A DNA stretch of 64,000 nucleotides from Pseudomonas lurida. Lineage in GTDB: Bacteria > Pseudomonadota > Gammaproteobacteria > Pseudomonadales > Pseudomonadaceae. The stretch covers positions 2,587,501 through 2,651,500 of the forward strand of contig NZ_PDJB01000001.1 in the NCBI RefSeq assembly GCF_002563895.1. Reading direction: 5' to 3'. Each line of letters starts with the position of its first letter. Position 1 is the stretch's first letter. Shown piece by piece: positions 1 through 64,000 of this stretch. The notes under the pieces are model-generated. The model saw nothing but the letters and a program-made list of their open reading frames with translations. It searched no databases and was not told where the DNA came from. Both the position numbers and the translations under genes were made by a program.

Positions 1-173
1 AGCTGAAAGCCAAGCAAGCCGCTGACACCGCCGCCAAAGTCGCTGCGTATACCTCGCTGTGGACCTTTGTCGCGCTGTTGATCGGTGCGTTCTTCGCCAG
101 CTTCGCCGCCACCTTCGGCGGTCGCCGTCGCGATGCCGTGGTGTATGTCGAAACCGAACACTTCGTACGTTAA
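1..173 (+). CDS. C-terminal end of a small membrane protein (cut by window start)
   Basis: An open frame enters the window and stops at 171-173. The visible 56 residues hold a lysine/alanine-rich stretch, one strong hydrophobic segment (about LWTFVALLIGAFFASF) and a short basic tail with RRRDAVVY. This looks like the C-terminal transmembrane helix of a conserved Pseudomonas membrane protein. The family cannot be named because the N-terminus is missing. A 24-residue membrane peptide follows 18 bases later and is probably co-transcribed. The pair ends at the hairpin at 291-323. Confidence 0.6.
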   Translation, partial: LKAKQAADTAAKVAAYTSLWTFVALLIGAFFASFAATFGGRRRDAVVYVETEHFVR

Positions 174-191
174 TTATTCAAGGAGAACATC

Positions 192-266
192 ATGCGCTCA
201 TTACTGCTTTGGTTCCTCGGTGTGCCTATTCCGGTGATCATTCTGATTGCGATTTTCATGCATTGA
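192..266 (+). CDS. 24-residue hydrophobic peptide
   Basis: A short frame starts at ATG 192, six bases after an AAGGAGAA ribosome binding site (179-186), and encodes 24 residues that are almost entirely one membrane helix (MRSLLLWFLGVPIPVIILIA then IFMH). It lies 18 bases behind the preceding membrane-protein gene and before a terminator-like hairpin, which fits a two-gene transcript. The strong binding site and tight spacing are the main evidence that it is real. The function is unknown; single-helix peptides of this kind often modulate a membrane partner, but nothing here shows which. Confidence 0.55.
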   Translation: MRSLLLWFLGVPIPVIILIAIFMH

Positions 267-290
267 TTGCAGGTCTCACTCGGTAAAAAA

Positions 291-323
291 AATGTGGGAG
301 CGGCGCAACGCCGCTCCCACATT
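291..323. terminator. Bidirectional hairpin terminator
   Basis: A perfect 15-bp inverted repeat (AATGTGGGAGCGGCG, loop CAA, complement) is preceded by seven A and followed by T-rich sequence. It sits between the end of the leftward regulator gene and the end of the rightward membrane-peptide gene, so it can serve both. The arm carries TGTGGGAGC, shared with other intergenic repeats in this window. Confidence 0.75.
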
Positions 324-360
324 TGGTTTTAGAAGACATCATTTCCACACTGATCTTCCG

Positions 361-1269
361 TCAGTCATCAAACCCCACCTGCTCATGAATCTCATCCACC
401 TTCAACTCCAACCGATACGCCACGGCAATGAACAACGCCTGGCACAGGCACAACGTGGCGCTCAACGAACGGAAGGCAAACGACGACCCCTCGTTCACCA
501 ACAGCACCGCGTTCGCCCGTTTGGCCAGCGGCGACAGGTTGCTGTCGGTGATGATCAGCGTCTTGGCCTGGTGGTGCTGGGCAATGCGCAGGCAGTGCTG
601 GGTCTCTTTGCCGTAGGGCGTAAAGCTGATCGCAATCACCAGGTCATTGGCGCGCACGCTGCGCATCTGCTCGCGGTAGCTGCCGCCCAGGCCCGAGATC
701 AGGTGGATGCGCTTGTTGGTGTGCTGCAGGTTGTAGACCAGGTAATCGGCCACTGCAAAGGAGCGGCGCACGCCGACCACGTAGATATTGTCGGCATTGA
801 CCACCAGGTCCACGGCTTTCTCGAAGGCGGTGTCATCCAGCTCCAGCCCCAGGCGCTCGATGCCCGACAGCGTGGCATTCACGCATTCGCGCGCCAGGTC
901 GCCGCCACTGGCTTTCTGCGACTTGTTGGCGATCATGCTGCGGATGCGCTGCTGGTAGTTCTGTACCGGCGTGGTCTTGTGGGTGTAGGCCTCGCGAAAG
1001 AGCGCCTGCATTTCACTGAAGCCACTGAAACCGAAGCGCTGGGAGAAGCGCACGATGGCCGACGGGTGCACTTCGCACTCGCGGGCGATGTCGCTGATGC
1101 GGTCGACCATGATCCGGTCGCTCTGCTGGCTCATGTAGCTGGCGATGCGCTTGAGTTGGCGCGGCAGGCTCTCGTATTCGTCGGTGATCAGCTGCAACAG
1201 GCGCTCGGCATTGATCGGAGGGCTGGCGATAGAGTCTTCCAGGGTGGTCTCGGGATCGGTGCGGGACAT
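361..1269 (-). CDS. RpiR-family regulator of inositol catabolism (IolR-like)
   Basis: A 302-residue protein with an N-terminal RpiR-type helix-turn-helix domain (about residues 20-95, including DRISDIARECEVHPSAIVRF) and a C-terminal SIS sugar-phosphate binding domain (about 130-265, with YVVGVRRSFAVADYL). This is the usual length for the MurR/RpiR family. The start at ATG 1269 is chosen because AAGGA lies about seven bases upstream; the frame could extend 16 codons further but without a binding site. It is transcribed away from iolC, and palindromes matching the known IolR motif lie in the shared region. It is therefore inferred to repress the iol genes until an inositol-derived phosphate binds the SIS domain. 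Confidence 0.85.
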   Translation of the reverse strand: MSRTDPETTLEDSIASPPINAERLLQLITDEYESLPRQLKRIASYMSQQSDRIMVDRISDIARECEVHPSAIVRFSQRFGFSGFSEMQALFREAYTHKTTPVQNYQQRIRSMIANKSQKASGGDLARECVNATLSGIERLGLELDDTAFEKAVDLVVNADNIYVVGVRRSFAVADYLVYNLQHTNKRIHLISGLGGSYREQMRSVRANDLVIAISFTPYGKETQHCLRIAQHHQAKTLIITDSNLSPLAKRANAVLLVNEGSSFAFRSLSATLCLCQALFIAVAYRLELKVDEIHEQVGFDD

Positions 1270-1414
1270 GGGCAATCCTTCTGGCGTTTTTGTCTGTTGC
1301 GCTGATGGGTGGCGCAAGTCTACAGGGTAGGCGCAAAAAAATACCTCGGCATCACGGCCGGCGTGGCCTGCTGAAACGATGCACTGTGGTTGCGACGCCC
1401 TTGCACGAGCTTAA

Positions 1415-1430
1415 TGGAAAAAATATTCCA
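1415..1430. promoter_or_regulatory. Putative IolR operator before iolC
   Basis: TGGAAAAAATATTCCA is a GGAA-N6-TTCC palindrome, the motif described for IolR of Sinorhizobium meliloti. It lies in the divergent region between the RpiR-type regulator and iolC. The same GGAA-N6-TTCC arrangement recurs at 10406-10421 before the importer genes. Confidence 0.65.
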
Positions 1431-1444
1431 ATGAAAAAATATCT

Positions 1445-1483
1445 GGAATAAATATTGATTGGTGTCGCCGGACGTTCTAGTCT
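1445..1483 (+). promoter_or_regulatory. Putative iolC promoter overlapped by a degenerate IolR site
   Basis: GGAA-TAAATA-TTGA (1445-1458) is a half-conserved copy of the palindrome 29 bases upstream. It overlaps a possible sigma-70 promoter: TTGATT at 1455-1460, a 17-base spacer, and TAGTCT at 1478-1483. A repressor bound here would cover the -35 element. The -10 match is only moderate. Confidence 0.4.
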
Positions 1484-1553
1484 GCTCCCACCAAGAGCGT
1501 TTGCCGTCGCCACGGCGGCACGACGCAGGCTGATAAAAATAACAGGAGCCAGC

Positions 1554-3491
1554 ATGGGCCAGACTCGTTTTGCCAGTGGGCGTCAATTGGATCTGATTTG
1601 CCTCGGGCGCCTGGGCGTCGACCTCTATGCACAGCAGGTGGGTGCACGGCTTGAGGACGTGTCCAGCTTTGCCAAGTACCTGGGCGGGTCCTCCGCCAAC
1701 ATCGCCTTTGGCACCGCGAGGCTTGGGCTCAAGTCGGCGATGCTGAGCCGGGTGGGCGACGACCACATGGGGCGTTTCCTGGTGGAGTCCCTGGCCCGTG
1801 AAGGCTGCGATACCAGCGGCATCAAGGTCGACCCGGAACGCCTCACCGCCCTGGTGTTGCTAGGTCTCAAGGACCGCGAGACCTTCCCCCTGGTGTTCTA
1901 CCGCGAAAACTGCGCCGACATGGCCCTGCGTGCTGAAGACATCAATGAAGCCTTCATCGCTTCCAGCAAAGCCCTGCTGATCACCGGCACGCATTTCTCC
2001 ACCGACGGTGTGTACAAGGCCAGCATCCAGGCGCTGGATTACGCCGCCAAGCACAACGTCAAGCGCGTACTGGATATTGATTACCGCCCAGTGCTGTGGG
2101 GCCTGGCAGGCAAGGCCGATGGCGAAACCCGTTTTGTCGCCGACCAGAATGTCAGCCAGCATGTACAGAAAATCCTGCCGCGCTTCGACCTGATCGTCGG
2201 AACCGAAGAAGAATTCCTGATCGCGGGGGGCAGTGAAGATCTGCTCACCGCCTTGCGCAAGGTGCGCGAACTGACCTCGGCGACCCTGGTTGTCAAGCTC
2301 GGCCCCCAAGGTTGCACCGTGATCCACGGCGCCATCCCCGCACGCCTGGAAGACGGCGCCATCTACCCCGGTGTGCGCGTTGAAGTGCTCAATGTGCTGG
2401 GTGCCGGCGACGCGTTCATGTCGGGGTTCCTCAGCGGCTGGATCAACGACGCCAGTGACGAACGCTGCAGCCAGTTGGCCAATGCCTGTGGCGGCCTGGT
2501 TGTTTCTCGCCACGCGTGTGCGCCGGCCATGCCGACGCCCGCGGAGCTCGACTACCTGTTCAACAGCCCGGTGCCGATCACTCGGCCGGACCAGGACGCG
2601 ACCCTGCAACGCCTGCACCGCGTGACGGTGCCGCGCAAGGCCTGGAAGCAGCTGTTCGTGTTTGCTTTCGATCACCGCTGGCAACTGGTGGACCTGGCGC
2701 AGAAGGGCGGCCAGGACCCGGCGCGCATCAGCGATGCCAAGCAACTGTTCATAAAAGCCATCGAACGCGTCGAGAAAAAACTCGCCGAGCAGGGCGTGGA
2801 AGCCGACGTCGGCCTGCTGGCCGACCAACGTTTCGGCCAGGACGCGCTAAACGCCGCCAGCGGGCGCGGCTGGTGGATCGCGCGCCCGGTTGAAGTGCAG
2901 AACTCGCGGCCCCTGGCGTTCGAACATGGCCGCTCGGTGGGCAGCAACCTGATTGCCTGGCCCCAGGAACAGATCATCAAGTGCCTGGTGCAATTCCATC
3001 CCGACGACGAACCGTTGTTGCGCCTGGAGCAGGAAGCGCAACTCAAGGCGGTGTACGAGGCGTCGATGGTCAGCGGCCATGAACTGTTGCTGGAAGTCAT
3101 CCCGCCCAAGGATCACCCATCCACTTACCCCGACGTGCTCTATCGCAGTCTCAAGCGCCTCTACAACCTGGGCATCTACCCGGCGTGGTGGAAGATCGAG
3201 GCGCAATCGGCCGACGACTGGAAGAAGCTCGACGAACTGATCCAGGAGCGCGACCCGTACTGCCGAGGCGTGGTGTTGCTGGGCCTGAATGCCTCGGCCG
3301 AATGCCTTGCCGATGGTTTCCAGCAAGCCCGCCTGAGCACGACCTGCCGAGGCTTTGCCGTAGGCCGTACGATCTTCCAGGAGCCAAGTCGCGCGTGGAT
3401 GGCCGGTGAGATTGATGACGAGACCCTGACCCAGCAGGTGCAGGCTACGTTCGAACAGCTCATCAGCGCTTGGCGCCACGCCAGAGACTGA
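1554..3491 (+). CDS. iolC: 5-dehydro-2-deoxygluconokinase with DUF2090 domain
   Basis: A 645-residue two-domain protein. The first half (about 1-325) is a PfkB/ribokinase-type kinase: the substrate motif LGGSSANIA is at residues 43-51 and the anion-hole motif GAGDAF at 283-288, with Asp286 as the presumed catalytic base. The second half (about 335-645) matches DUF2090, an aldolase-like TIM-barrel domain often fused to IolC in proteobacteria. The kinase phosphorylates 2-deoxy-5-keto-gluconate; the DUF2090 half may provide the next, IolJ-like aldol cleavage, since no separate iolJ gene is present. ATG 1554 follows AACAGGAG. It is the first gene of the iol run and faces the regulator. Confidence 0.93.
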   Translation: MGQTRFASGRQLDLICLGRLGVDLYAQQVGARLEDVSSFAKYLGGSSANIAFGTARLGLKSAMLSRVGDDHMGRFLVESLAREGCDTSGIKVDPERLTALVLLGLKDRETFPLVFYRENCADMALRAEDINEAFIASSKALLITGTHFSTDGVYKASIQALDYAAKHNVKRVLDIDYRPVLWGLAGKADGETRFVADQNVSQHVQKILPRFDLIVGTEEEFLIAGGSEDLLTALRKVRELTSATLVVKLGPQGCTVIHGAIPARLEDGAIYPGVRVEVLNVLGAGDAFMSGFLSGWINDASDERCSQLANACGGLVVSRHACAPAMPTPAELDYLFNSPVPITRPDQDATLQRLHRVTVPRKAWKQLFVFAFDHRWQLVDLAQKGGQDPARISDAKQLFIKAIERVEKKLAEQGVEADVGLLADQRFGQDALNAASGRGWWIARPVEVQNSRPLAFEHGRSVGSNLIAWPQEQIIKCLVQFHPDDEPLLRLEQEAQLKAVYEASMVSGHELLLEVIPPKDHPSTYPDVLYRSLKRLYNLGIYPAWWKIEAQSADDWKKLDELIQERDPYCRGVVLLGLNASAECLADGFQQARLSTTCRGFAVGRTIFQEPSRAWMAGEIDDETLTQQVQATFEQLISAWRHARD

Positions 3492-3520
3492 ACACAGGCC
3501 CCAATTTTAAATGCGACCCA

Positions 3521-3609
3521 ATGTGGGAGCTGGCGTGCCTGCGATGCAGGCGACTCGGTCCATCAGAGACACCGAGTGGGTGCCATCGCAGGCAAGCCAG
3601 CGCCCACAT
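3521..3609. repeat. Long intergenic inverted repeat (TGTGGGAGC class)
   Basis: An 89-base imperfect palindrome between iolC and iolE. The outer arms are ATGTGGGAGCTGGCGTGCCTG and its near complement, and the middle contains CACTCGGT-like and ACCGAGTG inner arms. Related elements lie at 9233-9319, 45788-45895 and elsewhere. It could form a strong RNA hairpin that separates iolC from iolE expression. There is no T tract, so termination is uncertain. Confidence 0.7.
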
Positions 3610-3652
3610 AAAGCAGATCTCAGTGATACCTGAAAATAATAAAGGTGCAGCC

Positions 3653-4546
3653 ATGCCCGCAATCCGAATTGGCATCAACCCGATTTCCTGGAGCAACGAC
3701 GACTTGCCGGCCCTGGGTGGTGAAACGCCCCTGAGCACCGCCCTGAGCGAAGGCAAGGAGATCGGCTACGAAGGCTTCGAACTCAACGGTAAATTCCCCA
3801 AGGATGCCAAGGGCGTCGGCGATGTGTTGCGCCCCTACGACCTGGCGCTGGTCTCTGGTTGGTACTCCAGCCGGCTGGCAGGCCGCTCGGTGGCTGAGGA
3901 AATCGAAGCCATCGGCGCGCATGTCGAGTTGCTGAAACAGAACGGCGCCACGGTGCTGGTGTACGGCGAGGTGGCCGATTCGATCCAGGGGGCGCGCGTC
4001 CGCCTGATCGAGCGCCCGCGCTTCCACAGCGAGCACGCCTGGCAGGACTATGCCGACAAACTCACCGAACTGGCGCGGTTCACCCTGTCCCAAGGCGTGC
4101 GCCTGGCGTATCACCACCACATGGGGGCCTACGTCGAGTCCCCGGAAGACATCGACCAATTGATGCAACGCACGGGCCCGGAAGTCGGCCTGCTGTTCGA
4201 TTCCGGCCACTGCTACATGGGCGGCGGGGAACCCCTCGACGTGCTGCGCAAACATATCGGGCGTATCTGCCACGTGCATTTCAAGGACGTGCGCAAGCCG
4301 GTGGTACAACTGGCACGCAACCAGATGTGGAGTTTCCCTGACTGCATCGTCAACGGTACCTTCACGGTGCCCGGCGATGGCGACATCGACTTCGCCGAAC
4401 TGCTCGATGTGCTGCTGGCCGCCCAGTACGAAGGCTGGCTGGTGGTGGAAGCCGAGCAGGACCCGGCCGTTGCCCCAAGCTATATCTATGCGAAAAAAGG
4501 CTACGACACCTTGCGTGCGCTTCTGAATGAGAGGGCCGGACAATGA
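3653..4546 (+). CDS. iolE: Inosose dehydratase
   Basis: A 297-residue protein of the sugar-phosphate isomerase/epimerase TIM-barrel family, matching IolE in length and in its opening (IGINPISWSNDDLP). IolE removes water from scyllo-inosose (2-keto-myo-inositol) to give the trione substrate of IolD. Metal-site motifs are visible: FDSGHCYMGGG near residue 185, HVHFKDV near 207 and VVEAEQDP near 268. ATG 3653 follows AAAGGTG. The stop codon overlaps the iolB start as ATGA, so the two are translationally coupled. Confidence 0.93.
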   Translation: MPAIRIGINPISWSNDDLPALGGETPLSTALSEGKEIGYEGFELNGKFPKDAKGVGDVLRPYDLALVSGWYSSRLAGRSVAEEIEAIGAHVELLKQNGATVLVYGEVADSIQGARVRLIERPRFHSEHAWQDYADKLTELARFTLSQGVRLAYHHHMGAYVESPEDIDQLMQRTGPEVGLLFDSGHCYMGGGEPLDVLRKHIGRICHVHFKDVRKPVVQLARNQMWSFPDCIVNGTFTVPGDGDIDFAELLDVLLAAQYEGWLVVEAEQDPAVAPSYIYAKKGYDTLRALLNERAGQ

Positions 4547-5331
4547 GCTTGTTGGTCAAGAGCAGCAAACGCGGAAAAACCATGGTCGCCCTGGAAGAAG
4601 GCCGTCTTGAGTACGTGGGCTTTGCCGCCTACCGCCTGAGCCTTGGCGAAACCCTGCCGGTCAGCGCCGGTGACCAGGAGCTGTGCCTGGTGTTGCTCAG
4701 CGGTCGGGTGAACATCGAGGGTGAAGGCTTCAACTGGCAGAACCTGGGGGATCGCCAATCGGTGTTTGAAGAGAAATCTCCCTTCGCCGCCTATCTGCCA
4801 CCTGACACCGATGCGCAGGTGACTGCCTTGAGCGATGTGCAGATCGCCGTGTGCGCCGCGCCCGGCGGCGAGGGCTACGAGCCACGGCTGATCCGTCCGG
4901 AAAACTGCAAGCGCAGCGTGCGTGGCAAAGGGGCCAACACCCGCTACGTGTGCGACATCCTGCCTGACAGCGAGCCGGCCCATTCGCTGCTGGTGGTGGA
5001 GGTGCGCACGCCGTCCGGGCATTCGTCGAGCTACCCGCCGCACAAGCACGACACCGATGACCTGCCGCACCAGAGCTTCCTTGAAGAGACCTATTACCAC
5101 CAGATCAATCCGCCCCAGGGCTTCGTGTTCCAGCGGGTGTACACCGACGACCGCAGTATCGACCAGGCCATGGCCGTGGAAAACAGCGACCTGGTGGTGG
5201 TGCCCAAGGGGTATCACCCCGTCAGCGTGCCGTATGGCTACGAGTCCTACTATCTCAACGTCATGGCCGGCCCCAAGCGTGCCTGGCATTTCCACAACGA
5301 CCCGCAGCACAGCTGGCTGCTGGACCTCTGA
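4543..5331 (+). CDS. iolB: 5-deoxy-glucuronate isomerase
   Basis: A 262-residue cupin-fold protein with the IolB hallmarks: the PPHKHD metal-binding stretch near residue 167, the EETYYH motif near 183, and GYHPV near 226. It isomerises 5-deoxy-glucuronate to 2-deoxy-5-keto-gluconate, the substrate of the IolC kinase. The length fits the family. It starts inside the iolE stop (ATGA), which indicates tight coupling. A 29-base gap leads to the next gene. Confidence 0.93.
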   Translation: MSLLVKSSKRGKTMVALEEGRLEYVGFAAYRLSLGETLPVSAGDQELCLVLLSGRVNIEGEGFNWQNLGDRQSVFEEKSPFAAYLPPDTDAQVTALSDVQIAVCAAPGGEGYEPRLIRPENCKRSVRGKGANTRYVCDILPDSEPAHSLLVVEVRTPSGHSSSYPPHKHDTDDLPHQSFLEETYYHQINPPQGFVFQRVYTDDRSIDQAMAVENSDLVVVPKGYHPVSVPYGYESYYLNVMAGPKRAWHFHNDPQHSWLLDL

Positions 5332-5360
5332 TCAGCGGTTCTGGACGGAGAACAATAACA

Positions 5361-6182
5361 ATGAAGTCGCCTCTACGTTTCGCCCTCAACCGCATGGTCG
5401 CACCCCATTTGTCCCTGCCGGATTTCATCCACTTGGCCGTGACGCTCAAGTGCGATGCCATCGAGATCCGCAACGACCTGGCGGACAGACAAATAGAATT
5501 TGGCACCCCGGCCAGCCGCGTACGCGAACTGTGCGCGGTGCAGGGCATCACCGTGTTGTCGATCAACGCGCTGTACCCCTTTGATGTGTGGAGCGACGAA
5601 CGCCGTGCCCAGGCGATCCAGCTGGCAACCTACGCCCGCGAGTGCGGCGCCCAGGGCCTGGTGATGTGCCCGCTCAATGAGCCGGGCGACACGCGCAACG
5701 AAGCCCAACGCGCCGCCGGTCTGCGCACGGCCTTGAGCGAGTTGGCGCCGATCCTGCGCGACTACGGGATTCTCGGTTTCATCGAACCCCTGGGCTTTGA
5801 AGCATGTGCCCTGCGGCGCAAGCGCGTGGCGGTGGATGCGATCAAGTCCATCGGCGGCCTGGATGTGTTCCGCCTGGTGCACGACACCTTTCATCATCAC
5901 CTGGCCAGCGAGCATGAGTTTTTCCCGGAACTGACCGGCCTGGTGCACATCTCCGGCGTGGAAGATGCCGAGGCGCCGCTGCATTCGATTCGCGACGGCC
6001 ACCGCGTGCTGGTGGGCGAGGGCGATATCCTCGGCAACGCGGCGCAGATCGACACGCTGCTCAGCACCGGTTACGGCGGCTACCTGTCGTTCGAGCCGTT
6101 TGCCGAGAGCGTGCATGGCCTGGCTGACATCCAGCAAGCGTTGGGCGCGAGCATTGCCCACCTGCAGAAATCCCGGACCTGA
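5361..6182 (+). CDS. iolI: TIM-barrel sugar isomerase, IolI-like
   Basis: A 273-residue sugar-phosphate isomerase/epimerase family protein (AP endonuclease family 2 fold). Visible metal/active-site elements are IEPLGF near residue 134, HDTFHHH near 174 and SFEPFAE near 242. Within an iol operon this family is usually IolI, which interconverts 2-keto-myo-inositol and 1-keto-D-chiro-inositol, so D-chiro-inositol can also enter the pathway. ATG 5361 follows GGAGAAC. It could alternatively be an IolH-type protein; sequence alone does not settle it. Confidence 0.75.
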
Positions 6183-6243
6183 CACCGGACAAACTGTGGG
6201 ATCACTGTTGATCGACAGATGTGCATTCATTCAAGGTGCGAAC

Positions 6244-8175
6244 ATGAGTACAACAAGATTGACCATGGCCCAGGCCCTGGTGAAGTTCCTGGATAACCAA
6301 TACATCGAAGTCGATGGCGTGCAGAGCAAGTTCGTCGCCGGGGTGTTCACGATTTTCGGCCACGGCAATGTGCTGGGCCTGGGCCAGGCCCTGGAGCAGG
6401 ACAGCGGTGACCTGGTGGTGCACCAGGGGCGTAACGAGCAGGGCATGGCCCACGCGGCCATCGGTTTCGCCAAGCAGCACCTGCGCCGCAAGATCTACGC
6501 GTGCACCGCCTCCGTAGGCCCAGGCGCCGCCAACATGCTGACTGCTGCGGCGACCGCCACGGCCAACCGCATCCCGTTGCTGCTGTTGCCTGGCGATGTG
6601 TATGCCAGCCGGCAGCCCGACCCGGTGTTGCAACAGATCGAACAGTTCCACGACCTGAGCATCAGCACCAACGATGCCTTCCGCTCCGTGAGCAAATACT
6701 GGGACCGCATCAACCGCCCCGAGCAGTTGATGACCGCCGCGATCCACGCCATGCGCGTGCTCACCGACCCGGCCGAAACCGGCGCCGTGACCCTGGCGTT
6801 GCCCCAGGATGTGCAGGCCGAGGCCTGGGACTATCCGGATTACTTCCTGCACAAACGCGTGCACCGCATCGAGCGTCGCCCAGCAACCACTGCAATGATC
6901 GGCGATGCCTTGGCGGCTTTTCGGGGCAAGCGCAAGCCGCTGATCATCTGCGGTGGCGGCGTGAAGTACGCCGGCGCCAATGCCGCACTGCAAGCTTTTG
7001 CCGAGCGTTTCGAGATTCCCTTCGCCGAGACCCAGGCGGGCAAGAGCGCCGTGGTCTCCAGCCATCCGCTGAACGTCGGCGGGATCGGTGAAACCGGTTG
7101 CCTGGCGGCGAACTTGCTGGCACCCGAGGCCGACCTGATCATTGGTGTCGGCACGCGCTACACCGACTTCACCACCTCGTCCAAGTCGCTGTTCAAACAT
7201 GCCGAGGTGACGTTTCTCAACCTCAACATCAGCCCGTGCGACGCCCTGAAACTCGACGGCGTGCAGGTGCTGGCCGACGCGCAGGTGGCCTTGGAAGCGC
7301 TCGCCGATGCCTTGGGGGATTACCGTTCCGGCTGGGGCGGGCAGATCGTTGAGGCCAAGGCGCAGCTGGAGGCCGAAGTGGACCGCGTGCATAACGTGGA
7401 ATATGCCGCAGACGGGTTTGTCCCCGAGGTCGATGATCACCTGGACCGTGCGGTGCTGCGTGAATTCATCGAGTTGACCGGTTCGTGCCTGACCCAGAGC
7501 CGCGTGCTGGGCGTGCTGAACCAGGCGCTCGCCGACGACGCCATCATCGTCGCCGCTGCCGGCAGCCTGCCGGGCGACCTGCAACGTGCCTGGCGCAGCA
7601 AGGGCGTGAATACCTATCACGTCGAGTATGGCTATTCATGCATGGGCTACGAGATCAATGCCGCATTGGGCGTGAAACTCGCTGAACCGACCAAGGAGGT
7701 CTACGCACTGGTCGGCGACGGCTCCTACATGATGCTGCACTCGGAGCTGGCCACCTCGATCCAGGAGCGGCGCAAGATCAACGTGGTGCTGCTCGACAAC
7801 ATGGCCTTCGGTTGCATCAACAACCTGCAGATCGGCAACGGCATGGACAGCTTCGGCACCGAATTCCGCTACCGCAACCCTGAGAGCGGCAAGCTCGACG
7901 GCGGCCTGGTGCCGGTGGATTTCGCCATGAGCGCCGCGGCCTATGGCTGCAAGACCTACAAGGTCAGCACCGTGGAACAACTTGAAGCAGCGCTGGCGGA
8001 TGCGCGGACTCAAACGGTGTCGACGCTGATCGATATCAAGGTGCTGCCCAAGACCATGATCCATGGCTACCTGTCGTGGTGGCGTGTAGGCGTGGCGCAG
8101 GTATCCACCAGCGAGCGCACGAATGCCGCTGCGAAAAAACTCAATGAACACCTGGCGAAGGCCCGGCAGTACTAA
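6244..8175 (+). CDS. iolD: 3D-(3,5/4)-trihydroxycyclohexane-1,2-dione hydrolase
   Basis: A 643-residue thiamine-diphosphate enzyme of the acetolactate-synthase type, the normal size for IolD. The N-terminal domain carries the ThDP-activating glutamate in [15 protein letters not shown] (about residues 62-76). The C-terminal domain carries the GDGSYMM...NN cofactor/Mg motif (near residues 492-525). It opens the cyclic trione to 5-deoxy-glucuronate, the substrate of IolB. ATG 6244 follows AAGGTG; the longer frame upstream is just overlap with iolI. iolG follows after 18 bases. Confidence 0.93.
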
Positions 8176-8178
8176 TAA

Positions 8179-9204
<1,026 letters not shown>

Positions 9205-9232
9205 ACCATTGAAGAAACTCGCTCAAAAAAAT

Positions 9233-9319
9233 GTGGGAGCTGGCTTGCCTGCGATAGCGGTCTTTCAGTTGGAAATGTAGCGCCTGATACACCGCCATCG
9301 CAGGCAAGCCAGCTCTCAC
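9233..9319. repeat. Long intergenic inverted repeat (TGTGGGAGC class)
   Basis: An imperfect palindrome of 87 bases. The left arm is GTGGGAGCTGGCTTGCCTGC then GATA, and the right arm reads CCATCGCAGGCAAGCCAGCT then CTCAC. Part of the centre does not pair. It is closely similar to the element at 3521-3609, down to the GCTGGC-TTGCCTGCGAT core. Confidence 0.75.
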
Positions 9320-9356
9320 GGTTGATCCGGTTTCCAATTCAAGAAGGTATTTACTC

Positions 9357-10385
9357 ATGCGAATCGGATTGGTTGGCTACGGCCACGGCGGGCGCTTCTT
9401 TCATGCGCCGCTGATTGCCACCCTGCCAGGCGCCACTTTTGTCGGCGTGGTCACCCGCTCACCGGAACGCCGCCAGCAACTGGCGACTGACCACCCCGGC
9501 CTCAAGGCCTTCGACTCCATCGGCCAGATCGTCGAAGCCGGCGTCGACGCCCTGGTCATCTCCACCACCCTCAAGGGCCGTCCGGCGTTGGTGCTGGAAG
9601 CCATCGAACATGGCGTCACGGTGGTCAGCGACAAACCCTTTGCCGCCAACGCCGAGCAGGCTCAAGCGCTGATCACTGCGGCCGAACGCCAGGGCTCATT
9701 GCTCAGCGTCTACCAGAACCGGCGCTGGGACTCGGACTACCTGACCCTGCGCAAGCTCATCGATGCCGGCGCCCTCGGCACCATTACCCGTTTCGAATCC
9801 CGCGTGGAACGCTACAGCCCGACAGCCCTGGGCAACACCAGCGGTGGGGGTTGGCTACGTGACCTGGGCAGCCACCTGGTCGATCAGGCCCTGCAGTTGT
9901 TCGGCCCGGTGGATCGCGTGTTCGCCCAACTGCAATACAGCGTCGAGCACCCCACGGTTGACCACGGTTTCTTTGTCTCTCTGACCCATGCCAACGGTGT
10001 CATTTCTCACCTGTGGGGCAATGCCTTGCAAAACAGCCAGGCACCGCGGTTCCGAGTCAGTGGTACCTCGGGCTGCTACACCGTCGAAGGCCTGGACGGC
10101 CAGGAAGAAGCCCTGATCGCTGGCAAGTCGCCAAAGACAGAAGGTGAGCATTGGGGGGCCGAGGAACACCGGCGTTGGGGCTGGTTCGAACAGGGCCCTG
10201 AACGCGAGCGGGTGCCTTCCGAGAAGGGCTGCTGGACGCAGTTCTATCGGCAATTGCAAATGGCTGTGCAAGGGCAGGGACCGTTGCCGGTGGATGCCTA
10301 TGACGCGCTGGAAACCACCCGTATATTGGACGCCGCACGCCTGAGCGCCGAGCGCCAGCAGGTGCTTTCAACAAAAATAGAATAA
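9357..10385 (+). CDS. Second Gfo/Idh/MocA dehydrogenase, likely scyllo-inositol or related
   Basis: A 342-residue oxidoreductase with the N-terminal nucleotide motif GLVGYGHGGRFFH (residues 3-15), a DKPFA motif near residue 93 and a NRRWDSD stretch near 121. This subgroup resembles YvaA/IolW- and YdgJ-type scyllo-inositol dehydrogenases more than IolG. It is the last enzyme gene before the importer and is only about 34% the kind of sequence seen in the adjacent iolG by eye, so it is not a recent duplicate. It probably feeds another inositol isomer into the pathway. The substrate is inferred from context only. Confidence 0.75.
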   Translation: MRIGLVGYGHGGRFFHAPLIATLPGATFVGVVTRSPERRQQLATDHPGLKAFDSIGQIVEAGVDALVISTTLKGRPALVLEAIEHGVTVVSDKPFAANAEQAQALITAAERQGSLLSVYQNRRWDSDYLTLRKLIDAGALGTITRFESRVERYSPTALGNTSGGGWLRDLGSHLVDQALQLFGPVDRVFAQLQYSVEHPTVDHGFFVSLTHANGVISHLWGNALQNSQAPRFRVSGTSGCYTVEGLDGQEEALIAGKSPKTEGEHWGAEEHRRWGWFEQGPERERVPSEKGCWTQFYRQLQMAVQGQGPLPVDAYDALETTRILDAARLSAERQQVLSTKIE

Positions 10386-10405
10386 AATTCTAAAACAGGT
10401 TGATA

Positions 10406-10421
10406 TGGAAATTATTTTCCA
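10406..10421. promoter_or_regulatory. Putative IolR operator before the importer operon
   Basis: TGGAAATTATTTTCCA is a second exact GGAA-N6-TTCC palindrome, matching the one before iolC. It lies about 330 bases upstream of the periplasmic binding-protein gene and 21 bases after the stop of the preceding dehydrogenase gene. It suggests that the importer has its own IolR-controlled promoter. Confidence 0.6.
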
Positions 10422-10512
10422 ATAAAGTCTTTTCCAGGTTGCATAAAGTACGTTCGGACTCGATTCGCGCGACTCAACAAAAACAAGATCAAAAACAACC
10501 AGGTACCGTCAG

Positions 10513-10698
10513 ATGAAAATCTTCAACGCTGTACTGCGAGTTTTCCGCCCTGCCCACACGCCACGCGGCCTGCCCCGCGCCCGGCCGTTCTACTTCTCTT
10601 TCCTTAATGTGCTGTGCGTCGAAAACAAAGGCGCGCTGGTCTGCTGCATTCCCGGTGCACCGGTGGTTCGACTGCCCACCTCGCAACACCCGCTCTGA
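10513..10698 (+). CDS. Possible 61-residue leader ORF before the inositol importer
   Basis: An ATG-started frame of 61 codons fills the space between the putative operator and the binding-protein gene. AGGT lies eight bases before the start, a weak site. The product is basic and cysteine-containing (a VLCVENKGALVCC stretch) with no recognisable domain or signal peptide. It ends 49 bases before the importer gene. It could be a regulatory leader peptide, a small protein or chance. Its position in a 360-base leader makes it worth noting. Confidence 0.3.
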   Translation: MKIFNAVLRVFRPAHTPRGLPRARPFYFSFLNVLCVENKGALVCCIPGAPVVRLPTSQHPL

Positions 10699-10747
10699 TC
10701 AACGCAACGTCCAACAAAACCAACAAGAAAGTGGAGACAGACCGTTC

Positions 10748-11677
10748 ATGAAGACCCCGATCCGTTTTACCGCGCTGGCCTTGTCCATGCTGCTCGCCAG
10801 CGGTGTTGCTTCGGCTGCCGATCTCAAGATAGGCGTGAGTATGTCCGCCTTCGATGACACCTTCCTCACCTACCTGCGCGAAGACATGGACAAGCAAGCC
10901 AAGTCCTATCCCAAGGGCGATGGCGTGCAGCTGCAGTTCGAAGACGCCCGCGCCGATGTGGTGAAGCAGTTGAGCCAGGTCGAGAACTTTATCAGCCAGA
11001 AAGTCGACGCCATTATCGTCAACCCGGTGGACACGGCTTCGACCGGCAACATCATCAAGGCCGCCACGGCGGCGAAAATCCCGTTGGTGTTCGTCAACCG
11101 CCGCCCTGACAGCCCGACCTTGGCTCCAGGCGTAGCGGCGGTGACCTCCGACGATGTCGAGGCCGGCAAGCTGCAGATGCAGTACATCGCCGAGCAGCTC
11201 GGCGGCAAGGGCAACATCGTGATCCTGCTGGGTGACCTGGCGAATAACTCCACCACCAACCGTACCAAGGGCGTGAAGGAAGTCCTGGCCAAATACCCGG
11301 GCATCAAGATCGAACAGGAGCAGACCGGGATCTGGCTGCGTGACAAGGGCATGACCCTGGTCAACGACTGGCTGACCCAGGGCCGCGACTTCCAGGCAGT
11401 GCTCTCGAACAACGATGAGATGGCAATCGGTGCGGCCATGGCGCTGAAATCGGCGGGCAAGAAGGGCGTGCTGATCGCGGGTGTCGACGGTACGCCGGAC
11501 GGCCTGAACGCGATCACCAAGGGCGACATGACCGTGTCGGCCTTCCAGGATGCCAAGGGCCAAGCGGACAAGTCGGTGGAAACGGCACGCAAGATGGCCA
11601 AGAACGAGCCCATCGAGCAGAACGTGGTGATTCCGTTCCAGTTGATCACCCCGGACAACGTCAAAGACTTCAAGTAG
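10748..11677 (+). CDS. Periplasmic inositol-binding protein of an ABC importer
   Basis: A 309-residue periplasmic binding protein of the ribose/LacI type (Peripla_BP_4). The first 23 residues (MKTPIRFTALALSMLLASGV, then ASA) form a clear Sec signal peptide. The mature protein begins ADLKIGVSMSAFDDTF and contains the family motifs DAIIVNPVDT and AGVDGTPDGLNAI. ATG 10748 follows GTGGAGACAG. The ATPase and permease follow, and inositol enzymes precede, so myo-inositol or an isomer is the likely ligand (IbpA/IatA-type). Confidence 0.85.
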   Translation: MKTPIRFTALALSMLLASGVASAADLKIGVSMSAFDDTFLTYLREDMDKQAKSYPKGDGVQLQFEDARADVVKQLSQVENFISQKVDAIIVNPVDTASTGNIIKAATAAKIPLVFVNRRPDSPTLAPGVAAVTSDDVEAGKLQMQYIAEQLGGKGNIVILLGDLANNSTTNRTKGVKEVLAKYPGIKIEQEQTGIWLRDKGMTLVNDWLTQGRDFQAVLSNNDEMAIGAAMALKSAGKKGVLIAGVDGTPDGLNAITKGDMTVSAFQDAKGQADKSVETARKMAKNEPIEQNVVIPFQLITPDNVKDFK

Positions 11678-11742
11678 CCCCTACATAACAACAATAAGCC
11701 GGCAGGGCGGTCGTGCCCGCCTTGCCGATGGAGTACCTCGCT

Positions 11743-13296
11743 ATGCTCGCTCAAGCCGCTGTGTCGCAGCCCCCCGGTATCCAGTCGGTGCCGCTGGACG
11801 AACCCTACCTGCTGGAAATCGTCAACATCAGCAAAGGCTTTCCCGGCGTCGTGGCCCTGGCCGACGTGCAACTACGGGTGCGCCCCGGCACGGTGCTGGC
11901 GCTGATGGGCGAGAACGGCGCGGGCAAATCGACGTTGATGAAAATCATCGCCGGCATCTACCAGCCTGACGCCGGGGAAATTCGCCTGCGCGGCAAGCCA
12001 ATCGTGTTTGAAACGCCCCTGGCGGCCCAGAAGGCCGGGATCGCGATGATCCACCAGGAACTCAACCTGATGCCCCATATGAGCATCGCCGAGAATATCT
12101 GGATCGGCCGCGAGCAGCTCAACAGCCTGCACATGGTCAACCACCGCGAAATGCATCGCTGCACAGCTGAGTTGCTGGCACGCCTGCGTATCAACCTGGA
12201 CCCCGAGGAACACGTGGGCAACCTGAGCATCGCCGAGCGGCAGATGGTCGAGATTGCCAAGGCCGTGTCCTACGATTCCGACATCCTGATCATGGATGAA
12301 CCGACATCGGCGATTACCGAGAAGGAGGTAGCCCACCTGTTTTCGATCATTGCCGACCTCAAGTCCCAGGGCAAAGGCATCGTCTACATCACGCATAAAA
12401 TGAACGAAGTGTTCGCCATCGCCGATGAAGTGGCGGTGTTCCGCGACGGTCACTACATCGGCCTGCAACGCGCCGACAGCATGAACAGCGACAGCCTGAT
12501 CTCGATGATGGTCGGCCGTGAGCTGAGCCAGCTGTTCCCGGTGCGCGAGACGCCCATCGGCGACCTGCTGCTGTCGGTCCGCAACCTGCGCCTGGACGGT
12601 GTCTTCAAGGGGGTCTCCTTCGACCTGCATGCCGGCGAAATCCTTGGCATCGCCGGCTTGATGGGCTCGGGCCGCACCAACGTGGCAGAAACCATTTTCG
12701 GCATCACCCCAAGCGATGGCGGGCAGATTGAACTGGACGGCAAAGCGGTGCGCATCAGTGACCCGCACATGGCCATCGAGAAAGGCTTCGCCCTGCTCAC
12801 CGAGGACCGCAAGCTCAGCGGCCTGTTCCCGTGCCTGTCGGTCTTGGAAAACATGGAAATGGCCGTGCTGCCGCATTACTCGGACAACGGCTTTATCCAG
12901 CAGAAAGCCCTGCGCGCCCTGTGCGAGGACATGTGCAAGAAGCTGCGGGTGAAAACCCCGTCTCTTGAACAGTGCATCGACACCTTGTCCGGCGGTAACC
13001 AGCAGAAGGCGTTGCTGGCACGCTGGCTGATGACCAACCCGCGCCTGCTGATCCTCGATGAACCTACGCGAGGCATCGACGTGGGCGCCAAGGCCGAGAT
13101 CTATCGCTTGATCTCGTTCCTGGCCTGCGAAGGCATGGCGGTGATCATGATTTCCTCCGAGTTGCCTGAAGTGCTGGGCATGAGCGACCGCGTCATGGTG
13201 ATGCACGAGGGCGAACTGATGGGCACCCTGGACCGCAGCGATGCGACCCAGGAAAAAGTCATGCAGTTGGCCTCCGGGATGACCGCAGTCCACTGA
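11743..13296 (+). CDS. Inositol ABC importer ATPase, two ABC domains
   Basis: A 517-residue sugar-importer ATPase (RbsA/MglA type) with two fused ABC domains. Domain 1 has Walker [10 protein letters not shown] (about 55-63) and Walker [12 protein letters not shown]. Domain 2 has a degenerate A-loop (GLMGSGRTN), signature LSGGNQQKA and Walker [13 protein letters not shown]. The degenerate second Walker A is normal for this family. ATG 11743 is preferred because GGAG lies nine bases upstream; GTG 11713 and ATG 11728 in the same frame lack a good site. The permease follows after 26 bases. Confidence 0.88.
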
Positions 13297-13322
13297 CGTA
13301 CAGAATAAAAAGGTGATTGGCT

Positions 13323-14345
13323 ATGAACGCAATAACGGATAACAAACCCGCGACGGTGCCAACCAAGAGTCGTCGACGCATGCCCACCGAACTGAGTATC
13401 TTCCTGGTGCTGATCGGTATCGGCCTGGTGTTTGAATTGTTCGGCTGGATCGTGCGTGACCAGAGTTTCCTGATGAATTCCCAGCGCCTGGTGCTGATGA
13501 TCCTGCAGGTGTCGATCATCGGTCTGCTCGCCATTGGCGTGACCCAGGTGATCATCACCACCGGTATCGACCTGTCCTCCGGCTCGGTGCTGGCACTGTC
13601 GGCGATGATTGCCGCCAGCTTGGCGCAAACCTCCGATTTTTCCCGGGCGGTGTTCCCCAGCCTGACCGACTTGCCCGTGTGGATCCCGGTGGCGATGGGG
13701 CTTGGCGTGGGGCTGCTGGCGGGCGCGATCAATGGCAGCATCATCGCTGTCACCGGCATCCCGCCGTTTATTGCGACGTTGGGCATGATGGTGTCCGCCC
13801 GTGGCCTGGCGCGTTACTACACCGAAGGCCAGCCGGTGAGCATGCTGTCGGACTCGTACACGGCCATCGGCCATGGCGCGATGCCGGTGATCATCTTCCT
13901 GGTGGTGGCGGTCATCTTCCACATTGCCCTGCGCTATACCAAGTACGGCAAGTACACCTACGCCATCGGCGGCAACATGCAGGCGGCGCGCACCTCGGGG
14001 ATCAACGTCAAGCGCCACTTGATCATTGTCTACAGCATCGCGGGCTTGCTCGCGGGCCTGGCGGGCGTGGTCGCCTCGGCACGCGCCGCCACCGGCCAGG
14101 CTGGCATGGGCATGTCCTATGAGCTGGATGCGATTGCCGCGGCGGTGATCGGCGGTACCAGCCTGGCGGGCGGGGTAGGGCGCATTACCGGCACTGTGAT
14201 CGGCGCGCTGATCCTCGGGGTGATGGCCAGCGGGTTTACCTTCGTCGGGGTGGACGCGTACATCCAGGACATCATCAAGGGCCTGATCATCGTGGTGGCG
14301 GTTGTCATCGACCAGTACCGCAACAAGCGCAAACTCAAACGCTGA
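13323..14345 (+). CDS. Inositol ABC importer permease
   Basis: A 340-residue integral membrane protein of the RbsC/BPD_transp_2 family with roughly ten hydrophobic segments. It contains the family signatures GVTQVIITTGIDLSSGSVLA (near residue 68) and GGTSLAGGVGRITGT near 275. It forms the membrane channel with the preceding ATPase and binding protein. ATG 13323 follows AAGGTG; a TTG two codons earlier is possible but less likely. It is the last gene of the inositol locus and is followed by an inverted repeat. Confidence 0.88.
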   Translation: MNAITDNKPATVPTKSRRRMPTELSIFLVLIGIGLVFELFGWIVRDQSFLMNSQRLVLMILQVSIIGLLAIGVTQVIITTGIDLSSGSVLALSAMIAASLAQTSDFSRAVFPSLTDLPVWIPVAMGLGVGLLAGAINGSIIAVTGIPPFIATLGMMVSARGLARYYTEGQPVSMLSDSYTAIGHGAMPVIIFLVVAVIFHIALRYTKYGKYTYAIGGNMQAARTSGINVKRHLIIVYSIAGLLAGLAGVVASARAATGQAGMGMSYELDAIAAAVIGGTSLAGGVGRITGTVIGALILGVMASGFTFVGVDAYIQDIIKGLIIVVAVVIDQYRNKRKLKR

Positions 14346-14362
14346 AGCGTGTTCCTGCAGGT

Positions 14363-14436
14363 GCCGGCTTGCCGGCGATGGCATCTACAAGGTCCTCCTG
14401 AACGGACCGAAGGATCCGCATCGCCGGCGAGCTGGC
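14363..14436. repeat. Inverted repeat after the importer operon
   Basis: Outer arms GCCGGCTTGCCGGCGATG (14363-14380) and CATCGCCGGCGAGCTGGC (14419-14436) enclose an inner pair GGTCC/GGACC (14391-14395 and 14404-14408). The core GCCGGC...GATG resembles the other intergenic repeats but lacks TGTGGGAGC. There is no T tract; it may stabilise the 3' end of the operon mRNA. The rest of the 380-base gap up to dksA2 shows no gene. Confidence 0.65.
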
Positions 14437-14726
14437 TGTTGCATTCAACCGTTTGTCTCCTATATAGCTCCACAACACTGAATTTCTTGCTATAAACGCA
14501 CTCCGATGACCATTCGCCGAGCCCGTCCTGGTGCTTTTGGGGGTTATCTGGGAAAAATGCCTGTCATTTCAGTTGCTGAGCCCTCAAGTCGGCCTTAGAC
14601 TGCCGCCCCTCGTAAATTGAGTGCCGGGTGGCGCTTGAAATGGACGGCGCCTTTCCGAGACCTGCACAGGCCTTCCGGAACGCTCCCTTATTCGCCTTAA
14701 TGCACGTATTTTTTATAGAGAAATCA

Positions 14727-15131
14727 ATGACAAAGGAAAAGTTGCTGGCCATGCCGGCGGATGACTACATGAATGCCGAACAGCACGCTTTTTTCGAGCA
14801 GTTGCTGCAAGACATGAAAGTGGAACACCACGAGCGCATTGAACAGAACCGCATCGCCATTGAAAGCCTGGATACCCCGGCCGACCCGGCTGACGCCGCT
14901 TCCGTGGAAGAAGAGCGTACCTGGCTGGTGAATGCCATCGACCGCGACCAGCGCATGCTGCCGCAACTTGAGCGCGCCCTGGAGCGCATCAAGGAAGATT
15001 CCTTTGGCTGGTGCGATGACAGCGGCGAGCCTATTGGCCTCAAGCGCCTGCTGATCAGCCCGACCACCAAGTACTGCATCGAAGCGCAAGAGCGCCACGA
15101 GCAGATCGACAAGCACCAGCGCCAAGCCTGA
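14727..15131 (+). CDS. dksA2: DksA2-type zinc-independent RNA polymerase regulator
   Basis: A 134-residue DksA/TraR protein: N-terminal coiled coil (about residues 15-95) and C-terminal globular region. Classical DksA has four zinc-binding cysteines; here only two remain (WCDDS and YCIEA), with Ser and Ala in the other positions. That is the pattern of Pseudomonas aeruginosa DksA2, which is also 134 residues and replaces DksA when zinc is scarce. It would act with ppGpp on RNA polymerase. ATG 14727 is chosen by homology; the frame continues 33 codons upstream without family features. No clear Zur box was seen upstream. Confidence 0.85.
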   Translation: MTKEKLLAMPADDYMNAEQHAFFEQLLQDMKVEHHERIEQNRIAIESLDTPADPADAASVEEERTWLVNAIDRDQRMLPQLERALERIKEDSFGWCDDSGEPIGLKRLLISPTTKYCIEAQERHEQIDKHQRQA

Positions 15132-15227
15132 TGCGGTGAAGCTGGGGGGCTGCCACGCGGCTCCCCAGGGAAATACCCGTTACACCCCGGTGTATTGATC
15201 TACTGCAAGCCACCCCACTAAAGGCCC

Positions 15228-16910
15228 ATGGATAATGGCCCGATAGTGGCGTTTAATGCAGTGACAATAACGACAAGCAGTGGGGTAACGAAGATGGCTG
15301 GAGACGGATCTCTGATGGGCGCAGCAGTGCCACCGCAGCCGGTGGTGCGCGGGCTGCCCGGCTGGCTTACGCCGCTTCTGCAGAGCGCCGCCCTGGTGCT
15401 GGTCCTGCTGGGCCTGGCGTTTGCCAGCCTGCCGTTGTACCTCTGCCTGCCACTGGCCTTGCTGGTGATCTGGCTGCCTCGCTTGAAAAATCGTACACCT
15501 GTCATTGCCGCTTTCGACGCCGTCGATGGCATTGGCGAGTTGACTCGCGACCTGTCCTATACCACCAGCCATAACGCTTTGTCCGCAGCCGGCGTGGCCT
15601 ATTCGGTCAAGCAACTGGCGGCCAGGTTGCAGTCGCAGTTGAGCGCCGCCAAGCAGATTGTCAGCAGTGCCGAAGTGATGATCGGCACCGAAAGGATCAC
15701 CTCTCAACTCAGTCGTGAGGCTTTGCAAGCGGCCAGCCAGGCCCATCAGCGCAGCACCGAAGGCCGCGACGTGCTGGCCCAATCGATCACCCGCATGCAC
15801 CAGCTCAGCCAGCGCGCCAATGCCAGCCGCGAACTGATCGAAGCGTTGAGCCAGCGCAGTGAGGAAATCCAGCGGGTGACGCTGGTGATCCAGTCGATCG
15901 CCAGCCAGACCAACCTGCTGGCACTCAACGCGGCTATTGAAGCAGCGCGTGCCGGTGAGCATGGGCGCGGGTTTGCCGTGGTCGCGGATGAAGTGCGTGG
16001 GTTGGCTGGCCGTACGGCCACGGCCACCGATGAAGTTGGGGTGATGGTGGCGGACATTCAGCAGCTCACCGCCCAGGTGGTGGAGCAGATTCGCCAGCTC
16101 TCGGCCGACCTGCACACCGGTGTCGAGCAGGTGGAGCATGCCGGCGAGCAGTTGCACAGTATCGCCAGCCTGGCTGCGGATGTGGAAGGCCAGGTCAATG
16201 CAATCGCCCAAGGCACCGACACCAACCGCACCCAGCTCGACAGCCTGTTCCATGCCGTGGAACAGATGCGCAGTGACCTGGCCGTCAGCGACCAGCAAAC
16301 CCGCCAGCTCGCCGACGCCGCCGTGCAGATGGAGGGCCAGGCCGAAACCATCAGCGAACGCCTGGCGGAAGTCGGGCTGGATGACTATCACCAGCGTATC
16401 TATGACTTGGCCCGTGAAGGTGCGAGCCGGATTGCCGCGCAATTCGAAGCCGATGTGCAGCAGAACCGCATCAGCCTGGATGACCTCTTCGACCGCAGCT
16501 ATACGCCCATCGCCAACACCCACCCGAGCAAGTACCACACTCGCTTTGACGGCTACACCGACCAGGTGCTGCCGGCGATCCAGGAGGCGCTGTTGCCACG
16601 GCATGAAGGGTTGGTGTTCGCAATTGCCTGCACGCCCCAAGGGTATGTGCCGACTCACAACAAGGCGTTTTCCCAGGCATTGACCGGCGATGCGCAGGTG
16701 GATGCCGTGCAGAATCGGACCAAACGCAAGTTCGAAGACCGTACCGGGATCCGCTGTGGTAGCCATCAACAGGCGGTGTTGCTGCAAACCTACACACGCG
16801 ACACCGGGGAGTTGATGCACGACCTGTCGGTGCCGATCATGGTCAAGGGTCGGCATTGGGGTGGCCTGCGGCTGGGCTATAAGCCCGAGGCTGCCAAAGG
16901 CGTGCGCTAG
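15228..16910 (+). CDS. Methyl-accepting chemotaxis protein with C-terminal sensor-like domain
   Basis: A 560-residue protein with two adjacent membrane helices near the N-terminus (about 46-66 and 68-86) and almost no periplasmic loop. The cytoplasmic MCP signalling region has the highly conserved hairpin tip near residues 212-260 ([18 protein letters not shown], then FAVVADEVR). After it comes about 170 residues (390-560) with [12 protein letters not shown] and [20 protein letters not shown], resembling a PAS/Cache-like sensor fold placed at the C-terminus. The receptor would thus sense a cytoplasmic signal. ATG 15294 (residue 23) is an alternative start. Confidence 0.85.
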
Positions 16911-16934
16911 GGGATTATTGCTATTTATGCAATG

Positions 16935-16958
16935 AAGCTATTCCGGGGATAGCTTTTT
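16935..16958 (+). terminator. Rho-independent terminator after the chemoreceptor gene
   Basis: A 7-bp stem (AAGCTAT / ATAGCTT) with a 7-base loop (TCCGGGG) is followed by TTT. It begins 25 bases after the chemoreceptor stop codon. Confidence 0.6.
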
Positions 16959-17026
16959 CCGACGGGAGTAAAACCGTAGCATGGCCAACATTGTTAGCCA
17001 GCTAACTAATGCTGCGGAGAAGCTCC

Positions 17027-17230
17027 ATGCAAAACAAAGTCGATGTTGCCGTGATGATTGGCAGTGGCGTACCCCCAACCCTGCGTGCGCTGGGTCAGAA
17101 GGCGTGCTGGGTGGTGTTGCTCAACGGTGAGCAGCGCGGCACGGCGTTCGCCAGTCGCGATGAGGCAGAGGAGTGCAGGGCTGCCTGGCAAGCCTTGTTG
17201 CGCCTGGAACAGTCAGACAGCCTGCATTGA
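17027..17230 (+). CDS. Small hypothetical protein, 67 residues
   Basis: A short cytoplasmic protein with no recognised domain. ATG 17027 is chosen because GGAGA lies six bases upstream; six extra upstream codons are possible. The sequence has a hydrophobic CWVVLLNGEQRG strand and an acidic helix (SRDEAEECRAAWQALL), suggesting a small folded protein. It runs towards the DUF2789 gene, and the stops are seven bases apart. Function unknown. Confidence 0.6.
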   Translation: MQNKVDVAVMIGSGVPPTLRALGQKACWVVLLNGEQRGTAFASRDEAEECRAAWQALLRLEQSDSLH

Positions 17231-17237
17231 GGCTGGC

Positions 17238-17474
17238 TCAGTTCGCTTGATGCAGACGTTGGTTCAACTCATCCACGGCAATCGCCCATTCGGCGTCATC
17301 GCGCAGTTCTTCCTTGAGAAAGCTCGCTTGTTGCGCGGACCAGAAGGGGGCGTCGATCAGCTTCACATCTTCAGGCAAGGGGTGGGCGACGATAAAGGCG
17401 TCGATGGCGTCCGGGGTTGAATCCAGGCCCAATTGTTCAAATAGGGTTTCGAGGGTAGGAATTGGCGCATCCAT
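17238..17474 (-). CDS. DUF2789 family protein
   Basis: A 78-residue protein matching DUF2789, a small family common in Pseudomonas. It opens MDAPIPTLETLFEQLGLDS and contains FWSAQQASFLKEEL near residue 50. ATG 17474 is supported by GGAG six bases upstream; longer starts (17486 or 17507) would place that site inside the gene. All-helical and cytoplasmic by appearance. No function is known for the family. It is the first of three minus-strand small genes in a row. Confidence 0.75.
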   Translation of the reverse strand: MDAPIPTLETLFEQLGLDSTPDAIDAFIVAHPLPEDVKLIDAPFWSAQQASFLKEELRDDAEWAIAVDELNQRLHQAN

Positions 17475-17543
17475 ATCGTTCTCCATGCAGGTGGGGTCGT
17501 TATGCATGGGAGGGTTGTGGCGCAGGAGAGTTCTATCGGATTG

Positions 17544-17828
17544 TCAGGAATTCAGGGCTCCGGCATCCACGGCGGACTTCAATGCCTTGGCGGCGTCCTT
17601 CGCTGCGATGGCAGCGGCGTCTACGGTTTTGAACCAACGGTCTTTTTCCACCTGGTGTGTGGTCACCGTGGTCAGCGGTGGCTTGGCCCGCATTACGATC
17701 ACTGCTTGGAATTCACCGTCTACTTCCCTTGCGTCGCCATGGATGAAAAATTCGCCGATATCAAATTCCGTCACGTAGAGCCTTCCCTTGGAGATAACTG
17801 CACTGGTGAAACTTGGCCCGCAGGGCAC
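17544..17828 (-). CDS. Small hypothetical protein, up to 94 residues
   Basis: The frame encodes a compact protein with VTEFDIGEFFIHGDA, a beta-rich middle (EFQAVIVMRAKPPLTTVTTHQ) and an alanine/lysine helix at the end (AAIAAKDAAKALKSAVDAG). The start is unsure: the listed GTG 17828 has no ribosome binding site, and the first 13 residues may not be translated. A competing plus-strand frame overlaps it but reads like a shadow. No domain is recognised. Confidence 0.5.
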   Translation of the reverse strand: MPCGPSFTSAVISKGRLYVTEFDIGEFFIHGDAREVDGEFQAVIVMRAKPPLTTVTTHQVEKDRWFKTVDAAAIAAKDAAKALKSAVDAGALNS

Positions 17829-17884
17829 AAACTTCAGTGGACGGGCCAGTATGGCAGTTGTTGCGGGTCGGCGGCGCAGTTAAG

Positions 17885-18160
17885 TTATCCGGCAGACGAA
17901 ACGATTGCTCCATGGGTGGGGTACAACAGGGCTTCAAGTTTCTTGGCCAGTTCGCAGGCCTTGACAGGGTCGCTGCGAAAGCCTTTTATTCGGCCACTGA
18001 GCACTTCGCGTATGTGGTAGAAGTTTCTGCCGGCCGGTACGACTTGATAAAGGACTGAATCCGAGTACCCCTCAACGCCATTCAGGCGGTAGTATTGGGC
18101 TTCGTCCTGACAGGCGGGGTGGGGCGGCGAAGACATCGCGCGGTAGGGTGATCGTTGCAA
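17885..18160 (-). CDS. Small hypothetical protein, 91 residues, TTG start
   Basis: The 91-codon frame carries ATG only at codon 9 (18136), which has no binding site. TTG 18160 is preceded by AAAAGGAG with a six-base spacer, so TTG is the better start. The product contains YYRLNGVEGYSDSVLYQVVP and ends in a helix (DPVKACELAKKLEALL). It is cytoplasmic with no recognised domain. It lies 56 bases upstream of the preceding small gene in the same direction and may be co-transcribed with it. Confidence 0.55.
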   Translation of the reverse strand: MQRSPYRAMSSPPHPACQDEAQYYRLNGVEGYSDSVLYQVVPAGRNFYHIREVLSGRIKGFRSDPVKACELAKKLEALLYPTHGAIVSSAG

Positions 18161-18556
18161 GGCCTGCTCCTTTTGATCGATCCGGATGTGATGGGGTTGC
18201 AGCGTTTTGGCTGGTTTTGATCCGCGCTGCTGTTTTAGTATTGTCGTCGGCGGCCAGCGCTCGGTTCCATGACAGCGTGTCTATTTGTGTTTGCGTGTCG
18301 GAAACTGCATTTTTAATTGGGTTATTCTCTGAAGTTGGTCGGCCCGTATTCTCGCGCCGTTGAACCTGTGATCTCCTGTAGTGCCTGATGACCTTGCACA
18401 AGGTCCATCGCGTATGGCTGTACTAGTCTTTTGGCGCGACAGCGGGATTGTCTTCAGTTTTTTTCAAGAATGCGTTGTGTGATCGTGCCGTGATGGCCGT
18501 TTTTTTGTGCTGCCCGCTCTGGCGGACGGCGCTCTTTTCGAAGTGGGGGCGTTTCC
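18161..18556. other. 396-base intergenic region
   Basis: Divergent region between the TTG-started small gene and the 18557 gene. Two short frames on opposite strands (about 18148-18363 and 18072-18401) overlap each other and lack family features and binding sites, so neither is called. The sequence is T-rich near 18280-18330 and 18450-18510. No clear promoter pair or repeat was recognised. Confidence 0.5.
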
Positions 18557-19027
18557 TTGGCAGTCAGTAATCTGGATATGCACGCGTTGTTCGTGCTGGG
18601 TGATTTGCGCGCAAAGTTAGTCAAACAGTTTCAATCCCGTTTCGTTTACATTACCGAGCAGACGCCGGAAGGCATCTACATCGCAGAAATCGACACCGAA
18701 GCGGCCCTGGTGGTGGATGACAAGCCCCGGCTGGAGCTTAAAGTCGGCGACCACTTCCGCGCGGCGGTGTTGCCTAGCCGAGAAGGCGGCAAGTTCGAAT
18801 TGAAGTTTCGCGACATCAAGTTGACCGTGTATGGCCTGGGCGACTATGCCTTCGTGTCCTCGGCCGAAGGCCAGGGCATTGTGTTCAAGGAAGGCCACAG
18901 CGTAATGCTGGTGTTCGCCGCCAATGAGCAACTGCAGGAAGGCTTGACCAAAACCCTCAAGGCCGTCACCGGCAAGGCCGCCAAATGGCGCAAGGGTGAG
19001 CTGGTAACATTCAAGGCCAGTGAGTAA
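18557..19027 (+). CDS. Conserved hypothetical protein, 156 residues
   Basis: A soluble protein of alternating strands, for example RFVYITEQTPEGIYIAEIDT, KVGDHFRAAVLP and LTVYGLGDYAFVSS, and a basic C-terminus (KAAKWRKGELVTFKASE). It looks like a beta-barrel or OB/PilZ-sized fold, but no family is recognised. The start is TTG 18557; ATG 18578 (residue 8) is an alternative, and neither has a strong binding site. It stands alone, 133 bases before the betaine-type binding protein. Confidence 0.65.
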   Translation: MAVSNLDMHALFVLGDLRAKLVKQFQSRFVYITEQTPEGIYIAEIDTEAALVVDDKPRLELKVGDHFRAAVLPSREGGKFELKFRDIKLTVYGLGDYAFVSSAEGQGIVFKEGHSVMLVFAANEQLQEGLTKTLKAVTGKAAKWRKGELVTFKASE

Positions 19028-19160
19028 TCAGCAAAAAACGCGAACACCCGCTATCTCCCGGAACCTCTACTACAGTTGAGTTGACTTAACTATTCAGAGG
19101 CTTCGCGCATACGCAGCAAAGCCGTCCGCCATTGGCTGCGATATCGCGAGGTGCGAAGGC

Positions 19161-20177
19161 ATGAAAGGATTGAGAACACTGTTGGCTGCGTCCCTGGCGA
19201 CCCTGGGGCTTTCGGTGGCGACGTTGCCGGCTACCGCCGCCGAGGCACCGGTACATTTTGCCGACCTGAACTGGGAAAGCGGCAGCCTGATCACCGAAGT
19301 GCTGCGGGTCATTGTCGAGAAGGGCTACGACCTGCCTACCGATACCTTGCCAGGCACGACCATCACGCTGGAAACCGCCCTGGCGAAGAACGACATCCAG
19401 GTCATCGGTGAAGAGTGGGCCGGCCGCAGCCCGGTGTGGGTCAAGGCCGAGGCCGAAGGCAAGGTGGTGGGCCTGGGCGATACGGTCAAGGGCGCGACCG
19501 AAGGCTGGTGGGTGCCGGAATACGTGGTCAAGGGTGACCCCGCCAAAGGCATCAAGCCTCTGGCACCCGAACTCAAGAGCGTGAAGGACCTTGCGCGTTA
19601 TAAAGACGTGTTCAAGGACCCGGAATCCCCGGGCAAGGGACGCTTCCTCAACAGCCCCATCGGCTGGACCTCGGAAGTCGTCAACAAGCAAAAGCTCAAG
19701 GCGTATGGCTTGGACGGCGACTACGTGAACTTTCGCAGCGGCTCGGGTGCGGCACTGGATGCCGAGATCGCCTCGTCGATCCGCCGAGGCAAACCGGTGT
19801 TGTTCTACTACTGGTCGCCGACGCCCCTGATGGGGCGCTACAAACTCATCCAGTTGGAAGAGCCGCCGTTTGACGCCGAGGCCTGGAAAACCCTGACGGA
19901 TGCGGATAATCCTGATCCGAAGCCGACACGGTCGTTGGCGTCCAAGTTGAGTATTGGCGTCTCTGCGCCGTTCCAGAAGGAACATCCGCAGATTGCCCAG
20001 TTCTTTGAGAAGGTCGAGTTTCCCATTGAACCGTTGAATAAAGCCTTGGCGACCATGAGCGAAAATCACACCGCGCCACGTGAGGTGGCCCAAGCGTTTC
20101 TCAAGGAGCATCCGGACGTGTGGAAGGCTTGGTTAACCGAAGACGTGGCGCAGAAGGTTGAAGCCAGCCTGAATTAG
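19161..20177 (+). CDS. Glycine betaine/choline-type periplasmic binding protein
   Basis: A 338-residue substrate-binding protein of the OpuAC/ProX family. Residues 1-26 form a signal peptide (MKGLRTLLAASLATLGLSVA then TLPATA). The mature part contains tryptophan-rich ligand motifs typical of betaine boxes: LNWESGS (33-39), GEEWAGRSPVW (near 87) and GWWVPEYVV (near 116). No ATPase or permease gene is adjacent, so it is an orphan binding protein that must work with a transporter elsewhere. Quaternary amine or a related osmolyte/carbon source is the expected ligand. It ends before a bidirectional terminator. Confidence 0.8.
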   Translation: MKGLRTLLAASLATLGLSVATLPATAAEAPVHFADLNWESGSLITEVLRVIVEKGYDLPTDTLPGTTITLETALAKNDIQVIGEEWAGRSPVWVKAEAEGKVVGLGDTVKGATEGWWVPEYVVKGDPAKGIKPLAPELKSVKDLARYKDVFKDPESPGKGRFLNSPIGWTSEVVNKQKLKAYGLDGDYVNFRSGSGAALDAEIASSIRRGKPVLFYYWSPTPLMGRYKLIQLEEPPFDAEAWKTLTDADNPDPKPTRSLASKLSIGVSAPFQKEHPQIAQFFEKVEFPIEPLNKALATMSENHTAPREVAQAFLKEHPDVWKAWLTEDVAQKVEASLN

Positions 20178-20206
20178 GCACTGATCTCACTGCCAGTCGG
20201 GTCCTC

Positions 20207-20238
20207 CCTGTGGGAGCAGGCAATCCAGCTCCCACAGG
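20207..20238. terminator. Bidirectional hairpin terminator
   Basis: CCTGTGGGAGC (20207-20217) and GCTCCCACAGG (20228-20238) form an 11-bp stem with a 10-base loop between two convergent genes, the binding protein and the TonB receptor. It is another TGTGGGAGC element. Confidence 0.65.
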
Positions 20239-20254
20239 AAGGTGTATTTGAATG

Positions 20255-22381
20255 TCAGAACCGAGTTTGTACCGCCACCTCAAAGGTGCGTGGCGAGCCC
20301 AGGTAATACGCCGGCGATACGTGAGCAAACTCGGCATACACCTCATTCGTCAAGTTGCGCACCCGGCCCGTCACCGAGGTGTGCGAGTCCACCTTGTAGC
20401 GCAGGAACGTCCCGAACAGCGTGTAGGCCGGCACCGTCTGGGTGTTGGCATTGTCCGCATACACCTCGGCCACATACCGCGCATCGACCCCACCTTGCCA
20501 GTCCTCGGCGAAATCATACGTCAGCCACAGGTTGCCCACTCGCTTGGGCACGTTGGTCGGTGTATTGCCCTTGCGCGAGACCACCGCGCCACTGGCGATT
20601 TTCTCATTGAAGTCTTCGTATTCGGCGTCGACCCAGGCGAAGTTACCTTCTGCCAACAGCCTTGGCGTGATGCGCAACGAACTGGCCAACTCGATACCCC
20701 TGGATGACTGCGCGCCGACCGGGATGCTGTTGGTCGGGTCTTGCGGGTCAGTGACGGCAAAGTCCTTGCGCTCGATCTTGTAGGCGGCAACGGTGGCGGA
20801 GCCACGGCCGTCCAGGTAATCAAACTTGCTGCCCACTTCCCACTGTTTGCCCGTCGAGACATCAAACACTTGCGTAGTGGTATTCGGTTGCTCGGCGGCG
20901 GTGCTGTACTGCACATACACATTGGCCGACGGGATGAACTGATAGGTCAGGCCCACGCGGCCGGTCACCGGTTCCCAGCTGCGCTTGAAGTGGCGTGGGT
21001 TGGTGGCCGTGACGACGCGGTGGTTGGTCACGTCCAGGTCGATGGCGTCATACCGCAGGCCGGTGAGCAGCGAGAGTTTATCCGTGAGGCCCAGGCGGTT
21101 TTCCACGAACAAGGCCTTGGTGGTGACTTCGCTGGTCTTGTCCTTGCTGAAGCTTTCCCGGGTTCGAGGGATGTCGTAGAAGTGCCCGGGGTCGAAGTTG
21201 CCTGGATCCACCGTGCTGTTGCCTGGCACATTCAGCGGGGTGTTGGTGGTGCTGTTGACCTTGTATTCGAAACCGCCGGACCAGGTGGTCGACAGGCCAA
21301 AGAGGCTGTCGTCATGGCGCAGCTCGAACTGGTTGCCGTTCTGCTCGCCCTGATGGCGCACTTGGTAGGCCGTCGAGCGGTTCACTGCGCTGTTGTCGGC
21401 GTTGTATTGGTAGGTTTCCAGGTTGCGGTAATCGCGCTGGCTGTCGAGGTGGTAGAGGGTGTTTTTCAGCGTGGTGCTGTCGTTGATTCGGTAATCAATG
21501 ATCGAGCGCGCCCAGATCGTCCGTTGCTCGTAGCGGCCGTCGGCGACGTTGTAGTTGTTGAAGCGGTTGTGCTTGTCGATCTTCAGTTCGCCCGCCTTGG
21601 GGTTGAGCACCGGCGTGCCCCAGTAGGGACTGTCTTCATGCTCGTCCTGGTACTCCAGCGCCAGGGTGTGGGACAGGTTCGGGGTAAGGTCACTGAGCAG
21701 GGAAAACGCCAGGCTCCACGCCTCGCGCTGGTCGCGGTCGATGTAGCTGTGGTTGGTGTTGCGGCTTACATCCAGGCGTGCGTAATGCTGCACGTCGGCG
21801 CCAGGTTCAGTCAGGGCATGATTGACACCGAAGGCCATGCCAGCGGTGTCATAGCTGCCATAGGTGAGTTGGCCTTCGGCAGCCTGTTCCTCGCGGGTGG
21901 CCAGCTTGGTCACGTAGTTGAGCGAACCGCCCACTGAACCTGCACCGTTGATCAGCGAGGAGGGTCCGCCCACCAATTCCACCCGGTCATAGATCCATGC
22001 ATCCACTGGCCGAGCCAGGCCAGTGGCGACGTTGATACCGTTGAACATCTGGGTGATCTGGCTGCTCGTAAAGCCACGGTAGGAGACAAACCCGCCAAAC
22101 CCTGGCGGTGCGCTGGCGTTGACCCCGGGCAGGGTATTGGCCGCATCGCGGAAGGTCTTGGCACCGTGGCGCTCGATGTCATTGCGATTGGCGATGGCCA
22201 CCGACGCGGGGGTTTCCCGCACGCTCAGGCCCAATCGCGACGCCATGCCGCTGGATTGGTCCAGGGTCAGGCCGGGTTCGTCCGCTTGGTCGCCATCAAT
22301 GGTTGTCGGGGCTAACTCAAGGGCCCAGGCGCAGACCGGCAGGCAGACGAACGCGCCCGCCAACAGGGGTAGATGTTTCAT
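20255..22381 (-). CDS. TonB-dependent outer-membrane receptor without STN domain
   Basis: A 708-residue receptor. Residues 1-30 are a signal peptide (MKHLPLLAGAFVCLPVCAWA). The plug domain (about 55-165) has VRETPASVAIANRNDIE and RVELVGGPSSLINGAGSVGG. The 22-strand barrel follows and ends in the aromatic terminal residue expected for outer-membrane insertion (VAVQTRF). There is no N-terminal STN domain, so it does not signal to a sigma regulator. ATG 22381 follows GGATTC. It lies 95 bases behind a DUF2946 gene, a pairing seen with metal-related receptors. The ligand may be a metal complex or siderophore; this is not resolved. Confidence 0.88.
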   Translation of the reverse strand: MKHLPLLAGAFVCLPVCAWALELAPTTIDGDQADEPGLTLDQSSGMASRLGLSVRETPASVAIANRNDIERHGAKTFRDAANTLPGVNASAPPGFGGFVSYRGFTSSQITQMFNGINVATGLARPVDAWIYDRVELVGGPSSLINGAGSVGGSLNYVTKLATREEQAAEGQLTYGSYDTAGMAFGVNHALTEPGADVQHYARLDVSRNTNHSYIDRDQREAWSLAFSLLSDLTPNLSHTLALEYQDEHEDSPYWGTPVLNPKAGELKIDKHNRFNNYNVADGRYEQRTIWARSIIDYRINDSTTLKNTLYHLDSQRDYRNLETYQYNADNSAVNRSTAYQVRHQGEQNGNQFELRHDDSLFGLSTTWSGGFEYKVNSTTNTPLNVPGNSTVDPGNFDPGHFYDIPRTRESFSKDKTSEVTTKALFVENRLGLTDKLSLLTGLRYDAIDLDVTNHRVVTATNPRHFKRSWEPVTGRVGLTYQFIPSANVYVQYSTAAEQPNTTTQVFDVSTGKQWEVGSKFDYLDGRGSATVAAYKIERKDFAVTDPQDPTNSIPVGAQSSRGIELASSLRITPRLLAEGNFAWVDAEYEDFNEKIASGAVVSRKGNTPTNVPKRVGNLWLTYDFAEDWQGGVDARYVAEVYADNANTQTVPAYTLFGTFLRYKVDSHTSVTGRVRNLTNEVYAEFAHVSPAYYLGSPRTFEVAVQTRF

Positions 22382-22476
22382 GGTTGAATCCTGAAAAACT
22401 TGGCTTGAAAACAACGCACAGCCGCCCGTACTTCCTTGCGGAAACGGTGCTCAGTGCAGATCGGAAAGCGCAGGGA

Positions 22477-22866
22477 TCAGGCGAAGGCAGGCGGAGCGCG
22501 CGGGTGCGCCGTGGGCCAGGTGAAGCGGGCAGGGATGTCGGCAGCCAGGACAATGGCGGGTGGTGGGGCGTGGGGTTGCGGCAACACCGCCACATTCAGG
22601 CTGGAACTCAGCGCCGGGCCCATGCCACCCGTGGAACAAAGCGGGCAACCAAATGCCTTGGACAGCGTGGGCAGGTTCTCTTCAGTGGAATTGGACGGCT
22701 TGGGCGCCTGGGTGCGCGGGTCCACCGTACAAAACTGACCACCGATGCCATTGAGCTGCATGCCGACCATCTGCCCATGTCCGATACTGCAGGCGAACAC
22801 ATTGAACAGGACGCAGCTGTAGAGCATCCAGGCAATGAGCGAGCGGTCGGCGCGGGCAAGTTTCAT
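22477..22866 (-). CDS. DUF2946 family membrane protein
   Basis: A 129-residue protein that starts with basic residues and one membrane helix (SLIAWMLYSCVLFNVFACSI) and later carries the CPLC-type motif (FGCPLCSTGGMG) typical of DUF2946. The C-terminal part is proline-rich. The family is often encoded beside copper or other metal-related TonB receptors and may bind metal through its cysteines. ATG 22866 is chosen as the family-like start; the frame extends 14 codons further upstream. It precedes the TonB receptor in the same direction. Confidence 0.75.
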   Translation of the reverse strand: MKLARADRSLIAWMLYSCVLFNVFACSIGHGQMVGMQLNGIGGQFCTVDPRTQAPKPSNSTEENLPTLSKAFGCPLCSTGGMGPALSSSLNVAVLPQPHAPPPAIVLAADIPARFTWPTAHPRAPPAFA

Positions 22867-22959
22867 GGGGCGGCACTTTACCATCAGCCGCCGACGAAAT
22901 GCCTGCAAAAAATCTCAGGGCGACTATCCTGATTCGCACCTTTTCAGGGAGAGCCAGCC

Positions 22960-23397
22960 ATGAGCTTCGTTGTCGCACGATGGATTGTCGGCGTTTTTAC
23001 CTGCATCAGCATGGTCCACCTGTATTGGGCCGCCGGCGGCAAACTCGGCAGCCTTGCTGCCATCCCCCAACTGCCCGGCGAATTCGCCAGCGGCCCAAGG
23101 CCCGCGTTCAAACCCTCCGCGCTGGGGACCTTCCTCGTGGCAATGGGGCTGGTTGCCATAGCGCTGCTGGTGTGCCTGCGGGCCGGGTTGTACTTCTCGG
23201 CAGTGTCCCATGGGGCGTTGCAATGGGGAATCAGCGCGATTGCCGTGCTGATGTTTGCCAGGGCGATTGGGGATTCGGAATTGGTGGGGTTCTTCAAGAA
23301 GGTAGGTGGGTCGAGATTTGCGAGGTTGGATACGTATTTTTATTCGCCGTTGTGTCTGGTGTTGGGGGTGGGGTTGTTGGTGGTGGCGTGGGGGTGA
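22960..23397 (+). CDS. DUF3995 family membrane protein
   Basis: A 145-residue integral membrane protein with four hydrophobic segments (about 5-25, 57-77, 86-105 and 124-143). It has the DUF3995 features HLYWAAGG near residue 20, ALLVCLRAG near 68, and an RLDTYFYSPLCLVLG stretch near the end. Function unknown. It is transcribed away from the DUF2946 gene. The last 100 bases are GT-rich, and the following region is clearly more AT-rich. Confidence 0.75.
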   Translation: MSFVVARWIVGVFTCISMVHLYWAAGGKLGSLAAIPQLPGEFASGPRPAFKPSALGTFLVAMGLVAIALLVCLRAGLYFSAVSHGALQWGISAIAVLMFARAIGDSELVGFFKKVGGSRFARLDTYFYSPLCLVLGVGLLVVAWG

Positions 23398-23903
23398 GGG
23401 CTGATTGCTCGTTAAGCAGGGCATTCATTATCAAAGGTTGAATGCAGTACCGTGCAATCCCTAGGTTACGTCATCGTTGACAGTGCATCGCTGCGAAATC
23501 TTCTTGGAATGACATAGCCCCTTTACCCTACCCAAGGGTCGCTCGAATAACGCCGTTACTTTCATACGGGGCTTAAATATTTCGAGATCAGCATTTCTAA
23601 AAGAGGGATTTGCACCGTGCTAGCGTTGCCCGTCTGGGGCGATTTTTCTGTCGGGGAGCATGTGTCTGCGCTGGGACATCTCTTTTGCAAGAAGGTTATA
23701 TCAATTATTTCGATCGTTACAATTGCGAAGTTCTCGTTTTGGTTGGGGTGGTCTTAGTCACTGCCCGCATAACTGAATGAGGTAAAAGTTTTAAAGGGTT
23801 TATTATTCAACAAGCCATGTAGTCCGTAAGAGAAGCTATCATTCTTACGCTCGGCGTTGGTTTCGGTCGAATGGCTTTTGTATATCGTAATGGTCGGCTA
23901 GAT
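23398..23903. other. AT-rich region without a convincing gene, behind the Rhs cassettes
   Basis: About 500 bases of lower GC than the flanks. Six-frame reading gives only short frames: a 47-codon plus-strand frame from GTG 23618 with a hydrophobic VISIISIVTIAKF stretch, and a 34-codon minus-strand frame from ATG 23565. Neither has a binding site or family features. Given the decayed cassette next door, it may be further Rhs debris. Confidence 0.5.
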
Positions 23904-24099
23904 TTAAAGTTGGTTCAGCTCGTAGAAGCTTTCCACGTCGGTTTCGTATGGGCAGTAGCTTGCAAAGCAGATCGCCGTCGCTCGAACAGTGAGTAATGGG
24001 ACTTCTTCCTCTATTGTTTCATAGATTGCTATTGCCTGAGCTTTCTCAATATTGGTTGATGCGAGATTTGATGGCGTTAGTAGTGGTGTCGTTATTCAT
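23904..24099 (-). pseudogene. Frameshifted small gene, probably the immunity gene of cassette 3
   Basis: ATG 24099 opens a frame giving MNNDTTTNAIKSRINQ, then meets TGA after one more codon. Shifting frame by one base at that point gives a clean continuation of 47 residues: IEKAQAIAIYETIEEEVPLL, TVRATAICFASYCP, YETDVESFYELNQL, stop at 23904. That frame alone has no usable start. A one-base change would restore a 64-residue acidic protein. It begins six bases after the stop of a truncated toxin tip, the position of an immunity gene. The reading frame logic is direct; the immunity role is inferred. Confidence 0.55.
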
Positions 24100-24105
24100 T
24101 GTGCT

Positions 24106-24258
24106 CTAAGAGCTATTCAAGGAGGATGGTAATAGGATCACGGGTTTTCCGTTTCCTTCAAATGTGAAGTGCGGGCCATTTTTCTTATGGGGCACACATT
24201 GATATGTGTGGAGTTGGCGTGGGTGGCCATTGAGCTGCAGGTGCCTGGGTCCTAGGCT
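24106..24258 (-). pseudogene. Truncated Rhs toxin tip (cassette 3), 50 residues left
   Basis: A start-less frame of 50 codons after an upstream TAG reads SLGPRHLQLNGHPRQLHTYQ, CVPHKKNGPHFTFEG and NGKPVILLPSSLNSS, then stops. The composition and the histidine-rich C-terminal end resemble Rhs/CdiA nuclease tips, but no family is recognised. It starts just downstream of the immunity gene of cassette 1 and ends six bases before the frameshifted gene, so toxin-immunity order is kept. No Rhs core precedes it, so it cannot be expressed as part of an Rhs protein. Confidence 0.5.
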
Positions 24259-24289
24259 CTACTTTTCAATGGTATCTCGCGGGCAGGGA

Positions 24290-24673
24290 CTAAATATATG
24301 TTGGGTGTAAGATGACTCTGGTTGCTCGCACGTCGACGTAACCGGATTCATGAGTGATTGGTCCATCGAGTTCAATAAGGAGTATTGAATCACCAAGTTT
24401 TAACACGGCGCAGTCCTCGTCCGTCACTTCAATCAATTCAGCTGTTATGTGATAAGTGCCGTTTACATGGGTGATCTGTGAAGTCGTATCGAAGGATGGC
24501 GTAACGTTTATCCCCCAAGAAAAAATTTCATCCAAGTCGAGCTCTACATCCTGATCATCACCGATGTTGGGAGGGACCCCTAGCCACGAAGCGGTGCCAC
24601 TTCCGATGGATGAGCGAAAGCTGACTAATAAAGTGTCTGCAGTGGATATTACGTCGGTAATTCGTATTTTCAT
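24290..24673 (-). CDS. Probable immunity protein of displaced cassette 1
   Basis: A 127-residue acidic, strand-rich cytoplasmic protein (MKIRITDVISTADTLLVSFR at the start, later EVTDEDCAVLKLGDSILLIE). ATG 24673 directly follows the stop of the displaced Rhs tip (one base between), the classical toxin/immunity arrangement. No known Imm family was recognised. The gene is intact even though its toxin lacks a start, which fits selection for protection against kin that still use this tip. The role is inferred from position. Confidence 0.65.
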   Translation of the reverse strand: MKIRITDVISTADTLLVSFRSSIGSGTASWLGVPPNIGDDQDVELDLDEIFSWGINVTPSFDTTSQITHVNGTYHITAELIEVTDEDCAVLKLGDSILLIELDGPITHESGYVDVRATRVILHPTYI

Positions 24674-24674
24674 T

Positions 24675-25466
24675 TCACTTCTTCGGTAGTGGAACTCTAA
24701 CGACGGTGTTGTCCACATTCATGGTGTTGGTTTTAAGCTCAAGAGTCCAAGTCTCCTCATGATAGTGATGTCTGCTTGGTTTGCCGTTCATTTCGTGCGA
24801 GCCGTAACGGATGCTTCTTTTAGCGTCACTAGAGACTATCCTGTCACGATCGGGTGTTCCGGTTCGTGGGTTGGTGTTGGTGTGAGGACCTAGCCCTAGG
24901 AATTCATCCCACTTTCGCACGGTTTCTTGGGGTTTGACGGATTTATTGGCGTAGGTTTCGATGTGATATCCCATTTTAGGCGGGATATTTGAGGGCATTG
25001 GGAGGAATGGCTCCCCATCATTGGCGTTTGCCTTCGTTCCTAAATCTTCTGCATCGCTAGTCGGCTTGCACTTGTCGCCACCTGGACAGGGGCTCAATCC
25101 TAGCGGATCAACCCATCCCGTAGGATTGGGCACGTACTGGTAAGCATTGATCCCACCCGCCAACTTCACCGGGTCCGGCGTCAGGTAGCGACCAACATCC
25201 GGATTGTAGTAGCGATGGCGGTTGTAGTGCCGCCCGCTTTCTTGATCGAAATACTGGCCCTGGAAGCGCAGCGGGTTGTCGATTTTCCCGATGTCGAGGC
25301 GGGTGATTTCGCCGTAAGCACGGTAATGCGCAGACCAGACGATCTCGCCATTCGGAGCGGTGAGTTCCTGTGGGGTGCCGAGGTGGTCGAGTTGGTAGTG
25401 GTAGGCCTTGGTGTCCTTTGGACCGAAGCCTTCCAGCAGCGCCAGTTGGCGGAAGGTGTTGGGTTC
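24675..25466 (-). pseudogene. Displaced Rhs C-terminus (cassette 1): last 99 core codons plus toxin tip
   Basis: From 25466 the frame reads nearly the same as the end of the full Rhs core (EPNTFRQLALLEGFGPK, then PDPVKLAGGINAYQY and VDPLGL). From 25466 back to the valine codon at 25169 the distance is identical to that in the full gene, with no indel. An in-frame TAA lies three codons upstream and there is no real start, so it is silent. After DPLGL comes a 139-residue tip unlike that of the full gene, with RYGSHEMNGKPSRHHYHEET near the end, a histidine-rich motif suggesting a nuclease. It can serve as a donor for tip replacement by recombination through the shared core. Confidence 0.75.
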
Positions 25467-25508
25467 ATCTGCTTAGCCGGATGATTATGGAGCTTTCGAA
25501 GCGGTGAT
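25467..25508 (-). repeat. 42-bp direct repeat, copy 1 (cassette 1 boundary)
   Basis: A 42-base segment beginning ATCTGCTTAGCCGGATGATT and containing GGAGCTTTCGAAG. It starts exactly where homology to the Rhs core stops. The second copy (26404-26445) differs at one base and sits at the boundary of cassette 2. Confidence 0.85.
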
Positions 25509-25588
25509 AGGCGTGGGGGGCTCATTCAGTGCGTTTGGGGGAGCCCTCATTCTGCCGAGTGAGCGTTTTGTCGTGGTGGGCAGGCTTT

Positions 25589-25712
25589 TGTGGCGAGTAG
25601 GCTTGCCCTGTGCAGCAGCCCAAGAACTGGCAGTGCTGATTACCTGAAAATCCCCATCGGTCAGACTGGGGCCAATGCGCGGCCCAGTGCTGGGCAAGCC
25701 TGTTCGCCACAG
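25589..25712. repeat. Long palindromic repeat upstream of cassette 1
   Basis: Outer arms TGTGGCGAGTAGGCTTGCCC and GGGCAAGCCTGTTCGCCACA are close inverted complements about 85 bases apart. The interior resembles that of the element at 26468-26603 (GCAGCCC..., TTACCTGAAAA, GGGCC...CGGCCCA). Both lie on the same side of the 42-bp repeat. Confidence 0.75.
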
Positions 25713-25749
25713 GGGAGGGGCGGTGTTGCCTTGGATAGCGGTGTTGGTG

Positions 25750-26166
25750 TTACCAAGTTGACTGATCTTCTAGGCTGGCCTTTTGGAGGTCGTCTTTCCA
25801 ACTTATCTGAGCGAGTTGATGGACATCCTCTAAGAAGCCTTTAGGGTTTTCAAGTTTGTACCATTCTTCTCGAGGCCATGATGTGGCCTCATCTTCATTT
25901 ATATCGAATAAGCCTTGGAAGTCATAACTCTCATCGTTCAGACTATTTTCCAGGGCCTTAATCAAAGCGTATTTGTGCCTGTAAGAAAGGTAGCTTAAAT
26001 TCAAGGCGTGAGTTTTTATGAGAAACGCTCGATCGGTTTTATTGTTTGGGTCGTATTTTTCCAGTTCTAGACCCAGCCCCTGCTCTCGATCATATACATC
26101 AAATACACTAATAAACCATTTTAGGCTAGGGTCAAATGGCTCATTTAAGAATGGGTTTTTCAACAT
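25750..26166 (-). CDS. Probable immunity protein of displaced cassette 2
   Basis: A 138-residue acidic, tryptophan- and tyrosine-rich cytoplasmic protein (LKWFISVFDVYDREQGLGLE, later SYDFQGLFDINEDEATSW). Its ATG shares one base with the stop of the cassette 2 toxin frame (TAATG), indicating coupled translation in the ancestral arrangement. No named immunity family was recognised. The frame is intact. The call rests on position and composition. Confidence 0.65.
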   Translation of the reverse strand: MLKNPFLNEPFDPSLKWFISVFDVYDREQGLGLELEKYDPNNKTDRAFLIKTHALNLSYLSYRHKYALIKALENSLNDESYDFQGLFDINEDEATSWPREEWYKLENPKGFLEDVHQLAQISWKDDLQKASLEDQSTW

Positions 26167-26403
26167 TATCTTTTCTCGACTGGATAAGCAGTGAATGGTC
26201 TGGGCCCATCTTTTTTATCAAATTTCACTTCGAACCAATTTAGATTTTCATTAAGGGCTGGGCTGTCAATGTCTTTTTTGTTAGGGCGATAGCCTCGTCC
26301 TGCTCCGGGTAATTCCAGTTTGAATATGGGAATTTTACTCTGGTCCATCCCGTTGAATGGAGCTAGTCCAAGCGCTTCGCGTGGAGTGTGGCGCCGCGGG
26401 TTT
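26166..26403 (-). pseudogene. Displaced Rhs toxin tip (cassette 2), no core or start
   Basis: After the 42-bp repeat the frame reads NPRRHTPREALGLAPFNGMD and continues to AYPVEKR and stop. EALGLAPF looks like the remains of the DPLGL core/tip junction. About 65 residues follow, rich in charged residues (GAGRGYRPNKKDIDSPALNE), shorter than a usual tip, so it is probably truncated. The open frame continues upstream through the repeat into the palindrome, but with no binding site or sensible start. It overlaps its immunity gene by one base. Confidence 0.6.
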
Positions 26404-26445
26404 ATCTGCTTAGCCGGATGATTATGGAGCTTTCGAAGTGGTGAT
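26404..26445 (-). repeat. 42-bp direct repeat, copy 2 (cassette 2 boundary)
   Basis: Matches 25467-25508 at 41 of 42 positions by eye (T at 26439 for C at 25502). It lies at the upstream edge of the displaced tip of cassette 2, as copy 1 does for cassette 1. Confidence 0.85.
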
Positions 26446-26467
26446 TTTTCGCTGATGGACACCCTTT

Positions 26468-26603
26468 TGTGGTGAGCAGGGTTGCCCTGCTTTGGGCTGC
26501 ACAGCAGCCCCAAAACAGATAAATGCTGCTTTACCTGAAAAAACTCACTGCCTGCACTTGGGCCGCTTCGCGGCCCAACGAAGGGCAAGCCTGCTCGCCA
26601 CAG
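26468..26603. repeat. Long palindromic repeat upstream of cassette 2
   Basis: Outer arms TTGTGGTGAGCAGGGTTGCCC and GGGCAAGCCTGCTCGCCACA enclose inner hairpins such as GGGCCGCTTCGCGGCCC. It has the same organisation as 25589-25712 and sits 22 bases beyond the 42-bp repeat. Together with 26604-26638, this is a 235-base non-coding gap between the active immunity gene and cassette 2. Confidence 0.75.
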
Positions 26604-26638
26604 CGTGAGAAATCAGTGAGGAGTCATATGAAAAAGAC

Positions 26639-27052
26639 TTAGTTGAATTTTTCATAGTCTTGAGCACGCAGTGATGCTAACCATTGTTTGAAAAATTCAA
26701 CCTGTTCTTGTGGGTTACTTGTAAGGTTTTCTTCTTCATAGTCGAACAAGTGGACGATATTTTCGTTAGTTGCTTGCTTACCTAGAGTCATTTCGTATGC
26801 TACAAGGCCTGAACTCATTTGAGATGCCATTCTTGAAGGTTTAACGTTTCGCTTTGCACCTTTGCATAGGAAGGTGATATGGGGGAAGTCTGCCCTGATT
26901 TTTGCAAGGCACATATACATGTCTATACCTTCGTAAATCGTTTTAAAGTTATCAGCTTCTGAAAATACCATAATTAATTTTGCGATGTCATATTTAACAG
27001 TTACTTCTGTTTTTTTATTGTCAATAATTGCAGGTATTTTTTGCGTTTTCAT
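26639..27052 (-). CDS. Immunity protein for the Rhs ADP-ribosyltransferase tip
   Basis: A 137-residue cytoplasmic protein whose ATG 27052 lies one base after the Rhs stop codon (TAA-A-ATG), the expected place for the cognate immunity gene. It begins MKTQKIPAIIDNKKTEVTVK and ends with an acidic helix-rich region (FDYEEENLTSNPQEQVEFFK). It has none of the size or metal motifs of ADP-ribosylglycohydrolases such as Tri1, so it probably blocks the toxin by direct binding. AT-rich like the toxin tip, which suggests that the pair arrived together. Family not recognised. Confidence 0.75.
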   Translation of the reverse strand: MKTQKIPAIIDNKKTEVTVKYDIAKLIMVFSEADNFKTIYEGIDMYMCLAKIRADFPHITFLCKGAKRNVKPSRMASQMSSGLVAYEMTLGKQATNENIVHLFDYEEENLTSNPQEQVEFFKQWLASLRAQDYEKFN

Positions 27053-27053
27053 T

Positions 27054-30000
27054 TTATTTCCTGTTTGGATTTGGAATCGAATAGCCTACATAACTTCCAT
27101 CAGCTTTGACCGGTGTAGCCCCTATGATATCTTCTGGATTTACTTTGTGGTGAATAGCAAATTCTTTTTCTTTGGGGTATGGCGTCTGGTTGCCTAGCTC
27201 TAGGTTTATGTCATGACCCTCAATGCTCTTAAGCGTATACAAGTAACCCTTTTTATCTCCATAGCTAGTTGCAAAGGTAATTCCCACTGCGCGGAGAGGC
27301 GATGTACTAATAAAGTTACTTGGTGGGTCAGCACTGTCAACAGCGTGTAAATATAGATCCTCACTATCGCCTTTGCTTTTGAAGCCGTTTTTAAATACCT
27401 CGTTCGGAGGTGTTTTGTCTCCCCGAAAAAGATATTCCTCATCTCTATTTGAAATCGGAGGGTCGGGTTCTGATTTTTTAATTGATGCTTGTGCTGAAGG
27501 TTCTTGAAAACCAGATGAGGGTTTGCATCCCTTTTCATCTGGACATCCATTTAAGCCCAGCGGATCAACCCATCCCGTAGGATTAGGCACGTACTGGTAA
27601 GCATTGATCCCACCCGCCAACTTCACCGGGTCCGGCGTCAGGTAACGACCAACATCCGGATTGTAGTAGCGATGGCGGTTGTAGTGCAGCCCGCTTTCTT
27701 GATCGAAATACTGGCCCTGGAAGCGCAGAGGGTTGTCGATTTTCCCGATGTCGAGACGGCTGATTTCGCCGTAAGCACGGTAATGCGCAGACCAGACGAT
27801 CTCGCCATTCGGAGCGGTGAGTTCCTGCGGGGTGCCAAGGTGGTCGAGTTGGTAGTGGTAGGCCTTGGTTTCCTTTGGGCCGAAGCCTTCCAGCAGCGCC
27901 AGCGGGCGGAAGGTGTTGGGTTCGTAGAGGTAGCTGCGGTGGCGGTTCGCGTGGTGTTCGGCGATGAGTGTGTCGCCTCGCCAGAAGAACTCGGTCGTAA
28001 TGCCATCGACGGTTTTGCTGATTCGCCGCCCAAACGGGTCGTAGCGGTAGCTGGCGGTTTGGCCGTTGGGCGTCTTAATGCCAATCAGGCGATGCTGGCA
28101 GTCGTAGTGGTATTCGGTGACGAGTTGATGGCCTTTGCCGCGGCGTTCGCGGATCAGGTTGCCGTAGGCGTCGTAGTCGTAATGGTGGTCACCCTGGATC
28201 ATCAGGCGATTGCCGGCGACGATATCGGGGCCGGGGCGGTTTTGCATGAGCAGGTTGCCGGCCGGGTCATGGCCGAAGCGTTCTTGCTCGTCTTGGGTGT
28301 GGTCGGCGCGGGTGAGGCGGCTGAGTGGGTCGTAGTGGTAGCGGTGTTCGCCTTTGCGGGTGTCGAGCAGGCGGGTGAGGTTGCTGGATTTGTCGTAGTC
28401 GTAATGACGGCGGTATAGCGGGCCTTCGGCGTCGTTGATGCTCTGGCTGAGCAGGCGTCCCTGGTGGTCGTGTTGGTAGTGGCTGAGCAGTTGACCTTGT
28501 TGGCGTTGCTGTTCGCGACCGGCAGTAAAGAGGTGCGAGGTGAGTACTGCGCCGTTCAGTTCGACGGTGGCGAGGTGACCGCCTTTGGCGTGGTTGAAGG
28601 TGAGACGGTTGTTGTCCGGCAGGCGTAGTGTGTGAAGGTGGCCGCAAGCGTCGTAGCCGTAGCGCAGGGTGCCCCAGCCTTGGTGTTCGGCGGTGAGGCG
28701 GTTTTGGACGTCGTATTCATAGGTCAGGGCCCAGTGGCCGTCGTCGACGCTTAGGAGATTGCCCTGGCGATCGTAGGCATAGTCGACGGCACCACCATCA
28801 GGCAGGGTTTTTCTTACGAGTCGACTGGCATGGTCGCGCTCATAGCGAGTGACCAGCCGACTACCGTCATCACCGTGTTCAGTCTTTTCCTGCAGGTTGC
28901 CGTTGAGGTCGTAGACGTAAGCCGTACGCTGGCCGTCAAACCCGGTTTCCTGCTGGATCAGGCCATTGCTGTGGTACTGAAGCCGGTAGGTCTCGCCGAC
29001 CTCGTTTTCGATCTCGGTCAGTAGCAGCCGAACGTTGTCGTAGCGGTACTTGACCTGGCTGCCATCGGCGTTGATGCGGCGGCTGATCAGGTGCAGGCCG
29101 TCGGCGTATTCGTAGCGGGTGACGTTCCCCAGTTCATCGCGTTCGGAAGTGATTTTTCCGTAAGCGTTGTAGCTGTATTCCCTGCACGCACCGCCCGGTA
29201 GCACCACGCGGATCAACCGACCCACGCTGTCCCACTGATGTTGGGTCAGCGCACCATGCTCATCCTCACGCGCAACTTGTCGTCCGAGATCGTCATAGCG
29301 ATAGCGCTTGATTCCACCATTGGGCAACTGCTCCTCAAGCAACTGCCCACGTTCATTCCACACCAGGCGCTGACAACTGTGATCCGGGTACCAAACGCCA
29401 ACCAGCTGCCCATATTGGTTGTAGCTGTAGTCAGTAGCGTTGCCGTCAGGATCGGTCCTACGCGTAACATCGCCCTGGTCATTCCGCTCGTATTTCCAGA
29501 CTGCTTCACCACGCCGCACAACCCGTACGAATCCGTTGTCATGCTCGTAGGTCGTCGGCTCGTCATCTCCCGGAAACAACGCCACCAGGCGTCCCGCTTC
29601 GTCGTATTGATACGCCGTGATCGCACCGAGAGGATCCTGCTCAACCGTCAGCCGGCCTTTGTCATCGTAGGACTTGAAGTGCTCGGCCCCCTCCGGATCC
29701 ACCCGCTGCACCAGCCGCGCCCGCTGGTCATGCACGTAGACTTCCTGGCTGCCGTCGGCGTTAAACACCGTGACCTGCCCGTTGTCATCCCAGGCATACC
29801 GCGTGTCCATCTGCGAGAAACTCGCCCAATGCCGGACACACCGCGCCGCCTTGCCAGCCCGTTCCCACTCCCAATAGAAACTCGCCCCACCGGCCAATCC
29901 ACGCTCAAGAATCACGTGCTGAGCGTCGTACCGATAAACCTCGCTTTCACCGACCGCATTGGTTGCCGAAATCAGTCGCCCAGCGTCGTCATAGGCGTAG

Positions 30001-31745
30001 GAAACGACGGTCTGCTCCGTCACCCATTCAAAAGGCTCAAGGTCTTTGGCCCGATGAATCTGGTAGTCCACCGCCACGATCCGGCTCGAGGCATAGCGCA
30101 AAAACAGCGAACGCCCCACGCCGTTATCCAGGCGCTCAATGCGCCCCAGAACATCCCGGCAAATGCGCAGCCGGTTGTCATACGCATCGCTGATCGCCGT
30201 CAGCACACCGTCGCGAAAGTGGTAGAAACGTGACGACTGAGCCAGCACCAGTTCATCAGGCAGCGACCCCAAGTAGACCGCTGCTTCGGCCAGGCTATTG
30301 GTGATTGCAGGCCGAGAAACCGTGGGCAAGGGCAGGGTGGTCGAGCGGTTTTCGTGATCGGTCCACACCACTGAGTCGCCGGAAACATTCAGCCGATGCG
30401 CCAGCGAGTGACTCCAGCCAAACCCCAACCCGCAGTCCACTTCCACTGCACTGGTGCGGTACAAGCGTGTCCACTCAAACGGCAGAATCCCGTCCAGCGT
30501 CCCATCGGTCAGGGTCAGCAGTTCCTCGCCCGTGACCATCGACACCGGGCAACCGTTCGTGGCGGTTTTTTCCGAAGACGCAGCGGCATCCCCATTGGGA
30601 TTGCGAGCAGTAGACGGCACGTCATCCACGTGCTCTTTCTGCTTCAGCACCGCGTTCTGCCGCGCCTTCCAGCGCATTTGCATCGTGCCTTGCCTGAGCC
30701 CGCCAACCACGCCGCGAACCGCGACCGCCTTGTAGCGATCCACCGCCTGCATGAACGTCGTCAGAATCGCCAAAAGGCCCCTGACAAATCCCACCGCCAC
30801 ATCAAGAATCCGTGATCCGTACTTGACCAACCGCAAGCTCAAATACGCCACACCCGCTGCTGGCAAGGCGATGGTCAACACCGCGCCAATCACCAGGTCA
30901 ATCAGCAGCGATACCATGAACCCAGCCGCCACTTCGGCAATTTCGTCGGGGGGCAATGCGTCCAGCCAGATCATCGCTGTGCGCAGCAACAGGTACAGCG
31001 CGGCTTCATCACTGGCGAGTAACATCGCCTGTTCCATGACCTTGGGTGCAGCGGTGGCGATTTGCGCCAATTCGGCGGCTGCGGCGCCCAACTGCTCGAC
31101 GTAGTTCAGCGGGGCTTCAAGAATCGCCTGGACCTGCTTGATGCTGTCCCACACTTCGCGAATCGCCGCCCAGCTGCCTGCCAATACGCCGCTGCCAATC
31201 GCGCTGGCGGTTGACCGCTCCCAGTGCGGTTTAAAGCCAGACCACTGTGCCCGGAGCCACTGCTCCAAGTCCCCCATCAGTCCGGCGTAAGAGGCAAACA
31301 AAGCCTCGACCTGTTCCTCGGACACTTCGCCCTGCACCCGCACCTGATAGCGCCTGCCTGCCGCGCAGTGGTGGGAACCCTGACCCCGTTCATCCAGCAT
31401 CACCACAGTGGAAATGCCGTCATCCAGGTCGATGACCTCCACCGGGATATTGCCAATCGGCACGTCGTACACCGACTCGAACAGGCTTTCGATCTTCAGT
31501 TCACCGCCCATCGGGCACTGGGTCACGGTCGCAAAGTCAGCATCTGAAATGCTTGCCGAACGCTGCGAATCCCCGGCCCGCAACACCCGGTCCATCCCCA
31601 GCAACGACGGCATGTCCAGCCCATGGCTGACCGAATCCAGCGCACGCGAATACCACGCAGCCATCTGCTGGCGATACATCACCAGGCTTTGATGAAAGCC
31701 ATCCAGTTCATGGTCGATCAGGGCAATGTGGGCAGCGTGGGTCAT
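27054..31745 (-). CDS. Rhs polymorphic toxin with ADP-ribosyltransferase tip
   Basis: A 1563-residue Rhs protein. The N-terminal 350 residues include two or more hydrophobic segments (about 275-345, e.g. LIDLVIGAVLTIALPAAGVA). A DUF6531-type segment starts near 385 (NGCPVSMVTGEELLTLTDGT), then YD repeats form the shell, and the core ends with DPLGL near 1398. The 165-residue tip carries an R-S-E ADP-ribosyltransferase pattern: YLFRGD (Arg1441), FISTS (1478-1482) and KEKE (Glu1526/Glu1528), ordered as in cholera and heat-labile enterotoxin A chains. ATG 31745 is chosen; a TTG eight codons earlier lacks a binding site. No PAAR motif or VgrG gene is adjacent, so the delivery route is unclear, though type VI secretion is usual. 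Confidence 0.88.
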   Translation of the reverse strand: MTHAAHIALIDHELDGFHQSLVMYRQQMAAWYSRALDSVSHGLDMPSLLGMDRVLRAGDSQRSASISDADFATVTQCPMGGELKIESLFESVYDVPIGNIPVEVIDLDDGISTVVMLDERGQGSHHCAAGRRYQVRVQGEVSEEQVEALFASYAGLMGDLEQWLRAQWSGFKPHWERSTASAIGSGVLAGSWAAIREVWDSIKQVQAILEAPLNYVEQLGAAAAELAQIATAAPKVMEQAMLLASDEAALYLLLRTAMIWLDALPPDEIAEVAAGFMVSLLIDLVIGAVLTIALPAAGVAYLSLRLVKYGSRILDVAVGFVRGLLAILTTFMQAVDRYKAVAVRGVVGGLRQGTMQMRWKARQNAVLKQKEHVDDVPSTARNPNGDAAASSEKTATNGCPVSMVTGEELLTLTDGTLDGILPFEWTRLYRTSAVEVDCGLGFGWSHSLAHRLNVSGDSVVWTDHENRSTTLPLPTVSRPAITNSLAEAAVYLGSLPDELVLAQSSRFYHFRDGVLTAISDAYDNRLRICRDVLGRIERLDNGVGRSLFLRYASSRIVAVDYQIHRAKDLEPFEWVTEQTVVSYAYDDAGRLISATNAVGESEVYRYDAQHVILERGLAGGASFYWEWERAGKAARCVRHWASFSQMDTRYAWDDNGQVTVFNADGSQEVYVHDQRARLVQRVDPEGAEHFKSYDDKGRLTVEQDPLGAITAYQYDEAGRLVALFPGDDEPTTYEHDNGFVRVVRRGEAVWKYERNDQGDVTRRTDPDGNATDYSYNQYGQLVGVWYPDHSCQRLVWNERGQLLEEQLPNGGIKRYRYDDLGRQVAREDEHGALTQHQWDSVGRLIRVVLPGGACREYSYNAYGKITSERDELGNVTRYEYADGLHLISRRINADGSQVKYRYDNVRLLLTEIENEVGETYRLQYHSNGLIQQETGFDGQRTAYVYDLNGNLQEKTEHGDDGSRLVTRYERDHASRLVRKTLPDGGAVDYAYDRQGNLLSVDDGHWALTYEYDVQNRLTAEHQGWGTLRYGYDACGHLHTLRLPDNNRLTFNHAKGGHLATVELNGAVLTSHLFTAGREQQRQQGQLLSHYQHDHQGRLLSQSINDAEGPLYRRHYDYDKSSNLTRLLDTRKGEHRYHYDPLSRLTRADHTQDEQERFGHDPAGNLLMQNRPGPDIVAGNRLMIQGDHHYDYDAYGNLIRERRGKGHQLVTEYHYDCQHRLIGIKTPNGQTASYRYDPFGRRISKTVDGITTEFFWRGDTLIAEHHANRHRSYLYEPNTFRPLALLEGFGPKETKAYHYQLDHLGTPQELTAPNGEIVWSAHYRAYGEISRLDIGKIDNPLRFQGQYFDQESGLHYNRHRYYNPDVGRYLTPDPVKLAGGINAYQYVPNPTGWVDPLGLNGCPDEKGCKPSSGFQEPSAQASIKKSEPDPPISNRDEEYLFRGDKTPPNEVFKNGFKSKGDSEDLYLHAVDSADPPSNFISTSPLRAVGITFATSYGDKKGYLYTLKSIEGHDINLELGNQTPYPKEKEFAIHHKVNPEDIIGATPVKADGSYVGYSIPNPNRK

Positions 31746-31998
31746 CCGTGACGTCTCGACAAAGGGCAAGGCGTCGGAGCATGCCGCAGCAAAAGGCGTC
31801 TGGATGAACGGATAAAAAATTCAGAAAAGACCGACTACGCAGGTGGAAAAACCGCGAGAAGCCCACCCGATGGGCTACACAAAAAACCGACAAACCTGAT
31901 TGCGGCATTGCTTCTCAAATAAAAATCGCTCGCATCCTTGCCCGATTTCCCGACATGGCCGTCATGGTTAATAGAACCTCCATTACGCAGGATTTCCC

Positions 31999-34500
31999 AT
32001 GTCGCGCCTTGCTCGTCCCTTGCATCCACTGGCCTTGTCAGTGGCGATGGCTTTTGCCGCCGTGCCGTTACTGACCGTCCAGTCGTCCTTCGCCGAAGAG
32101 AGCAGCAGCGCGGAGCGTCGCTTCTCGATTCCTGCCGGCGACTTGAGCCAGGCACTCAATAGCTTGGCCGAGCAGGCGGGCCTGGTACTGGCCTTCGATG
32201 CAGGCTTGACGCGGGGCAAGCGCAGCAAGGGGCTGAGCGGGCAATACGACACCGATGTGGCGTTGAACCAATTGCTCGCCGGCAGTGGCCTGCAAGCCCT
32301 GAAGATCGCCGGTGACCGTTACCGCTTGGAAGCCATCCCGGATAACGGCGGCGCCATGGAGCTGCAGGCCACCACTATCAGTGGCGCGTACCAGGCTGAA
32401 AGCCCGAACGGGCCAGTGTCCGGTTATGTGGCGACGCGCAGCTTGTCGGGCACCAAGACCGATACCGCGCTGATCGAAACCCCGCAGTCGATTTCCATCG
32501 TCACCAAAGACCAGATGCGCGCGCAAAACGCCGAGAGCCTCAACCAGATCCTGCGCTACAGCGCCGCCGTCATCCCGGAAACCCGTGGCGCCACCGCGTC
32601 GCGCCTGGACCAACTGACTATCCGTGGTTTCGCCCCGGCGACTTACCTTGATGGCCTGCGCATGCCATCGAGCCGTGATGCCTTGCCGCAGAAAGACGCT
32701 TTCGACCTGGAGCGCGTAGAAGTGCTGCGTGGCCCGGCCTCGGTGTTGTACGGCCAGGGCACGCCGAGTGGTGTGATCAACATGGTCAGCAAGCGCCCGC
32801 TGGACACCCCGTTTCATGAAGTGGGTGTGGAATACGGCACCTTCAACAAGAAGCGCACCACCTTCGACTTGAGCGGCCCGCTGGATGATCAGGGTGTGTA
32901 CGCCTACCGTGTGGCCGGGCTTATCGACGATGCCGATGGCCAGGTGGAACACACCGAGACGCGCCGTCAGTCGCTGTCCAGTGCCTTCACCTGGCGCCCG
33001 GACGATGCCACCTCGCTGACCCTGCTGGGCCATTTCCAGAAGGACCCCAAGGGCGCGTCCTACGGCTCGGTGCCGGCCTGGGGCTCTGTACTGCACAGCC
33101 CGACCGGGCGCAGCATCGATGTGGATTTCTACGATGGTGAAAAGAACTTCGAGAAAAGCGACCGCGAGTACTACTCCATCGGCTGGGCGTTCGAGCACCA
33201 CTTCGATGACGTATGGACCGTACGCCAGAATGCGCGGTACCTGCGCAGCGAAGGCCAGTATCGCAGCCTCTATAACAACTACTTGCTGACGGATTACCGC
33301 ACCATCCGCCGCTCGACCATCGCCAGCGATGTCGACATGGATGCCTACACCCTCGACAACCAGTTGCAGGCCAAATTCGAGACAGGCCCGTTGCAGCACA
33401 CCTTGTTGATGGGGCTCGACTACCAGAACAACAGCACCGACACCCAGTCCGGTTCAGGCGTGTACACCGCAGGCCCGACCCTGGATATCTTCGATCCGGT
33501 CTATGGCGCGGCGGTCCCGGTGCCGGCCTACACCACCGACGGCACATCGCGCAGCGAGCAGACCGGCGTGTACCTGCAGGAACAGATGAAGTGGGACAAG
33601 TGGGTGTTGCTGCTGGGTGGCCGTTATGACTGGGCCAGCACCGATAACAGTACCCAGACCATCAGCAGCGGCGCCAAGAGCAAGTCGTCCTTGGACAGCA
33701 AGGCGTTTACCGGGCGTATCGGCCTGGTCTACCTCTTCGATAATGGCCTGGCGCCGTATGCCAGCTACGCGGAGTCGTTCAACCCGCAATCGGGTACCGG
33801 CTACGGCGGCTCGGTGTTCAAGCCGACCGAAGGCAAGCAGTATGAAGTCGGCATCAAGTACCAGCCGCCGGGTAGCAACAGTTTTATCACCGCCGCGATC
33901 TTCGACCTGCGCCAGACCAACGTGCTGACCACCGACCCGGATCCCACCCACCTGTGTGGCACCGGGCGCTGCCAGAGCCAGGACGGCGAAGTGCAATCGC
34001 GTGGCTTTGAGCTGGAAGGCAAGGCCAGCCTCAACGATAACCTGGACATCACCGCAGCCTACGCGTACCTGGACAATCGCATCAGCAAGTCCAACAACAC
34101 CGTGCGTTATGCACCCATCAGCGATATTGGCGCAGGCCCGGCCATCGCCGCCAAAGGCACCACCACCTATGGGGTTCCGCGCCACACGGCCTCGGCCTGG
34201 GCTGACTACACCTTCCACGACGGTCACCTCAAGGGCTTCGGCGCCGGTGCAGGCGCGCGTTATGTCGGGTCTTCCTGGGGCGATACCGCCAACACGCTGA
34301 AGGTCCCGGGCTACACCTTGTTCGATGCCGCCGTGCACTATGACATCCCGAACATCACCAGCCTGAAGGACAACCTGCGCCTGGCGCTCAACGCCACCAA
34401 CCTTGCGAACAAAGAGTATGTCGCGTCCTGCTACTCCTATTCGTGGTGCTGGTATGGCTCGCAACGCACCGTGCAGGCGAGTGCGACCTACCAATGGTGA
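31999..34500 (+). CDS. TonB-dependent siderophore receptor with STN domain
   Basis: An 833-residue receptor: signal peptide (about 1-32), STN secretin/TonB short N-terminal domain (about 45-100, FSIPAGDLSQALNSLAEQAG), plug (about 155-265, with RVEVLRGPASVLYGQGTPSG) and a barrel ending in the terminal tryptophan (SATYQW). Such domain order is typical of FoxA/FiuA/FpvA-type ferric siderophore receptors, whose STN domain contacts a FecR-like anti-sigma factor. No fecI/fecR pair lies next to it, so any signalling partner is elsewhere. CYSYSWCWYG near the end is typical of hydroxamate-type receptors. Start ATG 31999 follows GGATTTCCC. No convincing Fur box was recognised. Confidence 0.88.
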   Translation: MSRLARPLHPLALSVAMAFAAVPLLTVQSSFAEESSSAERRFSIPAGDLSQALNSLAEQAGLVLAFDAGLTRGKRSKGLSGQYDTDVALNQLLAGSGLQALKIAGDRYRLEAIPDNGGAMELQATTISGAYQAESPNGPVSGYVATRSLSGTKTDTALIETPQSISIVTKDQMRAQNAESLNQILRYSAAVIPETRGATASRLDQLTIRGFAPATYLDGLRMPSSRDALPQKDAFDLERVEVLRGPASVLYGQGTPSGVINMVSKRPLDTPFHEVGVEYGTFNKKRTTFDLSGPLDDQGVYAYRVAGLIDDADGQVEHTETRRQSLSSAFTWRPDDATSLTLLGHFQKDPKGASYGSVPAWGSVLHSPTGRSIDVDFYDGEKNFEKSDREYYSIGWAFEHHFDDVWTVRQNARYLRSEGQYRSLYNNYLLTDYRTIRRSTIASDVDMDAYTLDNQLQAKFETGPLQHTLLMGLDYQNNSTDTQSGSGVYTAGPTLDIFDPVYGAAVPVPAYTTDGTSRSEQTGVYLQEQMKWDKWVLLLGGRYDWASTDNSTQTISSGAKSKSSLDSKAFTGRIGLVYLFDNGLAPYASYAESFNPQSGTGYGGSVFKPTEGKQYEVGIKYQPPGSNSFITAAIFDLRQTNVLTTDPDPTHLCGTGRCQSQDGEVQSRGFELEGKASLNDNLDITAAYAYLDNRISKSNNTVRYAPISDIGAGPAIAAKGTTTYGVPRHTASAWADYTFHDGHLKGFGAGAGARYVGSSWGDTANTLKVPGYTLFDAAVHYDIPNITSLKDNLRLALNATNLANKEYVASCYSYSWCWYGSQRTVQASATYQW

Positions 34501-34634
34501 GGTGAAAAAAAGCTACGGCCTCGCTGGCTGGGGGGCCGGTGATACCGTGCGCAGTAAGGCAATTTAATGGCCCCCCTGTCACCCAATTCTCGCCAGAATC
34601 ACTTTTATTTTCAGGTGGTTAGGTGGGGATGCAA

Positions 34635-34964
34635 ATGCGCACTGTTGGAATCATGCTGATCGCCTGCTCCCTGGCCGGCGGCGCGGCTGCCGTGCAGGCA
34701 CGGGAGCTGCGCGAGGGTGACAAGTACATGTGCAGTTGGGGCGCCGGTACGGCCGCCAGGGCCCAGGAGCTCAAGTTGTCGGGTGTGTCGCTGTACGCGG
34801 CGCGGCAGAAGATCCAGACGATGAAATTCAACAAATCGTGGATGCGCATGATGGCCATGGGCATCACCGAACAAACCTACGACAGCCGTTCACGGCTCAA
34901 GCCCGAGGCGATTCGCCAGGGCTTCTACCAGGATTGCGTGCGTTACAAAGTCGCGCGTAAATGA
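34635..34964 (+). CDS. Small exported hypothetical protein
   Basis: About 109 residues starting with a signal peptide (MRTVGIMLIACSLAGGAAAV then QA). The mature part has one early cysteine (YMCSWG) and one late cysteine (YQDCVRYK), possibly a disulfide pair, and otherwise polar helices. ATG 34635 is preferred because AGGTGGGG lies five to seven bases upstream; GTG 34623 and ATG 34629 are in the same frame. No family recognised. It converges on the LysR gene, with only four bases between stops. Confidence 0.6.
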   Translation: MRTVGIMLIACSLAGGAAAVQARELREGDKYMCSWGAGTAARAQELKLSGVSLYAARQKIQTMKFNKSWMRMMAMGITEQTYDSRSRLKPEAIRQGFYQDCVRYKVARK

Positions 34965-34968
34965 TCGC

Positions 34969-35868
34969 CTAGCGCGACAGCGGTGAGCTGGCATCTTCCT
35001 GGAAGTACACCTTCGCCGTTTCAATAAATCGTCGATTGGCCTGGGACAGGTACTCGCTCGCACGCCAGCACAGGTTGAAGTGCATGAACTGTGCAGGCTC
35101 GAAAGACACGCCTGCGAGCCCGGGCTCCTGTTCCTGCACCGAGCGCAGCAGGGTTGATAGGCCCATCCCGTTGCGGGTGGCCGTAATCACCAGTGGGACG
35201 AAATTGCTCTCTAGGGCGATGGTGAACCGCACGCGTGCGCTGTTGCAGAAGGCATCCAGCAGATGGCGCTGCAGGAAGGTATTGTCGAATACCAGCATGG
35301 GCTCGTCCTGCAGCCGCGCAGCCGGGATGGAAGACGCGCCCGCCAGCGGGTGCTGCTCCTGCATGCATAGCACCATTTCATCGCTGCCCAGCAGCACCGA
35401 CTCCCAGTCCGGGTCCACACGCCGTGACTCCAGCAACGCGACGTCGATGTCCCGTGTCGCCAGGCGCTCACTGATGTCATCGGCACTGCCTTCCACTACA
35501 TGCATGGCGATACCGGGGTAGCGCGCGCGAAATTGCATCAACAGTTCCGGAATATGGCGGATGCCATACATGGGCGGTACGCCGACGCGTATCTCGCCGC
35601 TATGCAGTTGGGTCAGGTCTTGCAACTCACGGCGAGCGCCGGCCAAGCCTTGCAGGCAGGCTTCGGCACGTGCCAGGAACAACTGGCCTTCGGCTGTCAC
35701 GCTGATCTGCCGCGTGGCACGGTTGAACAAGGCGACGCCCAACTCATCCTCCAACCGGCTCACCGCCATGCTCAGCGCCGGTTGTGCCACGTGTAGCGCT
35801 TGGGCCGCCTTGGTGAAGCTGCCTTGGCGGGCAATCTCGACGCAGTACTCCAACGCTTTGAGGTTCAT
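34969..35868 (-). CDS. LysR-family transcriptional regulator
   Basis: A 299-residue LysR regulator: winged helix-turn-helix at residues 1-60 (ALEYCVEIARQGSFTKAAQA and QPALSMAVSRLEDELG) and a periplasmic-binding-like effector domain from about 90. It is divergent from the AbrB-family transporter gene with a 108-base shared region, so it probably controls that gene. The effector is unknown; the neighbouring FAH-type hydrolase hints at an aromatic or keto acid. Confidence 0.88.
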   Translation of the reverse strand: MNLKALEYCVEIARQGSFTKAAQALHVAQPALSMAVSRLEDELGVALFNRATRQISVTAEGQLFLARAEACLQGLAGARRELQDLTQLHSGEIRVGVPPMYGIRHIPELLMQFRARYPGIAMHVVEGSADDISERLATRDIDVALLESRRVDPDWESVLLGSDEMVLCMQEQHPLAGASSIPAARLQDEPMLVFDNTFLQRHLLDAFCNSARVRFTIALESNFVPLVITATRNGMGLSTLLRSVQEQEPGLAGVSFEPAQFMHFNLCWRASEYLSQANRRFIETAKVYFQEDASSPLSR

Positions 35869-35976
35869 AAGGCTCGCATAACAAAGTGTGATGGATGGCT
35901 TAACAAATAGATATTTTCTGTGATGAAGGCAAGTCTATAACCTGTCGGCATTCTTCTCCATGCCGAGTGCCAGACA

Positions 35977-37029
35977 ATGCTCAACCTTCGCCCATACTGG
36001 CTCCTCACCCTGATTGTCGGCGCGTTGGGCGGCAGCCTCGCCAGTTGGGCGGGGTGGCCGTTGCCCTGGGTGATCGGCTCGCTGGTGGCCGTGATGCTCA
36101 CGCGCTGCGCCGGCGGCCTGGTGCCGGAAATTCCCCATGGCCGTCAAGCCGGGCAACTCATCGTGGCGGTCGCCATCGGCTGTCATTTCACGTTGCCGGT
36201 GATGCAGCAGGTGGTGGCTCATTTGGGGTTGATCGTCACGGCCGTGATGCTGACGCTGGTGCTGGCGTTGTGCTCGGTGTTGATCCTGCATCGCTGGGGC
36301 GTGACCTTCGGCACGGCGTTCTTTGCCTTGATGCCCGCCAACTCCAGCGAGATGGTCCACCTAGGGCGCCAACGCCAGGCGGATACCAGCTTTATCGCCG
36401 CCGCCCATAGTCTGCGCCTGCTGCTGATCTTGTTGACGGTGCCCGCAGTTGCCACGTTCGGCCTGCCGGCTGTGACCGCGCATGCGCCGATGCCGGTGAT
36501 CTGGCCGTGGCTGATCTTCATTCTGGCAATGAGCTGGCTGGCGGCCCTCGGTTTCAAGCAGTGCAAGCTGCCCAACCCGTGGACGTTCGGGCCGTTCCTG
36601 ATCTGCGCGGTGGGGGTGGGCTGCAATCAGTTGTCGATGAGCATGCCGGGGTGGCTCAGTGGTAGCGGGCAGTTGCTGATCGGCTGTGCCTTGGGCGTTG
36701 CCTTTGACCGCAGTTTCATGCGCCGCGCACCGGGGTTGCTGGCCAAGGTGATGCTGTTATTGACTGCTTCGGTGGTCACCACCGCGCTGGCTGCCTGGGC
36801 ACTCGGTACGGGGTTAGGCATGCCATGGCTGTCGCTGGCCCTGGGCATGATGCCCGGCAGTGCGCCGGAAATGAGCCTGACCGCCGAGGCCCTGGGCCTG
36901 GCCGTCACCCTGGTGACGGCGATGCAGGTGATCCGCATGCTGCTGATCCAGGCGGCTTGCCTGCCGCTGTTTCGCCTGCTGGATCGGGCCCCGCAGGTGC
37001 AAGCACCGGCCAGTGCAAATTCTGCGTAA
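35977..37029 (+). CDS. AbrB-family integral membrane protein
   Basis: A 350-residue protein with about ten hydrophobic segments arranged as two related halves, the AbrB/Gneg_AbrB_dup architecture (PF05145). Diagnostic stretches are GRQAGQLIVAVAIG near residue 48, FFALMPANSSEMVHLGRQ near 110, and the second-half equivalent LGMMPGSAPEMSLTAEALGL near 290. Despite old annotations as ammonia monooxygenase or regulator, this family looks like a transporter. It is divergent from the LysR gene and 66 bases before the FAH hydrolase. Confidence 0.85.
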   Translation: MLNLRPYWLLTLIVGALGGSLASWAGWPLPWVIGSLVAVMLTRCAGGLVPEIPHGRQAGQLIVAVAIGCHFTLPVMQQVVAHLGLIVTAVMLTLVLALCSVLILHRWGVTFGTAFFALMPANSSEMVHLGRQRQADTSFIAAAHSLRLLLILLTVPAVATFGLPAVTAHAPMPVIWPWLIFILAMSWLAALGFKQCKLPNPWTFGPFLICAVGVGCNQLSMSMPGWLSGSGQLLIGCALGVAFDRSFMRRAPGLLAKVMLLLTASVVTTALAAWALGTGLGMPWLSLALGMMPGSAPEMSLTAEALGLAVTLVTAMQVIRMLLIQAACLPLFRLLDRAPQVQAPASANSA

Positions 37030-37095
37030 GCCTGTCCAACTTAGCGGCGACAGCCCTGGCCATACTGGCGCCAGGTAAATGAAGAGGCACAGGCC

Positions 37096-37791
37096 ATGAC
37101 TGAATACGTATTCACCCCCGCGCCAACCCCATCCCTCGCTGTGCAGGACAGCGCTGCACGCTTCCCGCTGCGCCGTGTGTTCTGCGTGGGCCGTAACTAC
37201 AGCGAACATGCGCGTGAGATGGGACATGACCCGGACCGTGAACCGCCATTCTTCTTTATGAAGCCCGCGGACGCAGTGGTTCCGGCCGAAGGCGTGATCG
37301 CCTATCCACCGTTGACCGCCGACCTGCACCATGAAGTGGAACTGGTGGTGGCCATCGGCAAGGATGGCGTGGATATCCGTCCGGAACAGGCGTTTTCGCA
37401 CATCTGGGGGTATGGCGTTGGCATCGACCTGACACGCCGCGACCTGCAAGCCCAGGCGAAAAAGCTTTCGCGTCCGTGGGAATGGGCCAAGGCCTTTGAT
37501 GAATCCGCGCCAAGCACCGCATTGCATCCGGTGAGCGCGGTGGGGCATCCGTCCAGCGGTCGAATCTGGCTCAAGGTCAATGGCGAACAGCGCCAGGTGG
37601 GCGACTTGGCCGACCAGATCTGGTCTGTCAGCGAGGTGATCAGCCATGCCTCCCGATCCGTCGCACTGAAGGCCGGCGACCTGATCTTCACCGGCACGCC
37701 CGCAGGCGTCGGGGCTCTGCAGCCGGGCGATGTGGTCACTGCCGGTATCGACGGGCTGGGTGAGTTGCGTTTCACCCTCGGCCAGGGTTGA
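37096..37791 (+). CDS. Fumarylacetoacetate hydrolase family protein
   Basis: A 231-residue member of the FAH fold of the short bacterial type (fumarylpyruvate hydrolase / acylpyruvase). Visible motifs are VGRNYSEHAREMG (30-42), FFMKPADAV near 54, LHHEVELVV near 77 (with metal-ligating glutamates) and IFTGTPAGVG near 197. Members cleave C-C bonds of acylpyruvates or decarboxylate oxaloacetate. Together with the upstream transporter it suggests uptake and breakdown of a keto acid or aromatic intermediate. The substrate is not shown by sequence. Confidence 0.85.
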   Translation: MTEYVFTPAPTPSLAVQDSAARFPLRRVFCVGRNYSEHAREMGHDPDREPPFFFMKPADAVVPAEGVIAYPPLTADLHHEVELVVAIGKDGVDIRPEQAFSHIWGYGVGIDLTRRDLQAQAKKLSRPWEWAKAFDESAPSTALHPVSAVGHPSSGRIWLKVNGEQRQVGDLADQIWSVSEVISHASRSVALKAGDLIFTGTPAGVGALQPGDVVTAGIDGLGELRFTLGQG

Positions 37792-37827
37792 GGCTAAAGT
37801 GGTGCCCAGGCCACCCGAGAGACCGTT

Positions 37828-38736
37828 ATGCCAGGCACCCGCGTCACCACCTACGGCATGGAACAGCGCAGCGACCGCCCCGACTTCTACATCCGCGACA
37901 AGCGCGGGCGGGCGGCGCTGACCAGCCCGCATCGCCATGAGTATTTCCAGATCCAGATCAACCTTGGCGGCGACACCGTGCAGCATATCGGCGGGGCAGT
38001 GCGTCCATTCCCGCACAAGGCCCTGGCGTTCATCCTGCCCCATCGGCTGCACGTGATTCCTCATCCCGAGGGTGGCGAGTTCATGTTGATCAATTTCAGC
38101 CAGGCGTTTTTCCTGCCGCAGCTGACCTGCGATCCATTGGACCTCGAAGATGTTCCCATCGGGCAGGCCCCCGAGCTGTCGCCGTTTCGCTTCCAGGAAC
38201 AGTTGGATTTCATCCTCGACGACGCGGCGTTTGACCAGGTGAAAACCTGGCTCACGCATATGCGCGAGCTGGATGCCCACCGTACCTTCGGCGCCCGTGA
38301 ACGCCTCAAGGGCTACCTGTTTCAACTGATCGGCCTGGTCTGCGAACAGTACGCCGAGCCCCTGCAAGCCTATGCCGCCAACAATGCCACCCGGCGTGGG
38401 CGCAAGGATGCGTTGGCGCGTGTGCAGGGGTACATCCGCGAGCATCTGCACGAGCCGAGCCTCAGCCTTACCGACACGGCGGCCGCCGCGTTCCTTTCAC
38501 CCAACTACCTTACCCACCTGTTGCGCAAGGAAACCGGCAAACCCTTTTCCCACTTGGTGCTCGACCGTCGCATGCAGCTGGCGCGCACCTTGTTGCTCAA
38601 CAGTGCGCAGATGGTTGGGGCCATCGCACACCGCTGTGGGTTTACCGATGAGGCGTACTTTTCCCGCTGTTTTCGCAAGGCCCATGGCTTGGCGCCGGGG
38701 CAATTTCGTCGCCAGCAGCATGGCGAGGCTGTGTAG
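37828..38736 (+). CDS. AraC-family transcriptional regulator
   Basis: A 302-residue regulator with an N-terminal cupin-like effector domain (HRHEYFQIQINLGGDTVQHI, about residues 33-52) and a C-terminal AraC double helix-turn-helix (about 200-300; LSLTDTAAAAFLSPNYLTHL and CGFTDEAYFSRCFRKAHG). It follows the FAH hydrolase by 36 bases in the same direction and may be co-transcribed with it and regulate it. Confidence 0.88.
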   Translation: MPGTRVTTYGMEQRSDRPDFYIRDKRGRAALTSPHRHEYFQIQINLGGDTVQHIGGAVRPFPHKALAFILPHRLHVIPHPEGGEFMLINFSQAFFLPQLTCDPLDLEDVPIGQAPELSPFRFQEQLDFILDDAAFDQVKTWLTHMRELDAHRTFGARERLKGYLFQLIGLVCEQYAEPLQAYAANNATRRGRKDALARVQGYIREHLHEPSLSLTDTAAAAFLSPNYLTHLLRKETGKPFSHLVLDRRMQLARTLLLNSAQMVGAIAHRCGFTDEAYFSRCFRKAHGLAPGQFRRQQHGEAV

Positions 38737-38810
38737 GGCGCTTTACAAATCCACGACATTTACAGTGTTTCTATTTGCATACAATTGCGTCCTTCATGAG
38801 GGAGGCCAAT

Positions 38811-39257
38811 ATGCAAACGCTCATCAGCGCGGCGACGCAGGACGATGTCGATACGCTGTTCAATATCCGCACTCGCGTGGTGCAAAACCACTTGAGTGTC
38901 GAGCAGATGGCCCAGCTGGACATCACGCCGCAGGTGCTGGCCGACAGCATCCGCGAAGCGCCCTGTGCATGGGTCGCCGAAGTGGATGGCCAGCCGGTCG
39001 CCTTCAGCATGGTCGACCTGGCCACGGGCGAGGTGTTTGCGATGTTTGTGTTACCGACCCACGAGAATCTGGGGCTGGGCCGCCAACTCATGGCGGTGGC
39101 CGAAACTGCGCTGTTTGAACGCCATGCCACACTCTTCCTGGTGACGGATGGGCGTGACGAAATCCGTGCCAACGGATTCTACCAACGCCTTGGCTGGACG
39201 GTGACGGGGTCGGTCGAGGGCGACGACGTACGTTACGAGAAGAGCAGGGCGCAGTAA
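38811..39257 (+). CDS. GNAT-family N-acetyltransferase
   Basis: A 148-residue GNAT enzyme. The acetyl-CoA binding motif is LPTHENLGLGRQLMAVAE (near residues 83-100), with the family end pattern NGFYQRLGWTVTG near 121. ATG 38811 follows GGGAGG with a six-base spacer; the 12 codons upstream in frame would place that site inside the gene. The acetyl acceptor is unknown. The gene stands between the AraC regulator and a small membrane protein. Confidence 0.85.
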   Translation: MQTLISAATQDDVDTLFNIRTRVVQNHLSVEQMAQLDITPQVLADSIREAPCAWVAEVDGQPVAFSMVDLATGEVFAMFVLPTHENLGLGRQLMAVAETALFERHATLFLVTDGRDEIRANGFYQRLGWTVTGSVEGDDVRYEKSRAQ

Positions 39258-39261
39258 GGTC

Positions 39262-39522
39262 ATGCGCCCCTCCGAGCCGTCATCGTCCAACAGTTTGCGC
39301 TACTTCGTGCTTGGAGTGCTCTGCGTCGCGGTCGTGCTCGGGGTCTATTTTGTGCGGCTGAACGCTCAGGTGGACCGCGCGCGGGAAGCCGCCAACGAGC
39401 GTTTGACGCTGTGCCGACACGTGGAAAGTGTGGCGCGTTCGGTGCAGCCCGATAACCCTGAAACCCGAGATACTTGCGTGCGGTTGAACAGGCGTCTACC
39501 GAATAGTGTGACGCCGCCTTAA
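39262..39522 (+). CDS. Small single-helix membrane protein
   Basis: An 86-residue protein with one membrane helix (RYFVLGVLCVAVVLGVYFV, about residues 13-31) and a polar tail with two cysteines. It starts four bases after the GNAT stop codon, so translation is probably coupled. No family recognised. Confidence 0.55.
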   Translation: MRPSEPSSSNSLRYFVLGVLCVAVVLGVYFVRLNAQVDRAREAANERLTLCRHVESVARSVQPDNPETRDTCVRLNRRLPNSVTPP

Positions 39523-39562
39523 TCCAATAACCCTTTCTTATACGTGGAAATAGGGGCGGTAG

Positions 39563-39590
39563 TTGCACCAAAAAGTGGCACTTATATACT
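39563..39590 (+). promoter_or_regulatory. Promoter of the candidate small RNA
   Basis: TTGCAC (39563-39568), a 16-base spacer, and TATACT (39585-39590). The -10 region TATACTTC also resembles the stationary-phase sigma-S pattern. Transcription would start near 39597. Confidence 0.55.
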
Positions 39591-39596
39591 TCGCTA

Positions 39597-39768
39597 CCTT
39601 AAAAAATGTGTGGTTATTTAATGACTTACGACACTTTTAATCCGACGAAAGGATAAAAATAATCTTGTGACAGCTTTTTCCAATCGGTAATATAGCCGGG
39701 CGTTCACCTCCCACGGTTTATGCATTTTTAAATCCCAAGTTTCCATCAGCTACTTGGGATTTTTTTTG
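39597..39768 (+). ncRNA. Candidate small regulatory RNA, possibly RgsA/P16-like
   Basis: About 170 bases without an ORF lie between a good promoter (39563-39590) and a strong Rho-independent terminator (39731-39768) on the plus strand. The neighbouring genes end before or point the other way, so neither element is explained by a protein gene. The interior contains AAGGATAAAAATAATC, a single-stranded A/GGA-type stretch of the kind bound by Hfq or Rsm proteins. A sigma-S-like -10 region and a long T tract recall the Pseudomonas sRNA RgsA (P16), but the sequence identity is from memory and unproved. Confidence 0.55.
39731..39768 (+). terminator. Strong Rho-independent terminator of the candidate sRNA
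   Basis: A perfect 10-bp stem (AATCCCAAGT / ACTTGGGATT), an 11-base loop and a run of eight T. It points rightwards towards the oppositely oriented diguanylate cyclase gene. Confidence 0.85.
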
Positions 39769-39788
39769 CCTGTCATTTGACCTTGGCG

Positions 39789-40733
39789 TCAAACTTCGGC
39801 TTCGGTGAACTCCGCACGCATCCGGCCATTGCGTTTGGCCTGGTACAGCAACTTGTCGACGTCTTCGACAAACGCCAGCATCGGGCAATCCTGGGTGACG
39901 ATCCGGGTGCCGACACCCAGGCTCAGGGTCAGCAGGTTCGATACTGGCGAAAATCCATGCGTGATCTGTTGCTGGCGGATCAAATGCAGGCAGCGTTGTG
40001 CCACTTGCCTGGCCGACGCCGCATCGGTTTCCGGTAGCAACCACACGAACTCTTCGCCGCCGATGCGCGCAATGAAATCCCGTGGGCGGTTGGCGGCCTG
40101 CGACAAGGTATGCGCGACCTGGCGCAAGCATTCATCGCCCTTGATATGGCCATAGTGGTCGTTGTACTGCTTGAAGAAATCGATATCCAGAATGATCAGC
40201 GACAGGGGCAACTGGCTGCGCTGGGCGCTCGCCCATTCGCGTTCGAGCACGGTGTCGAACATGCGCCGGTTGGCGATGCCGGTCAGGCCGTCCTGGTAGG
40301 AATACTCCTCGAGTTGCTTTTGCAGGCGCACCAAGTGTTCCTCGGTCTTCTTGCGCTCGCTGATATCGAACATGAAACCGATCAGCGCCTCGACCTCGCC
40401 GTCCTTGCGCACCACATGCACCACGTCGCGGATCCACACGTAGTCGCCATCCACGGTCAGCGCCCGGTAGTCGGCCTCGTGATCCACCCCCGCGCGGGAC
40501 TGCGATACGCAGAAATTCACCACGTATTCGCGATCGTCCGGGTGCATGCGCTCGACCCAATCGTCGACGCTGACCCAGCTTTGCGGGGTCCAGCCGAGCA
40601 GCGCTTCGATCTGCGGGCCGATATAGCTGAAGGTCATGGTCTGCCAGTCGATGCGCCATGGGATCGCCTTGGTCGACTCCAGCAAGGTTTTGTACACGTC
40701 GCTGTCGGGCTGGCTCGGTGGGTCGATGCTCAT
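39789..40733 (-). CDS. PAS-GGDEF diguanylate cyclase
   Basis: A 314-residue cytoplasmic protein with a PAS/PAC sensor domain (about 12-135, ending in FDISERKKTEEHL) and a GGDEF domain (about 150-310). The active-site loop is RIGGEEF, the active variant, and RPRD sits five residues before it as a product-inhibition I-site. It should make cyclic di-GMP under control of a PAS ligand or partner. There is no membrane segment. The start ATG 40733 has a weak binding site; a TTG 21 codons upstream is possible. Confidence 0.88.
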   Translation of the reverse strand: MSIDPPSQPDSDVYKTLLESTKAIPWRIDWQTMTFSYIGPQIEALLGWTPQSWVSVDDWVERMHPDDREYVVNFCVSQSRAGVDHEADYRALTVDGDYVWIRDVVHVVRKDGEVEALIGFMFDISERKKTEEHLVRLQKQLEEYSYQDGLTGIANRRMFDTVLEREWASAQRSQLPLSLIILDIDFFKQYNDHYGHIKGDECLRQVAHTLSQAANRPRDFIARIGGEEFVWLLPETDAASARQVAQRCLHLIRQQQITHGFSPVSNLLTLSLGVGTRIVTQDCPMLAFVEDVDKLLYQAKRNGRMRAEFTEAEV

Positions 40734-40980
40734 GGTGGGTTGCTCAAGATGATGGCCAAATGCCAATAGCGTCTTTTGATCGATGCGCGGAGTCAAGTGC
40801 GTACCGCAACAGCAGACGAGAGGTTGTGCGCAGGGTTTTCTGGCGCCAGCGGATCGGCGTTTACGGCGCGAAATGAGGCTTGGCTAACACTTTTTCACGA
40901 ATGCTCCCATGCCCAGCAAAACCTCATCTACTCTGGTTCCATCTCAACCACCGGGTGGGGCCCAGGGAAGGGGACTGATC

Positions 40981-41229
40981 ATGATTTCAATCGTTGAATT
41001 CAATCGCATCATGGCCTCCGGCTTTCTGCCGCTGGCGTGCGATTGCACGCTCAATAGCGATGGCTCGTTGCGCATCAACATTTTCGAGCCGGTCTCCGGT
41101 CGGGTCGACCTGCTGCTGACCGGCGTGTCCCCTGAAGGTTTGGACAGCATCCGTTCCATCTCAAACCTGATTGGCGAGTTGCGCACCGAGATCAAGGCCG
41201 GGCGCCGTGGGTTTGCAGCGGTGAGCTAG
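40981..41229 (+). CDS. DUF1652 family protein
   Basis: An 82-residue protein matching DUF1652, a small family largely confined to Pseudomonas: ISIVEFNRIMASGFLPLACD at the start and SIRSISNLIGELRTEIKAG near the end. ATG 40981 follows GGAAGGGGA. Function unknown. Its stop codon overlaps the stop of the convergent lipoprotein gene (shared CTAG). Confidence 0.8.
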   Translation: MISIVEFNRIMASGFLPLACDCTLNSDGSLRINIFEPVSGRVDLLLTGVSPEGLDSIRSISNLIGELRTEIKAGRRGFAAVS

Positions 41230-41366
41230 CCGTTGACCGCGTGGGTCGGCGTATCGAGCGCGCCGTAATAGCGCCAGCAGCAATGGCGGTGTTCCGGCAG
41301 GATCACGCAGCCGCTGAGGCTGACGATCAGCAGTGCGGCAACCAGCATGTAAAGTCGGCGGTACAT
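41226..41366 (-). CDS. Small lipoprotein, 46 residues
   Basis: A signal peptide with a lipobox (MYRRLYMLVAALLIVSLSGC, Cys20 as the lipid anchor) followed by 26 residues containing HRHCCWRYYG. AGAGGAAAC six bases upstream supports ATG 41366. Its TAG stop shares bases with the DUF1652 stop on the other strand. Function unknown. The gene is followed upstream by a 224-base gap without other features. Confidence 0.65.
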   Translation of the reverse strand: MYRRLYMLVAALLIVSLSGCVILPEHRHCCWRYYGALDTPTHAVNG

Positions 41367-41590
41367 GGTGTTTCCTCTTCGGTTGATCAGCGTTAATCCT
41401 TCAACGCTGCCACGTGCATAAATCCGTCGCGAAGCTTTCAAACATTTCATCAAGCCTCGCCATCCCTTGGGCAATACTGCCTGCGTTCACTGCCCAGAAA
41501 TAATTCGCGCTCTCCGCGACGGATTTTGCGCTCCCCAGCGTTCAACCCATCAGCCACCCACACTTTCGCGGATGGCATGAAGGAGTTGCC

Positions 41591-41902
41591 ATGAGACCCC
41601 TGGCCAAATTGCGTTTTGCCTTGCTTGCTCCGCTGGCCCTTGCTGCGTTTGCCAGCACCCCGGTGTTTGCCCAGCCCGAAATCATCATCCGCCAGGCGCC
41701 ACCACCGGAGCGCGTGGAAGTGATCCCCGTTGAGCGTCCGGGCTACGCCTGGGACCGTGGGCACTGGCGCTGGGAAGGGCGCGGCTACGGTTGGGTGCCC
41801 GGTCACTGGCAACCGGTGATGCGCAACGCACGCTGGGAGCCCGGCCATTGGGAGGCACACGGCCCCAACTGGTACTGGCGTGAAGGGCATTGGATCCGCT
41901 GA
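41591..41902 (+). CDS. YXWGXW-repeat periplasmic protein
   Basis: A 103-residue exported protein: signal peptide (about 1-26, ending VFAQ) followed by PEIIIRQAPPPERVEVIP and then repeats of the YxWxxGHW type (YAWDRGHWRW, YGWVPGHWQP, RWEPGHWEAH, WYWREGHWIR). This is the YXWGXW (PF12779) repeat family found in many envelope proteins. ATG 41591 follows AAGGAG. The ECF sigma gene starts 23 bases downstream, so the protein may be part of the envelope response controlled by that sigma factor. Confidence 0.8.
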   Translation: MRPLAKLRFALLAPLALAAFASTPVFAQPEIIIRQAPPPERVEVIPVERPGYAWDRGHWRWEGRGYGWVPGHWQPVMRNARWEPGHWEAHGPNWYWREGHWIR

Positions 41903-41925
41903 ACCCTTAGCCGAGAATTGCCCGA

Positions 41926-42504
41926 TTGAAAGACACTGATCCGGACGTTGAACTGCTGGCGCGTATCGGTAACAACGAACCTGCGGCCGTCAACGAAATG
42001 GTGACGCGCAAGCTGCCGCGCCTGCTGGCGCTTGCCAGTCGGATCCTGGGGGATGCCGACGAGGCCAGGGACGTGGCCCAGGAAAGCTTCCTGCGTATCT
42101 GGCGCCAGGCTGCCAGCTGGCGCAGTGGCGAAGCGCGCTTCGACACCTGGCTGCACCGCGTGGCACTCAACCTGTGCCATGACCGTTTGCGGCGGCGCAA
42201 GGAACGTCCGTTGACCGAGGAGGAGGCGCTTGAGCTGGCGGACAGCGCGCCCTCCCCGGATGAGCAGGTGGAAACCGCCGACCGTAGCGCACGCATGGCC
42301 GCCGCCCTGGCAGCGCTGCCTGAGCGTCAGCGTGAAGCGATTGTGTTGCAGTACTACCAGGAGCTGTCGAACATCGACGCCGCGGCCCTGATGAATATCA
42401 GCGTCGAGGCACTGGAGAGCCTGCTGTCGCGGGCCCGACGCCAGTTGCGCAGCCAACTTGCCGACACACCCGGGCTCGCCCGCCCAGGAAGGGGAAAGTC
42501 ATGA
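41926..42504 (+). CDS. ECF-family RNA polymerase sigma factor
   Basis: A 192-residue sigma factor with region 2 (about 25-95, DVAQESFLRIWRQAASWRSG) and region 4 (about 125-180, LPERQREAIVLQYYQELSNI). The start is TTG 41926, with only a weak upstream site. Its stop codon overlaps the start of the anti-sigma gene (ATGA), which in turn overlaps the sensor gene. The three-gene order sigma / membrane protein / periplasmic metal-sensor-like protein resembles Cnr-type systems. Confidence 0.88.
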   Translation: MKDTDPDVELLARIGNNEPAAVNEMVTRKLPRLLALASRILGDADEARDVAQESFLRIWRQAASWRSGEARFDTWLHRVALNLCHDRLRRRKERPLTEEEALELADSAPSPDEQVETADRSARMAAALAALPERQREAIVLQYYQELSNIDAAALMNISVEALESLLSRARRQLRSQLADTPGLARPGRGKS

Positions 42505-42932
42505 CACCCGAACGATTTGCTTATCTGGCCGAGGCCTATGGCGCCGATGTACAGCGGTGGCCCCCGGCTGAACAAGGCGCGGCCAAGGCGCTGCTGGACA
42601 GCGGTAATGCGGTTGCCGGCGAGGCGTTGCAAGCTGCTGCCTGGCTGGATGCACACCTGGACAGCCATCAACCGGTTTTGGCCGACTCGGCATTGGCCAG
42701 ACAGATCCGTCAGTCTGCACCGCGCCGTGCATCGTTCTGGTCGCGCTACGCCGGTTGGCTTTCACCGGCAGGGCTGGTGGGGGTGGGCATTGCCGGCGTC
42801 GTCACCGGTATGCTCGTGGCGTCCATGAGTGTGCCGCTGCCGATGTTGTCGTCCGAGGTGCTGCCCAGCGTCTTCGATCAGGGGGATGCGGAAGTCGTCT
42901 TCACCGTCAACGCCGAGGAAACCGAGCAATGA
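42501..42932 (+). CDS. Probable membrane anti-sigma factor
   Basis: A 143-residue protein with a cytoplasmic helical part (about 1-85), one membrane helix (about 90-112, AGLVGVGIAGVVTGMLVASM) and a short periplasmic tail. The start overlaps the sigma gene stop and its own stop overlaps the next start (ATGA both times). The topology and coupling fit an anti-sigma factor that holds the ECF sigma at the membrane. No zinc-binding ZAS motif (HxxxCxxC) is visible, so it belongs to another class. Role inferred. Confidence 0.7.
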   Translation: MTPERFAYLAEAYGADVQRWPPAEQGAAKALLDSGNAVAGEALQAAAWLDAHLDSHQPVLADSALARQIRQSAPRRASFWSRYAGWLSPAGLVGVGIAGVVTGMLVASMSVPLPMLSSEVLPSVFDQGDAEVVFTVNAEETEQ

Positions 42933-43417
42933 CCGCCCAATCCCTGAAACCGTGGTTGCTTGTCTCGGTATTGCTCAATGTGTTTTTGATTGGCGGGGTG
43001 GGCGGGGGCCTGTACCACTGGATGGCCAGCGCCCAGCCTGCCGAAACGGTGGTCAACCAGCACGGTTTGCGCCAGGCCATGGTCAAGTTGCCGCCGGCGC
43101 GGCGCAGGGAATTGCGTCAACTGTTGCGCCATAACAGCGCTGACAGCCAGCCATTGATCATGGCCGGACGTTCAGCGCGCCTGGGGGTGATCCACCAGTT
43201 GGAGGCGCCGACTCTGGATCGAGATGTGCTGGTCGCCGAATTGGCCAAGGCGCGCGAGGCGGATATGGCGCTTCGCGCGTTGGTGGACACCACACTGGCG
43301 CAGTTCGCCAGCACCTTGCCTCAGGTCGAGCGGCAGAAACTGGTGGAGGCGTTGTACCTGCGTGGGCAAGGAAAACCTGGCGGAAAACTCAAGGAGCCGG
43401 CAGCGGACTCAAGATAA
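42929..43417 (+). CDS. CnrX/CpxP-like periplasmic sensor protein
   Basis: A 162-residue protein with an N-terminal membrane anchor (about 9-29, LLVSVLLNVFLIGGVGGGLY) and a helical periplasmic part with repeated helix-rich segments (LPPARRRELRQLLRH, later LPQVERQKLVEALYLRG). This is the Metal_resist/CnrX-like heavy-metal sensor family, related to CpxP and Spy. It overlaps the anti-sigma gene, suggesting that it senses metal or envelope stress and controls sigma release. It lacks an obvious histidine/methionine metal cluster, so the signal may not be a metal. Confidence 0.7.
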   Translation: MTAQSLKPWLLVSVLLNVFLIGGVGGGLYHWMASAQPAETVVNQHGLRQAMVKLPPARRRELRQLLRHNSADSQPLIMAGRSARLGVIHQLEAPTLDRDVLVAELAKAREADMALRALVDTTLAQFASTLPQVERQKLVEALYLRGQGKPGGKLKEPAADSR

Positions 43418-43420
43418 CGG

Positions 43421-43450
43421 GCAAAAAAATCCCGCCGGGGCAGGCGGGAT
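43421..43450. terminator. Bidirectional terminator
   Basis: ATCCCGCC (43429-43436) and GGCGGGAT (43443-43450) form an 8-bp stem with loop GGGGCA. On the minus strand it is followed by seven T, so it terminates the SCP2 gene; it also lies just after the sensor gene. Confidence 0.8.
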
Positions 43451-43473
43451 CGGGATTCAGGGTTGCCCGTGAA

Positions 43474-43788
43474 TCAAGCCGGGAACAGTTCGCTCAGCTT
43501 CATGGCCAGCATCATGTCGCCTTCGGTGCGCAGCTTGCCGCTCATGAAGGCCTGCATGCCGTCGGTGTCGCCGCTGACGATGCCTTCCATGGTCTCACCG
43601 TCGGTCACCAGGGTCACCTGGGCGTCAGGGTTTTCGCCTTCCAGCAGTTCGCAGGTGTTGTTTTTAACCACCAGCGAGAAGTTCTGGGTGTCGTCGATAC
43701 GGAAACCGAACACCAGGTCCAGGCCGTCAGCGGCGGCTGGGTTGAATTTGGCTTTCATTGCTTCTACAGCTTTGGCTACGTCAGTCAT
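43474..43788 (-). CDS. SCP2 sterol-binding domain protein
   Basis: A 104-residue single-domain SCP2 protein. Typical features are the N-terminal helix (MTDVAKAVEAMKAKFNP), the VVKNNTCELLEG and PDAQVTLVTDGETMEGIV strands and the MSGKLRTEGDMMLAMKLSEL end. This fold binds fatty acyl-CoA or other lipids in a hydrophobic tunnel. In bacteria the stand-alone form is of unsure role. It ends at the terminator 43421-43450. Confidence 0.88.
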   Translation of the reverse strand: MTDVAKAVEAMKAKFNPAAADGLDLVFGFRIDDTQNFSLVVKNNTCELLEGENPDAQVTLVTDGETMEGIVSGDTDGMQAFMSGKLRTEGDMMLAMKLSELFPA

Positions 43789-43844
43789 GGTTTCGATCCT
43801 TTAAGGTAGAGTCCAGTGACCTTGGGGTCACGGTTGGCCGCAGT

Positions 43845-44555
43845 TCATCGGAAGGTGATGAGCTGCGGCGCCTTCAACAGTTGCAAGTGGGTATGGCTGT
43901 TGAAGGAAGCCAGTGCCACCTCGCGCCCGCGGAATTTCAGCTGGTTGAGCGAGGTGTTAACAATTTGCCAGTTCAGTTCGAAGGCCTGGGCGGCGGGCAT
44001 TCGGGTAATCAGGTGGAGCAGGGCAGTGATGGTGCCGCCGGAGGTGAACACCGCGATCTTCTGCGTGTTGTCCGCTGCTTCAAGAATACGTTGCAGGCCG
44101 CCCTGGACCCGTTCCACGAAGCCCAGCCAGCTTTCCAACCCGGGCGGATCGTAAGTGCCGGCCAGCCAGCGCTCGATGATCAGGGCGAAGATGCGCTGGA
44201 ATTCACTGCGGTTCTGCGCGGCATTGCGCAGGATTTCCAGGGCTTCGGGTTCAGTCGTGAGCAGGTCGGGGAGCAGGGCGCGGATAATCGCTTCGGCGTC
44301 GAATTCGTTGAAGGCGCTGTCGATTTCCACTGCCGGTACCGGCAGGCCGAGGGCACTGTATTGATCGAAGGCGGCGCTGGCGGTGTGCTGCTGGCGGCGC
44401 AGGTCGCCGGCCACGCAGCGGTCGAACACCAGGCCCATGTCTGCCAGGTGGCGACCGAGCACTTGCGCCTGCTCCACGCCGACGGGCGACAGGACGTCGT
44501 AGTCGTCTGCACCGAAAGAGGCTTGGCCATGTCGAATCAGATAAATGCTGCCCAC
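43845..44555 (-). CDS. Histidine phosphatase family protein
   Basis: A 236-residue phosphoglycerate-mutase-like phosphatase. The catalytic motif YLIRHGQASFG (residues 5-15, RHG) and the second histidine motif (FTSGGTITALLH, about 178) are visible, although the second usually reads SHG. It probably removes phosphate from a small molecule; the substrate is unknown. It is divergent from sohB. Confidence 0.82.
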   Translation of the reverse strand: MGSIYLIRHGQASFGADDYDVLSPVGVEQAQVLGRHLADMGLVFDRCVAGDLRRQQHTASAAFDQYSALGLPVPAVEIDSAFNEFDAEAIIRALLPDLLTTEPEALEILRNAAQNRSEFQRIFALIIERWLAGTYDPPGLESWLGFVERVQGGLQRILEAADNTQKIAVFTSGGTITALLHLITRMPAAQAFELNWQIVNTSLNQLKFRGREVALASFNSHTHLQLLKAPQLITFR

Positions 44556-44750
44556 GTCCGTTTTCCCGGTACGTTGAAAGTCTGGCGAGGTTATGAGGAT
44601 GCCTTCGAGCTGTCAATGAAAAAACATACGCTTGTTTTAAAAGCTCGTTGGAGCCCGTCGTTGCTGGCCGTTTGATCACTGGCTCGAACGCGATACCGCC
44701 GGTATGCTGGGGCAATCCGCGCCTGGCGCACCGCACCTGTAAGGAGAAAT

Positions 44751-45776
44751 ATGGATTTTTTGGCCGAATACGCGAGCTTTCTGGCGAAGACCGTCACCCT
44801 GGTGGTCGCTATTCTGGTGGTATTGATCAGCTTTGCCGCACTGCGCAGCAAGGGCCGTCGCAAGTCCGCCGGCCAGTTACAGGTCAGCAAACTCAATGAT
44901 TTCTACAAGGGCCTGCGTGAGCGCCTGGAGTCGAGCCTCCTCGACAAGGACCAGCTCAAGGCCTTGCGCAAGTCCGAAGGCAAGGCCGAAAAGAAGAAGG
45001 GCAAGCAGAAGGCCGAGGCCAAGCCACGGGTGTTTGTCCTGGATTTCGACGGCGATATCAAGGCCTCGGCCACCGAGAGCCTGCGTCATGAAATCACTGC
45101 AGTGCTGAGCCTGGCCACGCCCAAGGACGAAGTGGTGCTGCGCCTGGAAAGCGGCGGCGGCATGGTTCACAGCTATGGGCTGGCATCATCGCAGCTGGCG
45201 CGTATCCGCCAGGCGGGCGTGCCATTGACCGTGTGCATCGACAAGGTTGCGGCCAGCGGCGGCTACATGATGGCGTGCATTGGCGAGAAGATCATCAGCG
45301 CCCCGTTTGCCATCCTCGGTTCCATTGGCGTGGTGGCACAGTTGCCCAACGTCAACCGCCTGCTGAAGAAGCACGATATCGACTTCGAAGTGCTGACGGC
45401 CGGCGAGTACAAACGCACCCTCACGGTGTTTGGCGAAAACACCGAGAAAGGCCGCGAGAAATTCCAGGAAGACCTGGACATCACTCATCAACTGTTCAAG
45501 AACTTCGTGTCGCGCTACCGTCCACAGCTGGCGATTGACGATGTGGCGACCGGAGAAGTGTGGCTGGGTGTTGCAGCCCTCGACAAGCAACTGGTCGATG
45601 AGCTGCAAACCAGCGACGAATACCTGGCCACCAAGGCCAAGACTGCCGAGGTGTTCCACTTGCACTATGCCGAGCGCAAGAGCTTGCAGGAGCGCGTAGG
45701 CCTGGCGGCCAGCGGCTCGGTAGACCGCGTGCTGCTGACCTGGTGGAGTCGGTTGACCCAGCAACGCTTCTGGTAA
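44751..45776 (+). CDS. sohB: Inner-membrane protease SohB
   Basis: A 341-residue S49-family protease: membrane helix near residues 14-30, charged linker with KAEKKKGKQKAEAK, and protease domain from about 95. The catalytic Ser169 lies in VAASGGYMM and the general-base Lys221 in GEYKRTLTVF, the Ser/Lys dyad of SppA/SohB. It cleaves signal-peptide remnants or misfolded membrane peptides. A strong AAGGAGAAAT site precedes ATG 44751. A long inverted repeat follows the gene. Confidence 0.92.
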   Translation: MDFLAEYASFLAKTVTLVVAILVVLISFAALRSKGRRKSAGQLQVSKLNDFYKGLRERLESSLLDKDQLKALRKSEGKAEKKKGKQKAEAKPRVFVLDFDGDIKASATESLRHEITAVLSLATPKDEVVLRLESGGGMVHSYGLASSQLARIRQAGVPLTVCIDKVAASGGYMMACIGEKIISAPFAILGSIGVVAQLPNVNRLLKKHDIDFEVLTAGEYKRTLTVFGENTEKGREKFQEDLDITHQLFKNFVSRYRPQLAIDDVATGEVWLGVAALDKQLVDELQTSDEYLATKAKTAEVFHLHYAERKSLQERVGLAASGSVDRVLLTWWSRLTQQRFW

Positions 45777-45787
45777 CCCGACCTCCA

Positions 45788-45895
45788 GAATGTGGACGGT
45801 CCCCTGTGGGGCGGGCGTGCCCGCGAATGCGATGTCTCAGTCAGTGCATCTGTTTCTGACACAGCGCATTCGCGAGCAGGCCCGCTCCCACATTC
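45788..45895. repeat. Long intergenic inverted repeat (TGTGGG class)
   Basis: Outer arms GAATGTGG and CCACATTC and inner arms GCGGGCGTGCCCGCGAATGC / GCATTCGCGAGCAGGCCCGC lie between convergent sohB and the MFS gene. It probably acts as a shared transcription end. It touches the MFS stop codon. Confidence 0.7.
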
Positions 45896-47429
45896 AGTTC
45901 GGTGCCCGCAGGGGGAGTTGTTGCGGGACTGAGGGTATCGGGCTACGCATCAATATCCCCACCACCAACGCCCCCAGCAGCCCCAACAACCCCGCCAACC
46001 ACAACACACCGCTGAATCCGCCCACAAACGCCTGCCGCGCCAGCGGCTGCACCTGTGCGCGTGCCGCCTCCGGCAATAAACCCATCGCTGCCGGCATATC
46101 ACCCGCCACCACCCGCGACGCAATGCCTGCCACCTGCGCCTGCCACTGTGTGTCGACACTCGCGCTCAGCAATTGCTCGCTATGGCTGCTCAACAATGCC
46201 CCATACACACCAATCGCCAGCATGATCGCGCTGAAACGCATCGTCGTGCTCATGCCCGAGGCCATGCCCGCACGGTCCCGTGGTACGCAGGCCATGATGT
46301 TTTTCTGCGTGTCGCCATTGAGCAGGCCGGCCCCCGCACCGGTGACCGCAATCGCCAGGGCAAAGGGCAGGTAGCCGCCGACATTGACCGCCCAGGCGCT
46401 CAACAGGTTGCCGCTGCCCACCAAGGTCAAGCCGGTCGTCATCATCGTTGCTGGCGCGAAACGCGCAGCCAACCGTGCGCCGATCCTTGGGCAGATCAAC
46501 ATAGTCAGGGCAAACGGCAACATACCCAGGCCTGAGGCAATCGCGGAGAACCCCAGGCCGTTCTGCAGGTAGAACGGCAACAACGTCATCATCACCTGGG
46601 CACAGCCGGCGTAGGCAAACATCCCCAGCAGGGCCCCGATAAAGCGCGGGTGACGGAACAGTTGCAGGTCGACCATGGGCCGCTGTTGCATACGCTCGAC
46701 GATGGCAAATACGCCGAGTAAAGCCGCGCCGCCGATCAGCCGGGCGTAGGTCAGCGGGTTGTCCCAGCCGATGCGATTGGCCTCGATCAGCCCCCAGATC
46801 AGGCACAGCAAGCTGGCGCTGAAGGCCAGGCTGCCCCACGGGTCGAGACGCGCGGACTGGGTATCGCGCGATTCCGGAATCGCGCGCAGCACCAGCGCCA
46901 TCAGCCCCAGGCCCACCGGCAGGTTGAGATAGAAAATCCAGCGCCAGCCCAGGTACTCGGTGATCAAGCCGCCGAGGGTCGGCGCGGCGGTCATCGCCAC
47001 GCCCATGCACGCGCCCCAGAAGGCCCACGCTTTTGCGCGTTCGACTTCATCGTGGAAGGTGTGGCCGATGGAGGCGAGCGCCGAGGTCAGTAGCAACGCC
47101 GCGCCGACGCCTTTGATGGCGCGCGCGATGTCCAGGAACAGGGCGCTGGGCGCGGCGCCGCAGCCAAGGGATGCGAGGATAAAGATGCCCAGGCCCCAGA
47201 CCAGGGTCTTCTTGCGTCCGAAACGGTCGGCGATGCTGCCGGCGGGTAATAACAGTGCGGCGAAGGCCAGCATGTAGGCGCTGACGACCCACTCGATATC
47301 GGCAAAGTTCGCCCCCAGGTCCCGGGCGATGCTGGGCAATGTCACGGCGACGATGTTGGTGTCGAGCACGATCAGCGAACAAACGCCGGACGCCGTCAAC
47401 AAGGTATAGCGTGGGCTGACCCGGCTCAT
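45894..47429 (-). CDS. MFS drug/toxicant exporter, DHA2 (14-helix) family
   Basis: A 511-residue transporter with about fourteen membrane helices, the EmrB/QacA layout. Motif A-like GSIADRFGRKKTLVWG is near residue 62, the antiporter motif C-like GAALLLTSALASIG near 111, and LNLPVGLGLMALVLR near 170. It probably exports a drug or toxic metabolite by proton antiport. No EmrA-like adaptor gene is adjacent. It is divergent from a LysR regulator (150-base gap) that likely controls it. Confidence 0.88.
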   Translation of the reverse strand: MSRVSPRYTLLTASGVCSLIVLDTNIVAVTLPSIARDLGANFADIEWVVSAYMLAFAALLLPAGSIADRFGRKKTLVWGLGIFILASLGCGAAPSALFLDIARAIKGVGAALLLTSALASIGHTFHDEVERAKAWAFWGACMGVAMTAAPTLGGLITEYLGWRWIFYLNLPVGLGLMALVLRAIPESRDTQSARLDPWGSLAFSASLLCLIWGLIEANRIGWDNPLTYARLIGGAALLGVFAIVERMQQRPMVDLQLFRHPRFIGALLGMFAYAGCAQVMMTLLPFYLQNGLGFSAIASGLGMLPFALTMLICPRIGARLAARFAPATMMTTGLTLVGSGNLLSAWAVNVGGYLPFALAIAVTGAGAGLLNGDTQKNIMACVPRDRAGMASGMSTTMRFSAIMLAIGVYGALLSSHSEQLLSASVDTQWQAQVAGIASRVVAGDMPAAMGLLPEAARAQVQPLARQAFVGGFSGVLWLAGLLGLLGALVVGILMRSPIPSVPQQLPLRAPN

Positions 47430-47579
47430 CGTTGAATTACCTCACAAGCAATGGTGAAAACACGGTTGACGGACATCGCAAAGGCTCTCTAGTGTTCAAG
47501 TACTGTGAGCTTATTCCCGTCCGGCAATGTCTTTGTTAGCCGCCATGAAGTACTTCATTACCTTTGAGCTAATCCTGTC

Positions 47580-48476
47580 ATGGACATCCGCCATTTCCGC
47601 TACTTCCTGGCCGTTGCCCGGCAACGCAATTTCACGCGGGCCGCTGAGCAATTGGGCATTGCGCCACCGACCTTGAGCCGCCAGATCCAGGAGATGGAAG
47701 CGACGCTGGGCACGCGCCTGTTTGTCCGCCAGCACCGTGAAGTCAGCCTCACCGAAGCCGGTGCCGCCTTGCTGATGGAGGCCGAAGCCACCGTACGCCA
47801 GTTCGAGTTCGCCCAGCGCAGTGCCCAGCGCGCCGGGCGCGGCGAGATCGGGCATATCGAGCTGGGCTACGTGGCTTCTGCGGTGTATTCCGGGCTGTTG
47901 CAGCGACAAATGCAGGCGTTCAGCCAGGCGTTTCCCGATGTGAGCGTCAATGTGCGCGAATGTGCGATGGCGATGTTGCCTGGCGCGGTGGCGGACGGGC
48001 GTGTCGACATCGGCTATATCCGCTCGCCCATGACCCTGCCGGAGGGTGTGGAGGCAGTCCCGCTGGACAGCGAGGGGTTCGTACTGGCGTTGCCCCAGCA
48101 TTCCTGGCTGCTGGGGCTCAGGGCGATTGGCTGCGAGCACCTGCAGAACGAGACGTTTATCTTGCCGGAACAAATCAGCGGCACCTTGCATGTGGCAGCG
48201 CAAGGCGGCTTTGCACCGCGCCTGGGGCCGCAACCGGGTGGGCTGGTGGCGGTGATGGCGTTGGTGTCGCTCGGGCAGGGCGTGGCGGTGGTGCCCGCAT
48301 CGCTGGTCGGGCACGTGAGTTTACCGGGCGTGGTTTACCGCAGTATCCACGGCAGTGATGCGTCATCGTGGTTGTCGTTGATTCACCGGCGCTTCGAGAA
48401 GGCCCCCGTGGTGGCGCGGTACATCCAGCAGGTCAAGGGCTCAGCCGGGGCTGCACGGAATCCGCCAGGCGCGTGA
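47580..48476 (+). CDS. LysR-family regulator of the divergent exporter
   Basis: A 298-residue LysR regulator with the N-terminal helix-turn-helix (FRYFLAVARQRNFTRAAEQL and PPTLSRQIQEMEATLG) and an effector domain from about residue 90 (GEIGHIELGYVASAVYSGLL). It is transcribed away from the MFS gene; the usual logic is that it activates or represses that exporter in response to a substrate. Effector unknown. Confidence 0.88.
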   Translation: MDIRHFRYFLAVARQRNFTRAAEQLGIAPPTLSRQIQEMEATLGTRLFVRQHREVSLTEAGAALLMEAEATVRQFEFAQRSAQRAGRGEIGHIELGYVASAVYSGLLQRQMQAFSQAFPDVSVNVRECAMAMLPGAVADGRVDIGYIRSPMTLPEGVEAVPLDSEGFVLALPQHSWLLGLRAIGCEHLQNETFILPEQISGTLHVAAQGGFAPRLGPQPGGLVAVMALVSLGQGVAVVPASLVGHVSLPGVVYRSIHGSDASSWLSLIHRRFEKAPVVARYIQQVKGSAGAARNPPGA

Positions 48477-48609
48477 GGATCAGGCGGCACGATACCGTCC
48501 CACATGCAGCCCGCAGGGCGCGCTGTACAGGTTTTGTAATAGTTTTGCGTTGTGGGAAGTTTGTGTTTCGGTTGTAGGATTCAAGTCCTTTTGCTGATTC
48601 AGGACCTGC

Positions 48610-48768
48610 ATGAACACCCTCTCGGAGCCTCCCAGTCGTCTTTCCCCAAGACAACCGCTGTCGCTGTTCCCACTCAAGCACCCCGTATTCCGATTGCTAA
48701 CCTTGTCCCGGTCCCTGACCGTGCATTGCCGTGTCCGGTATTCTGAAATCTGTAAAGAGACTCTATAA
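48610..48768 (+). CDS. 52-codon upstream ORF abutting the TerC gene
   Basis: ATG 48610 follows CAGGA by six bases and opens a 52-codon frame (MNTLSEPPSRLSPRQPLSLF ... CKETL) whose TAA stop (48766-48768) is immediately followed by the ATG of the TerC-family gene. The peptide is basic and low in complexity with no domain. Such a stop/start abutment can couple translation of the two frames. No yybP-ykoY manganese riboswitch, common before TerC-type genes, was recognised in the same leader. It may be a real leader peptide or chance. Confidence 0.4.
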   Translation: MNTLSEPPSRLSPRQPLSLFPLKHPVFRLLTLSRSLTVHCRVRYSEICKETL

Positions 48769-50331
48769 ATGGAATGGTTAGCGGATCCAACGGCCTGGCT
48801 CGGCCTGTTGACCTTGATTGTGCTGGAACTGGTGCTTGGCATCGACAACCTGGTGTTTATTGCGATCCTGGCGGACAAACTGCCGCCGGAGCAGCGCGAC
48901 CGTGCGCGCCTGATCGGTTTGTCTCTGGCATTGCTGATGCGCCTGGGCCTGCTGGCGAGTATTTCCTGGTTGGTGACCCTCACCCAGCCGCTGTTCGAGG
49001 TGTTCGACAAGAGCTTCTCGGGCCGTGACCTGATCATGTTGTTCGGTGGTGTGTTCCTGCTGTTCAAGGCCACCATGGAATTGCACGAGCGCCTGGAAGG
49101 GCATGTGGCCCAGCGTACGGGCAACGCGGCCTATGCGATGTTCTGGCCGATCGTGGCGCAGATCGTGGTGCTCGACGCGGTGTTCTCCCTCGACGCGGTG
49201 ATCACCGCCGTGGGCATGGTCGACGAGCTGGCAGTGATGATGATCGCGGTGATCGTGTCCATCGGCCTGATGATCGTGGCGAGCAAGCCGCTGACCCGCT
49301 TCGTCAATGCGCACCCGACCGTGATCATGTTGTGCCTGGGTTTCCTGATGATGATCGGTTTTGCCCTGACCGCCGAGGGCCTGGGCTTCCATATTCCGAA
49401 GGGCTACCTGTACGCGGCCATTGGTTTCTCGATCCTGATCGAAGTGTTCAACCAGATCGCCCGTTCGCGCCGCAAGAAGTCCGCGCAAGGCGTGTTGCCG
49501 GTACGTGAGCGCACCGCCCATGCGGTGATGCGCTTACTGGGTGGCCGCAGCCTGGCGGTGGAAGAGGTGGATGAGGAGGTCGCCGATCTGCTGGGTGAAC
49601 CGGATGCTGCGCAGGGTCCGCTGTTCGATCGACGTGAGCGCGTGATGATCAGTGGTGTGCTGCAACTGGCCGAGCGGCCGATCCGTACGCTGATGACGCC
49701 GCGGGCCAAGGTCGACTACATCGATCTGGCGGACGATCCTGACAGTATTCGCCTCAAACTGATGCATTCGTCCTACTCGCGGCTGCCGTTGATCCGCAAC
49801 GGTGCTATCGATGAGCCATTGGGCTTTGTGCACAAGAAGGAATTGCTCAAGGAATACCTGGCCGGCAACGTGCCTAACCTGGAGCACCTGGCGCGCCGGG
49901 CGATCAATTTGCTGGAGAGCTTTTCGATTCTCAATGCCCTGGAGCAGATGCGCCAGGAGTCGACCCATATCGCGTTCGTGATCAACGAGTTCGGTGATTT
50001 CATGGGGGTGTTGAGCATGACCGATATCCTTGAGTCCATCGCGGGTGAGTTGCCGGATGCCAGCGAAATCGAGGGCCCGGATATCGTCGAGGAGGGCGAT
50101 GGCTTCCGCGCCAATGGCGCCTTGAACCTTAACCTGGTTCGCCAGCGCACCGGCTTCAAGGCGACTGCGACCGAGGACTACCAGACGCTGGCGGGCCTGG
50201 TCATGAGCCTGCTCGACCGCCTTCCGGTAGTGGGCGATAGCCTGGAGCATGAGGGCTGGCGCCTGACGGTGGCGGCGGTGGAGGAGCGGCGGGTGACGCA
50301 GGTTTGCCTGGCGCCTTTACCCCAGGCGTAA
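48769..50331 (+). CDS. TerC-family membrane protein with CBS and CorC/HlyC domains
   Basis: A 520-residue YoaE/YegH-type protein. Residues 1-235 form the TerC membrane domain with about seven helices and the acidic metal-site motifs ELVLGIDN (20-27) and [13 protein letters not shown] (about 139-151). A CBS pair follows (about 300-425, [20 protein letters not shown]), then a CorC/HlyC transporter-associated domain (about 435-515). The family is linked to metal ion, often manganese, export or metalation of secreted proteins. The upstream binding site is AAAGAGA. The 3' end overlaps an antisense frame from the next gene. Confidence 0.88.
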
Positions 50332-50662
50332 CCGCGGCTCGTCCGGCGTACTGCTCGAAGGCGCGTACCAGCGCTTGCTCGCCAAGGCCGGGAAGGGCTT
50401 CGAGCAACGCCTGGTGGTGGTAGATCAGCAGCATCGGGATACGGTCGACACGGGGATGCCGTGGCGTGTCGACGCAATCAAGGATCAGGATTTTGACGTG
50501 GTCCTTGTAGCCTTGGCTGATTCGCATGAATCGCGGCATCCCATCACTGCATGCGGTGCAGTCATGTGACATGAACACCACAAAGACGGGCTGTACCGTA
50601 TCCAGTTCGTGCTCAAAAGCGGCTTTGTCAGCAATCACGGCATTGACATAGTTCATCGACAT
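50201..50662 (-). CDS. Thioredoxin-fold protein; 3' end antisense to the TerC gene
   Basis: The first 105 residues look like a thioredoxin-fold domain: [20 protein letters not shown] (with CTAC in place of CGPC), then [20 protein letters not shown] with the cis-proline, and [20 protein letters not shown]. The next 48 residues are proline-rich ([20 protein letters not shown]) and are read from the strand opposite the last 131 bases of the TerC gene. GGAGG lies three bases before ATG 50662 and nine before ATG 50656; the latter may be the true start. Likely cytoplasmic. Confidence 0.7.
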
Positions 50663-50722
50663 TTCCCTCCAGGACCCTGGCTTACGCTAGGGCGGGAAAT
50701 CGTCCCGGTCTACTGTCAATCT

Positions 50723-50971
50723 TCACAGGTCGCCGTCACGCTCCACACGCTCGCGCGCCTTGCGTGCCTGGCTCGCGCATTTCTTGTATTCCAGATTGTC
50801 CCTGGAGGCTTTCGCCTGGCGGTAGCCATGATGATTCTGGCTGGTGTAGTTGGTGCTCAAGGCTTCATTGAGCTTGCGCAATTCTTCCTTGCATTCACGG
50901 CGATCATTACTGGCCGAGGCATTGCCGGCCACGAGAAGGGAGAGCACTAACAGGGTAACGCCGAATTTCAT
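50723..50971 (-). CDS. Small exported hypothetical protein
   Basis: An 82-residue protein with a signal peptide (MKFGVTLLVLSLLVAGNASA) and a mature part of about 62 residues rich in Lys, Arg and Glu with two cysteines (RRECKEELRK and EYKKCASQARKARERV) that could form a disulfide. It is a helical-hairpin type of periplasmic protein. ATG 50971 is preferred over the longer frame because it gives a clean signal peptide. No family recognised. Confidence 0.6.
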   Translation of the reverse strand: MKFGVTLLVLSLLVAGNASASNDRRECKEELRKLNEALSTNYTSQNHHGYRQAKASRDNLEYKKCASQARKARERVERDGDL

Positions 50972-51243
50972 CAAAGCAGGTTCCTCATCGAATAGTCCTA
51001 CAGGTGCCACGTAAAAGTTAGATTGAGGCTAGCCCAGCATCCTGATTTTTCCACGGTGCTCTCGCACTGCAACAGTGCGCAGTAACACCCTTGCAGGGCA
51101 TGCGATTGGGCCTGTCACCGCGGTGTGGGGCCTTGGGTAGCAAAGCGATTGCAGGTAATGGCGCAACGCCTTAAGCCACGTCCACATTTATCCAGCTGAT
51201 TTCTAAAGACTTTATTCCCATCATATTTTTCTGTTACTGCGTG

Positions 51244-51259
51244 TGGCACACTTTCTGCT
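51244..51259 (+). promoter_or_regulatory. Putative sigma-54 promoter
   Basis: TGGCACACTTTCTGCT has GG and GC exactly ten bases apart (51245-51246 and 51257-51258), the invariant -24/-12 elements of RpoN promoters. It lies 66 bases before the binding-protein start. Nitrogen-related control would fit an amino-compound importer. An enhancer-binding activator is not encoded nearby. Confidence 0.5.
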
Positions 51260-51284
51260 GTCTATTCCGTTGTTACATACTAAG

Positions 51285-51300
51285 TTCCGGTATAGCGGAA
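51285..51300. promoter_or_regulatory. Palindrome, possible IclR-type operator
   Basis: TTCCGGTATAGCGGAA is a perfect inverted repeat of TTCCG with a six-base spacer. A further TTCCG half site lies 20 bases upstream (51265-51269). It sits between the putative sigma-54 promoter and the first importer gene; the IclR regulator of the cluster is the natural candidate binder. Confidence 0.45.
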
Positions 51301-51324
51301 TACACAACCCCTGGAGTGCTTGTC

Positions 51325-52173
51325 ATGCATCACCGACCTTCCGTGTTCAAAGCGTGTGTTTTTCTCTTCGCCGCATCGGCTTCCCTCGCCAGCATCGTGC
51401 AGGCGGCGGACAGCAAGCTCGATAATGTGCTCAAGCGTGGGCACCTGATCGTGGGTACAGGCAGTACCAATGCGCCGTGGCACTTCCAGGGAGCGGATGG
51501 CAAGTTGCAAGGTTTTGATATCGACATCGGCCGCATTGTGGCCAAGGGGTTGTTCAACGACCCAAGCAAGGTCGAGTTCGTGGTGCAGTCGTCCGACGCA
51601 CGCATTCCCAACCTGTTGACCGACAAGGTCGACATGAGTTGCCAGTTCATCACCGTCACCGCCAGCCGTGCACAACAAGTGGCCTTCACCCTGCCGTACT
51701 ACCGCGAAGGCGTGGGCCTGCTGTTGCCGAACAACAGCAAGTACAAAGAGATCGAAGACCTGCAGGCTGCCGGCGACGGCGTCACCGTGGCCGTGCTGCA
51801 AAACGTCTACGCCGAAGAGTTGGTGCACCAGGCATTGCCCAAGGCCAAGGTCGACCAGTACGACAGCGTGGACCTGATGTACCAGGCGGTGAACTCCGGT
51901 CGCGCCGATGCTGCCGCCACCGACCAGTCCTCGGTCAAGTACCTGATGGTGCAGAACCCAGGTCGCTACCGCAGCCCGGCTTACGCCTGGAGCCCGCAAA
52001 CCTACGCGTGCGCCGTCAAGCGTGGCGACCAGGACTGGCTGAACTTCGTCAATACCGCGCTGCATGAAGCCATGACCGGCGTCGAGTTCCCCACCTACAA
52101 AGCCTCGTTCAAGCAATGGTTCGGTGTGGACCTGCCAGAACCCGCGATCGGCTTCCCGGTTGAGTTCAAGTAA
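51325..52173 (+). CDS. Polar amino-acid type periplasmic binding protein
   Basis: A 282-residue family-3 solute-binding protein (SBP_bac_3). The signal peptide is about residues 1-27 (ending SIVQA), and the mature part starts ADSKLDNVLKRGHLIVGTGS. The family pattern FDIDIGRIVAKGLF lies near residue 67 and DQSSVKYLM near 200. ATG 51325 follows TGGAG by nine bases; the longer frame upstream runs through the promoter. It is the first gene of an importer operon, and its ligand is inferred from the downstream enzymes to be an amino sugar acid or D-amino acid. Confidence 0.87.
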   Translation: MHHRPSVFKACVFLFAASASLASIVQAADSKLDNVLKRGHLIVGTGSTNAPWHFQGADGKLQGFDIDIGRIVAKGLFNDPSKVEFVVQSSDARIPNLLTDKVDMSCQFITVTASRAQQVAFTLPYYREGVGLLLPNNSKYKEIEDLQAAGDGVTVAVLQNVYAEELVHQALPKAKVDQYDSVDLMYQAVNSGRADAAATDQSSVKYLMVQNPGRYRSPAYAWSPQTYACAVKRGDQDWLNFVNTALHEAMTGVEFPTYKASFKQWFGVDLPEPAIGFPVEFK

Positions 52174-52224
52174 ATCGAAAACCTGGGGCGTCGCTGATGG
52201 CGCCCCAATCAGGTACTGCCGACC

Positions 52225-52887
52225 ATGAACTATCAGTTGAACTTTGCCGCCGTGTGGCGCGACTTCCCCAGCTTGCTGGCGGGGCTCGGCCTGGGCCTTG
52301 AGCTGGCGCTGCTGTCGATCGCGATTGGCTGCGTGATCGGCCTGATGATGGCATTTGCCATGCTGTCGAAACACAGGGCATTGCGCGTGCTGGCTTCGGT
52401 GTATGTAACGGTGATCCGCAATACACCGATCCTCGTGTTGATCCTGTTGATCTACTTCGCCTTGCCCAGCCTGGGTATTCGCCTGGACAAGATCCCGTCG
52501 TTCATCATCACCTTGTCGTTGTACGCCGGTGCCTACCTGACCGAAGTGTTCCGCGCCGGGCTGCTGAATATTCCCAAGGGCTTGCGTGAGGCCGGGTTGG
52601 CGATCGGTTTGGGTGAGTGGCGGATCCGGGCCTATATCACGGTGCCAGTGATGCTGCGCAACGTGCTGCCCGCGCTGTCGAACAACTTCATTTCGCTGTT
52701 CAAGGACACTTCGCTCGCCGCCGCCATCGCGGTGCCGGAGCTGACTTATTACGCCCGCAAGATCAACGTCGAAAGCTACCGGGTGATTGAAACCTGGCTG
52801 GTCACGACGGTGCTCTACGTGGCTGCCTGTTACCTCATTGCCATGCTGCTCCGTTACCTGGAACAGCGTCTGGCGATCCGTCGTTAA
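52225..52887 (+). CDS. Amino-acid type ABC permease 1
   Basis: A 220-residue membrane protein of the HisM/GlnP family with about five helices and the EAA loop (LREAGLAIGLGEWRIRAYI, near residues 127-145) that docks the ATPase. Family stretches VIRNTPILVLILLIYFALPS and NNFISLFKDTSLAAAIAVPE are visible. It pairs with the next permease and the ATPase. Confidence 0.9.
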   Translation: MNYQLNFAAVWRDFPSLLAGLGLGLELALLSIAIGCVIGLMMAFAMLSKHRALRVLASVYVTVIRNTPILVLILLIYFALPSLGIRLDKIPSFIITLSLYAGAYLTEVFRAGLLNIPKGLREAGLAIGLGEWRIRAYITVPVMLRNVLPALSNNFISLFKDTSLAAAIAVPELTYYARKINVESYRVIETWLVTTVLYVAACYLIAMLLRYLEQRLAIRR

Positions 52888-52898
52888 GGAAGGTTTCC

Positions 52899-53561
52899 AT
52901 GTACGAATCCCCCAGCTGGTTGCATGAGTTGTGGATCGCCCGGGATACCCTCTGGGCGGGCTTCCAGGCCAGTGTGTATGTGTCGGCGCTGGCCATTATC
53001 TTTGGCACCTTGATCGGTATCGTGGCGGGGTTGATCCTCACCTACGGCAAGTTCTGGATGCGTGCGCCGTTTCGCCTGTACGTCGACCTGATCCGTGGTA
53101 CGCCGGTGTTTGTGCTGGTCTTGGCGTGTTTCTACATGCTGCCGGCACTCGGTTGGCAGATCACCGCGTTCCAGGCTGGTGCGGTGGGGTTGACCCTGTT
53201 CTGCGGCTCCCACGTCTCGGAGATCGTGCGCGGTGCGTTGCAAGCCATTCCCCGTGGGCAACTGGAAGCGGGCAAGGCGATCGGCCTGACGTTCTATCAG
53301 TCCCTGGGCTATGTGCTGTTGCCTCAGGCGCTGCGCCAGATCCTGCCGACCTGGGTCAATTCCTCCACGGAAATCGTCAAGGCCTCGACCTTGCTGTCGG
53401 TGATCGGCGTGGCCGAGTTGCTGCTAAGCACCCAGCAAGTGATCGCGCGTACCTTCATGACCCTGGAGTTCTACCTGTTCGCCGGGTTTCTGTTCTTTGT
53501 CATCAACTACGCCATCGAGTTATTCGGACGCTACATTGAAAAGCGGGTGGCCTTGCCATGA
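52899..53561 (+). CDS. Amino-acid type ABC permease 2
   Basis: A 220-residue HisM/GlnP-family permease beginning 11 bases after the first. The EAA loop is [19 protein letters not shown] (near 125-143), with [20 protein letters not shown] near 63-82. It is similar in length but clearly diverged from permease 1, as usual for a heterodimer. The stop overlaps the ATPase start (ATGA). Confidence 0.9.
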
Positions 53562-54340
53562 ACCAACCTCAAACCAACCAACCGCTGCTGAACATCCGTG
53601 GCCTGCGCAAGCAATACGGCCAGGTGGAAGTGCTCAAGGGCGTCGACTTGTCCATGCAGCGTGGCAACGTGGTGACCCTGATCGGCTCCAGCGGCTCGGG
53701 CAAGACCACGCTGTTGCGCTGCGTCAACCTGCTGGAAGAATTCCAGGGGGGGCAGATCACCCTGGATGGCGAGTCCATCGGCTACAGCGAAATCGCCGGC
53801 AAGCGCGTGCGTCATCCCGAACGTGTGATTGCCCAGCATCGGGCGATGACTGGCATGGCGTTCCAGCAGTTCAACCTGTTCCCGCATTTGACCGCGTTGC
53901 AGAACGTCACCCTCGGCCTGCTCAAGGTCAAGAAGATGGGCAAGGACGAAGCTGTCGCGCTGGCCGAGAAATGGCTGGACCGCGTGGGCCTGCTGGAAAG
54001 GCGCAATCATTTTCCCGGCCAGCTTTCCGGCGGCCAGCAGCAACGCGTGGCGATCGCCCGCGCGATTGCCATGAACCCCAGCCTGATGCTGTTCGACGAA
54101 GTCACCTCGGCCCTCGACCCGGAGCTGGTGGGCGAAGTACTCAGCGTGATCAAGGGCCTGGCGGAGGAGGGCATGACCATGCTGCTGGTCACCCACGAAA
54201 TGCGCTTTGCCTATGAAGTCTCGGACAAGATCGTTTTCATGAACCAGGGCCGCATCGAAGAGCAGGGTTCGTCGAAGGACATTTTCGAACGCCCGCAATC
54301 GCCGCGCCTGGCGGAATTTCTCAAGAACATTCGTTTTTAA
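53558..54340 (+). CDS. Amino-acid type ABC importer ATPase
   Basis: A 260-residue ATPase of the HisP/GlnQ type: Walker [10 protein letters not shown] (about 44-52), Q-loop [11 protein letters not shown], signature [14 protein letters not shown] (about 163-176), Walker [13 protein letters not shown] and the H-loop THEMRFA. The ATG overlaps the preceding stop. RidA follows after 16 bases in the same transcript. Confidence 0.92.
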
Positions 54341-54356
54341 TCAGGAGCATCTTTTT

Positions 54357-54746
54357 ATGAGCATCACTCGTTACGGTGCCGGCAGTACTGCTGGCGGTGG
54401 CCAGCCTCGTCCTTTCGCCCGCGCCGTGGAAGCGGACGGTTGGTTGTACGTCTCCGGCCAAGTGCCTGCGGTGGACGGCGAAATCATCACCGGTGGGATC
54501 ATCGAGCAGACCCGCCAGACCATGCGCAATGTGGTGGCGATCCTCGAAGAAGCCGGCTATGAGCTCAAGGATGTGGTGCGTGTCGGCGTATGGCTGGAAG
54601 ACCCGCGTGACTTCTGGAGTTTCAACAAGGTCTTCGGCGAATACTTCACCCCGGAACACGCCCCGGCACGCGCCTGTGTACAGGCCAACATGATGGTGGA
54701 CTGCAAGGTCGAGATTGATTGCGTGGCCTACAAGAAAAAGGGCTAA
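54357..54746 (+). CDS. RidA-family enamine/imine deaminase
   Basis: A 129-residue RidA/YjgF/UK114 protein. The substrate-binding arginine lies in PARACVQANMMVDCKVEID (Arg near residue 103), with the N-terminal GQPRPFARAVEADGWLYVSG pattern. RidA proteins hydrolyse reactive enamines and imines released by PLP dehydratases. Here it is in the same operon as a PLP-dependent deaminase, so it probably clears that enzyme's intermediate. Start ATG 54357 follows AGGAGC. Confidence 0.9.
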   Translation: MSITRYGAGSTAGGGQPRPFARAVEADGWLYVSGQVPAVDGEIITGGIIEQTRQTMRNVVAILEEAGYELKDVVRVGVWLEDPRDFWSFNKVFGEYFTPEHAPARACVQANMMVDCKVEIDCVAYKKKG

Positions 54747-54782
54747 ATTGCCCCACTCTTAAGCCCACCAGAGATCAAATGT

Positions 54783-54804
54783 GGGAGGGGGCCTGCCCCC
54801 TCCC
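54783..54804. terminator. Hairpin between RidA and the IclR regulator
   Basis: GGGAGGGGG (54783-54791) and CCCCCTCCC (54796-54804) form a nine-bp stem with a four-base loop. It lacks a T tract but may attenuate transcription between the importer/RidA run and the regulator. Confidence 0.5.
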
Positions 54805-54852
54805 GCAGTGGACCTGCGCCAGCCCTACCATTTCGACCGGACCGAAATTGCC

Positions 54853-55617
54853 ATGACCGAAGACACCATCAAACGCCGCGCCAAAGGCCTGGACCGTGCA
54901 TTCGATATCCTCGACTTCCTCAAGGAAATTGGCCAGCCCCTGCGCCCGAATGATATCGCCAGCGGCATCGGCAGCCCCAAATCCACCGTGTACGAACTGG
55001 TTGCGTCCCTGCTTGAGCGGCGCATCCTGGAGACGGTGGGCAAGGACGGTCACGTCTACCTCGGCCGGCAGTTGTATTTTCTGGGCCAGGCACACTTGCG
55101 CCATTTCGACCTGACCCGCGAGGCCGACCATGCCTTGCAGGAGATTGTCAGCCAGACCCACGAAACCGCGCAGATGTGCCTGCTCAACGGGCGCAAATAC
55201 ACCGTGGCGTTGATGCGCGAGGGCGAACGGCATTTCCGTATTTCCTCGGACATCGGTGAGAACGCGCCAATCCCGTGGACGGCCTCCGGGCGCCTTCTGC
55301 TGGGACACTTGAGTGACCAGCAGATCGTCGACCTGATCGACCACGATGACTTCATCCTGCCGGACGGCCAGCGCTTGCCCCTGGAGACCTTCCTGGCACA
55401 GATCCGCCAGGCCACCCTCGACGGTTTCTTCTCCTTCGACAGTGTGGCCGACACCTTTACCCATTGCTTTGCCGCCCCGGTGCGTGACGCCCAAGGTATC
55501 AGCATTGCGACCCTGTGCATCGTGGCGCCACGCGCCGATGCCAGCAAGAACTACAACGACTATCGCCGGGTGTTGATCGACAGCGCCAACAACCTGGCCC
55601 GGCGCATCAACGAATAG
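54853..55617 (+). CDS. IclR-family transcriptional regulator
   Basis: A 254-residue IclR regulator: winged helix-turn-helix at about 10-75 (ALDRAFDILDFLKE-like start, IASGIGSPKSTVYELVASLL) and an effector GAF-like domain from about 85 (NAPIPWTASGRLLLGH near 136). ATG 54853 is the family-like start; the frame continues 24 codons upstream into the hairpin. It is followed after nine bases by the PLP enzyme gene and is likely the local regulator of the cluster. Candidate sites are the TTCCG/CGGAA repeats before the importer. Confidence 0.88.
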   Translation: MTEDTIKRRAKGLDRAFDILDFLKEIGQPLRPNDIASGIGSPKSTVYELVASLLERRILETVGKDGHVYLGRQLYFLGQAHLRHFDLTREADHALQEIVSQTHETAQMCLLNGRKYTVALMREGERHFRISSDIGENAPIPWTASGRLLLGHLSDQQIVDLIDHDDFILPDGQRLPLETFLAQIRQATLDGFFSFDSVADTFTHCFAAPVRDAQGISIATLCIVAPRADASKNYNDYRRVLIDSANNLARRINE

Positions 55618-55626
55618 GAGTTTTCC

Positions 55627-56835
55627 ATGTCTGCCATCAACGCCGTTGAAAAAGGCGCCGCCGCCGTCGGTGCCCACCTGGTCCGTGACGTCAGCCTGCC
55701 CGCCCTGGTGCTGCACCGCGACGCCTTGGAACACAACATCCGCTGGATGCAGGACTTTGTGAACAAGAGTGGGGCGCAACTGGCGCCCCACGGCAAGACC
55801 AGCATGATGCCGGCGCTGTTCCAGCGTCAGGTCGCCGAAGGCGCCTGGGGCATTACCCTGGCCAACGCCGTGCAGACCCGCGCCGCCTACGCCGGTGGCG
55901 TACGCCGTGTGTTGATGGCCAATCAGCTGGTGGGCGCGCCGAACATGGCGCTGATCGCCGACCTGTTGGCCGACAAGGAATTCGAGTTCCACTGCATGGT
56001 GGATCATCCCGACAACGTCGCCGACCTGGGCCTGTTCTTCGCCGCCCGTGGCCTGCGTCTGAACGTGATGATCGAATACGGCGTGGTCGGCGGCCGTTGC
56101 GGTTGCCGCAGCGAGCAGGAAGTGCGCGACCTGGCCAAGGCGATCAAGGCTCAGCCCGCCCTGGCCCTCACCGGTATCGAAGGCTATGAAGGCGTGATCC
56201 ACGGCGAGCACGCCATCAGCGGCATCCGCGATTTTGCCGCCAGCCTGGTGCGCCTGGCGGTGGACCTGCAGAACAACGGCTCTTTCGACTTGCCCAAGCC
56301 TATCGTCACGGCCTCGGGGTCGGCCTGGTATGACCTGATTGCCGAGTCGTTCGAAGAGCAAAATGCCGCCGGCCGTTTCCTGAGTGTGCTGCGCCCGGGC
56401 AGCTACGTGGCCCATGATCACGGTATCTACAAAGACGCGCAATGCTGCGTGCTCGACCGCCGCAGCGACCTCAGCGAAGGCCTGCGCCCGGCCCTGGAAG
56501 TCTGGGCCCACGTGCAATCGTTGCCGGAGCCGGGTTTTGCCGTGATCGCCCTGGGCAAGCGCGACGTGGCCTACGACGCCGGCCTGCCGGTGCCGCTCAA
56601 GCGCTACAAGGCCGGTATATTGCCGGCCGAAGGTGATGACGTGGGCGCGTGCAAGGTCACGGCGGTGATGGACCAGCATGCGTTCATGACCGTGGCGCCG
56701 GGGGTGGAATTGCGTATCGGCGACATCATTTCGTTCGGCACTTCGCACCCGTGCCTCACCTTTGACAAGTGGCAGGTCGGATGCCTGGTGGATGAGCAGT
56801 TGCAGGTGATCGAGTCCCTGCATACCTGCTTCTGA
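55627..56835 (+). CDS. PLP-dependent D-amino acid/amino sugar acid dehydratase (D-threonine aldolase fold)
   Basis: A 402-residue enzyme with an alanine-racemase-like barrel (PF01168) and a C-terminal D-serine-dehydratase domain (PF14031). The PLP lysine is in LAPHGKTSMMP (about residue 58); metal-site His and Cys lie in SFGTSHPCLTFDKW (near 376). Members include D-threonine aldolase, D-serine dehydratase and D-glucosaminate dehydratase, the last described from Pseudomonas. The kinase directly downstream is a KDG kinase type, and KDG is the product of D-glucosaminate dehydration, so that substrate is favoured. A D-serine or D-threonine role is the alternative. Confidence 0.8.
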   Translation: MSAINAVEKGAAAVGAHLVRDVSLPALVLHRDALEHNIRWMQDFVNKSGAQLAPHGKTSMMPALFQRQVAEGAWGITLANAVQTRAAYAGGVRRVLMANQLVGAPNMALIADLLADKEFEFHCMVDHPDNVADLGLFFAARGLRLNVMIEYGVVGGRCGCRSEQEVRDLAKAIKAQPALALTGIEGYEGVIHGEHAISGIRDFAASLVRLAVDLQNNGSFDLPKPIVTASGSAWYDLIAESFEEQNAAGRFLSVLRPGSYVAHDHGIYKDAQCCVLDRRSDLSEGLRPALEVWAHVQSLPEPGFAVIALGKRDVAYDAGLPVPLKRYKAGILPAEGDDVGACKVTAVMDQHAFMTVAPGVELRIGDIISFGTSHPCLTFDKWQVGCLVDEQLQVIESLHTCF

Positions 56836-56863
56836 ATCGCGTCGCGTCCATTGCAGGCACGTC

Positions 56864-56901
56864 CGCTCCCGCCTTTGGAAGGCATTCCAGAGGTGGGAGC
56901 G
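56864..56901. repeat. Inverted repeat (TGGGAGCG class) before the kinase gene
   Basis: CGCTCCCGCCT (56864-56874) and AGGTGGGAGCG (56891-56901) pair with one G-U, and an inner GGAA/TTCC pair is possible. It lies between the PLP enzyme and the kinase. A half-element of the same class (GCGGGCAAGCCCGCTCCCAC) lies at about 57878-57897 after the kinase. Confidence 0.6.
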
Positions 56902-56947
56902 GGCTTGCCCGCGAAGGGGCCATCAGCCACACCAGAGATTAAACGGC

Positions 56948-57856
56948 ATGAACACATCCCCCCGCATCGCCCTGATCGGCGAATGCATGATCGAACTGCA
57001 ACACCGCGCCGACGGCAGCCTGCACCAGAGCTTCGGCGGTGACACCTTGAACGCGGCGGTCTACTTGCGCCGCGAACTGGGTGGCACCGGCAGCGTCGAC
57101 TACGTCACCGCCCTGGGCGACGACAGTTTCAGCGATGCCATGTGCCAGCAGTGGACGGATGAAGGCCTGGGCCTGGGCATGGTCCAGCGCCTGGCTGGAC
57201 GTTTGCCGGGGTTGTACTGCATTCAGACCGACGCCAGCGGCGAGCGCAAATTCCTCTACTGGCGTAACGAAGCCGCCGTACGCGACTGCTTCACCACGCC
57301 CGCCGCCGAGCCGATCCTGGCTGCATTGCCGGACTATGACGTGGTGTATTTCAGCGGCATTACGCTGGCGGTGCTGGGTGAGGTCGGCCGCGGTCGGTTG
57401 CTGCAAGCCCTGATCGAAACCCGTCGTCGCGGGGGTAAGGTGGTGTTCGACAACAATTACCGGCCGCGTTTGTGGGCGAGTATCGAGGCGGCCCGCGCTG
57501 CGTATCACACGGTGTTGGCAGCCGTGGACATTGCCTTGCTGACCGAGGATGACGAGCGCGCATTGTTTGGGTATGCCGACAGTGAGCAGGTGTTTGCGGC
57601 GTACCCGAGCATTGAAGAGGTCGTGCTCAAGCGTGGCGCCGATGAATGCTTGATCCGCTGCAATGGCGAGCGCTTTGCCGTGCCGGCGCTGAAGGTGGAA
57701 AAGGTGGTGGATACGACAGCGGCGGGGGATTCGTTCAGTGCGGCGTATCTGGCCGCTCGGCTCAAAGGCGGCTCTCCAGAGGACGCCGCTGTGGCCGGGC
57801 ATTGGCTGGCCAGTCGCGTGATCCAACTGCCGGGGGCGCTGATTCCCAGGGGGTGA
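56948..57856 (+). CDS. kdgK: PfkB-family sugar kinase, 2-dehydro-3-deoxygluconokinase type
   Basis: A 302-residue PfkB kinase matching KDG kinases: IALIGECMIELQHRADGS at the start, the substrate motif FGGDTLNAAVYLRR (about 29-42), NNYRPRLW near 173 and the catalytic TAAGDSF loop near 256 with Asp as base. It would phosphorylate 2-keto-3-deoxygluconate to KDPG, which the Entner-Doudoroff aldolase splits. Its place after the PLP dehydratase links the two reactions. The last residues lie beside a half-copy of the intergenic repeat. Confidence 0.82.
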   Translation: MNTSPRIALIGECMIELQHRADGSLHQSFGGDTLNAAVYLRRELGGTGSVDYVTALGDDSFSDAMCQQWTDEGLGLGMVQRLAGRLPGLYCIQTDASGERKFLYWRNEAAVRDCFTTPAAEPILAALPDYDVVYFSGITLAVLGEVGRGRLLQALIETRRRGGKVVFDNNYRPRLWASIEAARAAYHTVLAAVDIALLTEDDERALFGYADSEQVFAAYPSIEEVVLKRGADECLIRCNGERFAVPALKVEKVVDTTAAGDSFSAAYLAARLKGGSPEDAAVAGHWLASRVIQLPGALIPRG

Positions 57857-57952
57857 ATGGCTGCCTGCGGCGGTTTGCGGGCAAGCCCGCTCCCACAGTG
57901 GGTTGCATGCTTTGGGTCAAAATGCAGTCAGTTGTGGGTGTCAGGCAACCGC

Positions 57953-58228
57953 TCAGTCGCGGTAAAACACCTGCACCAAGTGGTACCCAAACTTGCTTTT
58001 GATCGGCCCGTGAACCACTTTCACCGGCTTCTTGAAGATCACCGCATCAATCGCCCCCACCATCTGCCCGGGCCGCACTTCACCCAGGTCACCCCCGCGC
58101 TTGCCGGACGGGCAGGTGGAGTACTTCTTGGCCAGCACATCAAAGGCTTCGCCCTTGGCAATACGCTGCTTGAGCTGTTCGGCTTCTTCGCTGGTTTTCA
58201 CCAGGATATGACGGGCTTGGGCTTTCAT
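57953..58228 (-). CDS. ppiC: Parvulin-type peptidyl-prolyl isomerase
   Basis: A 91-residue single-domain rotamase. Parvulin features are ARHILVKTSEEAEQLKQRIA at the start, CPSGKRGGDLGEVRPGQMV in the middle and KSKFGYHLVQV at the end, with the paired histidines of the active site (His7 and His near 84). It lacks a signal peptide, so it is cytoplasmic like E. coli PpiC. It stands alone between the kinase and the hybrid kinase genes. Confidence 0.92.
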   Translation of the reverse strand: MKAQARHILVKTSEEAEQLKQRIAKGEAFDVLAKKYSTCPSGKRGGDLGEVRPGQMVGAIDAVIFKKPVKVVHGPIKSKFGYHLVQVFYRD

Positions 58229-58271
58229 TGATCTCTACCAGGTGTGCGACGGCGCGCGATTATGCCTGAAC

Positions 58272-60767
58272 TCATGGGTCAACGCTGATCATGCTGCGGA
58301 TTTTGGTCGCCAGCACGTCGATGGAAAACGGCTTGGCCACCATGTCCATGCCGTCCTCCAGGAAGCCCTGGCGCTCGGCAGCTTTCTCGGCGTAACCGGT
58401 CATGAACAATACGCGCAGGCCTGGACGATGCTGGCGGGCGATCTCTGCCAACTGCCGGCCGTTCATGCCCGGCAGGCCGACATCGGTCACCAGCAAGTCG
58501 ACGCGCAAATCCGATTCCAGCAGCGGCAGTGCGGTGCGCGCGTCCGCCGCCTGGTGCGCGGTGTAGCCCAGTTCGTCGAGTACATTGACCACCAGCATGC
58601 GCACCGCCGGGTCGTCCTCGACCACCACCACCGCTTCACCGGCCATGGCCACCGGCGCTTCGCTCAAGTGCGGCGGCAGGCTGCTCTCCAGCGCGGTGCC
58701 GTGCAGGCGCGGCAGGTACAGTCGCACACAGGTGCCCTGGCCCGGTTCGCTCTGGATGGTGACATGGCCGCCGGACTGCTGGGCAAAGCCGTAGATCATC
58801 GACAGGCCCAGGCCAGTGCCCTGGCCGATGGGCTTGGTGGTGAAGAAGGGGTCGAACGCCTTGGCGAGGATTTTCGGCGCCATGCCGGTGCCGTTGTCGC
58901 ACACGCCGAGCATCACGTAGTCGCCGGCCTTGACCGGTTCCAGGGTGGTGATATCGGTGCCGTCCAGGTAGCTGTTGGCGGTTTCGATGAGTATCTCGCC
59001 GCCATCGGGCATCGCGTCACGGGCGTTGATCACCAGGTTGAGCAGGGCATTTTCGAGCTGGCTGGCGTCGGTGTTGACCGGCCAGATGTCGTTGCCCAGT
59101 TGCACCTTGAGTGCGATATGCGCGCCCTTGGTCCGTCGGAACAGGTCTTCCAGCGACGCCACCAATTGGTTGGGGTCGAGCGGGCGCCGATCCAGCGACT
59201 GGCGTCGCGAGAAGGCCAGCAGCCGGTGGGTAAGGGCGGCGGCGCGGTGGGCGGAGGACACGGCGGCGTCGGCAAAACGGCCGATATCATCGCTGCGCCC
59301 GGCGGCGATATAGCGCTGCATCAGGTCCAGGCTGCCGATGATGCCGGTGAGCATATTGTTGAAGTCGTGGGCGATACCGCCGGTGAGCTGACCCACCGCT
59401 TCCATCTTCTGCGCATGGCGCAGCGCGTCTTCGGCGCGTTCGCGTTCGAACATTTCGTTTTGCAGGCGCTGGTTGGCCTCTGCCAGTGCCTGGGTGCGCT
59501 GGGTCACGCGTTCCTCAAGGTTTTCGTTGAGGTGGCGCAGCGCTTCTTCGGTGAGTTTGCGTTCGGTCTCATCGATCACAAAGATGTAGAAACCATTCAC
59601 CGAGCCATCATTGCTGAAACGCGGCAGGTACTTCATCAACGCATGCCGTGGCCGGCCGTCACGGTGCGGTGTCACGGTCATGAAGCTGCAAGCCTTGCCC
59701 TTGAGCGCGGCCGCGATCTTGTCCGCCCGCCCGGCATACACTTCGTCGCCGAGCACGTCGCGGATGGTCTTGCCGTACAGCTCCTGAGGCGTCATGCCGT
59801 ACCACTCCAGGTACGCACTGTTGTTCAAGCGGAACCGCTCCTCATGGTCGACATAGCCAATCAGCACTGGCATGGCGTTGATGATCAGTTGCAGTTCGGT
59901 CTGGCTTTGGCGCAAGGCCTGCTCGGTGTGTTTGCGCTCGGTAAGGTCCAGCGCCGCGCCGAGGAACCGCGCCGGGCGACCCTGGTGGTCCTTGTAGCAA
60001 CGGCCTCGGGCAAACACCCAGCGCACCTGGCCGTCGGCTTGCAGCAGACGGTATTCCTCGGCGTATTCCGTGCCGAAGGTGATGCAGTGCTTGATGCTGC
60101 GGGCCACCATGCTGCGGTCTTCGGGGTGTACGCCTTGCAGGTAGTCACTGATGGGCAGCCGGCCGGCCTCGCTCGGGTCGACACCGTGCAGGTAGGCGAA
60201 GTGCGCGTCGGCGATAAAGAGGTCTTCGCCGATATCCCAATCCCAGGTTCCTACGGCGTCGGTGGCGGCCAGCGCCAGTTGCAGGCGTTGCTCGGTGTTC
60301 TGCCGGGCCCTGCGCCGCTCGTTGGTTTCGATGGCGGTGACCAGGATCCCGGCCACACTGCCGCTCTCATCGCGGATCGGGCTGTAGGTCAGGTCCAGCC
60401 AGATTTCAGTGTCGCGATTATGCCGCTGCAGCACGAAGCGCTGCTCGCTGAAGGTGCGCACCTGGCCGCTGAGCACGGCGTCGTAGACCGGCGCGGTAAA
60501 GCTTTCGAGCTCCGGCCAGGTCTGGTGCGCAGGCTGCCCCATGGCCTCGGGGTGTTTGTTGCCCGCGAGCAAGGCGAAACCGTCGTTGTAGAGCTGCGTG
60601 AGCTGGCTGCCCCACAACAGGAGCATTGGCATTGGCGAATGGACGACGATATCCACGGCGGTGCGCAGGCTTTGTGGCCAATCATTGGCCTCACCGAGAG
60701 GGCTTTGTGCCCAGTCCAGCCGCGCGATCAATGCGGCGGCTTCGCTGCCGGTGGATGGTCCATTCAT
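58272..60767 (-). CDS. Soluble hybrid sensor histidine kinase with PAS domains
   Basis: An 831-residue kinase without membrane helices. It has a GAF/PAS-like N-terminal region (about 20-165), two PAS domains (about 175-305, ending FLGAALDLTERKHTEQALR, and 310-435, ending FYIFVIDETERKLTEEALR), a coiled coil, HisKA with the phospho-accepting His in GGIAHDFNNMLTG (about 492), an HATPase domain with DNGTGMAPKIL and GQGTGLGLSMIYG, and a C-terminal receiver whose Asp is in LLVTDVGLPGMNG (about 765). It is similar in layout to bacterial photosensory and stress hybrid kinases; no LOV GRNCRFLQ motif was seen. No cognate regulator gene is adjacent. ATG 60767 is chosen over a 37-codon longer frame. Confidence 0.87.
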   Translation of the reverse strand: MNGPSTGSEAAALIARLDWAQSPLGEANDWPQSLRTAVDIVVHSPMPMLLLWGSQLTQLYNDGFALLAGNKHPEAMGQPAHQTWPELESFTAPVYDAVLSGQVRTFSEQRFVLQRHNRDTEIWLDLTYSPIRDESGSVAGILVTAIETNERRRARQNTEQRLQLALAATDAVGTWDWDIGEDLFIADAHFAYLHGVDPSEAGRLPISDYLQGVHPEDRSMVARSIKHCITFGTEYAEEYRLLQADGQVRWVFARGRCYKDHQGRPARFLGAALDLTERKHTEQALRQSQTELQLIINAMPVLIGYVDHEERFRLNNSAYLEWYGMTPQELYGKTIRDVLGDEVYAGRADKIAAALKGKACSFMTVTPHRDGRPRHALMKYLPRFSNDGSVNGFYIFVIDETERKLTEEALRHLNENLEERVTQRTQALAEANQRLQNEMFERERAEDALRHAQKMEAVGQLTGGIAHDFNNMLTGIIGSLDLMQRYIAAGRSDDIGRFADAAVSSAHRAAALTHRLLAFSRRQSLDRRPLDPNQLVASLEDLFRRTKGAHIALKVQLGNDIWPVNTDASQLENALLNLVINARDAMPDGGEILIETANSYLDGTDITTLEPVKAGDYVMLGVCDNGTGMAPKILAKAFDPFFTTKPIGQGTGLGLSMIYGFAQQSGGHVTIQSEPGQGTCVRLYLPRLHGTALESSLPPHLSEAPVAMAGEAVVVVEDDPAVRMLVVNVLDELGYTAHQAADARTALPLLESDLRVDLLVTDVGLPGMNGRQLAEIARQHRPGLRVLFMTGYAEKAAERQGFLEDGMDMVAKPFSIDVLATKIRSMISVDP

Positions 60768-60903
60768 GAAAAAAACCCTGAGCGTAACGCTTTGAACGAT
60801 GACAACACCCATTATCACGCGAGTCGGGAATGGGTGACCAGCCCCGAAAAATAGCATGCATTGTGAGTTTGTCTTCAAATGAGTCCGTCAGGGCTGAAAC
60901 CTT

Positions 60904-62862
60904 TCATCCTTCCGCCAGCTCAGGGCGGTCGCGAAATTGGTCCAGGGCCTGTGGGTTGGCCAGGGCGTCCGTATTCTTCACGGGCTCGCCGTGCACCACG
61001 TTGCGCACCGCCAATTCAACGATCTTGCCGCTGATGGTGCGGGGGATATCGGTGACCGCGAGTATCTTCGCCGGGACGTGCCGCGGTGTGGTGTTGGCGC
61101 GGATCACCTGGCGGATCCGTTGCTCCAGCGGTTCATCCAGGTCAACCCCGTCATCGAGGCGCACGAACAACACCACGCGCACATCGTCTTGCCAGCGTTG
61201 GCCGATGGCCAGGCTTTCCAGCACCTGCGGGACCTTTTCCACCTGGCGATAGATTTCGGCCGTGCCGATGCGCACGCCGCCCGGGTTGAGCACGGCGTCG
61301 GAGCGCCCGTGAATCAGCAGGCTGCCATTGGGGCGTTGTTCGGCGTAGTCACCTTGAGCCCAGATGCCAGGGAATTGACTGAAGTAGGAGGCGCGAAGTT
61401 TCTGGCGGTCCGGGTCGTTCCACAGGCCGATGGGCATGGCCGGGAAGTGCCGGGTGCACACCAGCTCGCCTTTTTCACCAACCAGGGGGCGGCCCTGGTC
61501 GTCCCACACCTCGATGGCCATCGCCAGGCTCTTGCACTGCATTTCGCCGCGCCGCACGGGCAACACCGGGTTGCCGATCACAAAGCAGGAGACGATATCA
61601 GTGCCACCGGACATGGACGACAGGCACAGTTCGCCCTTGATCTCGCGGTACACGTAGTCGTAGCTCTGCGGCGACAGCGGCGAGCCGGTCGAAATCAGCC
61701 CCTTGAGGCTGCGCAGGTCGTGGCTCAGGCGCGGCCGCAGCCCGGCCTTTTCCAGCGTGGCGAGAAACTTGGGGCTGGTACCGAACACGCTGATTTTTTC
61801 CGCGTCGATCAGGTCGATCAGGCGCTCGGGGCCTGGATGAAACGGCGAACCGTCATACAGCACCGCCGTGGCGCCGATGGCCAGTACCGACACCAGCCAG
61901 TTCCACATCATCCAACCGCAGGTGGTGTAGTAGAACAGGCAGTCCTCGCGTGACAGGTCGGCATGCAGGCCGTGTTCCTTGAGGTGGGTGAGCAACACGC
62001 CGCCGGTGCCGTGGATGATGCACTTGGGCACACCCGTGGTGCCGCTGGAATAGAGGATGTACAGCGGATGATCGAACGGCACCGCGACGAATTCAGGCTC
62101 GCCGCCCGGCTGGTAGAAGTCCTGCCACAGCGCGGCGCCGGCTGGGGTTTGATAATCCTGCACCCGCGCCTGTGGCCTGGCGTACGGCACGATGATCAAT
62201 TGCTCCAGGGACGGCAGGCGCGCGAGGATCTCATTGAGCTTGGCGGTCTGGTCGATGTCCTTGCCGGCATAGCGGTAACCGGCGCAGGTGATCAGCACCT
62301 TGGGTTCGATCTGGCCGAAACGGTCGATCACGCCCTGGGTGCCGAAGTCCGGGGATGAACACGACCAGATCGCGCCGAGGCTGGTGGTGGCCAGCATGCC
62401 CACCAGGGTCTGCCAAGTGTTGGGCATGCACGCCGCGACGCGGTCACCCACGCCGACGCCCGCGGCCCGCAGGCTTTGCTGCAGGCCGGCGACATGGGCG
62501 GCCAGCTCGGCGTAGGTCAATGCTTCGCGCTGGCCGTCTTCGCTGATGGCGATCACCGCAGGGTGATCATCGCGGCGGCGCAACAAGTGCTCGGCAAAGT
62601 TCAGGGTCGCGCCGGGAAACCACTGGGCGCTAGGCATTTCAGCGTCTTCGATCAGCACCGCCGTAGGTGGGCTGCGAAACTGCACGCCGAAGAACGCCAC
62701 GATGGCCCGCCAGAAGTCCGGGCGCTGGTCGATGCTCCACTGGTGCAGGGCCGGGTAATCGTCGAGCTGCAGGCCGTAGCGCGCGTTGATGTAGCGTCGG
62801 AACTGGTCCATCCGCGTGTTGGCGATGCGTTCCGGGGAAGGTTGCCAGAGGATGTCGGACAT
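60904..62862 (-). CDS. Acetoacetyl-CoA synthetase
   Basis: A 652-residue acyl-adenylate-forming enzyme, the size of acetoacetate-CoA ligase. The N-terminal ACAS domain starts at SPERIANTRMDQFRRYINAR, the adenylation P-loop is YSSGTTGVPKCIIHGTGG (near residue 266), the YxxTE-type motif is replaced by the family's SMSGGTDIVSCF (near 415) and a catalytic lysine region ending DIPRTISGKIVELAVRN is near 618. It activates acetoacetate to acetoacetyl-CoA. It follows 3-hydroxybutyrate dehydrogenase by 67 bases in the same direction. Confidence 0.9.
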   Translation of the reverse strand: MSDILWQPSPERIANTRMDQFRRYINARYGLQLDDYPALHQWSIDQRPDFWRAIVAFFGVQFRSPPTAVLIEDAEMPSAQWFPGATLNFAEHLLRRRDDHPAVIAISEDGQREALTYAELAAHVAGLQQSLRAAGVGVGDRVAACMPNTWQTLVGMLATTSLGAIWSCSSPDFGTQGVIDRFGQIEPKVLITCAGYRYAGKDIDQTAKLNEILARLPSLEQLIIVPYARPQARVQDYQTPAGAALWQDFYQPGGEPEFVAVPFDHPLYILYSSGTTGVPKCIIHGTGGVLLTHLKEHGLHADLSREDCLFYYTTCGWMMWNWLVSVLAIGATAVLYDGSPFHPGPERLIDLIDAEKISVFGTSPKFLATLEKAGLRPRLSHDLRSLKGLISTGSPLSPQSYDYVYREIKGELCLSSMSGGTDIVSCFVIGNPVLPVRRGEMQCKSLAMAIEVWDDQGRPLVGEKGELVCTRHFPAMPIGLWNDPDRQKLRASYFSQFPGIWAQGDYAEQRPNGSLLIHGRSDAVLNPGGVRIGTAEIYRQVEKVPQVLESLAIGQRWQDDVRVVLFVRLDDGVDLDEPLEQRIRQVIRANTTPRHVPAKILAVTDIPRTISGKIVELAVRNVVHGEPVKNTDALANPQALDQFRDRPELAEG

Positions 62863-62929
62863 ACGCGAGTCTCTTGTTCTTATACAAATCGACCGGGTGT
62901 GGGAGCGGCGGTGCCTGCGCGACTGGGGT

Positions 62930-63703
62930 TTACTGCGCCAACCAGCCGCCGTCGATATTCCACGCCGCGCCGCGCACCTGGCTGCCGGCTTCGCTGCACA
63001 GGAACAACACCAGTTCGCCCAATTGTGGTGGCGTCACAAATGCCAGGGACGGCTGTTTCTCCGCCAGCAAATCATGTTGCGCCTGCTGCGGGTCCACGCC
63101 GCTGGCGGCGCGATCATCAATCTGTTTCTGCACCAGCGGCGTCAGCACCCAGCCGGGACAGATGGCGTTGCAGGTGACGTTGCTGGTGGCGGTCTCCAGG
63201 CCGACCACTTTGGTCAGGCCGATCACCCCGTGCTTGGCCGCCACATACGCCGCCTTGCCCACCGAACCGACCTGGCCGTGCACCGAGGCAATATTGACGA
63301 TACGCCCCCAGCCCTTGGCCTTCATCCCCGGCAAGCTCAAGCGCGTGCTGTGGAACACCGACGACAGGTTGATCGCGATGATCGAGTCCCAGCGCTCGGC
63401 GGGGAAGTCTTCCACGGCCGCCACGTGCTGGATGCCGGCGTTGTTGACGAGGATGTCGACGCCGCCGAATTCACGCTCGGCATAGGCGAACATGTCGGCG
63501 ATCTGCGCCGGGTCGCTGACGTCGGCCGGATGGTGGCCGACCTTGCCGCCCAAGGCCTGCACCTGGGCAACCACTGCGCTGGCGTCGCCGAAGCCGTTGA
63601 GGATCAGGTTGGCACCGGCCTTGGCCAGGCTCAAGGCGATGCCCAGGCCAATGCCGCTGGTGGAGCCAGTGACCAGGGCGGTCTTGCCGTTCAATGTCGT
63701 CAT
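62930..63703 (-). CDS. bdhA: 3-hydroxybutyrate dehydrogenase
   Basis: A 257-residue short-chain dehydrogenase: NAD motif TGSTSGIGLGIA (residues 11-22), NNAGIQHV near 88 and the catalytic Tyr/Lys in AAYVAAKHG (Tyr near 153), with the HBDH-type HGQVGSVGKAAYVAAKHG and QKQIDDRAA stretches. It oxidises 3-hydroxybutyrate to acetoacetate, the substrate of the next gene. ATG 63703 follows GTGAGG; the longer frame would start inside the permease gene. Confidence 0.92.
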   Translation of the reverse strand: MTTLNGKTALVTGSTSGIGLGIALSLAKAGANLILNGFGDASAVVAQVQALGGKVGHHPADVSDPAQIADMFAYAEREFGGVDILVNNAGIQHVAAVEDFPAERWDSIIAINLSSVFHSTRLSLPGMKAKGWGRIVNIASVHGQVGSVGKAAYVAAKHGVIGLTKVVGLETATSNVTCNAICPGWVLTPLVQKQIDDRAASGVDPQQAQHDLLAEKQPSLAFVTPPQLGELVLFLCSEAGSQVRGAAWNIDGGWLAQ

Positions 63704-63710
63704 GAAAACC

Positions 63711-64000
63711 TCACACAATGCCAGTGGCGTAGAAAGTACCGATCACCACGAACACCGCGAGGGTCTTGATGATCGTGATACCGAAGATGTCCTTGTAGGC
63801 TTCGCGGTGGGTCAGCCCGGTCACCGCCAGCAGCGTGATCACCGCGCCGTTGTGGGGCAGGGTGTCCATGCCGCCGCTGGCCATGGCCGCGACGCGGTGC
63901 AGCACTTCAAGCGGGATATTGGCCGCATGGGCCGCCGAAATAAAGCTTTCGGACATGGCCGCCAAGGCAATGCTCATGCCGCCCGACGCGGAGCCGGTGA
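63711..64000 (-). CDS. GntP-family permease, C-terminal end (cut by window end)
   Basis: The frame enters from beyond 64000 and stops at 63711, giving about 96 residues of a GntP/gluconate-type permease: SGGMSIALAAMSESFISAAH, then MDTLPHNGAVITLLAVTGLT and a last helix ending YATGIV. It is the first known gene of the minus-strand run permease / bdhA / acetoacetyl-CoA synthetase, so the substrate is probably 3-hydroxybutyrate or acetoacetate. The stop lies seven bases before the bdhA ATG. Confidence 0.85.
   Translation of the reverse strand, partial: TGSASGGMSIALAAMSESFISAAHAANIPLEVLHRVAAMASGGMDTLPHNGAVITLLAVTGLTHREAYKDIFGITIIKTLAVFVVIGTFYATGIV

Follow-up and report, generated by a model that had tools for sequence, protein, structure and literature searches.

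Organization of the Rhs locus

The window, a stretch of 64,000 nucleotides, comes from a 6.31-Mb genome assembled as a single contig. It contains an Rhs locus, which we call locus A, that reads on the (−) strand from a full rhs gene through its immunity gene, displaced cassette 2, displaced cassette 1 and a set of broken relics that extends to about position 23464. The rhs gene (31769–27054, (−) strand) is intact, with an open frame of 1,571 amino acids from a TTG codon and an ATG at 31745. It is composed of a locus-specific N-terminal part, a YD-repeat core with a DPXG-type core end and, at about 27054–27548, a TreX-like tip that is a predicted ADP-ribosyltransferase. The Rhs protein has RHS, DUF6531 and Scabin-like matches in Pfam, and a domain search found no PAAR domain within it; among T6SS genes, the genome has two Hcp genes. 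The TriX-like immunity gene of the active tip follows as an open frame at 27052–26639 on the (−) strand. At the other end of the array, a convergent DUF3995 gene (22960–23397, (+) strand) forms the conserved downstream flank of locus A.

The active tip matches the solved toxin TreX (PDB 8s2m) with an E value of 1.1e-30 over residues 37–162 of 163, and its immunity protein matches solved TriX from the same entry (E = 1.4e-22, residues 42–129 of 137). TreX is described in the accessible text of PMC12605009 as an ADP-ribosyltransferase of Xenorhabdus bovienii that was employed in an interbacterial killing assay. The pair in the window resembles TreX and TriX by sequence, and its activity is predicted from that likeness. 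In the same genome, locus C (L015 5652–6672) carries a broken, displaced relic of a TreX-like tip and a TriX-like immunity gene, which match the active pair of the window at 52% over 99 aa and at 41%, respectively.

From about nucleotide 1200 onward, the core of the rhs gene shares 92% identity or more with the other three rhs genes of the same family in this genome in 41 of 45 windowed comparisons, and it is 70–96% identical to the genes of relatives that were compared. The first 1,000 nt are 39–52% identical to the other rhs genes of this family in the genome and 76–91% identical to locus-A orthologues. The rhs cores of the genome are homogenised and can act as a left recombination arm. Because of this homogenisation between loci, a left crossover cannot be placed.

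The displaced cassettes

An initial annotation described one full Rhs gene and immunity gene followed by cassettes in the same orientation and toxin–immunity order, which holds for cassettes 2 and 1 with their open frames. It also described decay that increases with distance from the rhs gene. This is not what we observe, since the order is 2, 1, 3 and cassette 1 is longer than cassette 2, which lies closest to the gene.

The toxin tip of cassette 2 (26383–26166, (−) strand) is truncated at its 5' end and coreless, and matches the C-terminal half of the full tip at L055 at 66% over 71 aa. At the junction, REALGLAPFNG of the window aligns with RKSLGLDPFNG inside the full-length L055 tip. The EALGL of cassette 2 therefore lies within a tip, so that only the C-terminal half of the toxin is present, with no core, and the LGL read earlier as a remnant of the core/tip boundary is not the DPLGL junction. 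The truncation of tip 2 coincides with the junction of a gene stub that is described below. Immunity gene 2 (26166–25750, (−) strand) has an intact frame and matches, at 77%, the immunity gene beside the M20 peptidase gene at locus B of genome G119.

Cassette 1 begins with an rhs core remnant (25466–25095, (−) strand) that runs from EPNTF to DPLGL and shares 96% identity with the active core across 371 nt; it comprises 124 codons, where 99 had been annotated. The open frame of tip 1 (25094–24675, (−) strand), whose first start codons sit within the core remnant, matches the active locus-A tip of G219 at 81% over 134 aa. Immunity gene 1 (24673–24290, (−) strand), also an intact frame, matches imm1 at locus A of G219 at 67%. 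Of cassette 3, the annotated broken immunity gene is confirmed as a relic, larger than first described (24095–23757, (−) strand), with a match of 45% over 60 aa (E = 5e-14) to a gene adjoining the Rhs gene at locus A of G197. At an E threshold of 0.01, a search of A and B loci gave no match for the 50-residue tip proposed for this cassette. A further relic of orphan genes (23753–23464, (−) strand) matches an orphan gene at G175 locus A (58% over 33 aa, E = 5e-6) and, weakly, G121 locus A (E = 0.003). A core fragment before the displaced tip is present in cassette 1, absent in cassette 2 and unrecognisable in cassette 3.

For tip 1, immunity protein 1, the tip piece of cassette 2 and immunity protein 2, no Pfam or NCBIfam family rose above its cut-off. 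Pfam likewise gave nothing above cut-off for the full-length tip 2 of L055 or for tip 1 and imm1 of G360. In a search for solved relatives, the best E value was 0.96 for tip 1 and 0.14 for immunity protein 2, and full tip 2 had no match; we take these as chance. RIP, DUF3919 and OsmC/YcaO were considered as identities for the immunity proteins and set aside as weak matches below curated cut-offs. The spacers behind the immunity genes contain similar intergenic repeats (25574–25712 and 26453–26603), which we take to be REP-like. Such shared spacers could also aid recombination.

M20 peptidase stubs link locus A to locus B

Cassettes 2 and 1 are each preceded by a stub of the 3' end of an M20 peptidase gene, a feature that the initial annotation overlooked. 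Both stubs lie in M20 sense on the (+) strand: stub 2 (26384–26445) is about 61 nt long and precedes cassette 2, and stub 1 (25467–25508), which precedes cassette 1, has about 41 nt together with 5 nt (AACCC) shared at the junction. When the 6.3 Mb were searched for a 23-nt stub motif with three mismatches permitted, four copies were recovered, all of them exact, and a reversed control pattern was recovered zero times. This recurrence is far beyond chance. Two of the copies are those at locus A, and the other two are at a second rhs locus, locus B, about 950 kb away. There, an intact M20 peptidase gene in convergent orientation (L016 6588–7856, assigned by Pfam) ends in one copy, and the other precedes a displaced cassette that belongs to locus B itself.

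The similarity between the two loci around stub 2 is not confined to the peptidase gene, and extends beyond it into the native M20 spacer. Across the spacer, stub 2 and the start of tip 2, loci A and B are identical at 283 of 298 nt, and within this region positions 26520–26341 of the window are identical at 179 of 180 nt. The cassettes that flank this shared block differ between the loci, those on the left being unrelated and those on the right having immunity proteins that are only 45% alike. These sequence relations and junctions are direct observations. A longer correspondence is seen with locus B of G322, where the rhs gene is cut by a contig end: from 27700 to about 26385, the window is colinear with this locus in the order core, tip, immunity gene, spacer and M20 gene, at 1,187 of 1,315 aligned nt (90%), and the colinearity stops at the end of stub 2. 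The TreX-like tip of G322 locus B is 94.5% identical to the active tip over 164 aa, and the TriX-like immunity gene beside its M20 gene is 90% identical to that of the window. On this evidence, the active cassette is of the locus-B type. Because both junctions carry the M20 3' end that marks locus B, the active pair and the first displaced cassette of locus A were likely copied from an rhs locus of this type.

Loci A and B in related genomes

To place these relations in a wider context, we surveyed 398 genomes of the same genus, drawn as one per species. A pattern search found the M20 end in 21 of the 398, with more than one copy only in the genome of the window. The locus A set holds 61 loci, including that of the window, with a full-length DUF3995 match of at least 83% identity, from 192 genomes with any DUF3995 match; it leaves out G359 (92%, partial match) and more distant genomes, and several of its members are cut by contig ends (for example, L149, L150, L154, L161 and L175). 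The locus B set holds 32 loci, that of the window's genome and 31 others, in which the layout is rhs, cassettes and M20 gene, with GGDEF and LysE genes beyond. Some A and B loci hold no rhs gene; an rhs core is present at 29 of the 61 A loci. At locus A of G140 and G305 (L082 and L089), the DUF3995 gene lies about 1.1 kb and 0.3 kb, respectively, from the TonB receptor gene of the far side, with no rhs between them; these are likely the empty site of locus A.

Tip and immunity families are distributed unevenly between the loci. Tip 1 and imm1 occur at seven of the 61 A loci and at none of the 32 B loci, and four immunity families of locus B (TriX-like, CdiI_2-like, imm2 and immC) occur at 21 of the 32 B loci and at five A loci. 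M20 stubs are found at three of these five A loci versus none of the 24 other rhs-bearing A loci (one-sided Fisher p = 0.003). Against a copying of cassettes into locus A, the A loci of G158 and G090 carry B-family immunity genes with no stub, and both are cut by contig ends.

The displaced tips are found in active position elsewhere: tip 1 in G219 and G373, the tip 2 family in G119 and G175, and the TreX-like tip in G322. Tips 1 and 2 and the immunity relic of cassette 3 all have Rhs-linked homologues in relatives. The earlier proposal that the locus records successive tip changes is borne out to this extent, whereas the simple row built up within one locus is contradicted by the locus-B flank. 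Because an unbroken rhs frame with an A-type N-terminus terminates in tip 1 at locus A of two relatives, G219 and G373, this tip is likely the old resident of locus A, since displaced. In G360, tip 1 is present at locus A in a shorter open frame (1,146 codons). A further point against the copying of cassettes into locus A is that in G373 about 7.6 kb of other DNA separates imm1 from the DUF3995 gene. Within this set of one genome per species, no pair of strains representing the states before and after the event was found.

Recurrence of the stubs in other genomes

M20 stubs with other junctions are present in at least five other genomes, giving at least six junction types in all at three loci (A, B and E); these are lower bounds, as they come from a blastn search with the M20 end in which at most two candidates per genome were scored. 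The inner ends of the stubs differ, at about 41, 61, 67, 76, 116 and 122 nt. In G175 and G209 (P. reactans C5002), the locus-A stub leads into sequence upstream of a small orphan gene, which we take as immunity-like. At a third rhs locus, locus E, G031 and G136 share one stub junction, followed by a relative of the active E immunity gene of the window's genome (60% and 87% identical). Locus E of G031 also has a transposase-like frame (L135 8796–9638), IS5-like by reading of its translation, between the Rhs gene and a truncated copy of tipC/immC. At locus B of G350, the stub lies inside the array and is followed by what reads as a core end and by a truncated RNase A-type tip. Between its Rhs and M20 genes, this array (L058 1014–4564) carries six immunity genes, of which three are TriX-like, and the toxins behind the first pair are truncated or were not found. 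G350 is the only one of the 31 other B loci with an internal stub, a result that speaks against the copying of cassettes and indicates that most B arrays grew otherwise or have lost the trace.

We compared each stub with the M20 genes of the 32 B loci. For all three stubs of the window's genome, the nearest M20 gene is the genome's own. The stubs of G136, G350, G209 and G031 have their own M20 gene tied with those of other species. In G175, the own M20 gene ranks 16 of 32 and the nearest is that of the window's genome; the locus-A immunity protein of G175 is also 95% identical to the locus-B one of the window's genome. The G175 stub and the tied stubs imply that the donors may be other strains or species and not the same chromosome, and transfers may, judging from these similarities, happen both within and between species.

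The DUF3995 ends of the 61 A loci found no match at the 32 B loci or at the five C, D and E loci examined. The end of the NUDIX gene of locus C matched only itself, and the end of the HU gene of locus D matched itself and three segments of 20–39 nt that we take as chance. The presence of M20 ends at loci A and E and of no DUF3995 ends at the loci examined suggests a direction of transfer.

Origin of the cassettes

Our preferred interpretation, to which we assign a probability of about 0.8, is that cassettes of locus B entered locus A by homologous recombination in the shared core on one side and an illegitimate join on the other, with the end of the donor's flanking gene left behind as a label. 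The direction, the order of events and the recombination route are what we infer from the junctions. Donor DNA consisting of the 3' part of a core, a tip, an immunity gene, a spacer and the M20 3' end would pair with the resident rhs core, and its right-hand end would join illegitimately, to the old core at stub 1 and inside tip 2 at stub 2; elsewhere, the right-hand joins would have hit old tips or small orphan genes. The resident tip 1 would be pushed downstream together with its immunity gene. As to order, tip 1 would first have been the active tip of locus A, with relics downstream of it; the arrival at the core remnant of a B-type array that ends in M20 would have followed, and the front cassette would have been exchanged at A or at B, because stub 2 is common to both loci and the cassette preceding it is not.

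Homology-facilitated illegitimate recombination of this kind has been proposed for Vibrio cholerae arrays and for Acinetobacter cdi loci, according to the accessible text of PMC5361080 and PMC6336857. At the loci described here, the homologous arm on one side is the near-identical core shared among rhs genes of the same family, and the junction on the other side is non-homologous and different each time, with at least six types. Short microhomology is expected at junctions formed in this way. At the stub 1 junction, the only shared bases are AACCC, with a mismatch beside them.

The final order at stub 1, M20 followed by core, would be the same if a circle of core, tip, immunity gene and M20 stub had been released from a B array and integrated through a single crossover within the resident core. 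Such a circular intermediate is already part of a published model (Jackson et al. 2009; PMC2935791, as far as its accessible text goes), and the cassette 2' unit at locus B lies between two direct 61-nt M20 repeats that would be able to recombine. However, insertion of a circle predicts a core fragment before every displaced tip, whereas at stub 2 the M20 end runs directly into a tip and at locus A of G175 and G209 it is joined to sequence upstream of a small orphan gene, so we regard this route as unlikely. The same 61-nt direct repeats flanking the locus-B cassette could instead be the attL and attR of a small mobile element that uses the M20 3' end as its attachment site. Integrative elements often use the 3' ends of genes. 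The inner ends of the stubs are unequal, however, and the homology extends past the end of the gene into the native M20 spacer; moreover, as judged from the frame listing alone, the A and B intervals contain only cassette frames. Site-specific integration is thus very improbable, and the unequal inner ends led us to drop the idea of an att site.

A purely local succession, in which tips entered locus A from outside one by one with decay rising with distance, would be in keeping with the toxin–immunity order and common orientation and with the fact that the relics toward DUF3995 are the most broken. It leaves the two M20 stubs, the near-identical A/B block and the locus preference of the tip families unexplained, and we give it hardly any credence. 

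A further reading, in which the stub is more than a scar, is tentative; we hold it to be possible rather than probable. The M20 stub (41–122 nt) and its spacer might have become a portable right-hand homology arm that, with the rhs core, would permit a two-armed, recombinase-free exchange, locus B being a genus-wide library and loci A and E receivers. We raise this because the A/B block at stub 2, with 179 of 180 nt identical, has differing cassettes on either side, as repeated exchange would leave.

Relation to known systems

C-terminal displacement in Rhs loci is already known, and the inter-locus scar is the part for which we found no earlier description in the literature searched. In the accessible text of Jackson et al. 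(2009, PMC2935791), as in the window, a full rhs gene is followed by displaced pieces of core, tip and immunity gene, and the core acts as a recombination arm; their model invokes a circle and displaced tips keep their core, whereas in the window the junction itself records the type of donor locus, and one displaced tip is coreless. The T6SS arrays of V. cholerae (Kirchberger et al. 2017, PMC5361080, accessible text) are alike in their homologous anchor, illegitimate join and retention of the old immunity gene downstream. That route was proposed from gene order, whereas here, in several species, scars of a donor flank connect the cassette with a different locus of the chromosome. Orphan regions of Acinetobacter cdi loci likewise contain remnants displaced stepwise, and islands at one site are flanked by border genes of another; these are CDI rather than Rhs loci, and the available portion of the report ascribes flank capture to island excision (PMC6336857). 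Between main and orphan Rhs of Salmonella, recombination in a shared core also changes the toxin tip, but, in the part of PMC3967940 that was accessible, exchange takes place within one locus and the orphan keeps its core, unlike in the window.

No description of a donor-flank gene stub between Rhs cassettes was found in the accessible full-text literature, a scope from which subscription works mostly fall outside. The accessible text of PMC2935791, PMC5727410, PMC8125069, PMC5361080, PMC10539506, PMC6336857, PMC3967940 and PMC11751169 contains no such stub, the nearest case being the flank genes of Acinetobacter cdi. The origin of new Rhs tips had been open, and the 2009 study, as far as its text was accessible, found little to indicate that they arise within the same genome (PMC2935791). 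A donor-gene stub at a junction provides a readable address: it names the type of the donor locus and locates the right-hand breakpoint with a precision of a few bases. It also suggests how bacteria could re-arm one toxin locus from another, and the same reading is applicable to any polymorphic-toxin locus with a conserved neighbour gene.

Selection and the state of the displaced cassettes

The initial annotation held that immunity genes 1 and 2 had been kept intact by selection. Pairwise dN/dS ratios between the window and G219 are 0.32 for imm1 and 0.21 for tip 1, and those between the window and G119 are 0.05 for imm2, where dS is near saturation, and 0.19 for the truncated tip 2. With ratios below 1 for displaced tips and immunity genes alike, these values give no evidence that only the immunity genes are being preserved, and the two classes are not separated by this measure. 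An orphan Rhs immunity protein is protective in Serratia (PMC10539506, accessible text), and by analogy protection by the orphan immunity genes is plausible here too.

A role as silent donor for tip replacement, which the initial annotation gave as established for Rhs loci, is possible for tip 1, with 124 core codons left. Cassette 2 cannot act as a silent donor through its core, of which none is left. In three genomes (L049 8772–9056, L058 1385–1693 and L060 7157–7498), the truncated toxin of the tip 2 family persists as a small open frame of similar form whose in-frame ATG (MQLSTQF) occupies the same position each time, and this frame may encode a standalone small protein.
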